Source: Catellatospora sp. IY07-71 (lineage in GTDB: Bacteria > Actinomycetota > Actinomycetes > Mycobacteriales > Micromonosporaceae). From it: a stretch of 64,000 bases of DNA. Position 1 is the stretch's first letter. Each line of letters starts with the position of its first letter. Shown piece by piece: positions 1-64,000 of this stretch. Below the pieces are notes generated by a model. It searched no databases and was not told where the DNA came from. It saw only the letters and a program-made list of their open reading frames with translations. Position numbers and translations under genes: made by a program. The stretch lies in contig NZ_AP023360.1 of NCBI RefSeq assembly GCF_018326265.1, forward strand, positions 3,215,501-3,279,500, read 5' to 3'.

Positions 1-463
1 AGTGCACACGCGCGCGCCGCCAGCATTCCGGGCATCCGTTTGATGTGCAAGACGCACAACACACCACGGCTGGTTGCGCTAAGTGATCACGAGTTGCGGG
101 CGGGTGTCACACGCACCCTCCGATCGGCCGGGTGCCCGCCATACCAATGGAGACCGAAGTGTTGACGCACCGGTAGCACGTCGGTAACGTTGCTCCCAAC
201 GTAGTGCAAGATTTCGACAAAGCGATGTTTGGTTTTGTCTGCCGCTTGTGCAAGTTCCCCAGCAGGGCCGCTCACCTGCCGGTGCTCATCCCGGTGGCCG
301 CCTGTGCCCTCGCGACCCCCGGTCGATCCGCCCCCGCACGTAGCACCACGTCGACCGCCCGGTTCCGCTCACCGTCCGCGGCACGCCCGGCCACCACGCC
401 GGATGCACGCCACGCCGGTTGCACCCCCGCCCCGGCGCTCCGTCCCTGTGAAAAAGGACAGTG
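1..463. other. Gene-free leader/promoter region upstream of the GH87 gene
   Basis: No convincing coding sequence is seen; the short reading frames here lack a ribosome binding site and the codon pattern of the neighbours. The stretch holds the promoter and dyad at 162-202 and a leader of roughly 265 nt. The heptamer GTGCAAG occurs three times, at 45-51, 204-210 and 248-254. The first copy lies inside a small dyad, TGTGC-AAGAC-GCACA (44-58). These could be regulator half-sites, but no regulator is identifiable. Confidence 0.5.
162..202 (+). promoter_or_regulatory. Promoter and dyad operator of the GH87 gene
   Basis: A -35 hexamer TTGACG (162-167) and a -10 hexamer TAACGT (185-190) are separated by 17 bp, predicting transcription start near 197. 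A perfect dyad, ACGTTG-CTCC-CAACGT (187-202), overlaps the end of the -10 and the predicted start, a classic place for repressor binding. The sequence is not the CebR box found before the GH5 gene, so a different regulator is inferred. Confidence 0.55.
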
Positions 464-3400
464 ATGAGACGAAAGAATCCGATCAGGACGGTGGCGATCG
501 CGCTCGCCACCGCGATGATCGCCACCGCAGGATGGGCGGCGGTCGCGCAAGCGGCCGGCGGACCCAACCTCTCGCTCGGCAAGTCCGCCTCCGCGAGCTC
601 CGTCAACGGCCCCTACGGCACCGGCAACCTCAACGACGGCAACAAGGGCAGCTACTGGGAGAGCTCAGGCTCCCTGCCGCAGTGGGCGCAGCTCGACCTC
701 GGCGCCGCCACGGCGATCGACCAGGTCGTGCTGAAGCTGCCGGACGGCTGGGGCACCCGCACCCAGACCCTGGCCGTGCAGGGCAGCACCAACGGCAGCA
801 CCTTCACCGACATCGTCGCCGCCCAGGGGTACAGCTTCAACCCGTCGGTGGCGAACAACTCGGTGACCATCAACTTCCCGGCCACCTCGCCGCGGTACGT
901 CCGCGTCAGCATTTCCGCGAACACCGGCTGGGCCGCCGCGCAGCTCTCCGAGCTGGAGATCTACGGCACCGCGAGCTCGTCGACCAACCTCGCGCAGGGC
1001 CGCCCCACCACCGAGAGCGGCCACGCCGACGTCTACGACTCCGGCCGTGCCGTCGACGGCAACCAGGGCACCTACTGGGAGAGCGCCAACAACTCGTTCC
1101 CCGAGTGGCTGACCGTCGACCTCGGCGCCGCCGTCGCGGTCAACCGGGTCGTGCTCAAGCTGCCCACCTCCGGCTGGGGCACCCGCTCGCAGACCCTGTC
1201 CGTGCAGGGCAGCACGAACGGCTCGACGTTCAGCGACCTCGTCGCCTCGGCGTCGTACACCTTCAACCCGGCCGTGGCCGGCAACTCGGTGACGATCAAC
1301 TTCAGCCAGACCACCACCCGGTACGTGCGGATCGACATCACCGCCAACACCGCGTGGCCGGCCGGGCAGCTCTCCGAGGTCGAGGTGTACGGCCCCGGCA
1401 GCGGCACCGACACCACCGCGCCGAGCGTGCCGGGCAACCTGACCCTGAACGCGTCGGGCACCACCATCACGCTGAACTGGAACGCGTCCACCGACAACGC
1501 CGGCGGCAGCGGCCTGGCCGGCTACGACGTCTACCGCAACGGCACGCTGGCCGCGCAGGTCGGCGCCGTCACCAGCTGGCAGGACACCCAGCCGACCTCG
1601 GCGACCGTGTCCTACTACGTGCGCTCGCGGGACAACGCGGGCAACGTCTCGGCCAACAGCAACACGGTGACCCGCAACGGCACCACGCCGGACACCACCC
1701 CGCCGAGCGTGCCGGGCACGCTGAGCCACACCACGTCGGGCACGACGATCACCCTGAACTGGGGCGCGTCCACCGACAACACCGGCGGCAGCGGCATCAA
1801 GGGCTACGACGTGTTCCGCAACGGCACCTTCGTGCTGACCACGGGCAACGTCACCACCTGGAGCGACACCCAGGCCGCCTCGGCGACCGTGTCCTACTAC
1901 GTCCGGGCCCGGGACAACGCCGACAACGTCTCCGGCAACAGCAACACGGTCACCCGGACCGGCGGCGACGTCACCGCGCCGAGCACGCCCAGCAACCTCA
2001 CGCAGAGCACCTCGGGCACCACGATCACGCTCAACTGGAGCGGATCGACCGACAACTCCGGCGGCAGCGGCCTGGCGGGCTACAACGTGTACCGCGACGG
2101 CGGCCTCATCGCCACCATCGGCACCGCCACGACGTACCAGGACTCGCAGCCGGCCACGGCGACCGTGTCCTACTACGTGCGGGCGCGTGACAACGCGGGC
2201 AACCTGTCCGGCAACAGCAACACCGTCACCCGGACCGGCACCCAGCCGCCCGGCTGCACCAACGTGGCGCTGGGCAAGACCATGACCGCCAACGGCTCGA
2301 CCTTCACCTTCACCCCGGAGAAGGCCAACGACGGCCAGGTCGCCACCTACTGGGAGGGCGCCGGATACCCGGCTCAGCTCACCGTCGCGCTCGGCGCCAA
2401 CCACAGCATCACGCAGGTCAACGTGAAGCTGAACCCGGACCCGGCGTGGGGCACGCGTACCCAGAACATCCAGGTCCTGGGCCGCGAGCAGTCGTCGAGC
2501 ACGTACACCAGCCTGGTGTCGGCGGCGAACTACCAGTTCACCCAGGGCAGCAACGTGGTGAACATCCCGGTCAGCGCGAACGTCGCCGACGTGCGGCTGA
2601 GCATCAACTCCAACACCGGCGCCCCCTCGGGCCAGGTCGCGGAGTTCGAGGTGTGCGGCACCCCGGCGCCGAACCCGGACCTGACCGTCACCAACGTGTC
2701 GTGGACCCCGAGCTCGCCGAACGAGGCGTCGACGATCTCGCTGACCGCGACCGTCAACAACACCGGCAACCAGACCGCCGCCGCCTCCAAGGCGGGCCTC
2801 TACCTCGACGGCGCCCTCAAGGGCACCGTGGACGTGCCGAGCCTGGCCGCCGGGGCGTCGCAGGCGATCAGCCTGTCCATCGGCAACCTGGCCCAGGGCT
2901 CGTACGCGGTCAGCGCCCGCGCCGACACGGCGGGCACGGTGTTCGAGCAGAACGAGAACAACAACACCGCCAACGCCGCGTCGAACCTGACCGTGGCTCA
3001 GGCCCCCGGCCCTGACCTGCAGGTCACCGGGATCACCACCAACCCGGCCAACCCGGCCGTGGGCGCGCCGGTCAGCTTCACGGTGACCGTCAACAACCGC
3101 GGCACCACCGCCACCGGCGTCACCACGGTGACCCGGGTGACGGTCGGCAGCACGGTGCTCAACACCAACACCGCCTCGATCGCCGCGGGCGCCACGGTCA
3201 ACGTCGCGGTCACCGGCACCTGGACCGCGACCAGCGGCGGGGCGACCATCACGGCGCTGGCCGACGCCACCAACCTGGTGGCCGAGACCAACGAGACCAA
3301 CAACAGCCGTACGCAGTCGATCGTGGTCGGCCGCGGCGCGGCGGTGCCGTACACCTCGTACGAGGCGGAGAGCGCCAGCCACAACGGTGTCCTGCTGGAG

Positions 3401-5071
3401 ACCGACGCGCTGCGCACCTTCGGGCACACCAACTTCGCCACCGAGTCCTCGGGCCGCAAGTCGGTGCGCCTGAACAGCCAGGGCCAGTACGTCGAGTTCA
3501 CCTCGGTGAACCAGGCGAACTCGATCGTGGTCCGCAACTCGGTCCCGGACTCCGCGAGCGGCGGCGGCCAGGACTACACGATCAGCCTGTACATCAACGG
3601 CACGTTCAACCGGAAGCTCACCCTGTCCTCGGTGCACAGCTGGCTCTACGGCACCACCGACGACCCCGAGGGCCTGACCAACACCCCGCAGGCCGACGCG
3701 CGCCGACTGTTCGACGAGTCGAACGCGCTGCTCGGCACGTCGTACCCGCCGGGCACGAAGTTCAAGCTGCAGCGTGACTCGGGCGACAACGCCTCCTTCT
3801 ACATCATCGATCTCATCGATCTGGAGCAGGTGGCCGCGCCGCTGAGCAAGCCGGCCGAGTGCACCTCGATCACCAACTACGGCGCCGTGCCCAACGACGG
3901 CGTCGACGACACGGCCGCCATCCAGGCGGCGGTGACCGCCGACCAGAACGGGCAGATCAGCTGCGTGTGGATCCCCGAGGGCCAGTGGCGGCAGGAGCAG
4001 AAGATCCTGACCGACGACCCGCTGAACCGCGGCACCCACAACCAGGTCGGCATCAGCAACGTCGTCGTCAAGGGCGCGGGCATGTGGCACTCCCGCCTCT
4101 ACTCGCTGATCCAGCCGCAGAACGCGGGCGGCATCAACCACCCGCACGAGGGCAACTTCGGCTTCGACATCGACAAGAACACCCAGATCTCCGACCTGGC
4201 GATCTTCGGCTCCGGCCGGATCCGCGGCGGTGACGGCAACGCCGAGGGCGGCGTCGGCATCAACGGCCGGCTCGGCGTCGGCACCAAGATCACGAACGTG
4301 TGGATCGAGCACGCGAACGTGGGCGCCTGGGTGGGCCGCGACTACTCCAACATCCCCGAGCTGTGGGGCCCCGGCGACGGGCTGGAGTTCAGCGGCATGC
4401 GCATCCGCAACACGTACGCCGACGGCATCAACTTCACCAACGGCACGCGCAACTCGACCGTGTTCAACTCGTCGTTCCGCAACAACGGCGACGACGCGCT
4501 CGCGGTCTGGGCCAGCAAGTACGTGAAGGACACCTCGGTCGACATCGGCCACGACAACCGCTTCCTCAACAACACGGTGCAGCTGCCGTGGCGGGCGAAC
4601 GGCATCGCGGTCTACGGCGGCTACGGCAACAAGATCGAGAACAACCTGATCTACGACACCATGAACTACCCGGGCATCATGCTGGCGACCGACCACGACC
4701 CGATCCCCTTCACGGGTCAGACGCTGATCGCCAACAACGCGCTCTACCGCACGGGTGGCGCCTTCTGGAACGAGGACCAGGAGTTCGGTGCGATCACGCT
4801 GTTCGCGGCGACGGTGCCGATCCCGGGTGTCACCATCCGCGACACCGAGATCTACGACTCGACGTACGACGGCATCCAGTTCAAGTCCGGCGAGATCCCC
4901 GGGGTGGTCATCACCAACGTGAAGATCGACGACTCGAACAACGGCGCGGGCATCCTGGCCATGGCCCAGGCCCGCGGCAGCGCGACGCTGACCAACGTCA
5001 CCATCACGAACTCGGCCGACGGCAACATCGTCACCCAGCCGGGCTCGGGTTTCACCTTCACCGGCAACTGA
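464..5071 (+). CDS. Secreted multimodular GH87 alpha-1,3-glucanase (mutanase)
   Basis: Predicted to hydrolyse alpha-1,3-glucan (mutan, fungal wall glucan) outside the cell. The 1535-residue chain reads: signal peptide (about 1-30); two discoidin/F5-8C-like carbohydrate-binding domains (about 34-169 and 174-310); three fibronectin III repeats (about 318-593), each with the motif SATVSYYVR; a third discoidin-like domain (about 597-733); two CARDB domains (about 739-956); a CBM6/35-like domain (about 964-1123); and a C-terminal right-handed beta-helix (about 1131-1535). In the helix, ADGINFTNG (Asp1320) and GDDALAVW (Asp1343, Asp1344) reproduce the three-aspartate spacing (D, then DD 23 residues on) known for GH87 catalytic sites. 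ATG 464 is preferred over GTG 461 because AAGGA (454-458) then sits 5 nt upstream. The family A hairpin directly downstream is a likely terminator. Confidence 0.88.
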   Translation: MRRKNPIRTVAIALATAMIATAGWAAVAQAAGGPNLSLGKSASASSVNGPYGTGNLNDGNKGSYWESSGSLPQWAQLDLGAATAIDQVVLKLPDGWGTRTQTLAVQGSTNGSTFTDIVAAQGYSFNPSVANNSVTINFPATSPRYVRVSISANTGWAAAQLSELEIYGTASSSTNLAQGRPTTESGHADVYDSGRAVDGNQGTYWESANNSFPEWLTVDLGAAVAVNRVVLKLPTSGWGTRSQTLSVQGSTNGSTFSDLVASASYTFNPAVAGNSVTINFSQTTTRYVRIDITANTAWPAGQLSEVEVYGPGSGTDTTAPSVPGNLTLNASGTTITLNWNASTDNAGGSGLAGYDVYRNGTLAAQVGAVTSWQDTQPTSATVSYYVRSRDNAGNVSANSNTVTRNGTTPDTTPPSVPGTLSHTTSGTTITLNWGASTDNTGGSGIKGYDVFRNGTFVLTTGNVTTWSDTQAASATVSYYVRARDNADNVSGNSNTVTRTGGDVTAPSTPSNLTQSTSGTTITLNWSGSTDNSGGSGLAGYNVYRDGGLIATIGTATTYQDSQPATATVSYYVRARDNAGNLSGNSNTVTRTGTQPPGCTNVALGKTMTANGSTFTFTPEKANDGQVATYWEGAGYPAQLTVALGANHSITQVNVKLNPDPAWGTRTQNIQVLGREQSSSTYTSLVSAANYQFTQGSNVVNIPVSANVADVRLSINSNTGAPSGQVAEFEVCGTPAPNPDLTVTNVSWTPSSPNEASTISLTATVNNTGNQTAAASKAGLYLDGALKGTVDVPSLAAGASQAISLSIGNLAQGSYAVSARADTAGTVFEQNENNNTANAASNLTVAQAPGPDLQVTGITTNPANPAVGAPVSFTVTVNNRGTTATGVTTVTRVTVGSTVLNTNTASIAAGATVNVAVTGTWTATSGGATITALADATNLVAETNETNNSRTQSIVVGRGAAVPYTSYEAESASHNGVLLETDALRTFGHTNFATESSGRKSVRLNSQGQYVEFTSVNQANSIVVRNSVPDSASGGGQDYTISLYINGTFNRKLTLSSVHSWLYGTTDDPEGLTNTPQADARRLFDESNALLGTSYPPGTKFKLQRDSGDNASFYIIDLIDLEQVAAPLSKPAECTSITNYGAVPNDGVDDTAAIQAAVTADQNGQISCVWIPEGQWRQEQKILTDDPLNRGTHNQVGISNVVVKGAGMWHSRLYSLIQPQNAGGINHPHEGNFGFDIDKNTQISDLAIFGSGRIRGGDGNAEGGVGINGRLGVGTKITNVWIEHANVGAWVGRDYSNIPELWGPGDGLEFSGMRIRNTYADGINFTNGTRNSTVFNSSFRNNGDDALAVWASKYVKDTSVDIGHDNRFLNNTVQLPWRANGIAVYGGYGNKIENNLIYDTMNYPGIMLATDHDPIPFTGQTLIANNALYRTGGAFWNEDQEFGAITLFAATVPIPGVTIRDTEIYDSTYDGIQFKSGEIPGVVITNVKIDDSNNGAGILAMAQARGSATLTNVTITNSADGNIVTQPGSGFTFTGN

Positions 5072-5082
5072 TGTGAAGTAAG

Positions 5083-5127
5083 GAAAGGGCGCCTTCTCAA
5101 CGCTCCGCGTCGAGAAGGCGCCCTTTC
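5083..5127. repeat. Family A inverted repeat, GC variant (copy 1), likely terminator
   Basis: Perfect 16-bp arms GAAAGGGCGCCTTCTC (5083-5098) and GAGAAGGCGCCCTTTC (5112-5127) flank a 13-nt loop. It starts 11 nt after the GH87 stop codon, between convergent genes. It differs from the other family A copies by GGCGCC instead of GGCACC, changed on both arms, so the pairing is conserved. Confidence 0.8.
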
Positions 5128-5156
5128 GGGCGTCCGCGCCCGGCCGAGGCCCGCGG

Positions 5157-5208
5157 TTTCGGGGAAACTGCGAGTTCGTGCTGCTGGATACCTTCAGTTT
5201 CCCCGAAA
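5157..5208. repeat. Family B inverted repeat (copy 1)
   Basis: Arms TTTCGGGGAAACTG (5157-5170) and CAGTTTCCCCGAAA (5195-5208) are perfect complements. Each arm is itself nearly palindromic (CAGTTTC-ggg-GAAACTG type), so a cruciform of two small hairpins is also possible. The stop codon of the minus-strand gene at 5194-5724 lies inside the right arm, so the repeat supplies the last codons of that protein. Confidence 0.75.
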
Positions 5209-5724
5209 GTGCGCGCCATTCGTGGGCCGGCCGCCGTAGAGGCTCACGCGGTGGTCGGCGACCTGTCGTGGGGTGCGCTCCAGGAACAGGCCGGGATGGG
5301 CGGCGGCGTTGCCGACGCGTACCGTCCAGTCCTCGTACCACCACTGGGCTGAGCAGGCGCAGCCCATGAAACGGAAGTTGGCGTGGTAGAGCCCGACCTG
5401 ATGCTCGGCGACCGTGAACAGGCGCCGCCGGTGGCCACCCCGCGGGTACACGGCGCCGCTGCCGGTGGCGTACATGGTGACGCCGTCGTCGGCCGGGGTC
5501 AGTTCGAGGGGGACGGCTGCTGCGGCACTGGTGCCGGAGAGGACGCGCTCGGACAGCCGGTAGCCGGAGCTGGAGTCCGCGACGACGTCGTGCACCACGA
5601 CCGCGTCCTCGGGCAGCGGGTCGGGCAGCGGCAGCACCCGGGGCACGTTGCGGCGTAGGCCGGCGTGCGCGGCGCCGCGCTCGTCCTGCCGCCATACGAC
5701 CCTGATCCGCTGGATCACCACCAC
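5194..5724 (-). CDS. Hypothetical protein bounded by two intergenic repeats
   Basis: I do not recognise this 176-residue protein. It has no signal peptide or membrane segment. It contains an aromatic/cysteine-rich stretch (FMGCACSAQWWYEDW, about residues 115-130) and looks like real protein rather than an antisense shadow. The GTG start at 5724 has no visible Shine-Dalgarno sequence, and GTG codons at 5721 and 5718 are alternatives. Family A copy 2 begins about 10 bp upstream, and the C-terminal residues (HFRGN and stop) are encoded by a family B repeat. Both ends may therefore have been reshaped by repeat insertion, and it could be a remnant of a longer gene. Confidence 0.5.
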   Translation of the reverse strand: MVVIQRIRVVWRQDERGAAHAGLRRNVPRVLPLPDPLPEDAVVVHDVVADSSSGYRLSERVLSGTSAAAAVPLELTPADDGVTMYATGSGAVYPRGGHRRRLFTVAEHQVGLYHANFRFMGCACSAQWWYEDWTVRVGNAAAHPGLFLERTPRQVADHRVSLYGGRPTNGAHFRGN

Positions 5725-5733
5725 CAGGCCAGG

Positions 5734-5784
5734 TTAAGAAGGGCACCTTCTACTACGCAAAGCGTTAAGAAGGTGCCCTTCCTT
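5734..5784. repeat. Family A inverted repeat (copy 2)
   Basis: Arms GAAGGGCACCTTCT (5738-5751) and AGAAGGTGCCCTTC (5768-5781) surround an inner mini-hairpin ACGC-AAA-GCGT. It directly follows the acyltransferase stop codon (5785-5787 on the minus strand) and precedes the next minus-strand gene, so a terminator role for the acyltransferase operon is plausible. Confidence 0.8.
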
Positions 5785-6453
5785 TCAGGGGGTCAGGGCG
5801 AGGTCGTTGAAGGCTTCGGCGGGCTGCTGGCCGGAGAGGTGCTGGATGGCGGCCATGATGTCGTCGGTGACCTGCCGGCGGGCGCGGCCGACGCTGATGC
5901 CCGGCGGCTGTTCGAAGCGCAGCGGTGCGCCGAAACGGACCGTGATGCGGCCGGGGCGGGGCAGGCGCGCGCCGACGGGCTGGATGCGGTCGGTGCCGAG
6001 GACGGCTACGGGGACCACGGGCGCGCCGGAGGCGAGGGCGAGCCAGGCCACGCCGGTGCGGCCGCGGTAGAGGCGGCCGTCGCGGGAGCGGCTGCCCTCC
6101 GGGTGGATGCCGAACGCGCCGCCGTGCTGGAGCACGTCGAGCGCGAGCTCCAGGGACTCCTGGGCGGTACGGTGCCCGCCGCGCTGGACCGGGATGGCGT
6201 CCAGGCCGGTGAGCAGGGAGCGGGTGAGGCGCCCCTTGAGGCCGGTGCCGGTGAAGTACTCCGCCTTGGCCAGGAACGCGACCCGGCGGGGCGTCATCAG
6301 CGGGATGATGAAGCTGTCCAGGAAGGACAGGTGGTTCGCGGCCAGGATCAGCGGACCGTCCGGCGGGACGTGCTCGCGGCCCTCGACGACGGGCCGGAAC
6401 GCGAGCCGCGAGATCGGGGTCAGCACCATCCGGGTGGCGGTCTGGATCGACAC
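5785..6453 (-). CDS. PlsC-family 1-acyl-sn-glycerol-3-phosphate acyltransferase
   Basis: Predicted to transfer an acyl chain to lysophosphatidic acid or a related lysolipid at the inner face of the membrane. The signatures are visible: NHLSFLD (His41 to Asp46, the NHx4D catalytic motif) and HPEGSRSRDG (the substrate-binding FPEGTRS-type block), followed by a conserved PVVPVAVLGTDR segment. The length (222 residues) is normal for this family. The GTG start at 6453 is preceded by a strong AGGAGG. It lies 13 nt downstream of a TetR gene on the same strand, so the two are probably co-transcribed and the acyltransferase is under control of that repressor. The exact acyl acceptor cannot be told. 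Confidence 0.85.
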   Translation of the reverse strand: MSIQTATRMVLTPISRLAFRPVVEGREHVPPDGPLILAANHLSFLDSFIIPLMTPRRVAFLAKAEYFTGTGLKGRLTRSLLTGLDAIPVQRGGHRTAQESLELALDVLQHGGAFGIHPEGSRSRDGRLYRGRTGVAWLALASGAPVVPVAVLGTDRIQPVGARLPRPGRITVRFGAPLRFEQPPGISVGRARRQVTDDIMAAIQHLSGQQPAEAFNDLALTP

Positions 6454-6466
6454 GGGTCCTCCTAGG

Positions 6467-7042
6467 TCAGGCCGGGCCCAGGTGGGCGTCCAGCGCGGCG
6501 CGCAGCAGGGGGTCGACGTCTTCGGTCTGCACGGTCATCTGCAGGCTGCCCCACTGCCAGAGCTGGGCGATGCCGTGCAGGTTGGCCCACAGCGCACCGG
6601 CGACGACGACGGCCGGGGGAGCCGGGACGCCCGCGCGGGCGCGGCCGACCAGGCCGACCAGCACCCCGAACAGCTCGCGGCTGGCCTCCCGCAGGCCGAT
6701 CTGGTTGCCGCGCAGCAGCTCGTGGCGGAACATCAGCTCGAACATGCCGCGCTGGGTGTGCGCGAAGTCGAGGTAGCGGCGGCCCAGGGCGAGCAGCGCG
6801 GCGCGGGGGTCGGCGTCGTCGCCGAGCCCGGCCAGGCGGCGGCCCAGGTCGAGGTAGCCCTCGCGGGCGATGGCGGACAGCAGCGACAGGTGCGTCGGGA
6901 AGTAGCGGCGCGGTGCTCCGTGCGACACCCCGGCTCGCCGGGCGATCGCGCGCAGGGTCAGTGCGCCGGTGCCGTCGCTGGTGACCAGCTCGACGCCCAC
7001 CGCGACCAGGCGGTCGCGCAGCGTGGTGTCCGGATCGGCCAT
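6467..7042 (-). CDS. TetR-family transcriptional regulator (autoregulated)
   Basis: A 191-residue TetR-type repressor. The N-terminal helix-turn-helix is seen in ALTLRAIARRAGVSHGAPRRYF (in two parts: ALTLRAIARRAG, VSHGAPRRYF; about residues 28-50), followed by an all-helical ligand domain with the TetR_C-like segment. It is the first gene of a two-gene operon with the PlsC-type acyltransferase, suggesting it senses a lipid-like or membrane-active ligand (inference). The ATG at 7042 directly abuts a double dyad operator and sits 6 nt after a -10 hexamer with no Shine-Dalgarno sequence, so the mRNA is predicted to be leaderless and self-repressed. Confidence 0.87.
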   Translation of the reverse strand: MADPDTTLRDRLVAVGVELVTSDGTGALTLRAIARRAGVSHGAPRRYFPTHLSLLSAIAREGYLDLGRRLAGLGDDADPRAALLALGRRYLDFAHTQRGMFELMFRHELLRGNQIGLREASRELFGVLVGLVGRARAGVPAPPAVVVAGALWANLHGIAQLWQWGSLQMTVQTEDVDPLLRAALDAHLGPA

Positions 7043-7077
7043 AGACAGTGTCTACCAGCTGCGGTAGACACTGTCTA
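7042..7077 (-). promoter_or_regulatory. Leaderless promoter overlaid by a double TetR operator
   Basis: TAGACAGTGTCTAC (7042-7055) and GTAGACACTGTCTA (7064-7077) are perfect inverted copies of each other, and each is itself a dyad around one central base. Read on the minus strand, TAGACA serves as -35 (7072-7077) and again as -10 (7049-7054), with 17 bp between, then CTGTCT and the ATG. The regulator would cover both promoter elements. The -10 is weak because it lacks the final T. Confidence 0.72.
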
Positions 7078-7105
7078 CTCGCCGCGACGGTGCCCTTTCT
7101 TCTCG

Positions 7106-8359
7106 TCAGGAAGGGGAGGGTTTGGGGGCCGGCTGGGTGTTGAGCAGGCCGAACTGGGCGTTGTCGAGAGTGCCCGTGCCGGTGACGCGGTAGCCGGGGC
7201 CCATGGTGCCGAGGCTGAGCCTGACCTCGGCCTCGCTGCGCTCGTACCAGGCGGGCTTGCGGGTGCCGCCGCGCTCGGTGCCGCTGCGTGAGGCCTGGAG
7301 CACCGCGCCGCTGCCGTTGACGTACGGCCGTCCCGGCACCAGCCGGTCGCCCGCCGTCAGCGTGACGACGGCCGAGTTCTCGCCGGTGTAGTTCCACTTC
7401 ACCTCGGGGAACGAGCCGTCGTCGGTGCCGGACTGCATCTCCGTCGCGTTGAGCGTGTCGTCGGCGTACGCGGCCACCAGCCGTTTCTTCGCCTCGATGT
7501 CGTCGATGAGCAGCACCGTCAGGTCGGTGGAGTCGTACGTGCCGCGCAGGTGGATGTCGCGGGCGACCACCGAGTACCGGTCGGCCACGCCCATGCCGGT
7601 ACGCCAGCGCTCCACGAACTGCGGCAGCGGCACGTTTCCCCAGGTGTGGTCGTGGTACGCGGTGCCGGTGAAGTCGCGCTTCTCGTCGTAGAACACGATG
7701 TGCCCCTGCGCCTTGCCGGACGGCATGGCGGCGTACCAGGCCTGGTAGTCGTCGGGCCCGCCCAGGTAGACGTGCCCGGTGCCGGGCCGGAACGGCGGCG
7801 CGAGGCTGATCAGGTCGAGGTTCAGGGTGATGTTGTCCGCCGAGCCGCGCAGCTGGTAGCCGTTGAGGTCGCCGGTCAGCCGGAACGGCCCCACCTTCAC
7901 GTCGCAGCGGTCGGTGGCGCTGGAGAACTCGTTCCAGCTGTAGGTGCGGAACACGCTGAACTCGTTGCCCCACGGCGTGGTGATCAGCAGGTTGACCGCC
8001 GGGCGGCGGTCGGCCTCGGCGGTGAGCCCGTCACCGGGGCGGGTCTTCAGGGTGAAGGCCACCACGATGCCGTCCTCGCCGGTCAGCTCGGTGTGCCACC
8101 ACTCGTACACCCGGGGATCGGCGTTGGTCGCCGCGGTGCGGAACCCGTCCTCCCACGCCTGGCAGCTGTCGGCCTTGAGGTTGAGCAGGGCGAAGTCGTT
8201 CGGGGTGAGGCCGTAGTGGTTGATCGTGGGGCCGACCCGCGACGGTGCCGCCTCCTCGGTGCGGCTGCACCCGGCGAGGCCGGGGACGGCGGCCAGGGAG
8301 CCCGCGGCGAGCGCGCGCAGCGCGGTGCGGCGGGTGAACCTTCCGGGATTCTCGTTCAT
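7106..8359 (-). CDS. Tat-exported lipoprotein with AttH/CrtC-like lipocalin fold
   Basis: The 417-residue protein begins with a twin-arginine signal (RFTRRTALRAL) ending in a lipobox (GLAGC), so it should be exported folded and anchored to the outer face of the membrane. The body resembles the AttH/CrtC (hydroxyneurosporene synthase-like) double-lipocalin family; the segment TAYHDHTWGNVPL (about residues 240-252) matches the YHDHxWG hallmark of that family. Members include hydratases and Diels-Alderase-like enzymes as well as proteins of unknown role, so the reaction is not assignable. It is transcribed away from the GH5 cellulase gene across a 317-bp intergenic region. A short GGTGCCCTTTC segment just after its stop resembles half of a family A repeat. 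Confidence 0.65.
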   Translation of the reverse strand: MNENPGRFTRRTALRALAAGSLAAVPGLAGCSRTEEAAPSRVGPTINHYGLTPNDFALLNLKADSCQAWEDGFRTAATNADPRVYEWWHTELTGEDGIVVAFTLKTRPGDGLTAEADRRPAVNLLITTPWGNEFSVFRTYSWNEFSSATDRCDVKVGPFRLTGDLNGYQLRGSADNITLNLDLISLAPPFRPGTGHVYLGGPDDYQAWYAAMPSGKAQGHIVFYDEKRDFTGTAYHDHTWGNVPLPQFVERWRTGMGVADRYSVVARDIHLRGTYDSTDLTVLLIDDIEAKKRLVAAYADDTLNATEMQSGTDDGSFPEVKWNYTGENSAVVTLTAGDRLVPGRPYVNGSGAVLQASRSGTERGGTRKPAWYERSEAEVRLSLGTMGPGYRVTGTGTLDNAQFGLLNTQPAPKPSPS

Positions 8360-8676
8360 GTCGCCGTCCCATATCGCCCGAGCGCCGCATCAGGCCCCAT
8401 TGCCCTGGTTTGCGTAATGTAGCCCACGTCCGTGCCGCCCGGAGGCGAGATCGCCAGCCTCCGATGCCCGGGTATGGGCGGTGAAAGTTTCACGGGTCAT
8501 CGGGTCCGATCTGCACTCGATGGATGTAGATGTTGCGAAGGCGTTTCAGGCGGCTTAAGCTCCCGTGCTGTGGGAGCGCTCCCGGTCGTTGACCTGGTTC
8601 TTTCCTGGTCACTCTCGTTGCCCGGCGGGAGGTGCCGGGGCGTTTCCGCTCCCGATCCCCTGACGAAAGGCTCGTC
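8360..8676. other. Divergent intergenic region, lipoprotein / GH5 cellulase
   Basis: This 317-bp region has no gene I can support. Its right half carries the CebR-type promoter (8533-8584) of the cellulase gene. A small dyad TGAAAGTTTCA (about 8478-8489) lies in the middle and might serve the divergent lipoprotein gene. Confidence 0.5.
8533..8584 (+). promoter_or_regulatory. Promoter with CebR-type operator for the GH5 cellulase
   Basis: A -35 TTGCGA (8533-8538) and -10 TAAGCT (8556-8561) with a 17-bp spacer predict a start near 8568. Immediately downstream, TGGGAGCGCTCCCG (8571-8584) matches 13 of 14 positions of the known CebR box of actinobacterial cellulose/cellobiose regulons. CebR bound there would block transcription until cello-oligosaccharides are present. 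Confidence 0.8.
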
Positions 8677-10143
8677 ATGAGACTCCTGTCGCGCGCGTCC
8701 CGGCGCGGCCTGGTCGCCGCCACGGCCGCCGGTGCGCTGGCGCTCGGCCTGGCCGCGGCGCTGCCCGCGGTGAACGCGATGGCGGCGGCCGGCTGCTCGG
8801 TCACGTACACCGTGAACCAGTGGCAGGGCGGCTTCACCGCCAACATCACCATCAAGAACCTCGGCGACGCCATCAACGGCTGGACGCTGGGCTTCACGTT
8901 CCCCGACGCCGGTCAGAAGGTCACCCAGGGCTGGTCGGCGACGTACGCGCAGAGCGGCGCCGCGGTCACCGCGGCCAGCATGAGCTACAACGCCGCCCTG
9001 GCCACCGGCGCGTCGGCGAACATCGGTTTCAACGGCAGCTGGACCACCGCCAACCCGCTCCCGACCGTGTTCACCCTCAACGGCGTCACCTGCACCGGCG
9101 GGGTGGGCCCCACCAGCACGCCGTCGGGCGGACCGACGCAGTCCCCGTCGGCGTCGCCCCGGCCGTCCAGCTCGCCCTCGGCCAGCCCGTCGCAGCCCAC
9201 CGGGCAGACCCCGGTGGCGATCAACGGGCAGCTGCGGGTGTGCGGGGTCAACCTGTGCAACCAGTACAACCGCCCGATCCAGCTGCGCGGCATGAGCACG
9301 CACGGCCTCCAGTGGTTCGGCAACTGCTACAACGACGCCTCGCTCAACGCGCTGGCCTCCGACTGGCTGGCCGACCTGCTCCGCATCTCGATGTACGTGC
9401 AGGAGCAGGGCTACGAGACCAACCCCTCCGGGTTCACCAACCAGGTGAACAACCTGGTGGAGGAGGCGACCGAGCGCGGCCTGTACGCGCTGATCGACTT
9501 CCACACGCTCACGCCCGGCGACCCGATGTACAACCTGGAGCGCGCGAAGACGTTCTTCGCGGCGGTCTCGGCCCGCCACGCGAGCAAGAACAACGTCATC
9601 TACGAGATCACCAACGAGCCGAACGGCGTCAGCTGGAGCACCATCAAGAGCTACGCCGAGCAGGTCATCCCGGTGATCCGGGCGAACGACCCGGACGCGG
9701 TCGTCATCGTGGGCACCCGCGCCTGGTCGTCGCTGGGCGTGTCCGAGGGCGGCAACGCCACCGAGGTGATCAACAACAAGGTGAACGCGGCCAACGTGAT
9801 GTACGCGTTCCACTTCTACGCCGCCTCGCACCAGGCCAACTACCGCAGCGAGCTGGAGCGTGCGGCGGCGTCGCTGCCGATGTTCGTCACCGAGTTCGGC
9901 ACCGTCACCTACACCGGCGGCGGCGCGGTCGACCAGTCCAGCAGCACCGCCTGGTTCGACCTGATGGACCGGCTGAAGATCAGCTACGCGAACTGGACGT
10001 ACTCCGACGCCAACGAGGGCAGCGCGGCGTTCCGGCCGGGCACCTGCGCCGGCGGCAGCTACGCGGGGACCGCGAACCTGACCGAGTCCGGCAACTTCGT
10101 GCGCAACCGGATCCGTACCGCAGACAATTTCCCGACCAGCTGA
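8677..10143 (+). CDS. Secreted CBM2-GH5 endoglucanase (cellulase)
   Basis: Predicted to cleave beta-1,4-glucan outside the cell. From ATG 8677 (GAAAGG 6 nt upstream) the 488-residue protein has a signal peptide (to about residue 34, ...AMAAA), a family 2 cellulose-binding module (about 35-145, conserved Trp residues and a Cys pair), a Pro/Ser/Thr-rich linker (about 148-180) and a GH5 catalytic domain (about 185-488). The acid/base is Glu314 in ITNEPNG and the nucleophile Glu406 in FVTEFGT; the overall pattern fits subfamily GH5_2. An upstream CebR box indicates induction by cello-oligosaccharides. A strong 15-bp-stem terminator follows the stop codon. Confidence 0.93.
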   Translation: MRLLSRASRRGLVAATAAGALALGLAAALPAVNAMAAAGCSVTYTVNQWQGGFTANITIKNLGDAINGWTLGFTFPDAGQKVTQGWSATYAQSGAAVTAASMSYNAALATGASANIGFNGSWTTANPLPTVFTLNGVTCTGGVGPTSTPSGGPTQSPSASPRPSSSPSASPSQPTGQTPVAINGQLRVCGVNLCNQYNRPIQLRGMSTHGLQWFGNCYNDASLNALASDWLADLLRISMYVQEQGYETNPSGFTNQVNNLVEEATERGLYALIDFHTLTPGDPMYNLERAKTFFAAVSARHASKNNVIYEITNEPNGVSWSTIKSYAEQVIPVIRANDPDAVVIVGTRAWSSLGVSEGGNATEVINNKVNAANVMYAFHFYAASHQANYRSELERAAASLPMFVTEFGTVTYTGGGAVDQSSSTAWFDLMDRLKISYANWTYSDANEGSAAFRPGTCAGGSYAGTANLTESGNFVRNRIRTADNFPTS

Positions 10144-10156
10144 TCAGGTAAACGTG

Positions 10157-10195
10157 AACAGGGCTCCGCCGAACACGGCGGGGCCCTGTTTCGTT
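10157..10195 (+). terminator. Intrinsic terminator of the cellulase gene
   Basis: AACAGGGCTCCGCCG (10157-10171) pairs with CGGCGGGGCCCTGTT (10176-10190) around an AACA loop; 14 Watson-Crick pairs and one T-G wobble. A T-rich tail, TTTCGTTTC, follows. It is the best classical terminator in the window. Confidence 0.85.
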
Positions 10196-10287
10196 TCGGT
10201 GGGTTGTGGAGACTCGTTGGGGTCTGTCGGGATGTCCGAATGCCGGTAGGTTGTCGGGATCTCGCCGTCTTCGGGAAGGGACCCAAC

Positions 10288-11667
10288 ATGAAAGTCTGCG
10301 TGGTCGGCACCGGTTATGTCGGCCTCACCACCGGCGTGAGCCTGGCCTACCTGGGCCACCAGGTGACCTGCATCGACCTGGACGAGTCGAAGATCGAGCA
10401 GCTGCGGGGCGGCCGCCCGCCCATCTACGAGCCGCACCTCGACGAGCTGATGGCCGAGGCCGCGCACAACCTGACCTTCACCACCAGCTACGAGGAGGGC
10501 GTGCCCGGGGCCGAGGTCGTCTTCGTCGCGGTGCAGACCCCGTCGCTGGCCAACGGCAGCCCGGACCTGCGCTTCCTGCGCTCGGCGGCCGAGAGCATCG
10601 GCCGCACCGTAGGCGACGGCTTCACCGTGGTGGTGAACAAGTCCACGGTGCCCATCGGCAGCGGCAACTGGGTCGACGCGATCCTGCGCGACGCATACGA
10701 GCAGCACCACGCGCGCCGGGCGGCCGGCGAGTTCGCCGTCGCGTCCAACCCGGAGTTCCTGCGCGAGGGCTCGGCGCTGCACGACACCCTCTACCCCGAC
10801 CGCATCGTGATCGGCTCGGACAACCCGCGCAGCCTGGAGGTGCTGGCCCGGCTCTACCGGACCGTGCTCAACCAGTCGTTCACCCCGCCGTCCTTCCTGC
10901 CCCGGCCGGACCAGACCGACGCCGTGCCGCTGGTCTCCACCGACCTCGCCTCCGCCGAGCTGATCAAGTACGCCGCGAACGCGTTCCTGGCCCTGAAGAT
11001 CAGCTACATCAACGAGATCGGGCGGCTGGCCGGCAAGGTCGGCGCCGACATCGTCCAGGTGGCCCGGGGCACCGGCCTGGACGCCCGGATCGGCTCGCGC
11101 TTCCTGCAGGCCGGGCTGGGCTGGGGCGGCTCCTGCTTCGCCAAGGACACCGCCGCGCTGATCGCCACCGCCGCCGAGTACCACCACGACATGCCGATCG
11201 TGCGGGCCGCCCGCGACGTCAACCAGCGCCAGCGCACCCTGGTCGTGGACCGGCTGATGGAGGAGCTGCGCATCCTCAAGGGCCGCCGGATCGGCCTGCT
11301 CGGGCTGGCGTTCAAGCCCAACACCGACGACCTGCGCGACTCGCCCGCGGTCGACGTGGCCCGGCTGCTGCTGGCCCGCGGCGCCCGGATCCGGCTGCAC
11401 GACCCGGTCGCCGCGGAGCGCTTCCGGCGCGAGCACCCCGACCTGGCCGAGCACCTGTGCCACAGCCTCGACGAGGTGTTCGACAACAGCGACGCGGTGG
11501 TGCTGTGCACCGAGTGGGCGCAGTACCTGGAGCTGGACTGGAGCAAGTTCGTCGGCCTGATGAACAACCCGGTGCTGCTCGACGGGCGGCTGGCCCTCGA
11601 CCCGGGCCGGCTGTCCCGCCTCGGCTACCGCTACCTGTCCCTCACCGGCGACTCCGGCGCGGCCTGA
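10288..11667 (+). CDS. UDP-glucose/GDP-mannose 6-dehydrogenase family protein
   Basis: Predicted to oxidise the C6 hydroxyl of a nucleotide sugar, most likely UDP-glucose to UDP-glucuronate, in two NAD-dependent steps in the cytoplasm, feeding acidic polysaccharide synthesis. The N-terminal Rossmann motif GTGYVGLTTG (residues 7-16), the central ELIKYAANAF helix and the catalytic cysteine in GWGGSCFAKD (Cys283) are all present, as is the C-terminal domain starting at LLGLAFKPNTDDLRDSPA. The length (459 residues) is typical. ATG 10288 has GGGAAGGG 7 nt upstream; longer reading frames upstream lack such support. A -10-like TAGGTT (10247-10252) lies in the leader. Substrate specificity is inferred from family resemblance only. 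Confidence 0.88.
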   Translation: MKVCVVGTGYVGLTTGVSLAYLGHQVTCIDLDESKIEQLRGGRPPIYEPHLDELMAEAAHNLTFTTSYEEGVPGAEVVFVAVQTPSLANGSPDLRFLRSAAESIGRTVGDGFTVVVNKSTVPIGSGNWVDAILRDAYEQHHARRAAGEFAVASNPEFLREGSALHDTLYPDRIVIGSDNPRSLEVLARLYRTVLNQSFTPPSFLPRPDQTDAVPLVSTDLASAELIKYAANAFLALKISYINEIGRLAGKVGADIVQVARGTGLDARIGSRFLQAGLGWGGSCFAKDTAALIATAAEYHHDMPIVRAARDVNQRQRTLVVDRLMEELRILKGRRIGLLGLAFKPNTDDLRDSPAVDVARLLLARGARIRLHDPVAAERFRREHPDLAEHLCHSLDEVFDNSDAVVLCTEWAQYLELDWSKFVGLMNNPVLLDGRLALDPGRLSRLGYRYLSLTGDSGAA

Positions 11668-11687
11668 TCATCGCGGCTGGAGCGCGC

Positions 11688-11718
11688 TTGACCTGGAGCG
11701 CGCTCCAGCTCCTAGCGT
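11688..11718 (+). promoter_or_regulatory. MerR-type promoter with 19-bp spacer and perfect dyad
   Basis: The -35 TTGACC (11688-11693) and -10 TAGCGT (11713-11718) are 19 bp apart, too long for normal use. A perfect 16-bp palindrome, CTGGAGCGCGCTCCAG (11693-11708), fills the spacer. Overlong promoters with a spacer dyad are the hallmark of MerR-family activators, which twist the DNA to realign the hexamers. A near-repeat, GGCTGGAGCGCGCT (about 11675-11688), lies just upstream. No merR gene is visible in the window. Confidence 0.75.
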
Positions 11719-11752
11719 GGGTCGGGTCAAGCCGTGGACAAGGGGGACCGAC

Positions 11753-12757
11753 ATGAAGAAGGTGGCACTCGGCCGCACCGGCGAGCAGGTCAGCCAGCTC
11801 TCGCTGGGCTGCATGATCATGGGTACGACCACCGACGAGCCCACGTCGTACGCCATGCTCGACCGCTACACCGAGGCGGGCGGGGACTTCCTCGACACCG
11901 CCAACTGCTACGCGTGGTGGTCGCGCGAGGGCAGCCTCGGCGGCGAGAGTGAGGAGCTGCTCGGGCGCTGGTTCGACCGCACCGGCCGCCGCGACGACGT
12001 CTTCCTGGCGACCAAGGGCAGCGCCATGGTCTGGGAGCAGGACGGGCTGTGGTCCGGTGGTGAGCCCGACTGGGACCTGGCCCGCCGCCGGTTCGAGGGA
12101 GCCGGGGCGGCGACCCTGGTCAAGGCCCTCGACGACAGCCTGCGCCGGCTGCGCACCGACCACGTGGACCTCTACTACGTGCACGTCGACGACCGGCGCA
12201 CCCCGCTGGAGGAGACCCTGGAGGCCCTGGCCGGGCTGGTCGCCGCCGGCAAGACCCGGTACGTCGGCTGGTCGAACGTACGCACCTGGCGGCTGGAGCG
12301 CATCCGGCAGCTGTGCGCGCGCAACGGCTGGCCCGCGCCGGTGGCGCTGCAGCAGCAGCACACCTACCTGCGCCCGCGCGCCGGGCTGGACAACTCCTCC
12401 ATCGTGGACGGCCAGCAGCTCGACTACCTGCGCGAGCACGACGACCTGACGCTGGTGGCGTACTCGCCGATCCTCAAGGGCGTCTACGACTCGGCGGCCA
12501 AGCGCGCCGGGCACTGGTCGATGGACGCCTACCGCGGCCCCGACGCCGAGGCGCGGCTCGCCGTGCTGGCCGAGGTCGCCGCCGAGGTCGGCGCCGCGCC
12601 GAACCAGGTGGTGCTGGCCTGGCTGCTGCGCGCACAGCCGTCCGTCGTCCCGCTGATCGGGCCGCGCACGCTGGAGCAGTACGACTCGGCGTACGCGGCG
12701 CTGGACGTGGTGCTGAGCGACGAGCAGGCCGCCCGGCTCGACGCGGCGGGGGCCTGA
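11753..12757 (+). CDS. Aldo/keto reductase
   Basis: NADPH-dependent reduction of aldehydes or ketones, cytosolic. The 334-residue protein has the (beta/alpha)8 AKR signatures: DFLDTANCY (Asp48, Tyr53), ATKGS (Lys88) and LYYVHVDD (His144), which form the catalytic tetrad, and the C-terminal cofactor segment VPLIGPRTLEQ. ATG 11753 is chosen for its AGGGGGA Shine-Dalgarno 5 nt upstream. The MerR-type promoter in front predicts induction by an electrophile, drug or redox stress, as for many stress-induced reductases. The physiological substrate is unknown. Confidence 0.88.
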   Translation: MKKVALGRTGEQVSQLSLGCMIMGTTTDEPTSYAMLDRYTEAGGDFLDTANCYAWWSREGSLGGESEELLGRWFDRTGRRDDVFLATKGSAMVWEQDGLWSGGEPDWDLARRRFEGAGAATLVKALDDSLRRLRTDHVDLYYVHVDDRRTPLEETLEALAGLVAAGKTRYVGWSNVRTWRLERIRQLCARNGWPAPVALQQQHTYLRPRAGLDNSSIVDGQQLDYLREHDDLTLVAYSPILKGVYDSAAKRAGHWSMDAYRGPDAEARLAVLAEVAAEVGAAPNQVVLAWLLRAQPSVVPLIGPRTLEQYDSAYAALDVVLSDEQAARLDAAGA

Positions 12758-12828
12758 CCGGGCCGCGCCACGCGGCATGAAGACGGTCACCCTGCGTTGC
12801 CGTGGTCGCGCGGGATGCGAAAGGGTCA

Positions 12829-12856
12829 TACTGTGTCCCGGGCCGCGTGAGCGGCC
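12829..12856 (+). promoter_or_regulatory. Possible rbpA promoter -10 and leader hairpin
   Basis: TACTGT (12829-12834) fits a TAnnnT -10 element; no clear -35 is seen. A small perfect hairpin GGCCGC-GTGA-GCGGCC (12841-12856) lies in the predicted leader of rbpA. Confidence 0.4.
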
Positions 12857-12942
12857 ACGGCGGGTGGGACCCCGAAAGGGAACACCACCGGCACCCGTGT
12901 CGTCTCGTCACGGGAAGAAAAGTCGAACCGTGAGGAGCGGGT

Positions 12943-13281
12943 ATGGGCGAGCGCGTGCTGCGGGGCAGCCGACTGGGCGCGGTCAGCTACGAGTCGGACC
13001 GCAACACCGAATTCGCGCCGCGGCAGACGCGGGAGTTCTCCTGCGGCAACGGCCACCGGTTCGAGGTGCCGTTCGCGATGGACGCCGAGGTGCCCTCGAC
13101 GTGGGAGTGCAAGTTCGACGGCAGCGTGGCGCGGCTGGTCGACGGCTCCGAGCCGGAGCAGAAGAAGGTCAAGCCGCCGCGTACGCACTGGGACATGCTC
13201 CTGGAGCGGCGCTCGATCGAGGAGCTCGAGGAGATCCTCGAGGAGCGGCTCGCCGAGGTGCGGGCCAAGCGCGGTCGCTGA
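12943..13281 (+). CDS. rbpA: RNA polymerase-binding protein RbpA
   Basis: Actinobacterial general transcription factor that binds the principal sigma factor and RNA polymerase and stabilises open complexes. The 112-residue protein begins with the flexible N-terminal arm (MGERVLRGSRLGAVSYESDR), followed by the RbpA core domain with CGNGHRFEVPF and STWECKFDG (the zinc-ribbon-like fold) and the basic linker and sigma-interaction domain (KPPRTHWDMLLERRSIEELEEI, read as two parts). Its length matches the family. GGAG lies 6-9 nt upstream of ATG 12943. The small membrane protein gene starts 13 nt after its stop, so the two are probably co-transcribed. Confidence 0.96.
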   Translation: MGERVLRGSRLGAVSYESDRNTEFAPRQTREFSCGNGHRFEVPFAMDAEVPSTWECKFDGSVARLVDGSEPEQKKVKPPRTHWDMLLERRSIEELEEILEERLAEVRAKRGR

Positions 13282-13294
13282 CCGGGCAACCCTG

Positions 13295-13627
13295 ATGGCG
13301 ACGGGTCAGCAGCAGGTCGCCGGCCGGCTGGCGCTGGTCGTGCTGCTGCTGACCCTGCTGACTCTGGGCGCGTACGTCGCGCTCATCGTGGCGCAGGGCG
13401 GCGCGCCGGTCGCCTGGTTCACCGGCGGGCTGCTGCTGGCGGCCCTGCTGGCGGGACAGGCGTGGCGCACCACCCGGCGCCGGACGGCGGCCCTGGTCGT
13501 GACCGGGGTGCTGCTGTGCGTGCTCGGCGTGCTGGCCCTGGCCACGATCGGGCTGCCGCTGCTCGCGGCGGGCGTGATCGCCTTCCTCGCCGCCGCCCGC
13601 ACCCGCGCCACCACCAGCACCGACTGA
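13295..13627 (+). CDS. Small integral membrane protein downstream of rbpA
   Basis: A 110-residue hydrophobic protein of unknown function with about four predicted membrane segments (residues 10-32, 37-54, 63-82, 83-101) and short charged loops (RTTRRRT near residue 57). It has no catalytic motif I recognise. It begins 13 nt after rbpA, which suggests a shared transcript. It is followed by a 519-bp gene-free region full of family C repeats. Confidence 0.65.
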   Translation: MATGQQQVAGRLALVVLLLTLLTLGAYVALIVAQGGAPVAWFTGGLLLAALLAGQAWRTTRRRTAALVVTGVLLCVLGVLALATIGLPLLAAGVIAFLAAARTRATTSTD

Positions 13628-14146
13628 CCCGCGCCGCGGCGTTCATCGCGCATGATCGCGACTTCGTGTCAGAAAGCGCGGTCCCGGCGCCGCATGATCG
13701 CGGTCTCGTGTCGAAAAGTCTGGTCTGCCGGGTCATGATCGCGACTTCGTGTCGAAACCTGTGGTCCAGCCGCACTTTGTGACACGAACTCCTGATCATC
13801 GCACCGGGGGTGCCGGCCTCACGCCATCGCGGGTGCGGACTCCGCTCGCGGGCGCGGAGCAACTCCCCTCGCGGGTGGGGAGCCGGGGCCGGGTGGTGTG
13901 CCATTGTCGGTGCGCTATGTCACCGTCCGTGAGTAGATCGCCACCTGGTGGCAGTGCGAGCTGCGGAAACTCGGGCTGAAGGCGGTGGATCACTGTCCGT
14001 CGTCACGGACCGCGACGCTCGGAGGCTTTCCGGACGCGGCGCTGTCGCGGTAGTCTGCCTTCCGGCCGCGCCCAGCCCCTCCGACCCCCGGCGGCCGCCG
14101 TCGCGCATCCCCCTTCCGCGCGACGGGCGACGGAAGGACCCTGTAC
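13628..14146. other. Gene-free region: repeat cluster and promoter of the coiled-coil gene
   Basis: The left part (13651-13802) holds four family C units. The right part carries a small palindrome, CCACCTGGTGG (about 13941-13951), and a possible -10, TAGTCT (14051-14056), with a weak -35 TTTCCG (14027-14032, 18-bp spacer), giving a leader of about 90 nt for the next gene. I looked for a c-di-AMP riboswitch, common before actinobacterial wall hydrolase genes, and saw no convincing one. Confidence 0.45.
13651..13802. repeat. Family C repeat cluster: three direct units and one inverted
   Basis: CATGATCGCGACTTCGTGTC begins at 13651; CATGATCGCGGTCTCGTGTC begins at about 13692; the first form recurs at about 13734 (each followed by (A/G)AAA). 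An inverted unit, GTGACACGAACTCCTGATCA, lies at about 13780-13799. Single stem-loops of the same family occur at 19962 and 34882. The array lies downstream of the rbpA operon. Confidence 0.75.
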
Positions 14147-15193
14147 GTGCCTGCCCCGGTGCGCCGCCCGCGTTCCCGTCCCGCGTCCCTGCTGGCCGCT
14201 GTGCTCGCCGCCGTCGTGCTGATCACCGGCTTCCCGGTGTCCGCGTACGCCGAGCCGAACGAGATCCCCAACGCCAAGATCGCCCAGCTGCGCCAGAACC
14301 TGGAGAGCGTCGCCGGGCAGTACCTCGAGGCCGAGGCCGCGCTCGCCAAGGCGAAGAAGGAGCAGGTCGCGCTCAACCAGCGGATGGCCGCGGCCGAGAA
14401 CCGCTACACGCGCAGCAGGTCCAGTGTCGTCAAGTACGCCGCCGAGGCGTACAAGTCCGGCCGGCTGGGCGTCATCGGGGTCATGCTCAACGCGAACTCG
14501 CCCGACGACTTCCTCGGCCGCACGGCCGCGCTGGAGCGGATGACCGCCCGCGACGAGGCCCGCATCGGCGAGATGGTCGCGGCCCGCAAGGAGATCGAGG
14601 AGGCGAAGGCAGCCGTCGACGCCGCCGTCGCCGAGCAGGCCAAGCAGACCAGGGAGATGGCCAAGCTGCGCAAGGCCGCCGAGAAGGCGCTGTCGGCGGT
14701 CGGCGGCGAGGCCACCCGGGGCTGGGTCGAGCCCGGCTCGCCGCTGGCGATCCCCGCGCCGCGCAACGCCGACGGCACCTGGCCCAAGGAGATCTGCAGC
14801 ATCAACGACCCGACCAAGCCCGCCCCGGCGTGCATCACGCCGCGCCTGCTGCACGCCTACGAGCAGGCGCGCAAGGCCGGGTTCAAGCGGTTCACCGCGT
14901 GCTGGCGGCCCGGCGACATGTACGAGCACCCCAAGGGCCGCGCCTGCGACTTCGCCGTCGCGTCGGGCGGCGGCTTCGGTGGCACGGCCTCGGGTGACGC
15001 CCGGACCTATGGCAACAAGCTCGCGTCGTTCTTCGTGAAGAACGCCAGCAGGCTGGGCGTGATGTACGTGATCTGGTTCTGCCAGGTGTGGCTGCCCAGC
15101 TCCGGGTGGCGCAGATACTCGCCGACCGGCTCGTCGTGCGGTGACTCGCCGTCCAGCGACCACACCGACCACGTGCACCTGTCGGTGTACTGA
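14147..15193 (+). CDS. Secreted coiled-coil protein with C-terminal VanY/ARB_07466-like domain
   Basis: Predicted to act in the cell envelope, probably in peptidoglycan remodelling. The 348-residue chain has an N-terminal signal peptide (cleavage near SAYA-EP, residue 36-37), a long helical coiled-coil region (about 42-190, resembling RipC/CwlO-type hydrolase regulatory coils) and a C-terminal domain (about 205-348) with GRACDFAV and DHTDHVHLS, a His/Asp arrangement like that of the ARB_07466/D-Ala-D-Ala carboxypeptidase-like fold. GTG 14147 is preceded by GGAAGGA. The gene ends 1 nt before the convergent DinB gene. Whether the C-terminal domain is catalytically active cannot be decided here. 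Confidence 0.75.
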   Translation: MPAPVRRPRSRPASLLAAVLAAVVLITGFPVSAYAEPNEIPNAKIAQLRQNLESVAGQYLEAEAALAKAKKEQVALNQRMAAAENRYTRSRSSVVKYAAEAYKSGRLGVIGVMLNANSPDDFLGRTAALERMTARDEARIGEMVAARKEIEEAKAAVDAAVAEQAKQTREMAKLRKAAEKALSAVGGEATRGWVEPGSPLAIPAPRNADGTWPKEICSINDPTKPAPACITPRLLHAYEQARKAGFKRFTACWRPGDMYEHPKGRACDFAVASGGGFGGTASGDARTYGNKLASFFVKNASRLGVMYVIWFCQVWLPSSGWRRYSPTGSSCGDSPSSDHTDHVHLSVY

Positions 15194-15194
15194 G

Positions 15195-15713
15195 CTACTG
15201 CCCGGCCTGGCCGTCGATGCTCTCGCGCATCAGGTCGAGGTGGCCGCAGTGCCGTGCGGTCTCCTCGATCATGTGCGTCAGCGCGTACCGCAGCGTGAAG
15301 CTGTTGCCCTCGCCGTGGGCCCGCTCGTCCAGGTCGGCAGCGCCCTCGGCGACCGTGCGGGACCGCGCGCACTCGGTCTCGTAGGCCGCGACGATGTCCG
15401 CGAGCGTGTCGTCCGGTGCGAGCGGGAAGCCGCCGTGCGGCTGCTCCGCGCTCCACGGCCACGGCAGGTCCAGCCCGGCGAAGTCGATGCCGAACCAGAA
15501 GCGCTCGACCCCGGTCAGGTGTTTGACCAGGCCGGCCGGGGTCAGCGCGGAGGCGGGCACGGGCCGGGAGAACGCCTGCTCGTCGGTCAGCCCGGCGACC
15601 TTGAGCAGCACCGTGGCCCGCAGGAAGTCGAGCATGCCGGTGAGCGTCTGCCGCTCGGTGCCGTCCTCGGGCGGGCGGGTGCGCACCACCGGTACGAGAG
15701 GTTCGTCGATCAT
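15195..15713 (-). CDS. DinB/DUF664-family putative metal-dependent protein
   Basis: A 172-residue four-helix-bundle protein of the DinB superfamily (DUF664 type), which in actinobacteria includes mycothiol-dependent transferases. The three histidines expected to bind metal are seen in LVKHLTGVER and HMIEETARHCGH. The substrate is unknown. A paralogue lies at 35031-35537. It converges on the coiled-coil gene with 1 nt between stops and no terminator. The ATG at 15713 sits 6 nt after a -10 TACGGT (15720-15725) with no Shine-Dalgarno sequence, so a leaderless mRNA is predicted. Confidence 0.8.
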   Translation of the reverse strand: MIDEPLVPVVRTRPPEDGTERQTLTGMLDFLRATVLLKVAGLTDEQAFSRPVPASALTPAGLVKHLTGVERFWFGIDFAGLDLPWPWSAEQPHGGFPLAPDDTLADIVAAYETECARSRTVAEGAADLDERAHGEGNSFTLRYALTHMIEETARHCGHLDLMRESIDGQAGQ

Positions 15714-15740
15714 CCGGGCACCGTACGGGCGGGGGCTGAC

Positions 15741-15783
15741 ATTTCTGCCTCGCGTGGACAGAAATTCTCGCGTTGGGTGTAAT
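15741..15783 (+). promoter_or_regulatory. Promoter with dyad before the ECF-CAP fusion gene
   Basis: A possible -35 TGGACA (15755-15760) and -10 TGTAAT (15778-15783) with a 17-bp spacer. A 7-bp dyad ATTTCTG (15741-15747) / CAGAAAT (15759-15765) overlaps the -35. The region also holds the leaderless promoter of the divergent DinB gene. An ECF-type autoregulatory promoter might exist here, but its consensus cannot be defined from one example. Confidence 0.5.
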
Positions 15784-15838
15784 GACCCGGCCGGTGGCGA
15801 GACCTACTAGCGACGAACCGCTACCTCGGGAGGCAGTC

Positions 15839-17221
15839 ATGCGGTCAGACACGTCCCTGGCCAGGGCCGCCGCGGCAGGAGACCGGGAAGCCTTCGACCG
15901 GCTGTACCGCATGTACCGCCCCGGCCTGCTCGGCTTTGTGTACCGGCAGGTCGGTGACCACCACCTCGCCGAGGACCTGGTGCAGGAGACCTTCCTGATC
16001 GCCTGGCGGGACCTGGCCAAGCTGCGTGATCCGCAGGCGGTGCGGACCTGGCTGTTCTCCATCGCGTACAAGCGGTCCATGAGCGCCGTGGCGCAGACCG
16101 TGCCCGCGCCGCTGCCCGACGCCACGCTGCTGCCCGACGACGCCCCCGGCCGCCATCCCGAGCGCGCCGCCGAGCAGCGCGAGGCCGCCGAGCTGGTCTG
16201 GGCCGCCGCGCACGGCCTCCAGCCGCGCCAGCGCGCCGTGCTGGAGCTGGCCGTGCGCTGGGAGCTGTCCAGCCGGGAGATCGGCGAGGTGCTCGGCGTC
16301 GGCACCGCCCACGCCGCGGTCCTGGTGCACCGCTCCCGGACGGCCCTCGGCGGCGCGGTGCGCACGGTGCTCATCGCCCGCCGGCACGGCCGCTGCGCCG
16401 GGCTCGACGCGATCGTGCACGGCCGCCGCCGGCTCACCTCCCGCGAGCGCTCCCGCGTCGAGCGGCACGTGCGCGACTGCGGCCAGTGCCGCCGCCTCAG
16501 CGCGCACAACGGGGCGTACGCGCTGCTCGCCGCGCTGTTCGTGCTCGCCGACGGGCCGGTGCCCGGCGCCGCGCCGGTGCGGACCGCGGGGTGGTCGCTC
16601 GCGCTGCCCGCCAAGATCGCGTTCGCGTGTGCCGCGACGGCGGCCGTGGTGGCCGGGGTGTACGCGATCGGCCCGCTGCCCGGCGGCGCCGAGGTCGACG
16701 GCACGGGCCTGGCCGCGGCGGTCACCGGGCCCGTCGGGTCCACGCCGGGCGCCTCCGTCGCGCCGTCGTCGGCGTACCCGAGCGTCGCCGCCTCGCCCAC
16801 GCTGTCGCCGTCGGCGAAGCCCAGCCCCAGCAAGGCGCCGACCACCCTGGAAGGGCAGATGCTCGCGCTGGTCAACGACGCCCGCCGGAAGGCCGGCTGC
16901 AAGGCGCTGCGGGCCGAGCCGAAGCTGGACAAGGCGGCCCGCGGGCACAGCGCCGACATGGCCAAGCGCGACTACTTCTCCCACGAGACCCCCGAGGGCG
17001 TCACCCCGTGGGACCGCGCCCGCTCCGCGGGCTACGACACGCCCTCGGCCGAGAACATCGCCGCCGGCAACGCCACCGCCAAGGCCACCTTCCAGCAGTG
17101 GATGGACTCCAAGGGCCACAAGGCCAACATCCTGAACTGCTCGTCCAAGTCCATGGGCGTGGGCCGCGCCACCGGCGGCACCTACCGCTACTACTGGACC
17201 CAGATGTTCGGCTACAAGTGA
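15839..17221 (+). CDS. ECF sigma factor fused to zinc-finger-like motif, TM helix and CAP domain
   Basis: One uninterrupted 460-residue frame combines an ECF sigma factor (region 2 about residues 17-75, with AEDLVQETFLIAWRDL; region 4 about 115-180, with LQPRQRAVLELAVRWELSSREI and a helix-turn-helix), an HxxxCxxC motif (His210, Cys214, Cys217) like that of zinc-binding anti-sigma domains, a single membrane helix (about 258-280), a Ser/Pro-rich linker (about 290-333) and an extracellular CAP/SCP domain (about 335-460; DYFSHETPEG, AENIAAG, WMDSKGHKANIL). The layout implies a self-inhibited, membrane-tethered sigma factor with its own outside domain, which would need proteolytic release or a conformational signal (inference). 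ECF groups with fused C-terminal extensions are known; I do not recall this exact CAP-ended form. Start ATG 15839 has GGGAGG 5 nt upstream. Confidence 0.88.
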   Translation: MRSDTSLARAAAAGDREAFDRLYRMYRPGLLGFVYRQVGDHHLAEDLVQETFLIAWRDLAKLRDPQAVRTWLFSIAYKRSMSAVAQTVPAPLPDATLLPDDAPGRHPERAAEQREAAELVWAAAHGLQPRQRAVLELAVRWELSSREIGEVLGVGTAHAAVLVHRSRTALGGAVRTVLIARRHGRCAGLDAIVHGRRRLTSRERSRVERHVRDCGQCRRLSAHNGAYALLAALFVLADGPVPGAAPVRTAGWSLALPAKIAFACAATAAVVAGVYAIGPLPGGAEVDGTGLAAAVTGPVGSTPGASVAPSSAYPSVAASPTLSPSAKPSPSKAPTTLEGQMLALVNDARRKAGCKALRAEPKLDKAARGHSADMAKRDYFSHETPEGVTPWDRARSAGYDTPSAENIAAGNATAKATFQQWMDSKGHKANILNCSSKSMGVGRATGGTYRYYWTQMFGYK

Positions 17222-17353
17222 CCCGCACGTGATCTTCGCCGCAGGGCGGGGGCGCGCGGTCGTCGCGGGCCTAGGCTGCTGGACATCTGGTACCGAGGGA
17301 CCGGGTGGGCGGCGACCGGACGGCGGCGACCAGGCCCGGGGAAGGCGTGGCGC

Positions 17354-18118
17354 ATGGACTGGACGCTCGGCCTCGGCGAGTCGCTGGTGGTGCTGGCCGC
17401 GGGCGCGGCGGCGGGTGGCATCAACGCGGTGGTCGGCTCCGGCACGCTGGTGACCTTCCCGGTGCTGCTGGCCCTGGGCTACCCGCCGGTGGTCGCCAAC
17501 GTCTCCAACACCGTCGGCCTGGTGCCGGGCTCGCTGTCCGGGGCGTACGCCTACCGCAAGGACCTCGCCGGGCACGGCCCGCTGCTGCTGCGCCTCGGCA
17601 CCGCTTCGGTGCTCGGCGCGATCGTGGGCGCGGTGCTGCTGCTGTGGCTGCCGCCGGGCGCGTTCAAGGCGATCGTGCCGGTGCTGATCGGCCTGGCGCT
17701 GGTGCTGGTCGTGGCGCAGCCGTGGCTGGCCCGCAGGCTGGCCGCCCGGCAGCCGGACCGCGCGCACCGGGTCGGGCCGCTGCTGCTGCTCGGCGTCTTC
17801 GGCGCGGGCGTGTACGGCGGCTACTTCGGCGCGGCCCAGGGCGTGCTGCTGCTCGGGCTGCTCGGCGTGCTGCTGTCCACCGACCTGGTCTGGGTCAACG
17901 GCATCAAGAACCTGCTGGCCGGCCTGGTGAACGGGGTCGCCGCGCTGCTGTTCATCGCGCTCGGCATGGTGGCCTGGCAGCCCGCGCTGCTGATCGCGGC
18001 CGGCTCGGTCGCCGGCGGCCTCGTCGGCGGCCGCTGGGGCCGCCGCCTGCCCCCCACCGCCCTGCGCGCCCTCATCGTCGTGATCGGCCTCGCCGCCATC
18101 CTCCAACTCCTCACCTGA
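17354..18118 (+). CDS. TauE/SafE-family (TSUP) sulfite/anion exporter
   Basis: A 254-residue integral membrane protein with about eight hydrophobic segments in two related halves. The family hallmarks are the first-half GGINAVVGSGTLVTFP and NVSNTVGLVPGSLSG and the second-half YGGYFGAAQGVLLL and NGIKNLLAGLVN. Relatives export sulfite, sulfoacetate or other small organosulfur and carbon anions; the substrate is not predictable. GGGAAGG lies about 10 nt upstream of ATG 17354. A family D inverted repeat follows at 18158. Confidence 0.87.
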   Translation: MDWTLGLGESLVVLAAGAAAGGINAVVGSGTLVTFPVLLALGYPPVVANVSNTVGLVPGSLSGAYAYRKDLAGHGPLLLRLGTASVLGAIVGAVLLLWLPPGAFKAIVPVLIGLALVLVVAQPWLARRLAARQPDRAHRVGPLLLLGVFGAGVYGGYFGAAQGVLLLGLLGVLLSTDLVWVNGIKNLLAGLVNGVAALLFIALGMVAWQPALLIAAGSVAGGLVGGRWGRRLPPTALRALIVVIGLAAILQLLT

Positions 18119-18157
18119 CCGCCCCCCGCGGTGATCGTTCGCGCGCGGGCCTTCCCC

Positions 18158-18236
18158 ATGATCGTTCGACTTGCCTGGCACCTGGGCGTATCTTGAGCGC
18201 GCTTTCGCCCGATTGCCTGGCAAGTCGAACGATCAT
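18158..18236. repeat. Family D inverted repeat with conserved interior (copy 1, + orientation)
   Basis: A 23-bp arm starting ATGATCGTTCGACTTGCCTG (18158-18180) pairs, with one mismatch, with an arm ending GGCAAGTCGAACGATCAT (18214-18236). The interior contains GGGCGTATCTTG and CGCTTTCGCCC, which recur in reverse orientation in copy 2 at 53544. The element lies between convergent genes. Confidence 0.8.
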
Positions 18237-18287
18237 CGCCGGGCGGCCCGGCGGGCGGCCCGGCGGCCGGGCGGGCGGGGCGGGGGG

Positions 18288-18851
18288 TCAGGGGGTGGGG
18301 CGGGCGGCGGCGGCTTTGCGGGCGCGGTAGGCGGTGACGGCGGCGCGGTTGCCGCAGCCGGTGTCGCAGAAGCGCTTCGAGCGGTTCTTGGACAGGTCGA
18401 CCACGACGTTGCCGCAGCCGGGCAGCTCGCAGATGCGCAGGCGGCTCAGCTCACCGGCACGTACCACGTCGACCAGCGCCATCGCGGCCTCGACCGCCAT
18501 CCGGGCGGCCAGCGGCGCGTCGGACGGGGTGGCGTGCAGGTGGTAGTCCCACTCGTCGTGCTTGACCAGCTGGGGGAGCGCGTTCGTCTCGCGCAGCAGC
18601 GCGTTGACGATCTCGACGATCTCATCCTTGCCGGCCTCGCCCAGCTCCCAGATCCGGCGCAGCCGGGGGCGCAGCTCGTGCACCCCGCGCAGCTCGGCGG
18701 CGGTGTGTTCGCGGCGGCCGGTCCACCCGTACGCCTGGAAGAACTCGTCGAGCGCGGCCATGTCGGGCAGCTTCTCGCCGTCGGAGCCGGCGGTGTTGAC
18801 CAGCGCCGCCGCCGCCACGAGCGCCACCTCCGTGTCATGGGCAAAGAGCAT
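18288..18851 (-). CDS. CGNR zinc-finger/ABATE-domain regulator
   Basis: A 187-residue protein of the actinobacterial CGNR family: an N-terminal helical ABATE (putative stress-sensing) domain (about 1-130) and a C-terminal CGNR zinc finger with CELPGCGNVVVDLSKNRSKR and FCDTGCGNRAAVTAYRARK (about 140-182). Members are thought to be DNA-binding regulators. ATG 18851 with AGGAG 5 nt upstream is preferred over the TTG at 18866. It is transcribed divergently from the EamA transporter gene, and a TTGAC-TCCT-GTCAA dyad (18853-18866) overlaps both its ribosome binding site and the -35 of the transporter promoter, so it may regulate that transporter (inference). Confidence 0.82.
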   Translation of the reverse strand: MLFAHDTEVALVAAAALVNTAGSDGEKLPDMAALDEFFQAYGWTGRREHTAAELRGVHELRPRLRRIWELGEAGKDEIVEIVNALLRETNALPQLVKHDEWDYHLHATPSDAPLAARMAVEAAMALVDVVRAGELSRLRICELPGCGNVVVDLSKNRSKRFCDTGCGNRAAVTAYRARKAAAARPTP

Positions 18852-18852
18852 C

Positions 18853-18882
18853 TTGACTCCTGTCAACGGGCTCGGCTACTGT
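18853..18882 (+). promoter_or_regulatory. Promoter and dyad for the EamA transporter gene
   Basis: -35 TTGACT (18853-18858) and -10 TACTGT (18877-18882), 18-bp spacer. The perfect dyad TTGAC-TCCT-GTCAA (18853-18866) covers the -35 and sits in the leader of the divergent CGNR gene. Confidence 0.55.
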
Positions 18883-18962
18883 CATGAGCATAGCGATGTT
18901 TTGCTTATTACGCGGTACGCCGGCCCCGGCCGCGACGCGTGCTCCGAACCGAGGTGAATTCC

Positions 18963-19943
18963 ATGCAGACCCAACGTTCCGCAGGTGTCGGCCTGGGCCT
19001 GGCCCTGCTGTCCGCGGCCACGTTCGGGACGTCCGGCACGTTCGCCCGCTCGCTGATCGAGGCGGGCTGGTCGGCCGAGGCCGCGGTCGCGGCGCGGGTG
19101 GGCATCGCCGCCCTCCTGCTCGCCGTGCCCACCGTGCTCGCGCTGCGCGGCAGGTGGCACGTGCTGCGCCGCAACCTGAGCAGCGTCGGCCTGTTCGGGC
19201 TGCTCGCCGTCGCGGGCGCACAGGTCGGTTTCTTCAACGCCGTCCGGTATCTACCCATCGGGGTCGCCCTGCTCCTGGAGTACCTCGGCATCATCCTCGT
19301 CGTGTTCTGGATGTGGGCGCGGCACGGCCAGCGCCCGCGCCGGCTGACCCTGGCCGGGTCCGCCGCGGCCATGGTGGGCCTGTTCTTCGTGCTGGACCTG
19401 ACCGGATCCGACCGCATCGACCCGGTCGGCGTGCTGTGGGGCCTGGGCGCGGCGGTCGGCCTGGCGGCGTACTTCGTGCTCTCCGCGCGGGTCGACGAGC
19501 AGCTGCCGTCGGTCGCCATGGCCAGCAGCGGCATGGCGGTGGGCGCGGTGGTGCTGCTGGCGCTGGGCGCGTTCGGCGCGCTGCCGCTGCGGGCGCACTT
19601 CGGCGACGTGGTGTTCGCCGGGGAGACGGTGAGCTGGCTGGTGCCGATCGTGGGGCTGTCCCTGGTCGCCGCGGTGATCTCGTACGTGGCCGGCATCGGC
19701 GCGGCCCGGATCCTGGGCGCCCGGCTGTCCTCGTTCGTCGGGCTGACCGAGGTGCTGTTCGCGGTGCTGTTCGCCTGGCTGTTCCTGGGCGAGCTGCCGG
19801 TGCCGGTCCAGCTGCTGGGCGGCGCCCTGATCATCGGCGGCGTGATCCTGGTCCGCATCGACGAGCTGCGCGCCCCGGACCCGGCGGTCGCCGAGCCGCT
19901 CCCGTCCCGGCCCGAGCCGGCACTCGCGGGCTGGCCCCGCTGA
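18963..19943 (+). CDS. EamA/DMT-superfamily transporter
   Basis: A 326-residue membrane protein with ten predicted helices arranged as two EamA repeats (about residues 8-142 and 155-295), as in RhaT/YdcZ-type drug/metabolite exporters. Features include FGTSGTFARSLIEAG near the N-terminus and the repeat-2 signature FVGLTEVLFAVLFAWLFLGE. The cytoplasmic tail after residue 297 is Pro/Ala-rich. GAGGTGA 6 nt upstream fixes ATG 18963. It is divergent from the CGNR regulator. The substrate is unknown; relatives export amino acids, purines or drugs. Confidence 0.86.
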   Translation: MQTQRSAGVGLGLALLSAATFGTSGTFARSLIEAGWSAEAAVAARVGIAALLLAVPTVLALRGRWHVLRRNLSSVGLFGLLAVAGAQVGFFNAVRYLPIGVALLLEYLGIILVVFWMWARHGQRPRRLTLAGSAAAMVGLFFVLDLTGSDRIDPVGVLWGLGAAVGLAAYFVLSARVDEQLPSVAMASSGMAVGAVVLLALGAFGALPLRAHFGDVVFAGETVSWLVPIVGLSLVAAVISYVAGIGAARILGARLSSFVGLTEVLFAVLFAWLFLGELPVPVQLLGGALIIGGVILVRIDELRAPDPAVAEPLPSRPEPALAGWPR

Positions 19944-19961
19944 CCGCCCGGCGGCCGTGCG

Positions 19962-20031
19962 TTTGATCGCGGTCTCGTGTCAGAAGGTGGGCTGGGAGCC
20001 GAGGTTTCGACACGAGACCGCGATCATGATC
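19962..20031. repeat. Family C inverted repeat (copy 2)
   Basis: GATCGCGGTCTCGTGTC(A/G)AA (left arm, about 19965-19985) pairs with TTTCGACACGAGACCGCGATC (right arm, about 20005-20025; an arm of about 20 bp). It is followed by a second GATC (ATGATC). It lies 20 bp after the EamA stop codon and may act as its terminator, though no T-tract follows. Confidence 0.78.
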
Positions 20032-20163
20032 AGGGCCGGCGGTGTGCGGGGAGCGCGCCGGGGAGCCGCCGGAGGGTGGCCCCGGAAGCCGGGAAGGGCG
20101 CTCAGCCGCCGGGGATACAGTGGTAGGCCGCTGACCTGGGGAGATCGCTCATAGGAGCGCGGA

Positions 20164-21567
20164 ATGCAGGCCGATACCGCCGACCGGCCGCGACGACCGT
20201 CGATGGCGTTACGGCACCGGGTGCGAGCCCGCTGGAACGCTGCGTCGTGGCCGCACCCGGCCTGGGTGCTCGCGCCGCTGGCCCGGGTCGGGCCGCGGCT
20301 GACCGTCGCCTTCCTCTCGGTGGCGCTGCTGCTGCCGCTGATCGGCCTGGTCGCGGTGGACGAGCAGTACCGGGCCAGCCTGCACGCGGCACAGATCGAG
20401 GCCGAGAACGTCGCCGAGCAGGTCGCGCACACCGTGGCTCAGCCCGCCGAACCCGGCCGCCCGGTGCTCTACGAGCAGCCCGCGCAGCTGCAGCGCTACG
20501 TCAGCGGCGTCCAGCGTGACGACGGCCGCGACCTGGAGATAGTCGGCCTGGACCGGCGGATCCTGGCCGACGCGCTGCCGGACGACCAGGGCCGCCTGTT
20601 CACGCTCGACGGCGGCGGCGAGGTCGCCGCGACCATGCGCGACGGGCAGCCACGCTCGTTCCTGGAGGTCAGCCCCGACTTCCCGGAAGGTATCGAGGTG
20701 ATGGCGGTGCCGCTGCGCGCGGCGCACGACCGGATCGTCGGCGCGGTGCTGCTGGAGTACACGCCGCTGCACCGGGAGCTGCTCGCCGCGGGCGGCGTCA
20801 CCCGGCAGGTCATCGCGGGCGCGAGCCTCACCGGGATGGCGGCCGCGCTGCTGCTCGGCTACCTGCTTTCCCGAGGGCTGGTGCGGGACCTGCGCGGGCT
20901 GACCCGGACGGCGCACCTGCTCGCCGCGGGCGACGACGCGGCGCGGGCCCGGGCCGGTTCGCGCGGCGAGCTGGGTGAGCTGGCGGCGGCGTTCAACGAC
21001 ATGGCCGGGCGGATCGCGGCGCAGAAGGCGACCCTGACCGAGCTGGCCGTACGCGATCCGCTGACCGGCCTGCACAACCGGCGCGCGTTCACCCAGCGGC
21101 TGGACGAGGCGCTGGCCCGGTCCCGGCGGTCCGGCGCGCCGGTGGCGCTGCTGATGCTGGACCTGGACCACTTCAAGGACGTCAACGACCGGTACGGCCA
21201 CCCGGCCGGGGACCAGGCGCTGCGTACCGTGGCCGCGCTGCTGGCGCGGGAGCTGCGGGCGGTGGACGTGGCGGCGCGGCTCGGCGGGGAGGAGTTCGGG
21301 GTGCTGCTGCCCGGCAGTGACCAGGACGAGGCGGTGCTGGTCGCCGAGCGGCTGCGGGTGGCGATCGCGCGCTGCCCGATCGTGTGCGCGAGCGTGACGC
21401 TCACGGTCACCACGAGCATCGGGGTGGTGTCGTATCCGCGCTGCGCGTGCACCGCCGACGAGCTGTCACGGCTCGCCGACGAGGCGCTCTACCTGGCGAA
21501 ACGGGGCGGGAGGGACCGGGTGTGCGGACCGCCCGGACCGGATCAGGGGCCGCCAGGGCAGCGGTGA
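20164..21567 (+). CDS. Membrane-bound HAMP-GGDEF diguanylate cyclase
   Basis: Synthesises the second messenger c-di-GMP from two GTP. The 467-residue chain has a membrane helix (about 43-66), an extracellular sensor region (about 67-210), a second membrane helix (about 213-235), a HAMP linker (about 236-295) and a GGDEF domain (about 300-455). The active-site signature is GGEEF (374-378), with a complete inhibitory I-site RAVD (Arg365-Asp368) 5 residues upstream, so product feedback is expected. MLDLDHFKDVNDRYGH provides the metal/GTP motif. AGGAG precedes ATG 20164. It is followed in the same direction by the GH67-like membrane protein. Confidence 0.93.
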   Translation: MQADTADRPRRPSMALRHRVRARWNAASWPHPAWVLAPLARVGPRLTVAFLSVALLLPLIGLVAVDEQYRASLHAAQIEAENVAEQVAHTVAQPAEPGRPVLYEQPAQLQRYVSGVQRDDGRDLEIVGLDRRILADALPDDQGRLFTLDGGGEVAATMRDGQPRSFLEVSPDFPEGIEVMAVPLRAAHDRIVGAVLLEYTPLHRELLAAGGVTRQVIAGASLTGMAAALLLGYLLSRGLVRDLRGLTRTAHLLAAGDDAARARAGSRGELGELAAAFNDMAGRIAAQKATLTELAVRDPLTGLHNRRAFTQRLDEALARSRRSGAPVALLMLDLDHFKDVNDRYGHPAGDQALRTVAALLARELRAVDVAARLGGEEFGVLLPGSDQDEAVLVAERLRVAIARCPIVCASVTLTVTTSIGVVSYPRCACTADELSRLADEALYLAKRGGRDRVCGPPGPDQGPPGQR

Positions 21568-21623
21568 GCGCGGGCGCCGGTTCCGTTGGAGAATCGTGAT
21601 CAGACGTCGGTCCGTGGCACCAC

Positions 21624-21638
21624 TACTATGCGAGCGTG
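21624..21638 (+). promoter_or_regulatory. Predicted leaderless promoter of the GH67-like gene
   Basis: TACTAT (21624-21629), then 6 nt, then the GTG start (21636). There is no Shine-Dalgarno sequence. This fits a TAnnnT -10 with transcription starting at the start codon. No clear -35 is seen. Confidence 0.5.
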
Positions 21639-24600
21639 ATTCACGTTCCCCCGGTCCGGAAGCCGTACCCCCTGCTTGCCGCCGCCGTCGTCCTGCTGCT
21701 GCTCGGCGCGGGCGTGGCCTGGGGCGTCGGAGACGCGCTCGGCCTGAGCCACACCCCGGCCGCCGTGCCGCGCGAGGACCTCTCCGCCGCGCCACCGCGC
21801 ACGGTCGCCCCGGCGCCGCGGCTGACGTCGCTCACCGTGCCGGACGACCTCCGCACGACCAAGGCCGCCACCGCCGTGGCCGACGCGCTGGCCGCCCGCG
21901 GCCTGCCCCGCCCGGCCGTGACGACGGCGCCCGTGACGCCCCCTGCCTCGACCGGCACGGCGGGTGCAACGACGACGACCGGCTCGACGGCAGCGACGGG
22001 CGCCACCGGTACGGCGGGCTCGACCTCGGCAGGCTCCACGACGGCAGGCGCCACGACCGCGCAGAACGCCGGCGCACCGCCTGCCGCCGCGCCCGACCTG
22101 TCCGCGGTCCGCGGCCTGCGCGCGGGAGTGCTCGCGACCCTCGCCGCCGCGCCCGAGGCGTACCGGATCAGTGTGCGTGGGGCCGAGCTGGCCGTCGAGG
22201 GCGCCGACATGGCGGGGACCGCGGCGGGGCTGTACCGGCTGGCCGACCGGATCCGCTCCGGCGCCGAGCCGCTGCCCGCCGCCGACGTCGACCGCCTGAT
22301 CACGCCCCGGCTCGGGCTGCGGCTGACCGACGCGGGGTCGGTGGGCCGCGAGCCCGACCCGGCGCGGTTCGCCGCGGGCGACGACTACAACCTGAACACC
22401 GACGTGGTGAAGGAGGCGCTGCTGCCCCGGGCGCCGTGGGTGGACGCGAACGCGGTGGCGCGCATCGACGCGCAGTTCCGGCAGTTCGTCGACCACTCGG
22501 TGGCGCAGGGCTACAACGGCGTGGTGGTGCCCGGTTTCCTGGAGTACGTGACGTTCGCCAAGGTCGGCGACGGCCGCGCCGTCTACCCGGCCGGGGACAC
22601 CCACGTCGAGCAGGCCAGGGCGATGGTCGCCGCGTTCGGCCCGGTCTTCCGGTACGCGGAGGACATGGGCGTGAAGGTCTTCATGCTCACCGACATGCTC
22701 GCGGTGTCGCCGCCGCTGGAGGCGTACCTGACGCGGACCGTGGGCGGCCTGGACGTGGCCGACCCCCGGCTGTGGGCCGTCTACCAGGCCGGGCTCTCCG
22801 AGCTCTTCGAGAGCATGCCCTTCGTGGACGGGCTGATGATCCGCATCGGCGAGGGCGGCGAGGTGTACGCCGAGGACGGCTGGGACTACTCGTCCAAGCT
22901 CGCGGTCACCACCGACGCGTCCGTGCGCGCGATGCTGCGGGCGATGCTCGACACGGCGGGCGCGGCGAACAAGGAGGTCATCTTCCGCACCTGGACCGTG
23001 GGCGTCGGCGCGGTGGGCGACCTGCACACCAACCCGGAGTCGTACGCGCAGGTGCTGGGCGGGTTCGACGACCCGCACCTGATCGTGTCCACCAAGTACA
23101 CCCTCGGCGACTTCTACAGCCACCTGCCGCTGAACACGACCCTGCTGCAGGGCGAGCACCGGCGCATCGTGGAGTTCCAGGCCCGGCGGGAGTTCGAGGC
23201 GTTCGGCTCGCTGCCCAACGACCTCGGCCCGCTGCACCGGCAGGCGCTGCGCGAGTTCCTCGCCGCCAACCCGAAGGTCGAGGGCGTCTGGAACTGGACC
23301 CAGGACGGCGGCCCGCTGCGCGCGGGTCCGATGTCGCTCTACCTGCGCACCGGCTTCTGGCAGCTGTACGACCTGAACACGTACGCCGTCGCGCGTTTCG
23401 CGTGGGATCCGGCCGCCGACCCGGCGCAGGTCACCGCGGACTGGGCGTACCGCACGTTCTCCGGCGACCCGGCCACGGTGGCCGCGATCGGGCAGGCCAT
23501 GGCGCTGTCCCGGCAGGCGGTGACGCGGGGGCTGTACGTCGGCCCGTACGCGGACAAGACCGTGAAGGCGCTCGGCCTGGAGCCGCCGCCGATGATGTGG
23601 ATCTTCGAGTGGGACATCCCGACCGGCGACTCCGCCGCGCTGGACAGCATCTACGCGGTCACCGGCGGGCGGATCGAGGCCGCCGTCGACGAGGGCGCCG
23701 AGGCCGTCACGCTGGCCCGCCGCATGCGGGACCTGGTCGCCGCGACCGATCCGGCGACCTGGCGCGACGCCGGGCTGCGCGAGCAGTTCACCAGCACCCT
23801 GGACTACCAGGTGAACCTGTTCGAGACGCTGGGCGCGTACCGGACCATGGTGCTGCGGCACGCGCAGTGGCTGGACACCGGTTCGCGCGAGGCGAAGGAC
23901 GGCTGGCGGCTGGCCGAGACGGCCTACCAGGGCGCGCGCGACGTACACCGGCAGCGCTACGGCACCGACCTGGACCTGCCCGCGTTCAACTTCACCGCCG
24001 CCGACCTGGGCGCCGAGCGCGCCGACCGGGACCCGGCCATGGCGTGGGCGGCGCGGGCGCTGCTGGCGCTGCTCCTGGTCGTGGTGCTGCTCGGGCTGCG
24101 CGGCCGCGGCTTCGGCGGCGCGGCCTGCCGGGCGCTGCTGCTCGGCGCGGTGCGGCCGTGGCGGGTCGCCGCGCTGCCGACGCCTTCGTCGCGCGCGGAC
24201 CGGGTGCTGGTCTGGCTGATCCCGGCCGTGGTGCTGGTGGCTTCCCGGGGGGTCTTCACCTGGTTCGCCGCACCGGCGCATCTGCTGGTGACGCTCGGCG
24301 GGTGGTTGCTCTTCGCCCTGGTGGTACGCCTGATCGTCGGCAGGCGCGACCCGTTCCACCTGTGGGCCGTGGTCGGCGGCGTCGCGCTGCTGCGCAGCGT
24401 GCTGCTGCTGGCGGCGCTCGCCGGGCGGGGGCCGGGCAAGTACTGGTTCGCGTTCTGGACCGCGCCGACGCTGCGCACGGTCTACGTCACGGTCGCGTTC
24501 GCCGGGTTCTGCTGGCTGTTCGTGGCCACCGCCGTCGTCCTGCGCGACCGGTACGGCCTGCTCCGCCGCCGCGCCGTCGGCCTGACGCTCACCGCGGCGG

Positions 24601-24857
24601 GCGTGCCGCTCGGGCTGCTCGCGGGCCTGGTCGCCCTGATCGGCCTGGAGAAGGCGCTGACCGTGTGGAACGACCAGATGGCGCTGCTGCCGTGGGGCCT
24701 GTCCCGCATCCTCGGCATCACCGTGTACCTGGGCATCCCCGCCGACCTGCCCCTGTACGCCGCCGCCGCGGGCGCCGTCCTCACGGTTCTCGGCCTGCTC
24801 CTGTCCATCGGCCGCAGCCGCCCGGCCACAGTTCCGGCGGCCGACACCGCGGACTGA
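21636..24857 (+). CDS. Large membrane-embedded GH67-like glycoside-hydrolase-fold protein
   Basis: A 1073-residue protein with an unusual layout: one N-terminal membrane helix (about 11-32), a Thr/Ala-rich linker (about 95-148), a large external domain (about 150-800) and about seven C-terminal membrane helices (about 805-1060). The external domain starts with an N-terminal segment like that of GH67/GH20 enzymes (TAAGLYRLADRIRSG) and has a TIM-barrel-like stretch (GYNGVVVPGFLEYV, KVFMLTDM, DGLMIRIGEGGEVY with Glu406, VEGVWNWTQDGGPL) resembling GH67 alpha-glucuronidases. Catalytic residues cannot be assigned. It could process or modify an exopolysaccharide at the membrane. It follows a diguanylate cyclase by 68 bp, suggesting c-di-GMP-linked polysaccharide function (inference). 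Confidence 0.65.
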   Translation: MIHVPPVRKPYPLLAAAVVLLLLGAGVAWGVGDALGLSHTPAAVPREDLSAAPPRTVAPAPRLTSLTVPDDLRTTKAATAVADALAARGLPRPAVTTAPVTPPASTGTAGATTTTGSTAATGATGTAGSTSAGSTTAGATTAQNAGAPPAAAPDLSAVRGLRAGVLATLAAAPEAYRISVRGAELAVEGADMAGTAAGLYRLADRIRSGAEPLPAADVDRLITPRLGLRLTDAGSVGREPDPARFAAGDDYNLNTDVVKEALLPRAPWVDANAVARIDAQFRQFVDHSVAQGYNGVVVPGFLEYVTFAKVGDGRAVYPAGDTHVEQARAMVAAFGPVFRYAEDMGVKVFMLTDMLAVSPPLEAYLTRTVGGLDVADPRLWAVYQAGLSELFESMPFVDGLMIRIGEGGEVYAEDGWDYSSKLAVTTDASVRAMLRAMLDTAGAANKEVIFRTWTVGVGAVGDLHTNPESYAQVLGGFDDPHLIVSTKYTLGDFYSHLPLNTTLLQGEHRRIVEFQARREFEAFGSLPNDLGPLHRQALREFLAANPKVEGVWNWTQDGGPLRAGPMSLYLRTGFWQLYDLNTYAVARFAWDPAADPAQVTADWAYRTFSGDPATVAAIGQAMALSRQAVTRGLYVGPYADKTVKALGLEPPPMMWIFEWDIPTGDSAALDSIYAVTGGRIEAAVDEGAEAVTLARRMRDLVAATDPATWRDAGLREQFTSTLDYQVNLFETLGAYRTMVLRHAQWLDTGSREAKDGWRLAETAYQGARDVHRQRYGTDLDLPAFNFTAADLGAERADRDPAMAWAARALLALLLVVVLLGLRGRGFGGAACRALLLGAVRPWRVAALPTPSSRADRVLVWLIPAVVLVASRGVFTWFAAPAHLLVTLGGWLLFALVVRLIVGRRDPFHLWAVVGGVALLRSVLLLAALAGRGPGKYWFAFWTAPTLRTVYVTVAFAGFCWLFVATAVVLRDRYGLLRRRAVGLTLTAAGVPLGLLAGLVALIGLEKALTVWNDQMALLPWGLSRILGITVYLGIPADLPLYAAAAGAVLTVLGLLLSIGRSRPATVPAADTAD

Positions 24858-24870
24858 CGGCCTCCGGCGG

Positions 24871-24922
24871 TTAGGAAGGGCACCTTCTACATCGCAAAGC
24901 GATAAGAAGGTGCCCTTCCTTT
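24871..24922. repeat. Family A inverted repeat (copy 3)
   Basis: AGGAAGGGCACCTTCT (24873-24888) and AGAAGGTGCCCTTCCT (24905-24920) are perfect 16-bp complements; the inner ATCGC-AAA-GCGAT also pairs. Situated between convergent genes, it could terminate both. Confidence 0.85.
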
Positions 24923-26121
24923 CAGAAGTAGTCGTGGAGGGTGGGGGCGGGGCCGGCGGTGGCGGTGCGGAGGAGGTCGTCACTCGCGGGGTCGCCGCCG
25001 GTGAGGAAGCCGGCGCGGCGGAGCTGGTCGGGGGAGGCAGCGCCCGCGTACCAGGCGGCCAGGCCGCGCGGGGTGAGGCGGATCGCGCCGGTGCCGCCGG
25101 GCTCCAGGCGGGCCTCGCCGCCGTCCACCACGAAGCGGTAGTCGCCCTGGTGCCAGGGGCAGACGTCGTCGGTCAGCGAGAGGTCGGCCGTGCCGGAGAG
25201 ATGGCGAGGCCAGCCACGGGCGGCGATCGCGGCGGGGGCGTCGACCACGCGGAGCATCCAGGGCTGGGCCGAGGCGACCTTCGCGTCCACGCGGGCCAGC
25301 AGCGACCACACCGGATCCTCGGCGCCGAGGCGGAGCACGATGGTCGGGGCGACGCTGGCCCAGCCGCCGAGCATCGCCAGCAGCGTGCGCGTCGCCTCCG
25401 GGGTGGCGCCGATCAGGTCGTCGACGGTGAGCTTGCCGCTCGCGTCGTAGCCGGGGCCGCGGTCCCAGCTCGCGTACCCGACCAGGTCGCCCGCGCCGTC
25501 GAGCGCGACGGTGAAGCCGTGGTAGTCGGCCAGCAGCTGCGCCGGGGTCGCCGCGAACAGGGTCCCGGAGCGCTCCATCAGGCCGGTGCTCGCGCGCGCC
25601 ACCCGGCGGTACAGCTCGTACACCGCCGGGATGTCGGCCTCGGTCGCGGGCCGCAGCGTGATCTTCGGATCGGGCCGGATCTCGGCCAGCACCCGCGCGG
25701 CCACCGTGTGGTAGGTCAGCGCGCCGATCTCCTCCCAGCCCAGCGCCCGATACGGCAGCGGGGTGGTGTCGAACAGCGAGCTGAGCGCCGCGCCCCGCTC
25801 CCGGGCACCGGACAGCAGGCTCGTCAGCACCAGCCGGCCCAGGCCGCGCCCGCGCTGCTCGGCCGCGACCGCCACCCCGGCGACCCCGCTGACCGGAACG
25901 ATCCGCCCGCCGAACCACTGGCCCTGCTCCCGGTCCACCGCCTTGGCGACCAGCCGTCCCGCTTCGTCGAACACGCCCAGCGTGGTCCGGCCCGGCGCGC
26001 TGGCCGCCCAGCCGTCCGGGATGGCCTGCTCGTGATACCCGAACGCCAGGCTGCCCAGGTCCCACGCGAGCTTGTGCTCCTCCGGCCGCACCGGCCGCAC
26101 CTCATACGTCACGCGCCACAT
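24922..26121 (-). CDS. Eis-family GNAT N-acetyltransferase
   Basis: Acetyl-CoA-dependent N-acetyltransferase of the Eis (enhanced intracellular survival) type. These are hexameric enzymes of about 400 residues with two GNAT-like domains and a C-terminal sterol-carrier-like domain; this one has 399. Seen here: the acetyl-CoA loop VAVAAEQRGRGLGR (about 83-96), LPYRALGWEE with the conserved Tyr, and the C-terminus LHDYF, whose terminal carboxylate takes part in catalysis in the family. Relatives modify aminoglycosides or lysine side chains, but the substrate here is unknown. The gene ends at a family A hairpin and converges on the GH67-like gene. Confidence 0.88.
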   Translation of the reverse strand: MWRVTYEVRPVRPEEHKLAWDLGSLAFGYHEQAIPDGWAASAPGRTTLGVFDEAGRLVAKAVDREQGQWFGGRIVPVSGVAGVAVAAEQRGRGLGRLVLTSLLSGARERGAALSSLFDTTPLPYRALGWEEIGALTYHTVAARVLAEIRPDPKITLRPATEADIPAVYELYRRVARASTGLMERSGTLFAATPAQLLADYHGFTVALDGAGDLVGYASWDRGPGYDASGKLTVDDLIGATPEATRTLLAMLGGWASVAPTIVLRLGAEDPVWSLLARVDAKVASAQPWMLRVVDAPAAIAARGWPRHLSGTADLSLTDDVCPWHQGDYRFVVDGGEARLEPGGTGAIRLTPRGLAAWYAGAASPDQLRRAGFLTGGDPASDDLLRTATAGPAPTLHDYF

Positions 26122-26161
26122 CCTGCCAGCCCGCCCGCCCCGGGTCCCGCGGTTATCCGGG

Positions 26162-26950
26162 TCAGGAGAGGGCGTCGATCAGGGTGGTCAGGGCGGTGAC
26201 GAGGCGGGGGAGGCCGTCGTGCGGATCGCCGCCGGGTTCGGCGGCGTAAAGGTCACGGCGGATCTCGACCATCAGCGCCGTCACGCGAGCGTCGGTGCCG
26301 TAGTGCTTGAGGGGGACGTAGCAGCCGGCGAAGGGGGTGTCCAGGGCGATCTCGTAGCCGGCGAACGCCTCGCGGGCGGCGGCGCGCAGCCGGGGCGGAG
26401 TGTGCGCGGTGTCGGTGCCCAGGCAGATCGGCGGGCGGGGGCCGTCGCCGTGCAGCTCGTAGGGCAGCGCCTGGGACGGGTACGAGTGCACGTCGATCAC
26501 GATCGCCCGGCCGGTCGCGGCCAGCCGCTCGTCCACCAGCGCCGTCATGGCCGCCGCGTACGGGTGGAAGTGGCCGTCCAGCAGCCGCCGCTCCAGCTCC
26601 GGCTCCGGGTCGCGCAGCGGCTCGCCGTGGGAGGTGCGCGTGTACACCGCGCCCATGCCCACGGCTCGCATCACCTCGCGGTCGTCGGGGAAGCGTTCCG
26701 GGTCCACGATCAGCCGCGACCACTCGTTGACGAAGCACCACGGCCGCCGCCGCGCCGCACCGGCCGCGCCCTCGGCGATGAGGTCGGTGTGCGCGTCGGT
26801 CATGTGGTCCAGCTCCACGGCCAGCGCCGCCCCGTCCAGCAGCAGACCGGCCGCGGCCGGGTCGCCGACCCGCCGGGAGGCGTGCGGCACGTGCAGGATC
26901 ACCGGCGAGGAAGCGTCGCCGGGCGCGACCCGGAACACCGGAACGGACAA
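26162..26950 (-). CDS. N-formylglutamate amidohydrolase-like protein
   Basis: Predicted metal-dependent hydrolase of the HutG/N-formylglutamate deformylase family. VILHVPHASRRVG, HTDLIAEGA, FVNEWSRLIVDPERF and AIVIDVHSY carry the conserved His/Asp/Glu metal ligands. No other histidine-degradation gene is nearby, so the physiological substrate may differ. Start choice: AGGAGG (minus strand, about 26957-26962) is followed after 6 nt by TTG 26950, which I prefer; GTG 26956 would touch the Shine-Dalgarno sequence, and an upstream GTG (27004) would put it inside the coding sequence. It lies downstream of the MDMPI gene on the same strand. Confidence 0.8.
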   Translation of the reverse strand: MSVPVFRVAPGDASSPVILHVPHASRRVGDPAAAGLLLDGAALAVELDHMTDAHTDLIAEGAAGAARRRPWCFVNEWSRLIVDPERFPDDREVMRAVGMGAVYTRTSHGEPLRDPEPELERRLLDGHFHPYAAAMTALVDERLAATGRAIVIDVHSYPSQALPYELHGDGPRPPICLGTDTAHTPPRLRAAAREAFAGYEIALDTPFAGCYVPLKHYGTDARVTALMVEIRRDLYAAEPGGDPHDGLPRLVTALTTLIDALS

Positions 26951-27011
26951 GGTCACCCTCCTGAAGATCGAATCGGGGGTGACGGTAGCCAACGGGTGCG
27001 ACACCGCCCGG

Positions 27012-27617
27012 TCAGCCCCACGGGCGTAGCTCCGGCGCGGGGGCGCGGCCCAGCATCCAGGCGGCCAGGGCCCGCTCGTCGCCCCGCTCGGCCAGTCCCG
27101 CGAGCAGCTCCGGCAGCCAGCGGGCGACCAGCCCGTCCGGCCACTGCTGCCAGCCGTAGCTCAGGCCGAGGTCGGCGTGGTGCACCTCGACCTCGCGCCA
27201 GCGCGCGAACAGCAGGTAGGAGGCGGTGATCAGGCGGCCGTCGCCGGTCTTCACCTGGCGCTGCCACACCTCGGCCGACGTGCGCGCGAACGCCGCCTCG
27301 ACGGCCGCGTCGGCGGCGAGCACGTCGGCGACCAGCTCCGCCGCGCCGCGCCCCTGCCCGTCCTCGATCTGCGCGGCGCGGCCCGGCTGGCCGCCCTCGT
27401 ACTGCTCGACCAGCTCGCCCCGAGCCGCCCCGTCCAGCCGGCGGACCACGCTGTCGGCGTTGCGGGCCAGGTGGGTGAGCACGTGGCCGACGGTCCAGCC
27501 GGGCAGCAGGCTCGGTGCGCGCACCGCCGCGTCGTCGAGACCGTCCAGGGTCTGGTGCAGCCGGGCGTGGGCCTGGGCGCAGGCCGCCAGGTCGGCGCTG
27601 ATGTCGGTTTCGGACAT
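27012..27617 (-). CDS. Maleylpyruvate isomerase/mycothiol-dependent (MDMPI) family protein
   Basis: A 201-residue DinB-superfamily protein of the MDMPI type. GWTVGHVLTHLARNADS near the N-terminus and ARWREVEVHHADLGL near residue 155 carry the His/Glu/His metal ligands of this family, and the C-terminal segment (about 160-201) follows the MDMPI_C pattern. Enzymes of this family use mycothiol, the actinobacterial thiol; the actual substrate is unknown because no gentisate or other aromatic pathway is nearby. ATG 27617 is chosen; ATG 27626 would add three residues. It is divergent from the Nudix gene with only 69 bp between start codons. Confidence 0.83.
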   Translation of the reverse strand: MSETDISADLAACAQAHARLHQTLDGLDDAAVRAPSLLPGWTVGHVLTHLARNADSVVRRLDGAARGELVEQYEGGQPGRAAQIEDGQGRGAAELVADVLAADAAVEAAFARTSAEVWQRQVKTGDGRLITASYLLFARWREVEVHHADLGLSYGWQQWPDGLVARWLPELLAGLAERGDERALAAWMLGRAPAPELRPWG

Positions 27618-27686
27618 GCCGCCCATTGTTCCAGCGTCCGGCCGATGCCGCCGCCCTCCGGCGGGCGGCCGGGCGCGGGGTGTTGA

Positions 27687-28232
27687 ATGGGCGGCATGGG
27701 GGAGCAGGCGCCGCGCTCGGCGGACGAGTTGCTGGACATCGTCGACGCGCACGACCGCGTCGTCGGGCAGGCCGTGCGCGCCGAGGCGTATGCCCGCAGG
27801 CTGACCCACCGCTGCGTGTTCGTGCTGGCCCGCGACGCGGCCGGGCGGGTGTTCGTGCACCGCCGCACCCCGAACAAGCTGGTCTTCCCGTCGTACTACG
27901 ACATGTGGGTGGGCGGCGTGGTCGGCGCGGGGGAGTCCTACGACGAGGCGGCGCTGCGCGAGGCCGAGGAGGAGCTGGGCGTGACCGGCCTGCCCGCGCC
28001 CGCGCCGCTGTTCACGTTCCGGTACGAGACCCCGGAGCACAGCTGGTTCTCCGCGCTGTACGAGGTCCGCTGCGAGCTGCCGGTCGACCCGCAGCCGGCG
28101 GAGGTCGCCTGGCACGGCTTCCTCACCGAGGACGAGATCGAGCAGCGGCTGGCCGAGGGCGGCTGGACCTGGGTGCCCGACGGCCTGGAGGCCTGGCACC
28201 GGCTGCGCGCCTGGCGGCAGGCGGCCGGCTGA
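27687..28232 (+). CDS. Nudix hydrolase
   Basis: A 181-residue Nudix protein that hydrolyses a nucleoside diphosphate linked to another moiety. The Nudix box is complete: GVVGAGESYDEAALREAEEELG (read as GVVGAGE, SYDEAAL, REAEEELG; about residues 77-98) fits Gx5Ex7REUxEExGU. The N-terminal ELLDIVDAHDRVVGQAVRAEA resembles the IDI/YfcD-like subgroup. Substrate unknown. The in-frame ATG 27696 is an alternative start. Its stop codon is 3 nt from the convergent sulfatase gene. Confidence 0.9.
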   Translation: MGGMGEQAPRSADELLDIVDAHDRVVGQAVRAEAYARRLTHRCVFVLARDAAGRVFVHRRTPNKLVFPSYYDMWVGGVVGAGESYDEAALREAEEELGVTGLPAPAPLFTFRYETPEHSWFSALYEVRCELPVDPQPAEVAWHGFLTEDEIEQRLAEGGWTWVPDGLEAWHRLRAWRQAAG

Positions 28233-28235
28233 CCG

Positions 28236-29594
28236 TCACGGGCAGGCGGCGCCCGCGCACTGCCGCCACTCGGCCAGCGTCGCCGCGTCCCCGGCCGTGT
28301 CCGGGTCGTTGGCCGGGTCCTTGTCGCCGAGCAGGTTGACCAGCTCCCACGGGTCGGCCGCCAGGTCGTAGAACTCCCGCGGCCCGGCCGTGCCGTCCTT
28401 CTCGACGTACTCCGTGTACTGGTGGTCTCCGGGCGCGTAGCGGGCGGACCAGGTCGGGTAGCCGCCGTTGTGCGAGTCCTGCCAGTACTCCAGCAGCGTC
28501 GCGTCCCGCCGGTCCGGGCCGCGCAGGTCACGGCCGTCCAGCTGGTATCCGGCGGTGAGCCCGGCCGCGGCGAGCACGGTCGGGGTGACGTCGACGGTCG
28601 AGGCGAGCCGGTCGTCGACGCCCGCCGGGACGTGCCCCGGCCAGGACAGGTAGAGCGGCACCCGGAACGCGGCGGCGTACGGCATGAACTTCTCGTCCAG
28701 CCCGTGCTCGCCCCAGAACTTGCTGTTGTCGGACACCAGCACGACCAGGGTGTCCGCCAGCTCCCCCCGCCGGACCAGGTGCTCGCGGACGGCGGCCAGC
28801 GCGTCGTCGACGGACAGCAGGGTGCGCAGCTGCCCGAGGCGGATGACGTCCCCGGCGGCCTGGTCGGCCTTGTGGCGGCGCACGTACGCGGGCTTGTCGC
28901 CGCGGTCCGCCTCGCCGACCGCCGGGCTCGGCTGCCACGCGAACGTCCGGGCGGCGTAGCGGGTCTCCGGGGTGTACGGCGCGTGCGGCGCGGTGAAGCT
29001 CGCGTACACGAACCACGGCTTGCCGTCTTCCGCCTCGAACCCGTCCAGGTAGCGGTTGACCTGCTCGCCGATGAACGTCGTCGAGTACGGCACGCGCCGC
29101 TGCCTCCCGTCCACCATGAACCGGGCGTCGGTGTAGCCGCCGCCCACCAGCGCCGAGTGGTCGAAACCGGGCGGGGTCCGCTCCAGCTGCCAGCCGTTGG
29201 TGAACTTGCCGACGGCGGCCGTGGCGTAACCGGCGTCGTGCAGCGTGCGCTGCAGCGTGGCGGTGTGGTCGAGCGCGCCGATGTCGGCCTGGTGCAGCAC
29301 GCCGTGGTTGTGCGCGTACCGGCCGGTCAGCAGCGTGGCCCGGCTCGGCCCGCAGCTCGGCGTCGCCGCGACCGCCTGCGTGTACGCGGTCCCGTCGGCC
29401 AGCCACTCCGTGGTGCGGGGCAGCGCCGCCATCGCCTCGGGCCGCGCGTCGTCGAGCACGACCAGCAGCACGTTGGGCCGCTCGGGCGCCGCGGCGGGGC
29501 GGGGCGGCGCGGCCGCACCCGGGCGCAGTGGCAGCCCCGCCGCCAGGGCGAGGGCGGCGGTCAGCAGCAGGGTGAGCCTCCGGCAGCGGCGCAT
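28236..29594 (-). CDS. Secreted type I sulfatase
   Basis: Hydrolyses a sulfate ester, probably of an extracellular glycan or small molecule. Starting at ATG 29594 (rather than the longer frame to 29660) gives a signal peptide (about residues 1-30, MRRCRRLTLLLTAALAL). The catalytic motif is CGPSRATLLTG with Cys81, the residue converted to formylglycine by a separate generating enzyme; Asp48-Asp49 in VVLDD bind calcium. GKFTNGW and the C-terminal DLAADPWELVNL block are typical of N-acetylglucosamine/heparan-type sulfatases. No formylglycine-generating enzyme gene is in the window. It is divergent from the ornithine cyclodeaminase-like gene. Confidence 0.9.
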   Translation of the reverse strand: MRRCRRLTLLLTAALALAAGLPLRPGAAAPPRPAAAPERPNVLLVVLDDARPEAMAALPRTTEWLADGTAYTQAVAATPSCGPSRATLLTGRYAHNHGVLHQADIGALDHTATLQRTLHDAGYATAAVGKFTNGWQLERTPPGFDHSALVGGGYTDARFMVDGRQRRVPYSTTFIGEQVNRYLDGFEAEDGKPWFVYASFTAPHAPYTPETRYAARTFAWQPSPAVGEADRGDKPAYVRRHKADQAAGDVIRLGQLRTLLSVDDALAAVREHLVRRGELADTLVVLVSDNSKFWGEHGLDEKFMPYAAAFRVPLYLSWPGHVPAGVDDRLASTVDVTPTVLAAAGLTAGYQLDGRDLRGPDRRDATLLEYWQDSHNGGYPTWSARYAPGDHQYTEYVEKDGTAGPREFYDLAADPWELVNLLGDKDPANDPDTAGDAATLAEWRQCAGAACP

Positions 29595-29712
29595 CACGTA
29601 TCGCACCGGGACAAAACTGCCAGCAAGATCGTGCGCACGCACCGCGAAACGCCGGTTCACGGCTGTGAGCTGTTTGTTAACGGTCCGCGAACACGGCCGG
29701 GCGGCGCGGCGT

Positions 29713-29727
29713 TAGCGTCTGATCGTG
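29713..29727 (+). promoter_or_regulatory. Predicted leaderless promoter of the ornithine cyclodeaminase-like gene
   Basis: TAGCGT (29713-29718), 6 nt, then GTG 29725; no Shine-Dalgarno sequence. This fits a leaderless transcript. Confidence 0.5.
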
Positions 29728-30645
29728 ACCGTGCTGCTCAGCCGCTCCGAGGTCGAGCGGGCCCTGGACGTCGACGAGGCGCTGGAGCTGCTCGGCGAGG
29801 GCTTCCGCGCGCCCGCCCCGCCGTCGCCGCCGCTGCGGGCCCGGACCGACCTGCCCGGACCGGGCACGGCGACGTGCCTCATGCCGGGGCTGCTGCCGGG
29901 CGTGCCCGCGTACACGGTGAAGGTCAACGCGAAGTTCCCCGGCGCGGAACCGGCCCTGCGCGGCGTGGTGTGCCTGCACGACCTGCAGACCGGCGAGCTG
30001 CTGGCGCTGGCCGACTCGGCGAGCGTCACCGCCTGGCGCACCGGCCTGGCCGCGGCGCTCGGCACCCACCTGCTGGCCGACCCCGGCGCGGTCACCCTCG
30101 GCTTCGTCGGCGCGGGCGCGCAGGCCCGGGTGGTCGCCGCGGGCCTGCGGCGGCTGCGCCCCTGGCGCGAGATCGTCGCGACCGACCTCGACCCGTCGAG
30201 GGTACGCACGCTCGACGCGCTGCCCCTGGAGAGCGCGGCCGCGGTGGCGCTCGCCGCCGACGTGGTGGTGCTGGCGACCTGGGCCCGCCGCCCGCTGCTC
30301 ACCGCCGGGGAGGCCCGCCCGCGCCAGCACTTCACCACGCTCGGCGCGGACGAGCCCGGCAAGATCGAGCTGGCCCCCGACCTGCTGCAGAACGCTCGCG
30401 TGGTGGTCGACGACCGGGAGCTGACCGCCGCCGCGGGCGCCCTCGGCAACGCGGGCCTGCCCGCCGACGGCGCCGCGGGCACGCTCGGCGAGGTGCTGCG
30501 CGGCGAGCTGCCCGCCCACGACGGCACCGACCGCCCCACCGTGTACGCCCCCATCGGCCTGCCCTGGCAGGACCTGGCTCTGCTGTGGACGGTCTACCGC
30601 CGCGCCCGCGACGCCGACCCCACCGTCATCGACCTGCTCGCATAG
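29725..30645 (+). CDS. Ornithine cyclodeaminase/mu-crystallin family protein
   Basis: A 306-residue NAD(P)-dependent enzyme. The dinucleotide-binding fold is seen at LGFVGAGAQARVVAAGL (about 129-145), with the substrate loop SASVTAWRTGLAAALGTHLL upstream. Family members include ornithine cyclodeaminase, alanine dehydrogenase and ketimine reductase; relatives also make amino-acid precursors of siderophores. No pathway partner is nearby, so the substrate is open. The GTG start is in leaderless context. It converges on the toxin-antitoxin pair with a 12-bp gap. Confidence 0.83.
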   Translation: MTVLLSRSEVERALDVDEALELLGEGFRAPAPPSPPLRARTDLPGPGTATCLMPGLLPGVPAYTVKVNAKFPGAEPALRGVVCLHDLQTGELLALADSASVTAWRTGLAAALGTHLLADPGAVTLGFVGAGAQARVVAAGLRRLRPWREIVATDLDPSRVRTLDALPLESAAAVALAADVVVLATWARRPLLTAGEARPRQHFTTLGADEPGKIELAPDLLQNARVVVDDRELTAAAGALGNAGLPADGAAGTLGEVLRGELPAHDGTDRPTVYAPIGLPWQDLALLWTVYRRARDADPTVIDLLA

Positions 30646-30657
30646 GTCGTCATCCGG

Positions 30658-31053
30658 TCACGACAGCACGATGACGTCATCCGCGTCCAGCCCGGAGCCG
30701 ACGTCCTCGGGCTGGACGGTCGCCAACAGGCACCCGTGCCGCCCTGCCTCAACGACGGCCTGGGCGGTGCCCTGTCCGCCGCCGACCACACCCATGGCCG
30801 CGTACAGCGACATCACGTCGGCGCCGCCGAACGGCAGCACGGCGATGCCGGAGTCGTCCCAGGCGAGCATCCGCTGCAACCGGAACAGCTCCTCGCCGCC
30901 CAGCTTGTGCAGGCTGTCCGCGATCGCCAGCGCGGGCACGCCGACCAGGTCGCCGTTCTCGCCGACCTCACCGATCAGCTCGCCGACGGAGACCCGTTCC
31001 AGCCGCAGGTGTGCCAGCAGCGCGGACGTGTCGAGCACGACGCCGATGCTCAC
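30658..31053 (-). CDS. PIN-domain protein, probable VapC-like toxin
   Basis: A 131-residue PIN-like protein, predicted to be a metal-dependent ribonuclease. The first acidic residue is in VVLDTSALLAHL (Asp8), and further acidic residues (Glu/Asp in GVPALAIADSLHKL and at the LDADDVIVL C-terminus) are placed as in the fold. Its start codon overlaps the stop of the ribbon-helix-helix gene by 4 nt (ATGA, 31050-31053), the usual order of antitoxin then toxin. The PIN signature is weaker than in classical VapC proteins, so some doubt remains about activity. Confidence 0.7.
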   Translation of the reverse strand: MSIGVVLDTSALLAHLRLERVSVGELIGEVGENGDLVGVPALAIADSLHKLGGEELFRLQRMLAWDDSGIAVLPFGGADVMSLYAAMGVVGGGQGTAQAVVEAGRHGCLLATVQPEDVGSGLDADDVIVLS

Positions 31054-31361
31054 GCGGCCTGCTGCCCGGTGCCGTCGCCGCGGCGCGCCTTACGGGCGGC
31101 GTGCTGTTGGAGCCGCGCCCGGATCTCGGCCCGGCCGGCCTCGGTGGGTGCCAGGTCGCCGACGTAGCCGTGCTCGGCCAGGCGGGCCCAGACGGCCTCC
31201 CGGCGGCGCTGATCCGCGACCAGGTCCGCGAGGTAGCCGGACAGGTTGCCGCCCGCGCGCCGTTGCGCATACTCCGCCAGGTCGATCGGCATGGTGATCG
31301 AGGTGCGGAACATGCCCGCCTTGCCTTCACCTGGCGTCGCGGCCCCGCCCTCGCTAGTCAT
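31050..31361 (-). CDS. Ribbon-helix-helix protein, probable antitoxin
   Basis: A 103-residue protein whose segment MFRTSITMPIDLAEYAQRRA plus GGNLSGYLADLVADQ (about 17-51) looks like a CopG/RHH DNA-binding fold. The C-terminal half is charged and likely binds the toxin. It precedes and overlaps the PIN gene, making an RHH-PIN toxin-antitoxin module (inference). The start ATG 31361 lies 6 nt after TATGCT (31368-31373) and lacks a Shine-Dalgarno sequence; an internal ATG 31313 is possible. Confidence 0.68.
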   Translation of the reverse strand: MTSEGGAATPGEGKAGMFRTSITMPIDLAEYAQRRAGGNLSGYLADLVADQRRREAVWARLAEHGYVGDLAPTEAGRAEIRARLQQHAARKARRGDGTGQQAA

Positions 31362-31373
31362 ATCCAGAGCATA
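31362..31373 (-). promoter_or_regulatory. Predicted leaderless promoter of the antitoxin gene
   Basis: Minus-strand TATGCT (31368-31373) is followed by CTGGAT and the ATG at 31361. RHH antitoxins usually bind their own promoter, but no clear dyad is visible here. Confidence 0.48.
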
Positions 31374-31455
31374 GCGCAGTAATACTCGTTCCGGCCGATG
31401 ACTTCACGCCGGGTATCGGCCGTCCAACCCGCATGATTGGCGCCGTTCTGGTTAT

Positions 31456-33186
31456 GTGATGGGCATGGCGGGCGCTGGACTGGGCGGGGCACTGACGCAA
31501 CTGCGTGACGCGATCACCTCGACCCGCTACCCGCTCGCCCTGCCCGGGTCGGCCGCCGCGGTCAGCCTGGCCAAGGCCACCGCCGGGCAGCTCGACGACT
31601 ACCTGATCCCGCGCCTGGCCCGCCTCGACGCGCCGCTGCTCGCCGTCGCGGGCGGCTCCACCGGCGCGGGCAAGTCCACTCTGATCAACAGCATGGTGCG
31701 CGCGCCGGTCAGCGTGGCGGGCGCGCGCCGCCCCACCACCCGGGCCCCGGTCCTGGTCTGCCATCCGTCCGATGCGGCCTGGTTCAGCGAGGCCAACCTG
31801 CTGCCCCGGCTCGGGCGCGCGGGCAGCGCTGACGCGGGCGGCGTAGGGCTGCTGGTGATGCCCGTGGCTGTGCTCAGCCCCGGCGTGGCGCTGCTCGACT
31901 CGCCCGACATCGACTCCGTCGAGGAGGACAACCGGGCCCTGGCCGAGCAGCTGCTGGCCGCCGCCGACCTGTGGCTGTTCGTCACCACCGCGGTCCGCTA
32001 TGCCGACGCGGTGCCGTGGGAGCTGCTGCACGCGGCCCGCGACCGGGGCACCGCCGTCGCGATCATCCTCAACCGGGTGCCGCCCGGCGCCGAGGCCGAG
32101 GTCGCCCCGCATCTCGTGGAGATGCTGGAGGAGCACGGCCTGGGCGGGGTGCCGCTGTTCGTCGTCGACGAGCAACGCCTCGACCAGCACGGGCTGCTGT
32201 CCGAACAGGCCGTTGCCCCGCTGCGCGACTGGCTGGACTCGCTGGCCCGCTCCGCCGCCGCCCGCGCCGCCGTGGTGCGCCAGACCGTCGACGGGGCGGT
32301 CGCCGCGCTCGGCCCCACCACGACGCGCCTGGCCGAGGAGGCCGACGCGCAGGCCACCGCGGCCGTGGCGCTGGCCGGATCGGCCGACAGCGCCTACCGC
32401 GAGGCCGAGCTGGCGGTCGACCACGGCGTACGGGACGGCACGCTGTTCCGCGGCGAGGTGCTGGCCCGCTGGCAGGAGCTGGTCGGCACCGGTGAGTTCA
32501 TGCGCAACCTGCAGGCCCGCGTCGGGCGGCTGCGCGACCGGATCGTGGGCGCGTTCACCGGCAAGCCCAAACAGGCCGACGAGGTCATCGTCGCGCTGGA
32601 GTCGCACCTGGTCACGTTCGTGCACGGGGCCGCCGCCGACGCCGCCGAGAACGCCGCCGCGGCCTGGCGTGCCCATCCCGCCGGCGGCGGGCTGCTGGCC
32701 GCGCATCCGGCCCTGGCCCGCGTCGCGCCCGACCTCGACGCCCGCGCCGACCGGATGGTCCGCGACTGGCAGCGCGGCGTGCTGGAGCTGGTCCGGGACG
32801 AGTCCGCGGGCCGGCTGTTCGCCGCCAAGTTCAGCGCGTACGCCGTCAACGCCCTCGGGCTGTGCCTGATGGTCGTGGTGTTCGCGGCCACCGCGTTCAT
32901 CCCCACCGGCGCCGAGATCGCCGTCGGCGCGGGCGCCACCGTCGCCGCGCAGAAGGTGCTGGAGGCCATCTTCGGCGACGACGCGGTGCGGCGGCTGGCC
33001 GGGCAGGCCCGCCAGGACTTCCTCACCCGCGTACACCAGCTGCTCACGGCCGAGGCCGCCCGCTTCCACGAGGTGCTGGAGGGCATCGGCGTGGAGGACG
33101 GCGGCGACCGGCTGCGCGCCGCGGCCGCCGCGGTGGACGCCGCCCGCCGGGCCGACCCGATCTCGCCGCCGGGGGCGGCCGCGTGA
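31456..33186 (+). CDS. Dynamin-like GTPase, first of a pair
   Basis: A membrane-associated GTPase of the bacterial dynamin superfamily (576 residues). The G1 P-loop is GGSTGAGKST (about residues 66-75), G2-like RRPTTRAPV follows, G3 is DSPDIDS and G4-like ILNRVPPG. A long helical stalk (about 260-460) and a hydrophobic membrane segment (NALGLCLMVVVFAATAFI, about 467-485) complete the fold. The second GTPase gene overlaps by 4 nt. Streptomyces DynA/DynB, a co-encoded dynamin pair that stabilises sporulation septa, is the best parallel (inference). GTG 31456, ATG 31459 and ATG 31465 are all possible starts; none has a clear Shine-Dalgarno sequence. Confidence 0.78.
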   Translation: MMGMAGAGLGGALTQLRDAITSTRYPLALPGSAAAVSLAKATAGQLDDYLIPRLARLDAPLLAVAGGSTGAGKSTLINSMVRAPVSVAGARRPTTRAPVLVCHPSDAAWFSEANLLPRLGRAGSADAGGVGLLVMPVAVLSPGVALLDSPDIDSVEEDNRALAEQLLAAADLWLFVTTAVRYADAVPWELLHAARDRGTAVAIILNRVPPGAEAEVAPHLVEMLEEHGLGGVPLFVVDEQRLDQHGLLSEQAVAPLRDWLDSLARSAAARAAVVRQTVDGAVAALGPTTTRLAEEADAQATAAVALAGSADSAYREAELAVDHGVRDGTLFRGEVLARWQELVGTGEFMRNLQARVGRLRDRIVGAFTGKPKQADEVIVALESHLVTFVHGAAADAAENAAAAWRAHPAGGGLLAAHPALARVAPDLDARADRMVRDWQRGVLELVRDESAGRLFAAKFSAYAVNALGLCLMVVVFAATAFIPTGAEIAVGAGATVAAQKVLEAIFGDDAVRRLAGQARQDFLTRVHQLLTAEAARFHEVLEGIGVEDGGDRLRAAAAAVDAARRADPISPPGAAA

Positions 33187-34787
33187 GCGCCCCGACCGTG
33201 GTCGAGCGGATGGCCGCGCTCGAACGCTTCACCGCCGCCACCGCGACCCGCCTGCCCGCACGCGACCTCGCCCCGGCCACCGCCCTCATCGGCCGCGCGG
33301 GCGAGCGCCTGGCCCTGTCCCAGCTGCACACCGTCGTCGCCCTCGCGGGCGCCACCGGCACCGGCAAGTCCAGCATCTTCAACGCGCTCGCCGGGACCAC
33401 CCTGTCGCAGACCGGTGTACGCCGCCCCACCACCGGCGAGGCGCACGCCTGCGTGTGGGGCGCCGAGCATGCCGAGCCGCTGCTCGACTGGCTCGGCGTC
33501 ACCCGCCGCCACTTCCGCGCCGGTGGCGAGCCGGACCTGTCCGGCCTGGTCCTGCTGGACCTGCCCGACTTCGACTCGGTGCAGGTCGCGCACCGGGCCG
33601 AGGCCGACCGGCTGCTGTCGGTGGTGGACCTCATCGTGTGGGTGCTGCATCCGCAGAAGTACGCCGACAAGGTCGTGCACGCCGGCTACCTGTCCCGCTT
33701 CCACCGCCACCGCGACATCACCGTGGTCGCGCTCAACGCCGTCGACCTGCTGTCCGCGCCCGACGCCGAGGAGTGCGCGGCCGACCTGCGCCGCCTGCTC
33801 GCCGCCGACGGCCTGGGCGACCTGCCGGTGCTGGCCACCTCGACCGTCGGCCCGCCCGGCCTGGACCCGCTGCTCAAGGCGATCCGGCAGGCGGTGTTCG
33901 CCCGGCAGGCAGCGGTGCGGCGGCTGGAGGCCGACCTCGCCGACGTGACGGCCGCACTGGCCCCCACCGTGGCCCCCGCCCCGCCGCAGACGGCGTTCGA
34001 CGCCGACACGTCGCGGCAGCTCACCGATGCCCTGGCCAACGCGGCCGGGGTGCCCGTGGTGACCGCGGCCGTGGAGAACGCCTACGTGCACCGCGCCCGC
34101 AAGGCGACCGGCTGGCCGCTGCTGCGCTGGATCCGGCACGCCCGCCCCGACCCGCTGGTCCGGCTGCATCTGGGCGACCACCAGGCCGCCGTGCCCGCCG
34201 CGACCTCGCTGACCCCGGCGAGCCCTGCCGCGCAGGCGGGCGTGGCCAAGGCGCTGCGCGAGGCCGCCGACCGGGCCGGGGCGCCGCTGCCCGCGCCGTG
34301 GCAGGACGCGATGCTCGCCGCCGTGCGCTCCCATCGGGACGACCTGCCCGACGCGCTCGACCGGGCGGTGGCCCGAACCGATCTCGGTGTGGCGCGTAAG
34401 CGCTGGTGGTGGAGGCTGGTCGGGCTGGTGCAGTGGATCGCGGTGGCGATCGCCTTCGCGGGGCTGCTGTGGCTGGGTGTACGGCTGGCGATGGCGGCGC
34501 TCGCGCTGCCCCCGCTGCCGGTGCCCAAGGTGGACGGCTGGCTGCCGATGCCGACCGCGCTGCTGGCCGGGGGCCTGCTGGCGGGCCTCCTGCTGGCGAT
34601 CCTGGTGCGCCCGGTGGTGCGCCTGTCCGCCCGCGCCCGCCGCAGGCGTGCCGCCAGACGCCTGCGCGCGTCGATCGCGGGCGTGGTCGAAGACCTGGTC
34701 GAAACGCCCGCCACGGCCGTTCTCGCCGACTACACCACCGCCCGCACCGCTCTCCGCGAAGCCGGCGCCGCACTATCACCCCGCTGA
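33183..34787 (+). CDS. Dynamin-like/YfjP-type GTPase, second of a pair
   Basis: A 534-residue GTPase. G1 is AGATGTGKSS (about residues 53-62), G2 RRPTTGEAHA, G3 DLPDFDS (about 124-130), and the NAVDLL G4 motif follows. Two hydrophobic segments at about 420-440 and 455-480 would hold it in the membrane, followed by a basic stretch (SARARRRRAARRLR). GTG 33183 overlaps the first gene's stop (GTGA), implying translational coupling and a heteromeric complex with it. Membrane remodelling at septa is the proposed role by analogy with DynB. Confidence 0.78.
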   Translation: MSAPTVVERMAALERFTAATATRLPARDLAPATALIGRAGERLALSQLHTVVALAGATGTGKSSIFNALAGTTLSQTGVRRPTTGEAHACVWGAEHAEPLLDWLGVTRRHFRAGGEPDLSGLVLLDLPDFDSVQVAHRAEADRLLSVVDLIVWVLHPQKYADKVVHAGYLSRFHRHRDITVVALNAVDLLSAPDAEECAADLRRLLAADGLGDLPVLATSTVGPPGLDPLLKAIRQAVFARQAAVRRLEADLADVTAALAPTVAPAPPQTAFDADTSRQLTDALANAAGVPVVTAAVENAYVHRARKATGWPLLRWIRHARPDPLVRLHLGDHQAAVPAATSLTPASPAAQAGVAKALREAADRAGAPLPAPWQDAMLAAVRSHRDDLPDALDRAVARTDLGVARKRWWWRLVGLVQWIAVAIAFAGLLWLGVRLAMAALALPPLPVPKVDGWLPMPTALLAGGLLAGLLLAILVRPVVRLSARARRRRAARRLRASIAGVVEDLVETPATAVLADYTTARTALREAGAALSPR

Positions 34788-34881
34788 CCAGCCCCGGGCA
34801 GGCTGGTCAGCGCCGCCCCGGGCGCTGCGCGGCGAGGACCTGCCTGCGCCCAGCGACCCGCTCCACCCACCACTCCGGTAT

Positions 34882-34949
34882 GAAGATCGCCGTCTCGTGT
34901 CGAAAGGTGCGGTGTGACCGCAGGTTTCGACACGAACTCGCGATCTTCG
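34882..34949. repeat. Family C inverted repeat (copy 3)
   Basis: GAAGATCGCCGTCTCGTGTC (34882-34901) with GAAAGG continues a left arm that pairs with TTTCGACACGAACTCGCGAT (about 34925-34944) and CTTC; three internal mismatches. It lies between the GTPase pair and the DinB gene. A partial CGATCATGG...GCGATCTTG stretch just downstream looks like a degraded second unit. Confidence 0.7.
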
Positions 34950-35030
34950 CCTACCGCGCCGGCGATCATGGGCGCGCGCGGGCGATCTTGCCCACCGCCC
35001 CGCAAGCAGCGCCTGGTAGAAAGGGGCGCT

Positions 35031-35537
35031 ATGAGCACCGAACGTCCCGATGTGCCACTGATCGCGGGTGAGCGTGAGCTGCTGCGGTCCTTCCTCGACT
35101 ACCACCGGGCCACGCTGGCCTGGAAGTGCGACGGGCTGACCGACGAGCAGCTGCGGGAGCGGTCCATGCCGCCGTCCACGTTGACCCTGCTCAGCCTGGT
35201 GCGGCACATGGCAGAGGTGGAGCGGACCTGGTTCCGCAAGGTGATCAACGGCGAGGACATCACCCTGGTCTGGTCGCCCGAGAACGACTACCAGGTGGCG
35301 TACGACGCCACCGGCGCCACCCGGTCCGAGGCGTTCGCCGCCTGGCAGGCCGAGGTCGAGCACGCGCGCCGCATCGAGCGCGAGGCCGAGTCGCTGGACG
35401 TCGTCGCGCACAACAAGCGCTGGGACCAGGACGTGTCGCTGCGCTTCGTGATGCTGCATCTGATCCACGAGTACGCCCGCCACAACGGCCACGCCGACCT
35501 CCTCCGCGAGGGCGTGGACGGTGTGACCGGCGCCTGA
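35031..35537 (+). CDS. DinB/DUF664-family protein (paralogue)
   Basis: A 168-residue DinB-superfamily protein, similar in layout to the one at 15195-15713. Metal-binding histidines appear in LVRHMAEVERTWF and in MLHLIHEYARHNGHADLL. Members may be mycothiol-dependent S-transferases, but the substrate is unknown. ATG 35031 is preceded by GAAAGGGG, 4 nt upstream; the longer frame would run into the family C repeat. Confidence 0.83.
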   Translation: MSTERPDVPLIAGERELLRSFLDYHRATLAWKCDGLTDEQLRERSMPPSTLTLLSLVRHMAEVERTWFRKVINGEDITLVWSPENDYQVAYDATGATRSEAFAAWQAEVEHARRIEREAESLDVVAHNKRWDQDVSLRFVMLHLIHEYARHNGHADLLREGVDGVTGA

Positions 35538-35616
35538 CCGCGCGACCGGCGCCGTCCGGAGACGCCGAACGGCCCGCGCCGGGTCGCGGCGCGGGCCGTT
35601 CGGCTCCGGTCGCCCG

Positions 35617-36864
35617 CTACGGGGCGATGGCGATCAGGGAGACCTTGTCGTTGAGGTCGCCGCCCACGAAGAGGTGGTCGCTCTTGACGAACAGCCGGCA
35701 GGTGCCGAGGTTCTGCCCGGAGTCGTTGCCGCACAGGACGGCGCGGCCGGCGGCGGGCAGGCGCAGCGAGCTGATCGCGTCGTTGCCGACCGGGCCGAGG
35801 TTGCCCGCGGTGTACAGGCCGGGCCCGAAGGAGCTGGTCGCGCCCTTGTAGTCGCGGTCGGCGTACGTGTGCAGCAGGTCGCCGGAGGCGGGACCGGCCA
35901 TGACCGCGATGGTGGAGATGCCGTCGTTGAGCGGGCTGCCGCCGAGGTTGTGCTCGCCGGGGCCGAACATGCGGCACAGCCCGAGGTCGCCCTGGCCGGA
36001 CGGGCCGGTGCTGTCGTTGCGGCAGCCGACCGCGCGCCAGCCGTCGCCGACGAGCAGCGAGGAGATGGCGTCGTTGCCGACGGCGGACAGCTGCCCGGCG
36101 AGCGCGGTGTACACGCCGGGGTTGAAGCGCTGCAGGGCGCCGCGCCGGCCGGCGTCGGCGGTGGCGACGAGCGCGGGCGCACCCACGGCGAGCAGGGAGA
36201 TCTTCTTCTCCATGTCGCCGCCGACGCTGGTGTGCTCGCCGCCCCGGAACAGGCGGCACTTGCCGAGGTCGGCGCTGGCGGTGCCGGGCTTGGCGTCGTC
36301 GTCGCAGGCGACCACGCGCCACCCGTCGGTGATCTTCAGCGACCTGACCGAGTCGTTCATGGACAGGCTGCCGTTGACGGCGCCGAAGCCGCCCGCGCCG
36401 ATGGGCAGCGCGGTGCCGCCGAACTTCGTGTCCTGGTACGCGGTGACCGAGGTGCCCCGGACCGGCTTGCCCATGACGGCGAGCAGCGAGATCTTGTCGT
36501 TCAGCTCGTTGCCGACGAACGGGTGCAGGCCCGCGTCGTAGTAGCGGCAGGTGCCGAGGCTGCCCTCGTTGACCTTGCCGGAGGAGCCGCCGTTGTCGCA
36601 GGCCACGGCGCGGTAGCCGGAGGCCACGTAGAGCGAGGTGATGCTGTCGTTGCCGGCGGCGCCGAGCTCCTTCGCCGCCGCGTCGAAGACGCCCGCGCCG
36701 TAGGACTGGCGGGCGCCGGTGAAGTTGCGGTCGGCGTACGCGACCAGGGGTGCGCTGCCGACGCCGGGGATCACCGCCGCGTGCGCGGGCGCCGCGCTCA
36801 GTGCGGGCGGCAGCAGCGCGGTGGCCACCGCCGCCCCCGCTACCAGGGTTTTGCGAATCGACAT
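35617..36864 (-). CDS. Secreted protein with four tandem beta/gamma-crystallin domains
   Basis: A 415-residue exported protein (signal peptide about 1-29, ending APAHA-A). The mature part is four repeats of about 90 residues, each beginning with an aromatic/Asp-rich strand such as YADRNFTGARQSYG or YADRDYKGATSSFG and carrying paired N/D-N/D-x-I/V-S/T-S/L calcium motifs: NDSITS and NDKISL; NDSVRS and a degenerate MEKKISL; NDAISS and NDGIST; NDAISS and NDKVSL. This is the microbial beta/gamma-crystallin Greek-key pattern, giving about eight calcium sites, one probably lost. Each repeat also has a Cys pair. The role may be calcium-dependent surface or matrix structure (inference). GGGAGG precedes ATG 36864. 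Confidence 0.85.
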   Translation of the reverse strand: MSIRKTLVAGAAVATALLPPALSAAPAHAAVIPGVGSAPLVAYADRNFTGARQSYGAGVFDAAAKELGAAGNDSITSLYVASGYRAVACDNGGSSGKVNEGSLGTCRYYDAGLHPFVGNELNDKISLLAVMGKPVRGTSVTAYQDTKFGGTALPIGAGGFGAVNGSLSMNDSVRSLKITDGWRVVACDDDAKPGTASADLGKCRLFRGGEHTSVGGDMEKKISLLAVGAPALVATADAGRRGALQRFNPGVYTALAGQLSAVGNDAISSLLVGDGWRAVGCRNDSTGPSGQGDLGLCRMFGPGEHNLGGSPLNDGISTIAVMAGPASGDLLHTYADRDYKGATSSFGPGLYTAGNLGPVGNDAISSLRLPAAGRAVLCGNDSGQNLGTCRLFVKSDHLFVGGDLNDKVSLIAIAP

Positions 36865-37011
36865 GCCAGCCTCCCGAACCCGAATCGACCGAGCCGATCC
36901 GTAGACCTCGAACAGTGCGGTCCGGCGCGGCGGTGGGCACAGGTGTCAGGGGGAGCCGGCATCCCGGCACACCGGGGGCGCTCCCCGCCGCGCGCTGAAC
37001 CAGGTACGCCC

Positions 37012-37040
37012 TTTGTAACCCATTAGGTACACAATGTCCA
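37012..37040 (-). promoter_or_regulatory. Promoter of the beta/gamma-crystallin gene
   Basis: On the minus strand, TGGACA (-35, 37035-37040), 17 bp, TACAAA (-10, 37012-37017). It would give a leader of about 140 nt, in which I see no known riboswitch. Confidence 0.5.
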
Positions 37041-37092
37041 TGATTGGGGTCTTTTCCCGTGAGCGCCGATGCGATCCGCGGCCATCCACACT

Positions 37093-37140
37093 TGACGGGC
37101 GAAGCTAATGCCATTAGCTTTAAAGCTATGACCATTAGCA
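37093..37140 (+). promoter_or_regulatory. TetR promoter with two phased 15-bp operators
   Basis: -35 TTGACG (37093-37098), 17 bp, -10 TAGCTT (37116-37121). GCTAATGCCATTAGC (37105-37119) is a perfect palindrome around one base; a second, imperfect copy GCTATGACCATTAGC lies at 37126-37140. Their centres are 21 bp apart, two helical turns, as expected for paired dimer binding over the -10 and start site. Confidence 0.72.
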
Positions 37141-37152
37141 GGGGGTACGCCG

Positions 37153-37701
37153 ATGCCTAGGGCGGGACTGTCGACCACCGCCGTGGTCGACGCCGCCGTG
37201 CAGGTCATCGACGAGCACGGGGCCTCGCAGCTGACCCTCGCCGCCGTCGCCGCGCGCTGCGGCGTCGCCACTCCGTCGCTCTACAAGCACGTCGGCAACC
37301 TCGCCGAGCTGCGCACCCTGGTCGGCCTGCGGGTGCTCGACGAGCTGGCCGACCGCTTCACCGAGGCGGCCACCGGGCGCAGCGGCGCCGAGGCGGTCAC
37401 CGCGCTGATGCACGCCTACCGCGCCTACGCCACCGCCCACCCCGCCCGCTACGCCGCGATGCCGGTCGACCCGCTGCACCAGCCCGAGCTGGCGGCCGCC
37501 GGCCTGCGCCAACTCCAGGTCATCCAGGCCGCGCTGCGCCCCTGGCAGCTCGACCCCTCGGCACAGGTGCACGCCATCCGGCGGCTGCGCGTGATGGCGC
37601 ACGGCTTCGCGTCGCTGGAGTCCGCCGGGGGCTTCGGCCTGCCCGAAGACCTCGACGAGACGTACCGGCAGCTCATCGACTCTTTCCTCGACACCCTCTG
37701 A
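37153..37701 (+). CDS. TetR-family transcriptional regulator with WHG-type C-terminus
   Basis: A 182-residue TetR-type repressor with helix-turn-helix at QLTLAAVAARCGVATPSLYKH (read as QLTLAAVAARCG and VATPSLYKHV; about 25-46) and a C-terminal ligand domain of the TetR_C/WHG group (HGFASLE). It is probably self-regulated through the two operators upstream. It forms an operon with the 6-TM protein 13 nt downstream, which is the likely target and may transport or sense the ligand. GGGGG precedes ATG 37153. Confidence 0.86.
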   Translation: MPRAGLSTTAVVDAAVQVIDEHGASQLTLAAVAARCGVATPSLYKHVGNLAELRTLVGLRVLDELADRFTEAATGRSGAEAVTALMHAYRAYATAHPARYAAMPVDPLHQPELAAAGLRQLQVIQAALRPWQLDPSAQVHAIRRLRVMAHGFASLESAGGFGLPEDLDETYRQLIDSFLDTL

Positions 37702-37714
37702 CCAGGAGCACACC

Positions 37715-38383
37715 GTGAACCAGCCCCTCGCCCGCATCCGCCTCGCCGCCGCCGCGCTCGCCGTGGCCGGTGTCCTGTTCGCCCTGTACCCCGGCCTGCG
37801 CCCGTGGCGTGACGAGACCACCCTGCAAGGTGCGCAGGAGAGCCTGTCGTCCGGCTGGTGGGTGGCCACCCACCTGTTCGCGATGATCGGCTTCATCCTG
37901 GTCCCGCTGGCGCTGCTCGCCGTACGCCGGGTGCTCGACGGCACCCGCGCCGAGCCGCTCGCTCTCACCGCCGCCGTGACCACCTGGATCGGCGCCGGGC
38001 TGACCCTGCCCTACTACGGTGCCGAGGACTTCGCCCTGCACGTGCTGGCCACCCGCAGCACGGCGGGCGACCCGCTGGACCTGCTCGCGCTGACCGAGGG
38101 CATCCGCTACCAGGGCGCCGCGGTCACCACGTTCGGCACCGGCCTGGTCCTGCTCGGCGTCGGCGCGGTGCTCGCGGCCGTCGCGATCGCCCGCTCGGGC
38201 GTGCTGCCCCGCTGGTCCGGCGTACTCTTCGCGATCGGCTTCGCCGCCTTCCTGCCCCAGTTCTTCACCCCCGCCGCCGTCCGCATCGGACATGGCGTCC
38301 TGCTCGCCGCCGGCTGCCTCTGGCTCGCCGTCGCGCTCTGGCGCGCAGCCGCCGTTCCGGTCCCTGCCGCCGTGTCCTCCTGA
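37715..38383 (+). CDS. Six-TM integral membrane protein controlled by TetR
   Basis: A 222-residue membrane protein of unknown function with about six hydrophobic segments (about 9-26, 47-67, 85-103, 132-155, 167-186, 193-212). It has no transporter signature I recognise, though its pattern is like small DUF4386-type membrane proteins. GTG 37715 has CAGGAG upstream. It lies 13 nt after the TetR gene, so it is the probable regulatory target. Confidence 0.68.
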   Translation: MNQPLARIRLAAAALAVAGVLFALYPGLRPWRDETTLQGAQESLSSGWWVATHLFAMIGFILVPLALLAVRRVLDGTRAEPLALTAAVTTWIGAGLTLPYYGAEDFALHVLATRSTAGDPLDLLALTEGIRYQGAAVTTFGTGLVLLGVGAVLAAVAIARSGVLPRWSGVLFAIGFAAFLPQFFTPAAVRIGHGVLLAAGCLWLAVALWRAAAVPVPAAVSS

Positions 38384-38476
38384 CACGCCGGACCCGCGCG
38401 GACGGGCATCCACCCGGAGCGGAGATGACCCTCATGGGACACCCGTGCAGACCTGCTTTGCTCTGCGAGACGGGGT

Positions 38477-39472
38477 TCAGGCTGGGATGCGGCAGGCGGC
38501 GCTGATCGGGGTGAACGGCCGCACCCGGCGTCCCAGGGCGCCCAGCAGCGAGTCCTCCACGTGCACGTCGCGCACCCGCAGGCGGTAGCGGACCAGCTCC
38601 TCGTCGGTGGGGCAGAGCACGCGGGCCGCGATGTCGTCGTTGTCCACGTACCGGACGCCGCCGCGCTCCTGGAGGATCACCGTGCTCACGTCGTCGGTGC
38701 TGATCACGTGGCCGCGCACCTCCTCCGGCACGCCCGAGGCGGTGCTGACGGTGGTGACCGTCATCGGCAGCACCGGCGTCATCACCACCGGCACCGCCGC
38801 CGCGACCAGCACGATCGCGATGCCGGGCTGGGCCAGCGCGGCCAGCGGGCGCACCAGCGGGCCGGGCAGCGGCCCGGTCACACCCAGCGCCAGCACCGGC
38901 GGCACCACCAGCAGCCCCAGCGCGAACAGCTCACCGGTCCGCCAGGCCTCACCCACGGTCGGCGCGACCAGCCAGCCGTACCCCACCAGCAGCACCGCGA
39001 CCGTCGCCACCCGGCGGGGCAGCGACCAGTCCAGGGCGGCCAGCTCCCGCTGGAACACCGCGACCGCCGCCACGGCCAGCATCGGCAGGTAGATGATCTG
39101 CCAGGTGGCCAGCGCGATGGCGAACACCGAGGCGAGGAACCAGAACGGCGCCAGGGTGAACCAGCGCGCGAACAGCGGCGGGCGGCGCGGCGTGCCGGCC
39201 GTGCTCACCGACAGCACCGCCCCCAGCGCGAACACGGTGACCAGGCCCATGGTGACCAGCCGGGTGGCGGTGGTGAACAGCGCCGCCAGCAGGTTGACCG
39301 GGCCGACGTTGGCGACCAGCAGCAGCGTGGTCTGCAGCTCGCCGCCCGCCTCGATCCACAGCCGCATCACCGAGAAGATCGCCGGCACGCCGACGGCCAC
39401 GGTCCAGAAGCCCTGGCCGGCCCGCCAGGGGCTGCGTTTGCGCGCCGGGCCGGGCGGCGGCGCGGCGGTCAT
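38477..39472 (-). CDS. Multi-pass membrane protein coupled to a solute-binding lipoprotein
   Basis: A 331-residue protein of unknown function. About eight membrane helices (about 20-260) precede a soluble C-terminal domain of about 75 residues (from SGVPEEVRGHVISTDD onward). Its ATG overlaps the solute-binding protein's stop by 4 nt (ATGA, 39469-39472), so the two are translationally coupled. It is not an ABC permease by sequence. It may be a receptor or regulator that senses the lipoprotein's ligand (inference). Confidence 0.68.
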   Translation of the reverse strand: MTAAPPPGPARKRSPWRAGQGFWTVAVGVPAIFSVMRLWIEAGGELQTTLLLVANVGPVNLLAALFTTATRLVTMGLVTVFALGAVLSVSTAGTPRRPPLFARWFTLAPFWFLASVFAIALATWQIIYLPMLAVAAVAVFQRELAALDWSLPRRVATVAVLLVGYGWLVAPTVGEAWRTGELFALGLLVVPPVLALGVTGPLPGPLVRPLAALAQPGIAIVLVAAAVPVVMTPVLPMTVTTVSTASGVPEEVRGHVISTDDVSTVILQERGGVRYVDNDDIAARVLCPTDEELVRYRLRVRDVHVEDSLLGALGRRVRPFTPISAACRIPA

Positions 39473-40407
39473 CCCTTGGGCGCCTTCTCGTCGTAGTCCA
39501 CCAGGTCCGGCGCGTCGATCGGCGGCTGCATGACGTCCTCGCCCAGCCACGGCCCGAGGGTGCGCCGGTACGCCGCCAGCCACGGGCTGGTGTCGGTCTT
39601 CTGGCCGGTGTCGAAGCTCTTGCGCAGGAAGAACGCGACCAGGTCGCGCAGTGCCGGATCCTGCTTGGACACCCCGACGCCGAGCCGCTCGTTGGCGCCG
39701 ATCGGCACGTCGACGACGTGCAGCTCCTTCGGGTGCTCGGACAGGTAGCCGGCGAGGATGGTCTCGTCGGTGGAGAACGCGTTCGACTTGCCGGCCAGCA
39801 GCCGCTCCAGGCATTCGCGGTTCGTCGCGGCCGGATACACCTTCAGGCCGCGCCCGGTGAACTCGCGCTCGCCGGTCGAGCCGCCCACCACGCACGTCTC
39901 GCGGCCGGGCTGGGCCAGGTCGCTGAGGTTGCGCACGATGGCCCGGTCGGCGACCCGGATCAGCAGCTCCTGCTTGGTCACGAAGTACGGCCCGACGAAG
40001 TCGATCTCCTTCTCCCGCTCGGGCGTCATCGAGTAGCTCGCCACGACCAGGTTGACCCGGCCGGACAGCAGGGCGTTCTCGCGGTCCTCGGTCTGCAGCG
40101 GCACGAAGTCGATGCGGCTGTCCCCGGTGAAGCCCAGCGACTCGGCCAGGTAACGCGCGATCTCGATGTCGAAGCCCTCGAACCGGCCGTCGACCAGCTT
40201 GCCCATGAGCGGCTGGTCCTCGGCCACGCCGATCTTGATCTTCGGCTTGCCGTACACGGAGGTCTGCTTGAGCACCTCGTCCACGGTCCGCGGCGCCGGG
40301 TCCTTGTCCGGCCCGCAGGCCGCGGCGGCCGCCAACGTCATCGTCAGCGTCACCGCAACGGCGGTCAGCAGTGGCCGCAGCCGCGGCCGAGCAGGGATGT
40401 CAGTCAT
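39469..40407 (-). CDS. Family 3 extracellular solute-binding lipoprotein (orphan)
   Basis: A 312-residue exported lipoprotein; the signal peptide ends in a lipobox AAAAAC. The mature protein has the SBP_bac_3 fold of amino-acid binding proteins: IKIGVAEDQPLMGKL, GFDIEIARYLAESLGF, SYSMTPEREKEIDFVGPYF and a Cys pair. Such proteins usually feed ABC importers for glutamate or other polar amino acids, but no permease or ATPase gene is beside it; instead a coupled 8-TM protein follows. GAGGG lies about 6 nt upstream of ATG 40407. Confidence 0.85.
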   Translation of the reverse strand: MTDIPARPRLRPLLTAVAVTLTMTLAAAAACGPDKDPAPRTVDEVLKQTSVYGKPKIKIGVAEDQPLMGKLVDGRFEGFDIEIARYLAESLGFTGDSRIDFVPLQTEDRENALLSGRVNLVVASYSMTPEREKEIDFVGPYFVTKQELLIRVADRAIVRNLSDLAQPGRETCVVGGSTGEREFTGRGLKVYPAATNRECLERLLAGKSNAFSTDETILAGYLSEHPKELHVVDVPIGANERLGVGVSKQDPALRDLVAFFLRKSFDTGQKTDTSPWLAAYRRTLGPWLGEDVMQPPIDAPDLVDYDEKAPKG

Positions 40408-40616
40408 CGGCGGCCCTCGTTCGTGGTGGACGGCGCCGGTCCAATGTAGTCGCGCGACGCCATGACGTGACGGCCGCGATGGCAACGTTTCGATGAAGCA
40501 CCCGATCCGGCACGACCGCTCGGCCGCCCACCCCGCCGTGCACGGCGCGGTCCACGGTCCGGGCGCGGTGGCGCGCCGCACTGGCATGATCTCCGCTGAG
40601 CCGGTGCGGCCGCGGA

Positions 40617-41927
40617 TCACCGGGTGCGGTGCACCGCGGCCCGGGCGACGGCGCCGAGCAGGCGCGGACTCAGCAGGCCGTCGCCGAGGCCGAGGCCGAC
40701 CAGGCCGTCGAAGATCCGCCGGTCGCGGGCCGCGGCCCGGATTCCCGCGTCCACCAGCCATGGCCGCGCGGTCAGCCATGCCACGGCGGCGGTATGCCGC
40801 AGGTGCCGTCCCAGCCGCTGTCGTAGCGCACGGGCGTAGGCCGCACCCGCCCGCGCACCGCCCGGGGTCACCGCCGCGTGCCCGGCCAGCTCGCCGGAGA
40901 CCAGGGCGTAGAAGATGCCCTCGCCGGTGAACGGGTTGATCAGCGACAGCGCGTCCCCGGCCAGCAGCACCCGCCCGTGCCCCGGCGCGGGCCGCCGCGT
41001 GGACAGCGGCAGATGGTGCGCCCGGGCCAGCGACAGCCCGGCCGGATCGGTGTCACCGAGCAGCTCGTGCATCCGTTCCAGCAGGCGGGTACGGCTCACC
41101 TGCCCCGTCGCGGTCAGCTCGCCGTAGCCGACGTTGCGCAGCCCGTCGCCGATGGGGAAGGACCAGGCGTATGCCGGGCTGCTCCCGCCCGCCATGACGA
41201 TCCGCTGGCCGTCGTCGCCACCTGGCTCCACCGCCGGGTCGGCCGTCCCGCTCGGGGACGCCCGGAGCGGGAGCGCCCCGGCCCCGGTGACGGCCGTGCC
41301 GGGAGGTGCCCCGGCTCCGGTGGGCATCGGCGCGTAGGCCCGGACGGCGACCGCGAGCGCCCCGGCCGGGTTGCGGGGCACCCCGAGCAGCCTGCGCACC
41401 GTCGAATTCGCACCGTCCGCACCGACCACCACCCGGGCCGCCAGGCCGCCCCCGAGCACCACACAGTCGCGGTGTACCACCAGCTCGCGCACCGTATGCC
41501 GACGCAGCTCGGCTCCCGCCGCCACGGCTGCGGCCACCAGCCGGGCGTCGAAGACCTCGCGCGGGATCACGTACGCGGGCTCCGGCAGCTCCCGGGCCAC
41601 CCGTGCGCCGCCCGGACCGGCCAGCGCCAGCGAACCGACCGGCGTGAACCCGTCGGCCAGCCCGGTCACCCCGAGCCGGGCCGCCACCGCCAGCGCCTGC
41701 GGCGCGATGCCGTCGCCGCACGCCTTGTCGCGCGGGAAATCCGCCCGGTCCAGCAGCAGCACCCGGGCGCCGAGCCGGGCCGCGGCCAGCGCCGCCGCAG
41801 ATCCGGCCGGCCCGGCGCCGACGATGGCGATGTCATACACCCCTCCAGCATCAAGGCCCGCCCCGGCCGGCGCCACCGGGATCGATATTCCGTTGCCGCG
41901 CCACGGCCTCCGTGATGGAGTGAGCAC
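40617..41927 (-). CDS. Geranylgeranyl reductase-family FAD-dependent oxidoreductase
   Basis: A 436-residue flavoprotein with an N-terminal FAD motif, IAIVGAGPAGSAAALAAA (about residues 33-50), the family motif DKACGDGIAPQAL, VVGADGANSTVRRLLG, and the second FAD block GRVLLAGDALSLINPFTGEGIFYAL. Relatives reduce prenyl chains of archaeal lipids, menaquinone or polyprenols; here menaquinone side-chain reduction is possible, but no pathway neighbour supports it. The N-terminus is uncertain: GTG 41927 lacks a Shine-Dalgarno sequence, and the GTG before YDIAIVG is too close to a GGAGG. Confidence 0.83.
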   Translation of the reverse strand: MLTPSRRPWRGNGISIPVAPAGAGLDAGGVYDIAIVGAGPAGSAAALAAARLGARVLLLDRADFPRDKACGDGIAPQALAVAARLGVTGLADGFTPVGSLALAGPGGARVARELPEPAYVIPREVFDARLVAAAVAAGAELRRHTVRELVVHRDCVVLGGGLAARVVVGADGANSTVRRLLGVPRNPAGALAVAVRAYAPMPTGAGAPPGTAVTGAGALPLRASPSGTADPAVEPGGDDGQRIVMAGGSSPAYAWSFPIGDGLRNVGYGELTATGQVSRTRLLERMHELLGDTDPAGLSLARAHHLPLSTRRPAPGHGRVLLAGDALSLINPFTGEGIFYALVSGELAGHAAVTPGGARAGAAYARALRQRLGRHLRHTAAVAWLTARPWLVDAGIRAAARDRRIFDGLVGLGLGDGLLSPRLLGAVARAAVHRTR

Positions 41928-42077
41928 GCCCCGGCGGGCTCATAGCGGGTGTCTGCCAGACAAAGTGCACAGGGATCCGTCATCCCGTGCTGACAGGCCT
42001 CTTTCGCCTGACATCCCGTCCTAGCCATCGGACCCGCTCCGGGGCACCCTTCCATCCCTTCGCACGAGGAATCAGCC

Positions 42078-42920
42078 ATGGGCAACACTCGCGAGATCGT
42101 CATCAAGAACACCCACCGCGGCCTGCGCTACGAGGACGGCCGCCTCACCGCCGTGCTGGAGGCCGGCCGCTACGAGCTGCCCAAGGCGCGGCGCGGCTGG
42201 GGCCGCAGCCGCCCGGTGGTCGAGGTGACCCTCGTCGACATGCGCGAGCGCGAGCTGACCCTCAAGGGCCAGGAGATCCTCACCGCGGACAAGGTGGCGC
42301 TGCGGGTCAGCATCCTGACCCACTTCAAGGTGGTCGACCCGGTCGCCGCGATCGAGCGGGTGGACAGCTACACCGACCGCGTCTACAGCGACGTGCAGCT
42401 GGCCGCGCGCCGCTCCCTGGCTTCGATGACGCTGGAGGAGATCCTCACCAACCGCAACCGGCTCTCCGAGGACATCCTGCGCGACGTGCAGGGCGCCGCG
42501 GCCGGCTACGGCGTGGAGATCCTGCGCGCCGACGTGAAGGACCTCGTCTTCCCCGGCAACCTCCAGGAGGTCATGAACCGGGTGCTCACCGCGCAGCGGC
42601 TCGCCGAGGCGCAGCTCGTCGACGCGCGTACCAAGGCGGAGAAGGACGTGCTCGAAGCCCGCGCCCGCGCCGAGGCCGACCAGGTCGCCGCCGCCGCCCA
42701 GCGCGAGTCGGTCCGCCTCTCCGCCGAGGCCGCCGCCGCAGCGCACCGCATCCGCACCGACGCCGAGGTCGCCGCCCTCCACCGCCTCGCCGAGGCCGCC
42801 GCCCTCTACGCCGAGCACCCCGCCCTCCTCCGCCTCCGCGAACTCGACACCATGTCGGCCCTGGGCACCAACGCCGAAGCCCGCCTCTACATCGGCTTCG
42901 AAAAACACACCACCCCCTGA
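42078..42920 (+). CDS. SPFH/band-7 (slipin-like) protein
   Basis: A 280-residue SPFH-domain protein, related to stomatin, slipin and prohibitin, that organises membrane microdomains. The SPFH core covers about 25-190 (EVTLVDMRERELTLKGQEILTADKVALRV read in parts, then YTDRVYSDVQLAARRSLASMTLEEIL), followed by an Ala/Glu/Arg-rich coiled coil (about 190-265). There is no clear N-terminal membrane helix, so membrane contact would be peripheral or through partners. GAGGA precedes ATG 42078. A long family E hairpin follows 20 bp after the stop. Confidence 0.85.
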   Translation: MGNTREIVIKNTHRGLRYEDGRLTAVLEAGRYELPKARRGWGRSRPVVEVTLVDMRERELTLKGQEILTADKVALRVSILTHFKVVDPVAAIERVDSYTDRVYSDVQLAARRSLASMTLEEILTNRNRLSEDILRDVQGAAAGYGVEILRADVKDLVFPGNLQEVMNRVLTAQRLAEAQLVDARTKAEKDVLEARARAEADQVAAAAQRESVRLSAEAAAAAHRIRTDAEVAALHRLAEAAALYAEHPALLRLRELDTMSALGTNAEARLYIGFEKHTTP

Positions 42921-42940
42921 CCCCGACCCCCTCCGGCGGC

Positions 42941-43007
42941 GATCTTGCATGAACTGTGGGTACGACACGCACAATACGGTCGTATCCCTAACAGTTCGTG
43001 CAAGATC
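42941..43007. repeat. Family E inverted repeat
   Basis: GATCTTGCATGAACTGT (42941-42957) pairs with ACAGTTCGTGCAAGATC (42991-43007) with one mismatch. Inside, GGGTACGAC and GTCGTATCCC form a second, imperfect stem. It lies 20 bp after the SPFH gene. Only one full copy is seen, but its GATC ends and layout resemble families C and D. Confidence 0.7.
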
Positions 43008-43085
43008 GTCGACTTTGGTAGGCAGCGGCGCGGGGACGGGGTGTGCCAGGCTCGGCGGCGACGGGTGCGAGCCTGGGGGGTGACC

Positions 43086-43781
43086 GTGGTGATGTGGGAC
43101 GGTGCGACGGTGGTGGCGGTGCCGGTCTGGGAGCGGGTGCTGATCGCGCTCGGGTTCCCGGCGCTGGGTATGGCGGCCGGCTGGGGGCTGATCGCGGTCG
43201 CCGACCGGGTGGTGGGGCTGGATTGGGCGCCGTTTCAGGGGCCGTTCAGGCTGATCGCGAAGATTCCGGAGCCGTGGGCGACGCTCGGGGCGGTCGCGCT
43301 CGGGCTGGTCGCCGGGGTGCTGCTGGTGCTGACCGCGATCGGCGAGCGGCTGACGGTGACCGTACGCCACGACGCGGCCCTGCTGGCGCGGCCCGATACC
43401 GCGGCGCGCACCGTCGCCCGCCGTGACGTGGCCGCGGTGTTCACCGACGGCAAGGCGCTGGTGCTGCAGGGCGCCGACGGCGCCGAGCACGCCCGCGAGG
43501 TGTCCGACCTGCGCCAGGCCGACCTGCGCGCCGCGTTCACCGCGCACGGCTACCCGTGGCGTGCGGACGGGGACCCGTACGCCGACCGCTTCCGGCTGTG
43601 GGTGCCGGACCTGGCGGGCCTGCCCGAGGGCGCGAACGCGCTGCTCGCGGCGCGGGCCAAGGCGCTGAAGAAGAGCGACGCGGCGGAGTCCGCGGTGCTG
43701 CTCGCGGAGCTGCACCGGCTCGGCGTGGTGGTGCGGGTGGAGAAGGGCCGCCAGTACTGGCGCACGGCGAACCCGGCCTAG
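43086..43781 (+). CDS. YqeB-like membrane protein
   Basis: A protein of about 231 residues with two membrane helices (VLIALGFPALGMAAGWGLIAV and ATLGAVALGLVAGVLLVLTAI, each read as a single helix) and a cytoplasmic domain with TVTVRHDAALLARPDTAART and the conserved C-terminal LLAELHRLGVVVRVEKGRQYW. The pattern matches my recollection of the actinobacterial YqeB family, of unknown function. GTG 43086 (GGGGG 6 nt upstream) and ATG 43092 are both possible starts; the longer frame from 42945 would run through the family E repeat and is rejected. Confidence 0.7.
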   Translation: MVMWDGATVVAVPVWERVLIALGFPALGMAAGWGLIAVADRVVGLDWAPFQGPFRLIAKIPEPWATLGAVALGLVAGVLLVLTAIGERLTVTVRHDAALLARPDTAARTVARRDVAAVFTDGKALVLQGADGAEHAREVSDLRQADLRAAFTAHGYPWRADGDPYADRFRLWVPDLAGLPEGANALLAARAKALKKSDAAESAVLLAELHRLGVVVRVEKGRQYWRTANPA

Positions 43782-43843
43782 CCGCAACCGGAGCGGCGGT
43801 GTCCACGTCGGAAGACGATCGACCGTCTCCACGGGGGAGTGCC

Positions 43844-44758
43844 ATGCCATCACCGATCGTCCGGACCGGAATATCGTCGCTGACCGTCGCGCTGCTGCTC
43901 GCGGGCTGCACGTCGACCGGGCAGCCCACCAGCCCGGCCGACCGGGCCGGAGCGCCGCCGACGTCCGCGCTGGTCACGCCCGGCGGGGCGGTGCCGTCGC
44001 CCAGCGGGACCGCCGCCACCCTGCTGGACCACTGGGCGGGCTTCCCGATCGCGGGGCCGCGCAGGCCGCTCGTGCTGCTCGGCGAGGAAGTCCGCGCCGA
44101 CGGGTACACCGGCCGCGGGGTGGCTCCCGGCGTGGCCCGGGTCGAGACGAAGCTGCCCGGCGGCCCGCAGCGGCTGCGCGTCGAGCTGCCCGGCGGCACC
44201 GCCGAGCTGCCCGCGATCGGCGCCCGGGAGGCGCTGGGCGCGCTCATGCACGGCGGCCTGCCCCCGGCCGACTACCTGGACGAGCCGGTGTCGCCGCTGC
44301 GCATCACCGGGGTGGCCCTGGGCACCGCCTCGTTCCGCAGCGACCGCGGCGAGCTGATCCTGCCCGCCTGGCTGTTCACGTCGCCGCAGGTGCGCGGGCC
44401 GATGCCGGTGCCCGCGCTGGCCGCCGAGGCGTTCTGGCGGCCGGGGCAGCACGTGCTCAACGGATTCGGCGGGGCGATGCTCGATCCCGACGGGGTGACG
44501 CTGCAGGTGCGGATGCGGGCGAAGGGGCCCGGGTGCTCCGGCTGGCCGTCCACGCCGCCCTGGACCGCCGAGGTCGCCGAGTCGTCCACCGCCGTCGTGG
44601 TGAGCCTGCGCTTCCCGCCCCAGCCCACCGGCCTGAAGCCGTGCGCGCAGCCTGCGATCAGGCACTCCGCCTGGTACAAGGTCCGGCTGAACGCGCCACT
44701 GGGCGACCGCGTCGTGCTGACCGCGGAGGACGGCGTGCAGGCGGTCCGGCGCAGCTGA
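43844..44758 (+). CDS. Hypothetical lipoprotein
   Basis: A 304-residue secreted lipoprotein: signal peptide with lipobox LLLAGC (Cys23). The mature part starts with a Ser/Thr/Pro-rich spacer (about 24-55) and then an unknown domain with no motif I recognise; Cys residues in GPGCSGWPS and LKPCAQPA may form a disulfide. GGGGGAG lies 4-10 nt upstream of ATG 43844. Confidence 0.75.
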   Translation: MPSPIVRTGISSLTVALLLAGCTSTGQPTSPADRAGAPPTSALVTPGGAVPSPSGTAATLLDHWAGFPIAGPRRPLVLLGEEVRADGYTGRGVAPGVARVETKLPGGPQRLRVELPGGTAELPAIGAREALGALMHGGLPPADYLDEPVSPLRITGVALGTASFRSDRGELILPAWLFTSPQVRGPMPVPALAAEAFWRPGQHVLNGFGGAMLDPDGVTLQVRMRAKGPGCSGWPSTPPWTAEVAESSTAVVVSLRFPPQPTGLKPCAQPAIRHSAWYKVRLNAPLGDRVVLTAEDGVQAVRRS

Positions 44759-44855
44759 CGGCGCGGGCCGCCGAAACCGGGTCGCGCGCCCGCTGCCGGG
44801 CTGGCAGCCTGGGCGGGCGACCCGGTGGCCGGGCCGCCGACGAGGGGAGACAGCG

Positions 44856-45515
44856 GTGGCGGCACGGCCCGCGGTCGGCGATCCGCTGCTCCCGTGCCCG
44901 GCCGGCCCGCACTGGGCGTACGCCGGCGCGCCCGCCTGCCCGCACTGCGCGGCCCTGGTCGACGGGCTGGTCGAGGAGGGCTGGCGCGAGCACGTCACGG
45001 CGTCGTTCGGGGACCTGCCGCCGGACGACGAGCGGGATGTCGCCCGGATGGTCGCCGACGAGCCGCACCGCCACGACTGGCGGGTGTTCGACGCCGCCCT
45101 CGACCGGCTGACCTGCCCCGGGTGCGGCGGCCGGCTCGGCCTGGGCCCGCTGGACTGCGCACCCTGCGAGGTAGCGCACGGCAACCGGTACGCCGCGATC
45201 GAGACCGACCGCCCCGGCGTGCCGCCCGGCAACGAGCACGCGGTGCGCGTCAACGTCTCCGTCGTGCGCCGGCCGCACCTGACCTCGCCCCAGGAGCTGC
45301 TCGCCCGGCGCCTGCTGCTGCCGCTGCTGCTGGTGGGCGAGCTGCCGTCCACCGCCGACGCACAGCGCTTCAGCACGGCCCTCAAAGCCGCCGCCGCCCG
45401 CGCGGGCGCCCCCGCCCTCGCCCCCGACCCGTCACTCCTGCTCGCCGACCCGGCCCTGACCGCCCTGGTCGCCGCAGGCCCATACCCCCACCTCTTCGGC
45501 CCGACCCCCCGCTGA
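44856..45515 (+). CDS. Hypothetical protein with two zinc-ribbon-like CxxC pairs
   Basis: A 219-residue cytoplasmic protein of unknown function. It has LPCPAGPHW...PACPHCAAL near the N-terminus (Cys14, Cys28, Cys31) and CPGCGGRLGLGPLDCAPCE (about 87-105), which look like two zinc-binding sites. The C-terminal half carries RPHLTSPQELLARRLLLPLLLVGELPS (read in parts). GAGGGGAG lies about 10 nt upstream of GTG 44856. Confidence 0.68.
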   Translation: MAARPAVGDPLLPCPAGPHWAYAGAPACPHCAALVDGLVEEGWREHVTASFGDLPPDDERDVARMVADEPHRHDWRVFDAALDRLTCPGCGGRLGLGPLDCAPCEVAHGNRYAAIETDRPGVPPGNEHAVRVNVSVVRRPHLTSPQELLARRLLLPLLLVGELPSTADAQRFSTALKAAAARAGAPALAPDPSLLLADPALTALVAAGPYPHLFGPTPR

Positions 45516-45545
45516 CCGCGGGCCGGGTCCCCCGGCTGAAGCGCG

Positions 45546-45605
45546 GCAGTTTCAGGGAAAGTGCAGGCTTGCCGGCCGTGACGGCTGCAGTTTCCCCGAA
45601 ACTGC
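45546..45605. repeat. Family B inverted repeat (copy 2, left arm diverged)
   Basis: GCAGTTTCAGGGAAAGTGC (45546-45564) pairs with GCAGTTTCCCCGAAACTGC (45587-45605) with two mismatches. It lies between the convergent zinc-ribbon and L,D-transpeptidase genes. Confidence 0.75.
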
Positions 45606-45659
45606 GAAGCTCCCGCCGCGCTGGCGGAGCAGCGTGGCGGGAGCTTCGGAGAGGGCGGG

Positions 45660-46952
45660 TCAGGAGGGGCTGACCGAGGGCTGCGGCGTGGCCGAGGCGG
45701 AGGGGGCCGGGGCCGAGCCGAGGGCGGCCAGCTCCGGGGGGATCGGCAGGGCGCTGCCCTTGAGGAACTGGTCCCAGGTGACGCTCCACGCGGTCCAGCC
45801 GTTGGCGGGCTTGACCGTGCGCTCGGTGCCCTTGATCGTGATCGGGTCGCCGATGCGGGTCAGGTTGAACAGGTACTGCGCGTTGGCCGTGGACACGTTG
45901 ACGCAGCCGTGGGAAACGTTGCGCTTGCCCTGGTGCTGCACCGACCACGGCGCCGCGTGAATGTACTCGCCGCCCCAGGTCAGGCGCTGGGCGTACTCGA
46001 TGTCGACGCGGTAGCGGTCCACGTTGCCAGGGTCGTCCGTGGTGTCGAAGACCGTCTTGCGCAGCTTGTCCATGACGACCAGCGTGCCGGAGGACGACGG
46101 GGTCGTCTTCTTGCCCAGGCTCACCGGGAGCGTCTTGACCAGGTTGTCGTTCTTGAAGACCTGCATCTGCTTGGTGGCGTTGTCCACCTTCATCTCGATC
46201 TTGTCCTTGGAGATGTTGCCGATGCCCTTGCGGTCCTGGTCGCCGTAGCGGCCGTTGCCCATCGGCACGCCCTCCAGCGCGGCCCGCACCGTGATCTTCG
46301 TGCCGGTCTGCCAGAACTCCGGGCCGCGGTACATCACCTGCAGCGAGCTGGACCAGCTCCACACGCCCGGCTGCGGCGGGTCGGTGGTGACGAACAGCCG
46401 CCGCTCCACCCCGGCCCGCGCCGACACCGGCACCGGGCTGGTGAACTCGATGACGACCGGCATGGCCACGCCGTACTCGCGGTCCTCGAACATGTACAGG
46501 CCCGCGCCGGTCTTCTTGCCCGGACGGCCCATGGTCGTGAACGACGTCGACTTCTCGATCGTCTGTCCGCCCGCGTCGGCCACCACGACCGTGGCCTTGT
46601 ACGCCTTGCCGTATTTGAGCGGCTTGTTCGGCACCCACGACGAGCCGTCGGCGCGCATGGCACCGGTGACCTTGCCGCCCGAGCTGTCGGTCACCGTGAC
46701 CGTCTGCACCGTGCCGCCGGTGACCTTGGTGCCGATCTCGGTGCTGACCGGCTGGTTCTTGGCCGCCTCGGCGGGCGTCACGGCGAGCGTCAGCGGCTCG
46801 GCGCTGGCCTGCGGCGCGGCCGCCGCGGACGGCGTCGCGCTCACGAAGGAGGGGCCCTCGTCATTCCCCGAACACGCGGTCAGCGCCAGCGGCGCCAGCA
46901 CCGCCAGCACCATCGCGGCCGCGCCCCGGCGCGCCGTATTCCTCAGGCTCAT
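45660..46952 (-). CDS. L,D-transpeptidase (Ldt) lipoprotein
   Basis: Makes 3-3 cross-links in peptidoglycan outside the membrane, bypassing penicillin-binding proteins. The 430-residue protein has a lipoprotein signal (LTAC, Cys27), two Ig-like domains (about 55-150 and 155-250) and a YkuD catalytic domain (about 255-380) with IHAAPWS and SHGCVNVS; Cys350 is the nucleophile. The C-terminal extension (about 385-430) ends in a Ser/Pro-rich tail. The layout matches LdtMt2-type enzymes. Such enzymes confer resistance to most beta-lactams but not carbapenems in relatives. Confidence 0.95.
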   Translation of the reverse strand: MSLRNTARRGAAAMVLAVLAPLALTACSGNDEGPSFVSATPSAAAAPQASAEPLTLAVTPAEAAKNQPVSTEIGTKVTGGTVQTVTVTDSSGGKVTGAMRADGSSWVPNKPLKYGKAYKATVVVADAGGQTIEKSTSFTTMGRPGKKTGAGLYMFEDREYGVAMPVVIEFTSPVPVSARAGVERRLFVTTDPPQPGVWSWSSSLQVMYRGPEFWQTGTKITVRAALEGVPMGNGRYGDQDRKGIGNISKDKIEMKVDNATKQMQVFKNDNLVKTLPVSLGKKTTPSSSGTLVVMDKLRKTVFDTTDDPGNVDRYRVDIEYAQRLTWGGEYIHAAPWSVQHQGKRNVSHGCVNVSTANAQYLFNLTRIGDPITIKGTERTVKPANGWTAWSVTWDQFLKGSALPIPPELAALGSAPAPSASATPQPSVSPS

Positions 46953-47084
46953 CGCCGTCTACCCCGTTCCCCAGGTCCGTACGTCGCGAACATCCTTCCG
47001 TATCGCCAGGACGTTTCGTGAGCACTGTTCGGTTCCTTCGACGCCACCCGGACGGCCGCCCGCGCAGGTTCCTAGGAAGATCTG

Positions 47085-47107
47085 GGGGTATCGGCCTGCC
47101 GCATACC
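47085..47107 (-). terminator. Small stem-loop after the kinase-fold gene
   Basis: GGGTAT (47085-47090) pairs with ATACCC (47102-47107), with GGC/GCC inside. It lies about 50 bp past the stop of the minus-strand phosphotransferase gene. There is no T-tract on either strand, so it is only a possible terminator. Confidence 0.35.
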
Positions 47108-47154
47108 CGGATGATGGCACCGGGCCCGGTCGGCGCGGGCGGGTTCGGCGGGGC

Positions 47155-48306
47155 TCAGCCTAGGGCCTGGCCGAGCCAGTACGGTACGTCGTCGGCATGG
47201 TACGGCCACTCCGACGGCTCGATCGCGGCCAGGAAGCCCGCGTACACCGCCGCGTTGCGCAGCGCCAGCATCGGCCCGATCAGCGCGATCGCGCGCTCCG
47301 GCGCGCAGCCGGGCGCCGCCGCCCGCCACCGGTCGCACCAGGCCCGGTGCAGCGGCGCGGGGTCGGGGAGCTGCTCGCACATGCGCAGCAGGTCGATGGC
47401 GGGGTGCCCGAGCACGGCGTCACCCCAGTCGATCAGGTGGTGGCGGTCCGTCGTGCCGCGCACGTTGCCGGGGTGGAAGTCCCCGTGGACCAGGGTGTAC
47501 GGCACCCCGCAGGCCTCGATCGCGGCAAGCCGCCCGTCCAGCCCGTCCAGCAGCGCCGCGTGCTCCGGCCCGCCGTCGGCGGACACCACGGCTTTGATCA
47601 GTTCGGCCAGCCGGGGTGCGCGCCGGTCCGGCACGCCCAGGGCGAGCAGCTCGTCCGCCCTGGACACGGCGGCGACCTGGGCGGGGTGCAGCCGGGCCAG
47701 CATCTGCTCGCGTTCGTCCGCTGCCGCGCCGTAGCGGTCGGTGCCCGGCAGCTCCTCCAGCAGCACCCGGCCGCCGTCCGCGGCGAGCGGCACCGGTGCC
47801 GTGCCGGGGGCGTGCTCGCCCAGCCAGCGCAGCACCGCCGCCTCGTGGGCGAAGAAGCCGGGGACCTGCTTGAGCCATACGGGTCCGGCGGTCGTCTCCA
47901 GACGCCACAGAGCCGACAGGTTCCACGAGCGCTGCTGCGCGGCCGCGGTCACCGGCCGCCCGAGCGCGGCGAGTTCGGCCCGTGCCCAGTCGAGGGTGGC
48001 GCGGGGGCCGCCGGGCCGTGCCCACGGCGCGCGCCGCGGGTGGGGCACCAGGTCGGCGGTGGCCGGGAGCAGCGGCCCGGGATCGCCGGTGACCTCGGCG
48101 AGGTAGGTGACGTGCCCGCCGGGCGGGGCGGGCCGGTCCGCGCCGAGCAGCCGCAGCACGGTGACCTCGACGCCGTGGAACGCGCGGGCGCCCGCGACGA
48201 CGTCGCCGGCCTCCTGCCACCAGGGCAGCTCGAGCTCGAAGTCGGGCAGCCGCCCGAGGAGTGCTCCGGCCGGATCGACCAGCACCAGCGTCACCATACG
48301 TCCCAC
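47155..48306 (-). CDS. Aminoglycoside phosphotransferase-fold kinase with Nudix-like N-terminus
   Basis: A 383-residue protein. The C-terminal two thirds is an APH-type kinase domain: LVHGDFHPGNV (catalytic Asp in HGD) and LIDWGDAVLGHPAIDL (metal-binding Asp). The first ~105 residues resemble a Nudix fold (TLVLVDPAGALLGRLPDFELE, HVTYLAEV) but lack a Nudix box, so this part is probably a non-catalytic binding module. The phosphate acceptor is unknown, and antibiotic resistance should not be assumed. GTG 48306 or ATG 48297 is the start; TAGGGT (about 48315-48320, minus strand) lies 8 nt upstream of the GTG. Confidence 0.82.
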   Translation of the reverse strand: MGRMVTLVLVDPAGALLGRLPDFELELPWWQEAGDVVAGARAFHGVEVTVLRLLGADRPAPPGGHVTYLAEVTGDPGPLLPATADLVPHPRRAPWARPGGPRATLDWARAELAALGRPVTAAAQQRSWNLSALWRLETTAGPVWLKQVPGFFAHEAAVLRWLGEHAPGTAPVPLAADGGRVLLEELPGTDRYGAAADEREQMLARLHPAQVAAVSRADELLALGVPDRRAPRLAELIKAVVSADGGPEHAALLDGLDGRLAAIEACGVPYTLVHGDFHPGNVRGTTDRHHLIDWGDAVLGHPAIDLLRMCEQLPDPAPLHRAWCDRWRAAAPGCAPERAIALIGPMLALRNAAVYAGFLAAIEPSEWPYHADDVPYWLGQALG

Positions 48307-48333
48307 GCCGCGGCACCCTACCGCCCGAGGTAA

Positions 48334-48379
48334 GGAAGGGCACCTTCTTATCGCTTTACGTAGAAGAAGGTGCCCTTCC
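48334..48379. repeat. Family A inverted repeat (copy 4)
   Basis: GGAAGGGCACCTTCTT (48334-48349) and AAGAAGGTGCCCTTCC (48364-48379) are perfect complements. This copy is in a divergent region, so a simple terminator role cannot explain it. Confidence 0.85.
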
Positions 48380-48520
48380 CATCCCTCACCTGACTAGGGA
48401 AGGTGAGGGTGTAGGCCGCCCACCTCGACCTCGACGGCGCCCCCCTCGCCCACACCCGCCCTGGTGGACGGCCACCGCAGGCAGGCCCGGGTCGTCGCGC
48501 CTGCCCGCCCGGAAGGGCAT

Positions 48521-48582
48521 GACAGTTTCGGGGAAACTGCAGCCCCCAGCGCTGTCGAAGGTGCAGTTTCCCCGAAACTGTC
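48521..48582. repeat. Family B inverted repeat (copy 3, best conserved)
   Basis: GACAGTTTCGGGGAAACTGC (48521-48540) and GCAGTTTCCCCGAAACTGTC (48563-48582) are perfect 20-bp complements, and each is nearly a dyad in itself. Confidence 0.82.
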
Positions 48583-48633
48583 GCGCACGGTGGTGGTGGC
48601 GGACTCGGCGACGGCGGCGCGGGGGGCGTTGAG

Positions 48634-48942
48634 ATGCGGCGAGTCCTCGAACCGGCGGCGCCGGGACGGGCAAACGCGGTGCTGTGCTCGCTGATCGACG
48701 GCATGTCCGGCCCGACGACCTGGGCCCGGATCTGGCGTGGCCTGACCCAGGAGCGGGCCGTGGAGCGCACCCGCGAGCAGCGCCTGGCGATCCTCGACGC
48801 GATCGCCGCCCGCCGCCCGGAGGTCGCCCGGTCCTGGTCCCTGATCCACGTCGCCGGCGTCGAGGAGTGGCTGCGCCGCGCCCCACTGACCCCCCACCCC
48901 GCCCGGCTGCGGGCGGGGCCGGTGGGTCGGCTGTCCGGCTGA
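48634..48942 (+). CDS. Small hypothetical protein
   Basis: A possible 102-residue protein of unknown function. The part LIDGMSGPTTWARIW, RGLTQERAVERTREQ, RLAILDAIAARRPEV is helical and looks like real protein, but there is no domain I recognise and no strong Shine-Dalgarno sequence before ATG 48634. It lies just before the BASS transporter gene in the same direction. It could be spurious. Confidence 0.42.
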   Translation: MRRVLEPAAPGRANAVLCSLIDGMSGPTTWARIWRGLTQERAVERTREQRLAILDAIAARRPEVARSWSLIHVAGVEEWLRRAPLTPHPARLRAGPVGRLSG

Positions 48943-48979
48943 TGTGGTGCCGGTCACAGGGGATGAAGAATCCTCGGCT

Positions 48980-49867
48980 ATGGATTCAGTGCTGACCCAG
49001 GTGTTCCTGCCCGTCGCTCTCGGCATCGTGATGCTCGGCCTCGGCCTCGGGCTCACCGTCGCCGACTTCAAGCGGATCCTCGTCTTCCCGAAGGCCGTGC
49101 TGGTCGCGCTGGTGTGCCAGGTGCTGATCCTCCCCGCGGCGTGCTTCGGGCTGGTGCTGGCCTTCGATCTGCGTCCCGAGCTGGCCGTGGGCATGATGCT
49201 GCTGGCCGCCTCGCCCGGCGGCACCACGGCCAACCTGTACAGCCACCTGTTCGGCGGCAACGTCGCGCTCAACGTGACGCTGACCGCGGTCAACTCCGTG
49301 CTGGCGATCTTCACGCTGCCGGTGGTGGTGAACCTGTCGCTGAACCACTTCATGTCCGGCACCGGCCAGATCGGGCTGCAGTTCAGCAAGACCCTGCAGG
49401 TGTTCGCGATCGTGCTGATCCCCGTCGCGATCGGCATGTTCGTGCGGCACCGCTCGGTGTCGTTCGCCGAGCGGATGCACCAGCCGGTGCGGATCCTGTC
49501 GGTGGTGGTGCTGGTCGCGGTCATCGCCGGCACGCTGCTGTCGGAGCGGGAGAACGTCGCCGACTACTTCGCCGGCGCCGGGCTGGTCGCGCTGGTCTTC
49601 AACGTGGTGAGCCTCGCCGTCGGCTACTACCTGCCGCGGCTGGCGCGCATCGACCGGGCCGACTCGGTCGCCGCCGCCATGGAGATCGGCATCCACAACG
49701 GCACCCTGGCCATCTTCATCGCGACCACGCTGCTGGCGAACACGCAGCTGGCGGTGCCCGCGGCGGTGTACAGCATCATCATGTTCTTCACCGCCGCCGC
49801 CTTCGGCTACCTGGTCAGCCCGGCCCGCAGCGCCCGGATCGAGCCGGAGCCCGAGCCCGCCGCGTGA
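48980..49867 (+). CDS. BASS-family sodium-dependent transporter
   Basis: A 295-residue membrane protein of the bile acid:sodium symporter family, with about nine to ten helices. The family signature is ASPGGTTANLYSHLFGG, continuing NVALNVTLTAVNSVLA (about 68-100), and the second crossover motif is EIGIHNGTLAIFIATTLL (about 236-253). Bacterial members import pantoate, pyruvate-like acids or steroids with sodium. I prefer ATG 48980, where the hydrophobic protein begins (MDSVLTQVF); the longer frame adds 12 polar residues. A family A hairpin follows 7 bp after the stop. Confidence 0.88.
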   Translation: MDSVLTQVFLPVALGIVMLGLGLGLTVADFKRILVFPKAVLVALVCQVLILPAACFGLVLAFDLRPELAVGMMLLAASPGGTTANLYSHLFGGNVALNVTLTAVNSVLAIFTLPVVVNLSLNHFMSGTGQIGLQFSKTLQVFAIVLIPVAIGMFVRHRSVSFAERMHQPVRILSVVVLVAVIAGTLLSERENVADYFAGAGLVALVFNVVSLAVGYYLPRLARIDRADSVAAAMEIGIHNGTLAIFIATTLLANTQLAVPAAVYSIIMFFTAAAFGYLVSPARSARIEPEPEPAA

Positions 49868-49873
49868 AGAGTT

Positions 49874-49921
49874 AGGAAGGGCACCTTCTACATCGCAAAG
49901 CGATAAGAAGGTGCCCTTCCT
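49874..49921. repeat. Family A inverted repeat (copy 5)
   Basis: AGGAAGGGCACCTTCT (49874-49889) and AGAAGGTGCCCTTCCT (49906-49921), identical in arms and inner loop to copy 3. It lies between convergent genes as a likely bidirectional terminator. Confidence 0.87.
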
Positions 49922-49925
49922 TTCC

Positions 49926-50570
49926 TTAAGGGAGGGTTTCGGAGCGGAGGAGGTCCACGGCCAGCTGGATCGTGTCGGGGGAGGCGGTGCGCAGGGAGCC
50001 GCCGGGGAACGGCGGGCGCGGGTCGTATTCGAGGGCGAGCTGGACGGCGCGGGCCAGTTCCTCGCCCGCCAGGTGCGCGGCCAGGCGCAGGGCCATGTCG
50101 AGGCCGGCGGAGACGCCCGCGGCGGTGATGATCCGGCCGTGCTCGACGAAGCGCTCGGGCACGTAGGTCGCGCCGTAGTGCGGCAGGTAGTCCTTGGCGG
50201 CCCAGTGGGTGGTCGCGGTCTGGCCGGAAAGCAGTCCCGCCGCGCCGAGCATCAGCGCGCCGGTGCAGACCGAGGTGGTCCAGGTCGAGGTCGCGTGCGC
50301 GGTACGGGTCCAGTCGACGTACCGCGGGTCGGCGGCGGCCTCGAAGGCGCCGACCAGGCCGCCGGGGATCACGAGGACGTTGGGTTCGGGCAGGTCGGCC
50401 AGTGCGGTGTCGGCGTGCATGGTGAGCAGGCCGGTGTCGGCGACGACCGGGCCGGGCTCCTTGGCCACGAACGTGACGTGGGTGTCGGGCAGCCGGGCCA
50501 GCACGTCGTACGGGCCCACCGCGTCCAGCGCCGTGAACCCCGGGTAGAGCAGGATCGCCACGGTCGTCAT
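49926..50570 (-). CDS. DJ-1/PfpI-family protein, isonitrile hydratase-like
   Basis: A 214-residue DJ-1-superfamily enzyme. The nucleophile elbow is SVCTGALMLGAAGLL (Cys at about residue 101), preceded by the VIPGG strand and a FTALDAVGPYDVL N-terminus whose Asp matches isonitrile hydratases (InhA). It may hydrate isocyanides to N-formamides (inference), or be a general glyoxalase-like or stress protein. The ATG at 50570 lies 6 nt after GATAGT (minus strand), a possible leaderless start. Confidence 0.78.
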   Translation of the reverse strand: MTTVAILLYPGFTALDAVGPYDVLARLPDTHVTFVAKEPGPVVADTGLLTMHADTALADLPEPNVLVIPGGLVGAFEAAADPRYVDWTRTAHATSTWTTSVCTGALMLGAAGLLSGQTATTHWAAKDYLPHYGATYVPERFVEHGRIITAAGVSAGLDMALRLAAHLAGEELARAVQLALEYDPRPPFPGGSLRTASPDTIQLAVDLLRSETLP

Positions 50571-50619
50571 GGGTCCACTATCGCCCGCCCGGCCCGGCGG
50601 CTGGGTGGGAACGGGCCGT

Positions 50620-51987
50620 TCAGCGCGCGTGGCGGCGGCGCGGGCGGCGGCGGCCGGAGTTGCGTACGCCGAGCAGCCAGAACCCGGCCCCGGCCACCAG
50701 CGCGACCATCGCGCCGCCGATGAGCACCCCGCTGACCTGCTGCGTCGTGCTGAGCAGGGACACCTCCGGCGCTTCGGCCGGGGGTGGAGCGGCGGCGACG
50801 GCGGGCGTGCTGACGGCCGCGGCCTCCGGTGTGGCGGAGAACGAGGCCAGCGGCGCGGCGCTGGGCAGGGGGCTCGCCGACGGGGTGACCGAGACCGAGG
50901 GGCTCGGCGAGGGCCTGCCGCCGAGCGGGGACACCTCGACCCGGGCGCTGCTCGCCGAGGCGGCGCGCACCGTGATGGTGAGCTTGTTCACCTGGTCGGT
51001 GAGCACGGTGCCGACGGGGACGAGCAGCGGGCTGCCCGACCGCGTCGGATTGATCATGTACGCGTTGCGGTAGTCGCGGGTGTTGCCGCTGACGGGCACG
51101 GCGTAGACGCGTACCCCCGGCTTGTCGACCGCGCTGTCCACCGCGCCGCGGGCGCGCAGCTCGACGAGGTAGTGCAGCGTGCGTGAGGCCTTGACCTCGA
51201 CCGCGCGCAGGCCGCCGGCGGACGCGGGCGCGTGCAGCGGGGTCAGCGTGTACGTGCCCGACCCGGCGACGTCGCGGTGCCGGTCGGCGGCCAGCCAGCC
51301 GCTGTGCAGCAGCTCGGGCGAGGAGTAGCCGCGGCCCGCGCCGCCCGAGCCCATCGGGGAGTTGCCGCTGTAGCCGTTGGCCTTGCAGGAGGAGACGATG
51401 CTGCCGGGGCAGTCGCGTCTGGTCTCGTGCGGGTAGCCGTGGTTGTGGCCCACCTCGTGCACCACCGCGGCCAGCGACGGCCGGGGCGGGAACCAGGTCA
51501 CCCGGCCCGGCACCTGGCCGAGCCCGGCCCAGCCGCACGCGCCGATGTCGAACAGGACCGCCACCGAGTCCCAGGCCACGCCCAGCCCGGCCAGGTGGTC
51601 CTGCGCGGTGACGCGGGCCTCCTCGCTGTAGCACTTCGACGTGTCACCGGCGCCCGCCGCCAGCGCGGCGTTCGGCGGGGCCAGGTAGACGCCGTCGCCC
51701 GCGGCGGTGAACCGCAGCTGCCCCTGGGTCACCGCGTCGGTCCACGAGGCCAGCGAGTTCGTGCCGCCCAGGAACAGGTCGCGCGCGTAGGCGGTGTCGG
51801 CGAGCTGGGTCTGCCGCTCCGCGGTCGACCCGTTCTGGATCATCACGACGGCCAGCCGCTTCGTGGCGGGCGCGGCGGCGGCCCGGACCTGGGCGGCCCG
51901 GTCCGGCGCCGGAGGCGGGACGGAGGCGGCGGCGGTGACCGGGATGAGGGTCGGCGTGATGAGCAGGACGGCGATGAGGAGTCGCAT
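50620..51987 (-). CDS. Membrane-anchored M11-like metzincin metalloprotease
   Basis: A 455-residue secreted zinc protease. After a signal peptide (about 1-21) comes the catalytic domain with HEVGHNHGYPH, matching HExxHxxGxxH (His177, Glu178, His181, His187), and a later SPMGS Met-turn, as in gametolysin-type (M11) metzincins. A Ser/Pro/Ala-rich linker (about 350-415) leads to a C-terminal membrane helix (VSGVLIGGAMVALVAG plus AGFWLLGV) and a basic tail (RRRPRRRHAR), so the protease domain should face outside on a stalk. No sortase motif is seen. Confidence 0.85.
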   Translation of the reverse strand: MRLLIAVLLITPTLIPVTAAASVPPPAPDRAAQVRAAAAPATKRLAVVMIQNGSTAERQTQLADTAYARDLFLGGTNSLASWTDAVTQGQLRFTAAGDGVYLAPPNAALAAGAGDTSKCYSEEARVTAQDHLAGLGVAWDSVAVLFDIGACGWAGLGQVPGRVTWFPPRPSLAAVVHEVGHNHGYPHETRRDCPGSIVSSCKANGYSGNSPMGSGGAGRGYSSPELLHSGWLAADRHRDVAGSGTYTLTPLHAPASAGGLRAVEVKASRTLHYLVELRARGAVDSAVDKPGVRVYAVPVSGNTRDYRNAYMINPTRSGSPLLVPVGTVLTDQVNKLTITVRAASASSARVEVSPLGGRPSPSPSVSVTPSASPLPSAAPLASFSATPEAAAVSTPAVAAAPPPAEAPEVSLLSTTQQVSGVLIGGAMVALVAGAGFWLLGVRNSGRRRPRRRHAR

Positions 51988-52030
51988 CAGGGGTGCTCGC
52001 CTTCAGGCGGGAGCGTCATCCCCCGGAATG

Positions 52031-52525
52031 CTAGCCGCCGGTCGTTTCCGGAACTGTCAGCCCGGCGTCAGCAATGCGCTCCCGGAACGGCCGGCGCCGC
52101 AGCGCCTCGGCGATCTCGGTGAGCAGATCGGACAGCGGCATGGACAGCTCGGCGTCCAGCCCGCGCATCGCCGCGGTGGTCGCGGCCCACTCCGCCTCGA
52201 TGACCGGCAGCAGGTCGCGGGCCCGCCCGGTCAGGCTGACCACGCGCTGGCGGGCGTCGGCGCCGGGAGACAGGTCGACGAGCCCGGCACGGTGCATCTG
52301 CGCCACCGTCTGGCTGGCCGCGGAGTGGGTGACGCCGACCCGGCGGGCGAGGTCGCGGATGGGCATCGGGCCGTCCGCCAGCAGCGCCCGGACCACGGGG
52401 GAGTGGCGGGGGCGGTAGTCGGCCAGGCCCAGCTCGGCGTACACCTTGGCCACGTCGCCGTCGAGCAGCTCCAGCACGTGGCGCAGCAGCGTGCCGACCG
52501 CCTCGCGTTCGGGCAGGGGGTTCAC
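52031..52525 (-). CDS. MarR-family transcriptional regulator
   Basis: A 164-residue winged-helix regulator with MarR features: recognition helix MPIRDLARRVGVTHSAASQTVAQM (read as MPIRDLARRVGV and THSAASQTVAQM; about 54-77) and wing LSPGADARQRVVSLTGRARD. It is divergent from the proline iminopeptidase gene across 45 bp, where a dyad sits between the two starts, so it likely controls both. GTG 52525 follows TACATT by 6 nt and has no Shine-Dalgarno sequence, so it is predicted leaderless. Confidence 0.87.
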   Translation of the reverse strand: MNPLPEREAVGTLLRHVLELLDGDVAKVYAELGLADYRPRHSPVVRALLADGPMPIRDLARRVGVTHSAASQTVAQMHRAGLVDLSPGADARQRVVSLTGRARDLLPVIEAEWAATTAAMRGLDAELSMPLSDLLTEIAEALRRRPFRERIADAGLTVPETTGG

Positions 52526-52553
52526 GCTGATAATGTAACAGTGCTGTCATATT
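52526..52553 (-). promoter_or_regulatory. MarR operator and leaderless promoter, divergent intergenic
   Basis: ACAG-TG-CTGT (52538-52547) is a perfect dyad core, extended imperfectly to 52532-52553. On the minus strand, TACATT (52532-52537) is a -10 six nt before the GTG of the MarR gene. On the plus strand, the same region must hold the iminopeptidase promoter, so one bound dimer could repress both. Confidence 0.65.
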
Positions 52554-52570
52554 CCCCCGGAGGTGGTTCC

Positions 52571-53521
52571 GTGTACCCGCTGAGCGAGCCCTACGACACC
52601 GGCATGCTCGACGTCGGCGACGGCAACCTCGTGCACTGGGAGGTCTCCGGCAACCCGGCGGGCAAACCCGCCGTGGTCCTGCACGGCGGGCCGGGCTCCG
52701 GCGCGGGCGCGGGCTGGCGGCGCTACTTCGACCCGGCGGCATACCGGGTGGTGCTGTTCGACCAGCGCGGGTGCGGGCGCAGCACGCCCAGCGTGGGCGA
52801 CCCGGCCACCGACCTGTCCGTCAACACGACGCCGCACCTCGTCGCCGACATCGAGCTGCTGCGCGAGCACCTCGGCATCGAGCGCTGGCTCGTGCTCGGC
52901 GCGTCCTGGGGCGCCTGCCTGGGGCAGGCGTACGCGCAGCGCCACCCGTCGTCCGTCTCCGAGATGGTGCTGTTCAGCGTCACCGCCGGGACCCGTGGCG
53001 AGATCGACTGGATCACGCGGCAGATGGGGCGGATCTTCCCGGCCGAGTGGGCCCGGTTCCGCGACGGGGTGCCCGCGGGGGAGCGGGACGGCAACCTCGC
53101 GGCGGCGTACGCGCGCCTGCTGGCCTCGCCCGATCCGGCCGTGCGGGACAAGGCTGCCCGCGACTGGTGCGACTGGGAGGACGTGCACGTCGGCACGGCG
53201 CCCGGCCACCGCCCCGACCCACGCTACGACGACCCCGAGTTCCGGATGGTGCTCGCGCGCGCGGTCACCCACTACTGGGGCAACGACTGTTTCCTGGAGG
53301 ACGGCGAGCTGCTCGCCAACGCCGGGAAGCTGGCCGGGATCCCCGGCGTGCTGGTGCACGGCCGGCTCGATGTCAGCAGCCCCTGCGACACCGCCTGGCA
53401 CCTGGCCCAGGCCTGGCCCGGCGCCGAACTGACCCTCATCGAGCAGGCCGGCCACGGCTCCGCCAACGGCATCGGCGACGTCGTCCTCGCCGCCCTCGAC
53501 CGCTTCGCCACCCACCCCTGA
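52571..53521 (+). CDS. pip: Proline iminopeptidase (alpha/beta hydrolase)
   Basis: Releases N-terminal proline from peptides in the cytoplasm. The 316-residue protein has the S33 family motifs: HGGPGSG oxyanion loop, FDQRGCGRS, the nucleophile elbow GASWGACLG (Ser near residue 115), and late Asp/His residues in LVHGRLDVSSP and EQAGHGSA. Length and order fit. GTG 52571 is preceded by GGAGG about 8 nt upstream. It is divergent from and probably repressed by the MarR protein. Confidence 0.9.
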   Translation: MYPLSEPYDTGMLDVGDGNLVHWEVSGNPAGKPAVVLHGGPGSGAGAGWRRYFDPAAYRVVLFDQRGCGRSTPSVGDPATDLSVNTTPHLVADIELLREHLGIERWLVLGASWGACLGQAYAQRHPSSVSEMVLFSVTAGTRGEIDWITRQMGRIFPAEWARFRDGVPAGERDGNLAAAYARLLASPDPAVRDKAARDWCDWEDVHVGTAPGHRPDPRYDDPEFRMVLARAVTHYWGNDCFLEDGELLANAGKLAGIPGVLVHGRLDVSSPCDTAWHLAQAWPGAELTLIEQAGHGSANGIGDVVLAALDRFATHP

Positions 53522-53543
53522 CCCCGCCACCGCCGGGCGGCAA

Positions 53544-53618
53544 GATCGCTCGACTTGCCTGGCACATGGGGGAAAGCGGGGCCAAGATACGCCCAGGTGC
53601 CAGGCAAGTCGGTGGATC
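53544..53618. repeat. Family D inverted repeat (copy 2, - orientation)
   Basis: GATCGCTCGACTTGCCTGGC (53544-53563) pairs with GCCAGGCAAGTC plus GGTGGATC (53599-53618), with two or three mismatches near the outer end. The interior, read on the minus strand, contains GGGCGTATCTTG and CGCTTTC, matching copy 1. Confidence 0.8.
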
Positions 53619-54784
53619 TAGGCCGCCGGGGTGAGGAGGGCGGCGGCGGTGCGTTCGGTGGTGAGGGCGGCGTCGACCAGGTCGGCGGCCTCGTCGCACC
53701 AGGTGCGCAGGTCGGCGTCGGGAGCGGACGCGGCGTGTGCGGCGAGGGCGGACCAGGTGCGGCCGGAGTCGCGGAACAGTTCCGCGGCACGGCGTAGCGC
53801 GTCCGGGGCCGGTCCGGCATCCGTGCCCAGGCGGTCCGCATCTGGGGCCTGGGCTGGGGTGGGGCCGGTGGGCAGGGTGGCGGCTTCGTCGAGGAAGGCG
53901 GCGTAGAGGGGGCGGGTGGCGCCGGGGGCCGTGTACTCGCGCTCCAGGCATTCGGGCAGGCGGCGGGCCACCTGTTCGCGGGCGGCGGGGGAGGCGAAGC
54001 GCTGTGACCAGCCCTTGCGGGTGCGGGTGTCGCGCAGTTCGGCGGCGAGCCCGGCCATGCCGGAGAAGCCGAAGTTGACGTCGAAGCTGTTGCCCAGCAC
54101 CGGCCCGGTGAGATGCCCGACCGTCACCGTGATCGCATCGCGCGCCGCCGCCCGCAGGTCCACCGTGGACGGGCCGCCCGTGACGGCCAGCAGCCGGTGG
54201 CGGCCCTGGCGGTGCGCCGTCCACGCCGCGGCGAACGAGGCGAGGTCCAGCTCGCGGACGCCGTACGGCGGGTCGAGCACGGTGAGCAGGTCGCCGGTGA
54301 GGGCGATGACGGCGACCGGGTACGGCTCGGCGGAGCTGAACTGGGGCGCGGACTGCCACGGCAGCCGGCTGCGGTCGACGGTGCACAGCGCGGGCCGGCC
54401 GTCGCCGAGCGCGGCGCGCAGCCGGTCCAGCGCCGCCTTCGCCGAGGTGCCGGTGGTCTGCGTGTACGCGACGCCGAGCCGCCCGAGCGCGGCGGGCGCC
54501 CACGGCTCGGGGTGGTGCTGGGCGACGATGGTGAGCAGCGGGTGCGGCACGGCGGCGTACTCGAAGACGGCGTACATGAAGCCGATCCCGCCGCCGAGGC
54601 CGCAGACGAGCGGCTCGGACAGGGGCTGCCCGGCGGCGGCGAGCAGGTGCCCGGTCAGCACGGAGTCGCGGTGCGAACCGGGGACGGGCGGGCCGGTCAG
54701 GTGGCGGGCGGCGGTGGAGTACGCCTCGCCGGTGCGGGCCATGCGTTCCCGGACGAGCTTCTTGAAGTTCCTGCGTGCGGTCAT
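53618..54784 (-). CDS. BtrH N-terminal-domain/DUF4872 protein
   Basis: A 388-residue protein resembling the BtrH N-terminal domain plus DUF4872 family. BtrH itself is an acyltransferase of butirosin assembly that moves an acyl chain from carrier protein to an antibiotic. Visible segments: VCGLGGGIGFMYAVFEY (a conserved Cys-Gly-rich block near residue 66), GTSAKAALDRLRAAL and NFGFSGMAGL. No carrier protein or antibiotic gene is adjacent, so the function here is open. ATG 54784 with GGAGG 8 nt upstream is preferred over the start at 54874. Confidence 0.7.
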   Translation of the reverse strand: MTARRNFKKLVRERMARTGEAYSTAARHLTGPPVPGSHRDSVLTGHLLAAAGQPLSEPLVCGLGGGIGFMYAVFEYAAVPHPLLTIVAQHHPEPWAPAALGRLGVAYTQTTGTSAKAALDRLRAALGDGRPALCTVDRSRLPWQSAPQFSSAEPYPVAVIALTGDLLTVLDPPYGVRELDLASFAAAWTAHRQGRHRLLAVTGGPSTVDLRAAARDAITVTVGHLTGPVLGNSFDVNFGFSGMAGLAAELRDTRTRKGWSQRFASPAAREQVARRLPECLEREYTAPGATRPLYAAFLDEAATLPTGPTPAQAPDADRLGTDAGPAPDALRRAAELFRDSGRTWSALAAHAASAPDADLRTWCDEAADLVDAALTTERTAAALLTPAA

Positions 54785-54992
54785 GACGGTGTCCTCCGCG
54801 ACGGCCCTGCGCCCCGCCCACGCCGGTGACGCGTCCGTCGCTGCCGGAGGTGTCGCGGCTGCACGAGCGGTCACGCCCGTGATGAGACGGTCACCTTCGC
54901 CTCCGCGCCGCCGGTGCGCGTGGGGCGCCGGTCAGGAGGTATGGCGTACGGGCACACGCCGCGAGCAGCATACCGTTGCAATTGCGTGATCT
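54785..54992. other. 3' flank of tnpB; possible omega-RNA region
   Basis: This 208-bp stretch between the BtrH-like gene's start and the tnpB stop has no supported gene. The part nearest tnpB (about 54900-54992) is less GC-rich and contains GTATGGCGTACGGGCACACG and AGCAGCATAC, which can partly pair. By the organisation of known TnpB loci it is where an omega-RNA and the element's right end would be. This is not shown by the sequence. Confidence 0.3.
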
Positions 54993-56372
54993 CTAGCGAG
55001 CACTCGTGTTGCAGTCGGCCGTTGCCGGCCGACGGTCCCCGTCTGATCCACCAGGGTGGTGCGGGGTGGTCGTTTCACAGCCACCTGCCACCACGAGGGT
55101 GGTCTCACGGTCGACTCCACGATCGTTTTGCGTCTCCCGGCCACTCCGGGCGACGTACTGCTGCAGGTTGATCGCCGCGTTCAGATCACGGTCCAGGCAC
55201 AGGCCGCAATGCTCGCAGGTGTAGGTCCGTACCCGCAGCGGCAGCTTGGGTTTCACTGCGCCGCAGGATGAACAGGTCTTCGAGGAGGCGAACCACCGGT
55301 CGGCGACCACGAGCCGCCCGCCGTTCCAGGTGGTCTTATATTCCAGGTGCCGGCGCAGGGTGGCCCAGCCGGCGTCGGCGATGTGCCGGGCCAGACGCCG
55401 ATTGCGGATCATCCCGGCGACGTTGAGGTCCTCGACCACGATCGTGCCGTAGGTCGCGGCGAGGGTGGTGGTGAGTTTGTGCAGGCCGTCGGCGCGCAGG
55501 TTCGCCACCCGGGCGTGCGCGTGGGCCAGGCGGGCTTTGGCCTGCCGCCAGCGGGCCGATGGCCGCTGTCCGGTGCGCCGGTCCGGGCCCTGCCGCCGGG
55601 ACAGGGTCCGGGCGGCGGCGCGCAGCCGCGCCTGTGCCTGGTTCAGGTGGCGGGGGTTGGGCACGATCTGCCCTGTCGACAGGGCCGCCAGGTTGGCGAT
55701 GCCGAGGTCAACTCCGACGGTGGCCTGGGGGCGGGCGGGGGCACGGACGGTGCGGGTGACCTCGACGGTGAACGACACGTGCCAGCGCCCGCCGGTGTGC
55801 CGGACGGTGGCCGACATGATCCGGGCGGTGCCCGCGTGCAGGCGCCGGGCGAGTTTGCGGGTCGACTCGTGGGTGCGGATGCGGCCCAGCCTGGGCAGGG
55901 TCACATGGTGGCGGGTGTCCTCGACGCGGATCGTGCCGGTGGTGAACCGCACCGACGGCGTCACCCGCCGCCGGGACCGGAACCTCGGGAACCCCACCCT
56001 GGGCCCGCCACGGCGGCCCGACCGCGACGCCGACCAGTTGCCCAAGGCCCGCGCCAGACCATCCAGTCCGGTGTTGAACGCCTCCTTCGAACATTGCGGC
56101 CACCACGGCGCGACCTGAGGCTTGGCGGTGTTCCAGGCGCGGCGCAGGGCGGGCAGGGTCCAGCCCAAAGCCGGGGTGAGCTGCTCGCCGTCCAGGCCGT
56201 AGGTGCGCTCGGCGGCCCGCTGGCCGAGGTTGGCGCGCACCGCAGCTAGGGCCCAGTTGAACGCGAACCGGCCCGCACCGGCGTGCCGGTGCAGGTCACG
56301 GTCCTGCGCCGGGGCCGGGTCCAGGGCGAAACGGTACGCCTGCACCACCACCCCACCAGCCGCATCGGACAC
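54993..56372 (-). CDS. tnpB: TnpB-family RNA-guided nuclease (IS605/IS607-type), solitary
   Basis: A 459-residue TnpB protein, an ancestor-type relative of Cas12 nucleases. RuvC motifs are all present: GVDLG (Asp222), IVVEDLN (Glu314) and LDRDLNAAINL (Asp394-Asp396), plus a zinc finger CSSC...CEHC (Cys367, Cys370, Cys386, Cys389) and an N-terminal helix-turn-helix-like domain. No TnpA transposase lies beside it and I could not define element ends, so it may be a stranded element or a domesticated gene. By analogy, its guide (omega) RNA would span the 3' end of the gene and the flank near 54900-55000. It appears intact. Confidence 0.9.
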   Translation of the reverse strand: MSDAAGGVVVQAYRFALDPAPAQDRDLHRHAGAGRFAFNWALAAVRANLGQRAAERTYGLDGEQLTPALGWTLPALRRAWNTAKPQVAPWWPQCSKEAFNTGLDGLARALGNWSASRSGRRGGPRVGFPRFRSRRRVTPSVRFTTGTIRVEDTRHHVTLPRLGRIRTHESTRKLARRLHAGTARIMSATVRHTGGRWHVSFTVEVTRTVRAPARPQATVGVDLGIANLAALSTGQIVPNPRHLNQAQARLRAAARTLSRRQGPDRRTGQRPSARWRQAKARLAHAHARVANLRADGLHKLTTTLAATYGTIVVEDLNVAGMIRNRRLARHIADAGWATLRRHLEYKTTWNGGRLVVADRWFASSKTCSSCGAVKPKLPLRVRTYTCEHCGLCLDRDLNAAINLQQYVARSGRETQNDRGVDRETTLVVAGGCETTTPHHPGGSDGDRRPATADCNTSAR

Positions 56373-56519
56373 ACGAGCAGGCTAGGCGACCCGTACGACA
56401 AGACCGTCATCGCGCGCAGATATCGACCGGGCCGTGCACGCCAGCGCACGCTGGAGCGCGCCAAAGCTCACTCAACCACCAGCAGTTGGATACCCCCTGG
56501 ACGGCCGCACGCCGGAGCT

Positions 56520-56554
56520 GTTAACGTAACGTCTGTTACGTAACAGCTGTTACG
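56520..56554 (+). promoter_or_regulatory. TetR operator cluster
   Basis: The perfect palindrome CTGTTACGTAACAG (56533-56546) is flanked by GTTAACGTAAC (56520-56530) and CTGTTACG (56547-56554), giving several GTAAC/GTTAC half-sites in 35 bp just before the TetR start codon. It is a strong candidate self-operator. Confidence 0.72.
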
Positions 56555-56568
56555 GAAAGGGAGGGCGC

Positions 56569-57153
56569 GTGCCCAGGCTGGTGGACCATGACGAGCGGCG
56601 CGAGCAGCTGTCCGCCGCCGTGTGGCAGGTGGTCGGCGAGCACGGCCTGGACGGGCTGACGCTGCGCGCGGTCGCCGACGCGGCCGGCTGCACCACCGGG
56701 CGGGTCGCGCACTACTTCCGCGACAAGAACGCGCTGCTCCTGCACGCCAGGGCCGTCATGCACCGGCGCATGGCGGCGCGCATCGACGCGCTGCCCGATC
56801 CCGGCGACCCGAGGGCGCGGCTGCGGGCGGTGGCGCTGGAGGGGGTGCCGCTGGACGAGGAGCGGCGGCTCAACTCCACGATCTGGGCCACGTTCCTGAT
56901 GGCGGCGCGCACCGACCCGGTGATGCTGGCCGAGCACACCGTCCGGCACGAGTCCTGGATCCGGCGGCTGACCGGGCTGCTGCGCGACGCGTACGCCGTA
57001 CCCCCGCCTGATCTGGAGCTGAGGGCCCGCGGGCTGGTCGCCTTCCTGGAGGGGCTGGCGCTGTGCGGCGTGGCCACGCCCGCCCTCTACCCGCCGGACC
57101 TGCTGGTCGCGGCGGTCGACAACCAACTGGAACTGCTGCTGGGAGCACGGTGA
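56569..57153 (+). CDS. TetR-family transcriptional regulator
   Basis: A 194-residue TetR repressor with helix-turn-helix LTLRAVADAAGCTTGRVAHYF (read as LTLRAVADAAG and CTTGRVAHYF; about 27-47) and a C-terminal TetR_C_6/BetI-like domain. GTG 56569 has GGAAAGGGAGGG upstream. The operator cluster before it indicates autoregulation. The GNAT gene begins at its stop (TGATG overlap), so the two form an operon and the acetyltransferase is the probable target. Confidence 0.88.
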   Translation: MPRLVDHDERREQLSAAVWQVVGEHGLDGLTLRAVADAAGCTTGRVAHYFRDKNALLLHARAVMHRRMAARIDALPDPGDPRARLRAVALEGVPLDEERRLNSTIWATFLMAARTDPVMLAEHTVRHESWIRRLTGLLRDAYAVPPPDLELRARGLVAFLEGLALCGVATPALYPPDLLVAAVDNQLELLLGAR

Positions 57154-57617
57154 TGATGAGCACGGACACCACCACCATCGAGATCGCCGAGGTGGCGCCG
57201 GACGACCCGCGGCTGGCGCCGCTGATCGCCGCGCTGCGGGCGGAGCTGGACGCCCGCTACCCCGAGGAGATCGACTTCGAGCATCCGCAGGTCCGGCAGG
57301 CCGCCCGCTTCCTGCTGGTGCTCGCCGGCGGCGCGGCGATCGGCTGCTGCGCGGTGCAGCCGCTGGACGGCGGCGAGGCCGAGCTCAAGCGCATGTACGT
57401 CGACCCGGCCTGGCGCGGCCGCGGCATCGCCCGCCGCCTCATGCCCGAGGCCGAGAAGCTGGCCGCCCGCACCGGTGCGCGCCTGTTCAAGCTGGAGACC
57501 GGCGTCCGCCAGCCCGACGCGATCACCGTGTACGAGCGCGCGGGCTTCACCCGCATCCCCAACTACCCGCCCTACGACCGCTGGGACCTCTCCGTCTGCT
57601 ACGCCAAACCCCTGTGA
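57153..57617 (+). CDS. GNAT-family N-acetyltransferase
   Basis: A 154-residue acetyltransferase with the acetyl-CoA loop VDPAWRGRGIARRLM (about 87-101) and the late GVRQPDAITVYERAGF motif. The substrate is unknown. The ATG (57153) overlaps the TetR stop by 1 nt, and GGGAG lies 8 nt upstream. Being in a TetR operon suggests acetylation of a toxic small molecule (inference). A family A hairpin follows 4 bp after the stop. Confidence 0.88.
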   Translation: MMSTDTTTIEIAEVAPDDPRLAPLIAALRAELDARYPEEIDFEHPQVRQAARFLLVLAGGAAIGCCAVQPLDGGEAELKRMYVDPAWRGRGIARRLMPEAEKLAARTGARLFKLETGVRQPDAITVYERAGFTRIPNYPPYDRWDLSVCYAKPL

Positions 57618-57621
57618 CGAA

Positions 57622-57669
57622 AGGAAGGGCACCTTCTTATCGCTTTCCGATGTAGAAGGTGCCCTTCCT
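57622..57669. repeat. Family A inverted repeat (copy 6)
   Basis: AGGAAGGGCACCTTCT (57622-57637) and AGAAGGTGCCCTTCCT (57654-57669), perfect; inner ATCGC-TTTC-CGAT is nearly paired. It is inverted relative to copies 3 and 5, and between convergent genes. Confidence 0.86.
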
Positions 57670-57677
57670 AACGCCGG

Positions 57678-58487
57678 TCAGGCGGGGCAGTGGGCGGCGG
57701 AGCGCTCCTGCTCCGGCAGGCCGATGTGGGCCGCGACGACCCGCTCCGGCACGCCGTCGGCGAGGCTGTCGGACAGGGCCCGCTCGCGTACGGCCAGCAG
57801 CCGTTCGGTGTTCGTCTCAAGGACCCCGTCCAGCAGCGCGAGCTGTGCCAGCAGGCCGCTGTCGGCATCGGACGGCGGGCTCGCCTCGGCCGCGGCCAGT
57901 GCCGCGCGGACCTCGTCGGGCGTCACCGCGCCCAGCTCGGCCACGTCCGGCAGCGGCCAGCCGTGGTGGTGCACCAGGATCGCCGCGAACAGGATGCGGG
58001 AGGCCTGGTTGGCGGCCCGGTAGCCGTCGACGAAGCGCAGCCGGTGCGCGGTCTGCGCCAGTCGCTCCTCGGGGTCGTCGGGCAGATCGCCGCCGATGCG
58101 CAGCGCGGGCAGCAGGCGCAGCGCCTTGTCGTACGCCAGGGACAGCAGCTCGCGCAGCTGCGTCGCGACCAGCTGGCGTTCGGCCAGGTCACGTTCCGTG
58201 CCGCCGTCCGGGGTGAGACCGGTCCAGGCCAGGATGGCCGCGGCGCGGGGCGCGCAGGAGCGGTGGCCGCAGATGACCTCGGCGACGTCGGCCGCGGTCC
58301 AGCGCTCGCGGGCGACCAGGGACAGGGCCGCCTGGTCACGGGCGAGCAGAGCGCGGCGGTACTGGTGGCGCAGTTCCATGGTGAGGGTGCACGCGTCGAG
58401 CGCGCCGCGGTCGACATCCTGACGCTCCAGCCGCGCGATCTGCCGGGCGAGTTCAGGCACGCTGATATCGGCGATCGGGTTCGTCAT
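57678..58487 (-). CDS. Hypothetical helical protein
   Basis: A 269-residue, mostly helical cytoplasmic protein that I do not recognise. It contains CGHRSCAPRAAAILAW (about 73-88), QTAHRLRFVDGYRAANQASRI and a C-terminal DGVPERVVAAHIGLPEQER that could be a small helix-turn-helix. The ATG at 58487 follows TAGCGT (58494-58499 on the minus strand) by 6 nt without a Shine-Dalgarno sequence, predicting a leaderless mRNA. It ends next to a family A hairpin. Confidence 0.7.
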   Translation of the reverse strand: MTNPIADISVPELARQIARLERQDVDRGALDACTLTMELRHQYRRALLARDQAALSLVARERWTAADVAEVICGHRSCAPRAAAILAWTGLTPDGGTERDLAERQLVATQLRELLSLAYDKALRLLPALRIGGDLPDDPEERLAQTAHRLRFVDGYRAANQASRILFAAILVHHHGWPLPDVAELGAVTPDEVRAALAAAEASPPSDADSGLLAQLALLDGVLETNTERLLAVRERALSDSLADGVPERVVAAHIGLPEQERSAAHCPA

Positions 58488-58499
58488 GCCTCGACGCTA
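58488..58499 (-). promoter_or_regulatory. Predicted leaderless promoter of the hypothetical helical protein gene
   Basis: Minus-strand TAGCGT (58494-58499), then CGAGGC, then ATG 58487. Confidence 0.48.
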
Positions 58500-58656
58500 A
58501 CGCCGGGCGGGTGGGGGTTCGCCTGATTCCTGCTCCGCTGTGGGATTTCTGACCTTCGCCGGGGGCGAGGGTTCCGGGGCTGGCGCGTTCGTCCGTTTCC
58601 GCGCTCCGGCCGCGCCACGCCGCCGTGTCGGGTGGTGCCGGACCGCAGGCCGGGGC

Positions 58657-58691
58657 TTGACAAAAAAATTTGTCGGTGGCAGGGTGTGGGC
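58657..58691 (+). promoter_or_regulatory. ArsR leaderless promoter with operator
   Basis: A consensus -35 TTGACA (58657-58662), 17 bp, -10 CAGGGT (58680-58685), 6 nt, ATG 58692. The perfect dyad GACAAA-AAAA-TTTGTC (58659-58674) overlaps the -35. Its AT-rich core stands out from the surroundings and is the likely ArsR binding site. Confidence 0.72.
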
Positions 58692-59288
58692 ATGTTCGAT
58701 GTTGCGGTGATCGACGATCCGGCCGCGGCCGAGGCGTCGCTGGACCCGATCCGGGCCCGGCTGCTGGCCGCCCTGGTGGAGCCCGGCTCGGCCACCACCC
58801 TGGCCGCGCGGATCGGCCAGCCCCGGCAGAAGGTCAACTACCACCTGCGCGAGCTGGAGCGGCACGGGCTGGTCGAGCTGGTGGAGGAGCGCCGCAAGGG
58901 CAACGTCACCGAGCGCGTGCTCCAGGCCACCGCCGCGTCCTACGTGATCTCCCCGATCGCGCTGTCCGCGGTGCAGCCCGACCCGGACCGCGCCCCCGAC
59001 CGGCTGTCCGCCCGCTGGCTGCTGGCCCTGGCCGCCCGCCTGGTCCGCGACGTGGGCGAGCTGCTCACCGGCGCGGCGCGGGCGAAGAAGCGGCTGGCCA
59101 CGTTCGCGATGGACGGCACGGTCCGGTTCGCGAGCCCGGCCGACCGGGCCGCGTTCGCCGAGGAGCTGGCGTCGGCCGTCGCGGGCCTGGTGAGCAAGTA
59201 TCACGACGAGCAGGCCGAGGGCGGGCGCGAGCACCGGGTGATCGTCGCCGTGCACCCCAGCGTGACCCGCCAGGCGGAGGAGGACTGA
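58692..59288 (+). CDS. ArsR-family transcriptional regulator
   Basis: A 198-residue winged-helix protein with an ArsR/SmtB-type DNA-binding domain (SATTLAARIGQPRQKVNYHL, about 36-55; then ELERHGLVELVEERRKG). It has no obvious Cys/His metal site, so it is not a classical metal sensor. It leads an operon with an SRPBCC protein (1 nt gap) and an alpha/beta hydrolase, a grouping in which such regulators sense small organic ligands. ATG 58692 is chosen for the leaderless promoter geometry. Confidence 0.85.
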   Translation: MFDVAVIDDPAAAEASLDPIRARLLAALVEPGSATTLAARIGQPRQKVNYHLRELERHGLVELVEERRKGNVTERVLQATAASYVISPIALSAVQPDPDRAPDRLSARWLLALAARLVRDVGELLTGAARAKKRLATFAMDGTVRFASPADRAAFAEELASAVAGLVSKYHDEQAEGGREHRVIVAVHPSVTRQAEED

Positions 59289-59289
59289 G

Positions 59290-60030
59290 ATGGGCAAAAA
59301 CTTCGAGGTCCGGCACGAGCTGCCGGTCGAGGCCACGCCGGAGGAGATCTGGGCGGCGATCGCGACCGGCCCCGGCATCGACTCCTGGTTCATGGGCCGC
59401 AACGAGGTGGCGCCCGGACGGCAGGGTGCGGTCAGCACCGTCTTCGGGGGGTATGCCCCGACGCTGCCGATCACGGCGTGGGAGCCCGGACGGCGGCTGG
59501 CCTACGCCGAGCCGCCCGACGCCGAGGGCCGGTTCGTGGCCTACGAGTTCCTCATCGAGGCACGGGCCGGCGGCAGCGCCGTGCTGCGTACCGTGACCAG
59601 TGGTTTCCTGCCCGGCGACGACTGGGCCGACGAGTTCGAGGCGATGGGCCTGGGACTGGCCCTGTTCTACGGCACCCTCGGCGAGTATCTGACCTGGTTC
59701 CGGGGCCGCACGGCCCGGCCGGTCACGGTGTTCGGCCCGGCGGTGGCCGACTGGCCGCGGGCCTGGGCGGCGCTGCACGGCGCGCTCGGCCTGGCGCACG
59801 GGCCCCGGCCCGGCGACCCGGTCGCGCTGACCGTGGACGGCGCGGCGCTCACCGGCACGGTCTACCACGTCAGCGCCCACGCGCTCGGCGTGCGCACCCC
59901 GGACGCGCTGCTGCGCTTCGTGCGCGGCTTCCAGGGCTCGATGCTCGCCATGCACCACCTGTTCACCCCCACCGAGCCTGATCCCGATGCGGCGTGGCGG
60001 TCCTGGCTGGACCGGACGTTCGCGGCATGA
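59290..60030 (+). CDS. SRPBCC (AHSA1-type) domain protein
   Basis: A 246-residue protein with an N-terminal START/AHSA1-like fold (EVRHELPVEATPEEIWAAIA, PITAWEPGRRLAYAEPP, about 5-145), which forms a hydrophobic ligand pocket, and a C-terminal half with a second similar domain or extension (about 150-246). It may bind or modify the small molecule sensed by the ArsR protein. GAGG lies 4-7 nt upstream of ATG 59290. Confidence 0.82.
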   Translation: MGKNFEVRHELPVEATPEEIWAAIATGPGIDSWFMGRNEVAPGRQGAVSTVFGGYAPTLPITAWEPGRRLAYAEPPDAEGRFVAYEFLIEARAGGSAVLRTVTSGFLPGDDWADEFEAMGLGLALFYGTLGEYLTWFRGRTARPVTVFGPAVADWPRAWAALHGALGLAHGPRPGDPVALTVDGAALTGTVYHVSAHALGVRTPDALLRFVRGFQGSMLAMHHLFTPTEPDPDAAWRSWLDRTFAA

Positions 60031-60047
60031 CTTCGAAGGAGCACCCC

Positions 60048-60839
60048 ATGAGCAGCGTCATCTCCGCGGACGGCACCGCGATCGCGTACACGAGGACCGG
60101 GCAGGGCCCGGCGGTGGTCCTGGTCGACGGGGCGATGTGCTTCCGGCGGATGGGCCCGGCCGGGCCGCTGGCCAGGCAGCTCGCCGACCGGTTCACCGTG
60201 TACACCTACGACCGGCGTGGCCGGGGCGAGTCCGGCGACACCGCGCCCTACAGCGTCGAGCGCGAGGTCGAGGACCTGGACGCGCTGATCAAGGAGGCGG
60301 GCGGGGACGTCTACCTCTACGGCATCTCGTCCGGGGCGGTGCTGGCCTGCGACGCGGCCGCGCGGCTGGGCGGCATCCGCAGGCTGGCCGTGTACGAGCC
60401 GCCGTTCATCGTCGACGGCACGCACGAGCCGCGCCCGGACGACTACCTGGACAGGATGGATGCGATGATCGCGCAGGGGCGGCGCGGCGACGCGGTCGCC
60501 ACGTTCATGCGCACCGTCGGCATGCCCGGGTTCCTGGTCGCGCTGTTCCGGCTGATGCCGAACTGGCCGAAGCTGAAGCGGGTCGCGCACACGCTGCCGT
60601 ACGACTTCCGGGTGCTCGGCGACACCGGCGCGGGACGGCCGCTGAACGCCGAGCGCTGGGCCGGGGCGCAGCTGCCCGCCCTGGTCATGGACGGCGGCAA
60701 GAGCCCCGAATACATGCGCAACGCCGCGAAGGCGCTGGCCGGGGCGCTGCCGCAGGCCGACTACCGCACACTGCCGGGGCAGACGCACCTGCTCAAGCCG
60801 GAGGCCGTCGCGCCGGTGCTCAAGGAGTGGTTCGCCTAG
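60048..60839 (+). CDS. Alpha/beta hydrolase
   Basis: A 263-residue alpha/beta-hydrolase-fold protein with the nucleophile elbow YGISSGAVL (Ser near residue 88), an early VLVDGAMCF oxyanion region and a late GQTHLLKPEA histidine. It is third in the ArsR-SRPBCC operon. The substrate is unknown. ATG 60048 with AAGGAG 6 nt upstream is preferred over ATG 60027, which overlaps the previous stop. Its stop codon overlaps that of the convergent GNAT gene (CTAG). Confidence 0.87.
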   Translation: MSSVISADGTAIAYTRTGQGPAVVLVDGAMCFRRMGPAGPLARQLADRFTVYTYDRRGRGESGDTAPYSVEREVEDLDALIKEAGGDVYLYGISSGAVLACDAAARLGGIRRLAVYEPPFIVDGTHEPRPDDYLDRMDAMIAQGRRGDAVATFMRTVGMPGFLVALFRLMPNWPKLKRVAHTLPYDFRVLGDTGAGRPLNAERWAGAQLPALVMDGGKSPEYMRNAAKALAGALPQADYRTLPGQTHLLKPEAVAPVLKEWFA

Positions 60840-61363
60840 AGCTTCTTGACCAGCAGCTCGAATTCGAGATCGGCGCGCCGGGGCAGGCCGAAGCGCTCGT
60901 CGCCGTACGGGAACGGGCTGGTCTGCCCGGTGCGGACGTAACCGCGCCGCTCGTACCAGGCGATCAGCTCCGCGCGGACCGTGATCACGGTCATGTGCAG
61001 CTGCGGCACGCCCCACTCGTCGCGGGCGTATCGCTCGGCCTCGGCGAGCACGGCCTTGCCGAGGCCGCCGCCCTGCCGCTCGGGGCGCACGGCGAACATG
61101 CCGAAGTAGGCGTGGTCGTCGTGGCGCTCCAGGTGGCAGCAGGCCAGCAGGTCGCCGTCGCGCTCGGTCAGCAGGATGACGCTGTCCGGGGCGGCGACGT
61201 GCGCGGCGACCGCCTCGTGGTCGGTGCGCCGGCCGTCGAGCAGGTCGGCCTCGGTGGTCCAGCCGGCCCGGCTGCTGTCGCCGCGATACGCCGACTCGAC
61301 CAGCGCGACGATCGCCGCCACGTCGCCCGGCCCCGCCGCCCGCACCGCCACCTGCTGCGCCAT
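60836..61363 (-). CDS. GNAT-family N-acetyltransferase
   Basis: A 175-residue acetyltransferase. The acetyl-CoA site is FAVRPERQGGGLGKAVL (about 89-105), followed by AWYERRGYVRTGQ near the C-terminus. The substrate is unknown. ATG 61363 has GGAG upstream; the longer frame to 61438 would run into the family A repeat and is rejected. It converges on the alpha/beta hydrolase with overlapping stop codons. Confidence 0.87.
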   Translation of the reverse strand: MAQQVAVRAAGPGDVAAIVALVESAYRGDSSRAGWTTEADLLDGRRTDHEAVAAHVAAPDSVILLTERDGDLLACCHLERHDDHAYFGMFAVRPERQGGGLGKAVLAEAERYARDEWGVPQLHMTVITVRAELIAWYERRGYVRTGQTSPFPYGDERFGLPRRADLEFELLVKKL

Positions 61364-61427
61364 GCTCCCGCCCTCCACGCGTACCGGCCCGACCGGCGCC
61401 AGGCTACGCCGCCGCTCCGCGGAGGTT

Positions 61428-61475
61428 AGGAAGGGCACCTTCTACTACGGAAAACGATAAGAAGGTGCCCTTCCT
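61428..61475. repeat. Family A inverted repeat (copy 7)
   Basis: AGGAAGGGCACCTTCT (61428-61443) and AGAAGGTGCCCTTCCT (61460-61475), perfect. It lies 5 bp beyond the LCP stop, between two minus-strand genes, so it may terminate the LCP transcript. Confidence 0.87.
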
Positions 61476-61479
61476 TTGC

Positions 61480-62604
61480 CTAGCGGGTGTTGACGAGTTT
61501 GGGGTGGGACTTGACCCAGGCGGCGAGCTTGTCGGCGCGCAGGGCGGTGAAATAGGACTTCTGTACGGCGTCGAGGCGTTCGCCCTGGTAGCCGCCGCCG
61601 GTGAAGACGCCGCCGCCGGGCAGGCCGACCAGGGTCAGGTTGGCGGGGCGGATGTTGCGCAGGGCGTAGACGAACTCCGTGGGTCTGCGGCCGCGGCCGT
61701 CGAAGGTCAGCGTGGCGCCCAGCGCGGCCACGATGTCGTCGAACTTCGCCGGGTCGGTGAGCACGTCCCCGCTCAGCGCCTTGGTGAGCATGGCCTTCAT
61801 CAGCTGCCGGTGGTGGCGCTGGCGGGTGTACTCGCCGCCGGTGGTGTAGCGCTGGCGCGCGTAGTCCAGCGCCTGCCAGCCGGTCATGTGCCGGGTGCCC
61901 ACGTGGTAGGTCATGCGCGGCCCGGAGTAGCCGTGCTCGCAGCCGCGGCAGACGGCGCGGTGCACGCCGTCCGGGCGGCGGTGGAGGGAGACCACCTTCT
62001 GGTCGACGTACAGGTCCACACCGCCGAGCGCGTCGATCAGCTTGGTGTAGCCGCGGAACGTGATGACCGCGCCGGCGTCGAAGCGCTTGATGCCGGTGTA
62101 GCCGCTGACCGCCTTGGCCATGAGCTGGAAGCCCTGCGCGATGTTCCACGTGCCGCTCTTGCCCGGCACCCGCCCGCCGAAGGTCATGGCGTGGGTCAGC
62201 TTGCTGCGGCCGCCGCCGTAGCGGGACGGCTTGAACGCCGGGATGTCCACCAGCAGGTCGCGGGGCAGCGAGGTGAGGTACGCGTTGCTGAGGGTCTTGT
62301 CGACGTGCAGGATCATCACCACGTCGCCGTGCGGCGGCGAGCCCTTCTGCGCCTCGCGGGTGTCGATGCCGACGATGAGGAAGTTCAGCGGGCCGGTGAT
62401 GTCCGCCCCGGCCGGGGGCGTCGGGCTCGGGCTGGGGCTCGGCGACGCCGACGGCTCCGGGGAGTCGCTCGGGCCGAACAGGTCGACCTGGGGGATGGCT
62501 TCGTCCACCCGCGTCTGGGCGACCCGCACGGCGGCGTACGCACCGCCGCCGATCAGGGCCAGCACCACGCCGAGCAGGATGAACAGCCGAGCAGAGCGCG
62601 TCAT
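61480..62604 (-). CDS. LytR-CpsA-Psr (LCP) family protein
   Basis: Transfers glycopolymers (arabinogalactan- or teichoic-type) from a lipid carrier to peptidoglycan outside the membrane. The 374-residue chain has a short cytoplasmic tail, one membrane helix (about 7-27), a Pro/Ser-rich linker (about 45-66) and the LCP domain (about 72-330) with NFLIVGIDTRE, TSLPRDLLVDIP and YARQRY, which carry the catalytic Asp/Arg residues. CRGCEHGY (about 219-226) forms an added Cys pair. The substrate is not predictable. Confidence 0.93.
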   Translation of the reverse strand: MTRSARLFILLGVVLALIGGGAYAAVRVAQTRVDEAIPQVDLFGPSDSPEPSASPSPSPSPTPPAGADITGPLNFLIVGIDTREAQKGSPPHGDVVMILHVDKTLSNAYLTSLPRDLLVDIPAFKPSRYGGGRSKLTHAMTFGGRVPGKSGTWNIAQGFQLMAKAVSGYTGIKRFDAGAVITFRGYTKLIDALGGVDLYVDQKVVSLHRRPDGVHRAVCRGCEHGYSGPRMTYHVGTRHMTGWQALDYARQRYTTGGEYTRQRHHRQLMKAMLTKALSGDVLTDPAKFDDIVAALGATLTFDGRGRRPTEFVYALRNIRPANLTLVGLPGGGVFTGGGYQGERLDAVQKSYFTALRADKLAAWVKSHPKLVNTR

Positions 62605-62679
62605 GGGGGGCTCCGGGGGTATGGCGCCGTCGGGGCCTCGAATGCTAGCCGCTGCGGCGCCGCCGCGGCAGTCCGGTGA

Positions 62680-63306
62680 TCAGCGCACGGGACGGGCCTG
62701 CTCGACCGCGTCGGCGGTGCGATGGTCGTTCTCGGCGCGCAGGCCCGAGACGACGCCGTCCACATCGGCCGGTGGGCGGTTCTGGCTGAGCTTCCACTTC
62801 GCCTCGACGCGGCTGATGCGCAGCTCGACACCGACGATGGCGCGCAGCTGCCCGGCGACGTACCCGGCGGGCGCGTCGTCGACCGACCACGGGTGCGCCC
62901 GGCCCTGCTCGTGCCGGTCGGTCAGGCGGCGCACGAGGTCGCCGGTCCAGGCCGGGTCGTCGTGTACGACCAGCTCGCCGTACGCGTGCACCACGGCGTA
63001 GTTCCAGGTCGGCACGACGCGGCCGTGCTCGGCCTTCGACGCGTACCAGGTGGGGGAGACGTAGGCGTCCGGGCCGCGCACGATGACCAGCGCCTCGCCG
63101 AGCACCGGGCGGCGCCACTGGTCGTTGTTGCGGGCCAGGTGGCCCAGCAGCGCGCCGTGCGGCCCGGCGGCCGGGTCGAACAGCAGCGGCAGCGTCGTCG
63201 CGACCAGGCCCTCGGCGGTCGCGGTGACCAGGTCCGCCGCGCCGTGCCCGGCCAGCAGCTCGCGTACGGCGGACTCGTCGGCGGTGAAGTGGGCGGGTGT
63301 GTACAT
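62680..63306 (-). CDS. PaiB-like FMN-binding negative transcriptional regulator family
   Basis: A 208-residue split-barrel flavin-binding protein of the PaiB family (MYTPAHFTADE at the start, then LLGHLARNNDQWR, YVSPTWYASKAEHGRVVPTWNYA and IVGVELRISRVEAKWKLSQNR, each a family landmark). PaiB in Bacillus affects sporulation and protease genes; here a heme/flavin-related or regulatory role is possible. It lies 2 nt downstream of the EamA transporter gene, so the pair is co-transcribed. GGAAGG precedes ATG 63306. Confidence 0.88.
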   Translation of the reverse strand: MYTPAHFTADESAVRELLAGHGAADLVTATAEGLVATTLPLLFDPAAGPHGALLGHLARNNDQWRRPVLGEALVIVRGPDAYVSPTWYASKAEHGRVVPTWNYAVVHAYGELVVHDDPAWTGDLVRRLTDRHEQGRAHPWSVDDAPAGYVAGQLRAIVGVELRISRVEAKWKLSQNRPPADVDGVVSGLRAENDHRTADAVEQARPVR

Positions 63307-63308
63307 CG

Positions 63309-64000
63309 TCAGGCCTTCCTGGCGGCAGGGGTCAGGGCGGGGCGGCGGGTGCGCTGGATCGCCGCCACGCAGGCGAGCACCACCAGCGCGGCGCCGATCG
63401 AGGCGGGGGTGACCGCCTCGCCGAGCAGCAGTGCCGACCATGCCATCGTCAGCACCGGCTGCGCGAGCTGGATCTGGCCCACCCGGGCGATGCCGCCCCG
63501 GGCCAGGCCCGCGTACCAGGCGAAGAAGCCCAGGAACATGGAGACCGCGGTGAGGTAGCCGAACGAGGCCCAGGCTGCCGCGCCCGCATGCGGTGGGTGC
63601 GCGGCGGCGGACAGCAGCGTCACCGGCACCGTGACCGGCAGCGACAGCAGCAGCGCCCAGCAGATGGTGCGCGCGCCGCCCAGCTCGCGGGCCAGCGCGC
63701 CGCCCTCGGCGTAGCCGAGCCCGCACAGCACCACGGCGGCGACCAGGTACAGGTCGGCGACCGTGAGAGCGCCCCGCACCGCGCCGCCCGCGACCAGGAA
63801 CGCGAGCACGGCCAGCAGCCCGGCCGCGGCGGCGGCCCAGAACAGCGGCGACGGGCGCTCCCCGGCGCGCAGCACCGCGAACACGGCGGTCATCGCGGGC
63901 AGCAGGGCGACCACGACGGCGCCGTGCGCGGCGGTCTGTGTGGTCAGCGCGAGCGAGCTGAACAGCGGGAATCCGATCACGACCCCGGCGGCGACCACGG
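63309..64000 (-). CDS. EamA/DMT-superfamily transporter (N-terminus outside window)
   Basis: A partial minus-strand gene that runs off the right edge. The 230 visible residues contain about seven membrane helices and the second EamA repeat, with the hallmark QIQLAQPVLTMAWSALLLGE near the C-terminus. About 60-80 N-terminal residues are missing. It overlaps or adjoins the PaiB-like gene (2 nt), suggesting an operon in which the regulator could control the exporter. Substrate unknown. Confidence 0.85.
   Translation of the reverse strand, partial: VVAAGVVIGFPLFSSLALTTQTAAHGAVVVALLPAMTAVFAVLRAGERPSPLFWAAAAAGLLAVLAFLVAGGAVRGALTVADLYLVAAVVLCGLGYAEGGALARELGGARTICWALLLSLPVTVPVTLLSAAAHPPHAGAAAWASFGYLTAVSMFLGFFAWYAGLARGGIARVGQIQLAQPVLTMAWSALLLGEAVTPASIGAALVVLACVAAIQRTRRPALTPAARKA

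Follow-up and report, generated by a model that had tools for sequence, protein, structure and literature searches.

ECF groups in which the sigma factor carries a fused C-terminal regulatory extension are described in the literature, as the initial annotation of the present locus had noted; they include ECF48, ECF52 and ECF53. The relevant part of PMC5826349 describes ECF52 proteins as consisting of a sigma factor, a zinc finger, a membrane helix, a Pro-rich stretch and a carbohydrate-binding domain, and reports for one of them, SCO4117 of Streptomyces coelicolor, that truncating the sigma gave a strain in which its own gene became active, for which autoregulation was proposed. Some ECF52/53 proteins are listed with predicted glycosyl hydrolase and carbohydrate-binding domains in the section concerned of PMC10766802. 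Release by proteolysis is expected for ECF48, 52 and 53 in the passage of PMC8999054 that treats them, as characterised for IutY (ECF243) of Pseudomonas putida, a sigma factor that shares one chain with a membrane anti-sigma until regulated proteolysis releases it.

We analysed a window of 64,000 nucleotides from the 8.6 Mb genome of Catellatospora sp. IY07-71, where a protein of comparable layout of 460 residues is encoded by a single frame (15839-17221, + strand; ATG at 15839, the stop ending at 17221), supported as a coding sequence by the frame itself, Pfam and orthologues. The frame, sigma regions 2 and 4, membrane helix, Ser/Pro linker and CAP domain read earlier from the bare sequence were all confirmed, the domains by Pfam and NCBIfam and the helix by hydropathy, and the GGGAGG ribosome-binding site is indeed present before the start (15828-15833, +). 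On the same strand follow sigma region 2 (residues 22-79, 15902-16075; Pfam Sigma70_r2, E 3.6e-14) and region 4 (residues 120-170, 16196-16348; Sigma70_r4_2, E 9.6e-5, below cut-off), and the NCBIfam sigma70-ECF superfamily model matched residues 17-170 above its cut-off. Regions 2 and 4 and no further sigma region were found by Pfam, NCBIfam and the structural model, as in ECF sigma factors. Straight after region 4, as in the ECF48/52/53 type, comes a zinc-finger-like domain, predicted to be a CHCC zinc-binding anti-sigma-like domain (16394-16489, +), and the predicted membrane helix (residues about 258-278, 16610-16672, +) and Pro-rich outer extension likewise agree with that type. The helix coincides with a Kyte-Doolittle peak of 2.03 at residues 260-278, and is followed by a Ser/Pro/Ala-rich linker (residues 279-335, 16673-16843, +), the least conserved of six parts of the protein, and by a putatively extracytoplasmic CAP/SCP domain (residues 342-457, 16862-17209, +).

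Judged by domain order, the protein resembles SCO4117 and the ECF52 proteins as outlined in PMC5826349 in that a single actinobacterial chain unites a sigma with a zinc finger, a membrane helix, a Pro-rich stretch and an outer domain, but its outer part is a CAP domain and not a carbohydrate-binding module. With ECF53 and ECF48 it shares the fusion of a sigma factor to a zinc anti-sigma-like domain with one or two membrane helices, although the descriptions of these groups in the sections concerned of PMC8999054 and PMC10766802 mention no CAP extension. IutY, in contrast, belongs to a gram-negative system for iron-starvation signalling and has no CAP domain. No publication on a CAP or SCP extension of an ECF sigma was found in the open literature searched, which did not include the main ECF classification papers, and within that scope CAP as a sensory head for transcription appears unreported. 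Little is understood, to our knowledge, of what CAP domains do in bacteria; with CAP wired to a sigma factor, the question of its ligand becomes a reporter assay, in which a ligand or damage read by the head should switch a predictable promoter.

Our preferred reading, which we hold to be reasonably probable, is that of a self-inhibited, membrane-held ECF sigma factor, a sigma/anti-sigma receptor in one protein with CAP as its envelope sensor, freed by proteolysis. The N-terminal sigma would be clasped by the CHCC domain in the manner of class I anti-sigma domains, and a single helix would tie the sigma-CHCC unit to the membrane, the N-terminus lying inside. The disordered Ser/Pro linker could reach into the wall from outside, where the CAP domain would read the state of the cell envelope or one of its components, peptidoglycan or a wall glycan being the likeliest. 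An envelope change might then cause a cut within the membrane or close to it, or the opening of the zinc clasp, and the freed sigma would switch on its own promoter together with further targets. The sigma-I/RsgI systems of cellulosomes comprise two proteins and a different type of sigma, and are not known to belong to the same family. They work alike in combining glycan sensing outside the cell with autoproteolysis, as far as the account in PMC10766802 goes.

For the zinc region, the HxxxCxxC motif of His210, Cys214 and Cys217 pointed out in the initial annotation held in all three positions, but Cys186, the likely fourth zinc ligand, had been missed. The four residues were invariant in separate alignments of 17 full-length, 12 chassis and 43 chassis rows, where by chassis we mean the sigma-CHCC-membrane part of the protein. 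A further alignment, of 23 out of 26 pieces, had been trimmed around HxxxCxxC, which in itself makes its H and C columns invariant. Among 80 unique chassis proteins the HxxxCxxC motif was present in every one; in 76 of them a Cys precedes the His by 24 or 25 residues, and one protein was without a Cys within 36 residues. The zf-HC2 family matched the full window protein at residues 198-218 with E 0.025, below the Pfam cut-off, and 11 of 23 zinc-region pieces at E 0.1 or better. Searched against the PDB, the zinc-region profile gave the anti-sigma factor DdvA first (E 0.32) and 3hug_B, which we take to be the anti-sigma RslA, fifth of six (E 0.7), neither being significant, while matches two to four were unrelated proteins, CsoR and xanthine dehydrogenase among them, so that these matches to anti-sigma factors are a hint only. 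The CHCC motif fits a class I zinc anti-sigma domain, which may bind zinc and clasp the sigma.

One and the same sigma-CHCC-membrane chassis bears interchangeable outer parts, including CAP. A chassis-profile search of 41 family genomes gave matches at E 1e-25 or better in 33 of them; weaker matches resembled ordinary ECF sigmas and stopped short of the zinc region. The 80 chassis proteins, unique over their first 200 residues, are an opportunistic sample from several searches, from which rows with chassis coverage stopping before profile position 225 were excluded. When their outer parts were clustered by BLAST, the largest groups were CAP (19), AbfB (17), beta-helix (11) and GH128-like (7), the remainder forming two beta-rich clusters (9 and 3), a Pro-rich cluster (3), two pairs and 7 singletons. 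Pfam, run on part of these proteins, confirmed 14 of the 17 AbfB (PF05270), 7 of the 11 beta-helix and all 7 GH128 (Glyco_hydro_cc, PF11790) proteins; in a set of 43 proteins its counts were AbfB 13, Glyco_hydro_cc 7, Beta_helix 6 and CAP 2. Eight chassis proteins had no outer-domain family by Pfam, one of them (L175) having no match beyond its sigma part, and the labels "Ig-like" and "lysozyme-like" were given to outer parts by eye. By the same means, the outer parts of L175 (293-2023, +) and L179 (1405-3126, -) look lysozyme- or transglycosylase-like. The occurrence of the chassis with GH128 parallels the ECF52/53 proteins with glycosyl hydrolase domains noted in part of PMC10766802, and what is new is that an ECF52/53-like chassis type carries several exchangeable outer parts, with CAP among them. 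The sigma-CAP protein is of interest because its CAP head appears unreported and because the family is modular, which makes different heads comparable on one chassis; it is less surprising in that chassis of this type have been described before and at least one other genus commonly has sigma-CAP proteins.

A tree of 73 chassis rows needed two changes to account for the 17 rows with CAP, which fell into clade A, with 10 CAP rows including the window protein (support 100/97), and clade B, with 7 CAP rows, namely five f33 proteins and those of genomes G017 and G035 (95/98). A single CAP origin was seen in 0 of 200 bootstrap trees, and outer domains were conserved within the chassis clades. Grouping the CAP rows together by constraint was rejected (p-AU 0.005), in an AU test that preceded the addition of the f33 rows but followed the inspection of a tree. 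Six near-identical Catellatospora rows were left out of the chassis trees, L087 and two further rows out of the AU-test and 73-row trees, and another three out of the 73-row tree; an earlier chassis tree that included L087, a CAP fusion, still gave a count of two. CAP fusions found later in the sample of genus g113 are absent from the trees, with the exception of L217, a gene identical with L202. When 85 CAP domains were placed in a tree, it grouped the 7 clade-B CAPs with 6 free CAPs (95) and placed 17 clade-A CAPs in a separate group (93), with the G266 protein (L107) outside on a long branch; this tree, built on few columns and with 38 of 82 inner branches open, is poorly resolved. In it, SIGA needs two changes and SIGB four, with free CAPs falling inside the SIGB part.

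We read these phylogenies as pointing to two separate acquisitions of CAP from free CAP proteins, and its presence on two chassis clades offers a natural replicate. Somewhat more speculatively, these proteins could form a large actinobacterial class of one-protein envelope receptors, in which a single chassis is fitted with exchangeable heads that read wall or glycan, such as CAP, AbfB, beta-helix, GH128 and others yet to be named. CAP heads would have been gained on two or more occasions, secreted CAP proteins being the probable source, and a free CAP protein, whose gene adjoins the fusion in G266 and G035, may act as a ligand competitor or a regulated output; we advance this tentatively, as a possibility somewhat short of even. 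If it is true, CAP would be a sensory domain for transcription.

The CAP domain itself is clear, with a Pfam match (PF00188) at residues 342-457 of 92.9 bits against a cut-off of 21.1 (E 3.3e-26), a PDB sequence match to 4ifa (E 4.8e-12), and a fold that resembles 4ifa, 4d53, BB0689 and GAPR-1 by PDB and Foldseek comparison. C354, H370, H382, E405, H427 and C434, which presumably line the metal site seen in CAP structures, are all kept in the window protein; of the fused CAP domains, 17 of 18 in clade A and 12 of 15 in clade B have the full set. The exceptions are L107, where the fusion was retained but three of the four conserved polar residues were lost (H382, E405 and H427 changed), two proteins with H427 replaced by R, and one with H370 replaced by Y. 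Among free CAP proteins, H382, E405 and H427 were present in 61 of 61 and H370 in 56. The CAP part also resembles YkwD-like CAP proteins and DalA, matching the NCBIfam YkwD (E 8.6e-32) and DalA (E 1.7e-16) models, each below its cut-off; the YkwD-like proteins are not known to be joined to other parts. DalA, which has no sigma part, is a lipoprotein of the outer membrane and binds peptidoglycan, according to the sections concerned of PMC10470522. The link between CAP and DalA rests on the NCBIfam match, since that text never mentions CAP, SCP or YkwD.

Peptidoglycan or wall glycan is by analogy the most likely class of ligand, fitting better than a sterol or lipid because sibling proteins bear glycan-linked outer domains and the CAP part matches the DalA model. 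Of the ligands first put forward for this domain, from the wall or of a sterol/lipid kind, the latter found no evidence in our analysis, no sterol link among it, and the sterol-binding reading was dropped.

The CAP domain could alternatively be mainly a wall anchor, with the CHCC zinc centre as the true sensor of redox state or metal and zinc loss as the event that frees the sigma, a role with precedents in the zinc centres of RsrA and ChrR. Such a division of labour would suit a CHCC set that is invariant although the outer domains vary, and also the decayed CAP domain of L107. A mere anchor, however, would not need the degree of conservation that was found, the mean pairwise identity within clade A being 0.77 for CAP, 0.72 and 0.77 for the sigma part and 0.43 for the linker, nor the retention of outer domains within clades, and we regard this explanation as unlikely.

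The neighbourhood of the gene bears on another reading, that of a two-product precursor, in which the CAP part would be a secreted effector shed by the same cut that frees the sigma, so coupling shedding to transcription. The conserved residues are kept to much the same degree in fused and free CAP domains, and two of 15 sequences scanned have a free CAP gene next to the fusion, divergently in G266 and tail to tail in G035. In the other 13, the window included, there was no second CAP, although several of these loci span only 3-7 kb, and the genome of the window protein has two free CAP paralogues elsewhere, which also speaks against it; a precursor of this kind seems to us rather improbable. 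At the G266 locus (L126), the free CAP gene (8066-8860, -) stands head to head with a sigma-CAP match from 8931 (+), the one whose own CAP is short of three conserved polar residues, and a gene that looks STAS-like by eye (6530-6862) lies about 2 kb upstream of the sigma-CAP gene. At the G035 locus (L088), the frames at 734-1615 (+) and 1626-3053 (-) are the free CAP and the clade-B sigma-CAP protein.

No anti-sigma gene was recognised next to the sigma-CAP gene, by Pfam in the window and by eye at other loci. Ahead of the window gene is a mycothiol-S-transferase-like gene (15195-15713, -), and behind it comes a TauE-like transporter (17354-18118, +). The former is also present in C. bangladeshensis but was not detected in this position in C. 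coxensis (L036) or at L106, where the gene upstream of sigma-CAP is a homologue of 14147-15193, while the upstream DNA of three other loci (L007, L008 and L011) resembles its start; the mycothiol-S-transferase-like gene is thus variably present in the genus. The gene at 14147-15193 (+), which sits upstream of the sigma-CAP gene in part of the genus, has a PcsB-like coiled coil by a weak Pfam match and, by eye, a wall-hydrolase-like C-terminus. At seven further loci, none of 11 window genes tested adjoined the sigma gene.

A structural model was computed with AlphaFold2 from a 23-row alignment of the window protein and related-locus pieces only (mean pLDDT 73, pTM 0.52). In blocks of ten residues, pLDDT was 87-96 in region 2, 79-93 for residues 121-180, 62-83 in the zinc region and 90-97 in CAP, and fell below 50 for residues 92-103 and 233-331, including the membrane helix (258-274 in the model). 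The top Foldseek match was 4ifa, an SCP-domain protein. The sigma part came closest to SigW from its complexes with RsiW (target TM 0.81-0.82, rmsd 8.3-8.5), followed by CnrH-CnrY (0.79) and RpoE-NepR (0.70), compared with 0.29-0.42 for chains from transcription complexes, and other sigma/anti-sigma complexes also fitted poorly (SigK 0.56, BldN-RsbN 0.47, AlgU-MucA 0.47, sigmaE-RseA 0.42-0.46). The compact sigma of the model agrees with a clasped state, but may reflect the training set. The short helix and its low model confidence would allow that the hydrophobic stretch is not a transmembrane one, so that the whole protein, CAP included, stays in the cytoplasm. The hydropathy peak and the Ser/Pro linker argue against this, as does the Cys pair C354/C434, which is found in 33 of 33 fused CAP domains compared with 50 and 51 of 61 free ones and would suit a disulfide outside the cell, and we consider a cytoplasmic location very improbable.

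Full-length matches with the same domain order were found in 11 of 11 Catellatospora genomes, including that of the window (66-100% identity), and the order was constant in 17 full-length proteins including the window protein. Among named relatives, identity in the best segment was 99% for C. bangladeshensis, 73% for C. coxensis and 65% for Catellatospora sp. KI3. Of 150 genomes covered by the family search, 16 had a full-length match, these being the 11 Catellatospora and five others (G070, G026, G049, G087 and G100), and the near-full-length matches in G017 and G035 (35-36% identity) turned out to be clade-B sigma-CAP proteins. The order search gave full-length matches in two of 150 genomes, the window's own and G266 from another family. 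The class search of 118 genomes gave full-length rows in the own genome and in four genomes of the actinobacterial genus g113, and a partial row from G364 (L206) also proved to be full-length. Clade-B-type sigma-CAP proteins are common in g113, being present in at least 8 of 13 sampled genomes, with the stretch in G400 masked. That an error of sequencing or assembly had joined two genes, or that the fusion arose by chance in one strain, has a negligible probability, since orthologues keep the sigma-to-CAP order in separate assemblies from the genus, other genera and other families. Neither of the results that the initial annotation had named as refuting a fusion, a frameshift between two genes or orthologues with sigma and CAP always apart, was encountered, nor anything else in support of an artefact, which we ruled out, and the original view of a true fusion stands. 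G070 also carries a second sigma-CAP copy (L087, 2657-4183, -), with a strongly divergent sigma part and a well conserved CAP part.

Upstream of the window gene lie a -35-like GTAAT (15779-15783, +) and a -10-like CCTACT (15803-15808, +), with 20 bases separating GTAAT from CTACT. This footprint, a motif defined post hoc, recurs in Catellatospora and three other genera as GTAAT, 20-21 bases, then mostly CTA or GTA, the start following some 30 bases later. Motifs were counted in non-redundant upstream stretches of up to 130 bases, the same sequences from which they had been derived. GTWAT was present upstream of 14 of 16 clade-A, 6 of 7 clade-B, 7 of 7 GH128 and 3 of 53 other chassis genes, against shuffle means of 1.09, 0.38, 0.51 and 2.81 and reverse-strand counts of 1, 1, 0 and 6, respectively. 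The spaced clade-A motif was found in 10 of 16 clade-A genes (reverse strand 0, shuffle maximum 1). This conserved footprint suggests that the sigma-CAP gene may be autoregulated, in line with the proposal for SCO4117. Across the own genome, the clade-A pattern had 8 sites compared with 6 in the reversed control, for which reason no regulon can be named, and only the gene's own site was convincing; the clade-B motif in three genomes had 4 sites compared with 2 in the control. Prediction of a regulon by promoter motif was abandoned with counts this close to the control. One clade-A pattern site, at chance level, lies just upstream of a gene (L131) that looks flavin monooxygenase-like by eye. 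A second pattern, GTWAT-N13-19-GTCTC, was present in 4 of 7 clade-B, 7 of 7 GH128 and 1 of 53 other chassis genes. In the form GTTAT-N17/18-GTCTC it stands upstream of five GH128 genes and four clade-B CAP genes, which hints at a promoter class shared by GH128 and CAP chassis genes.
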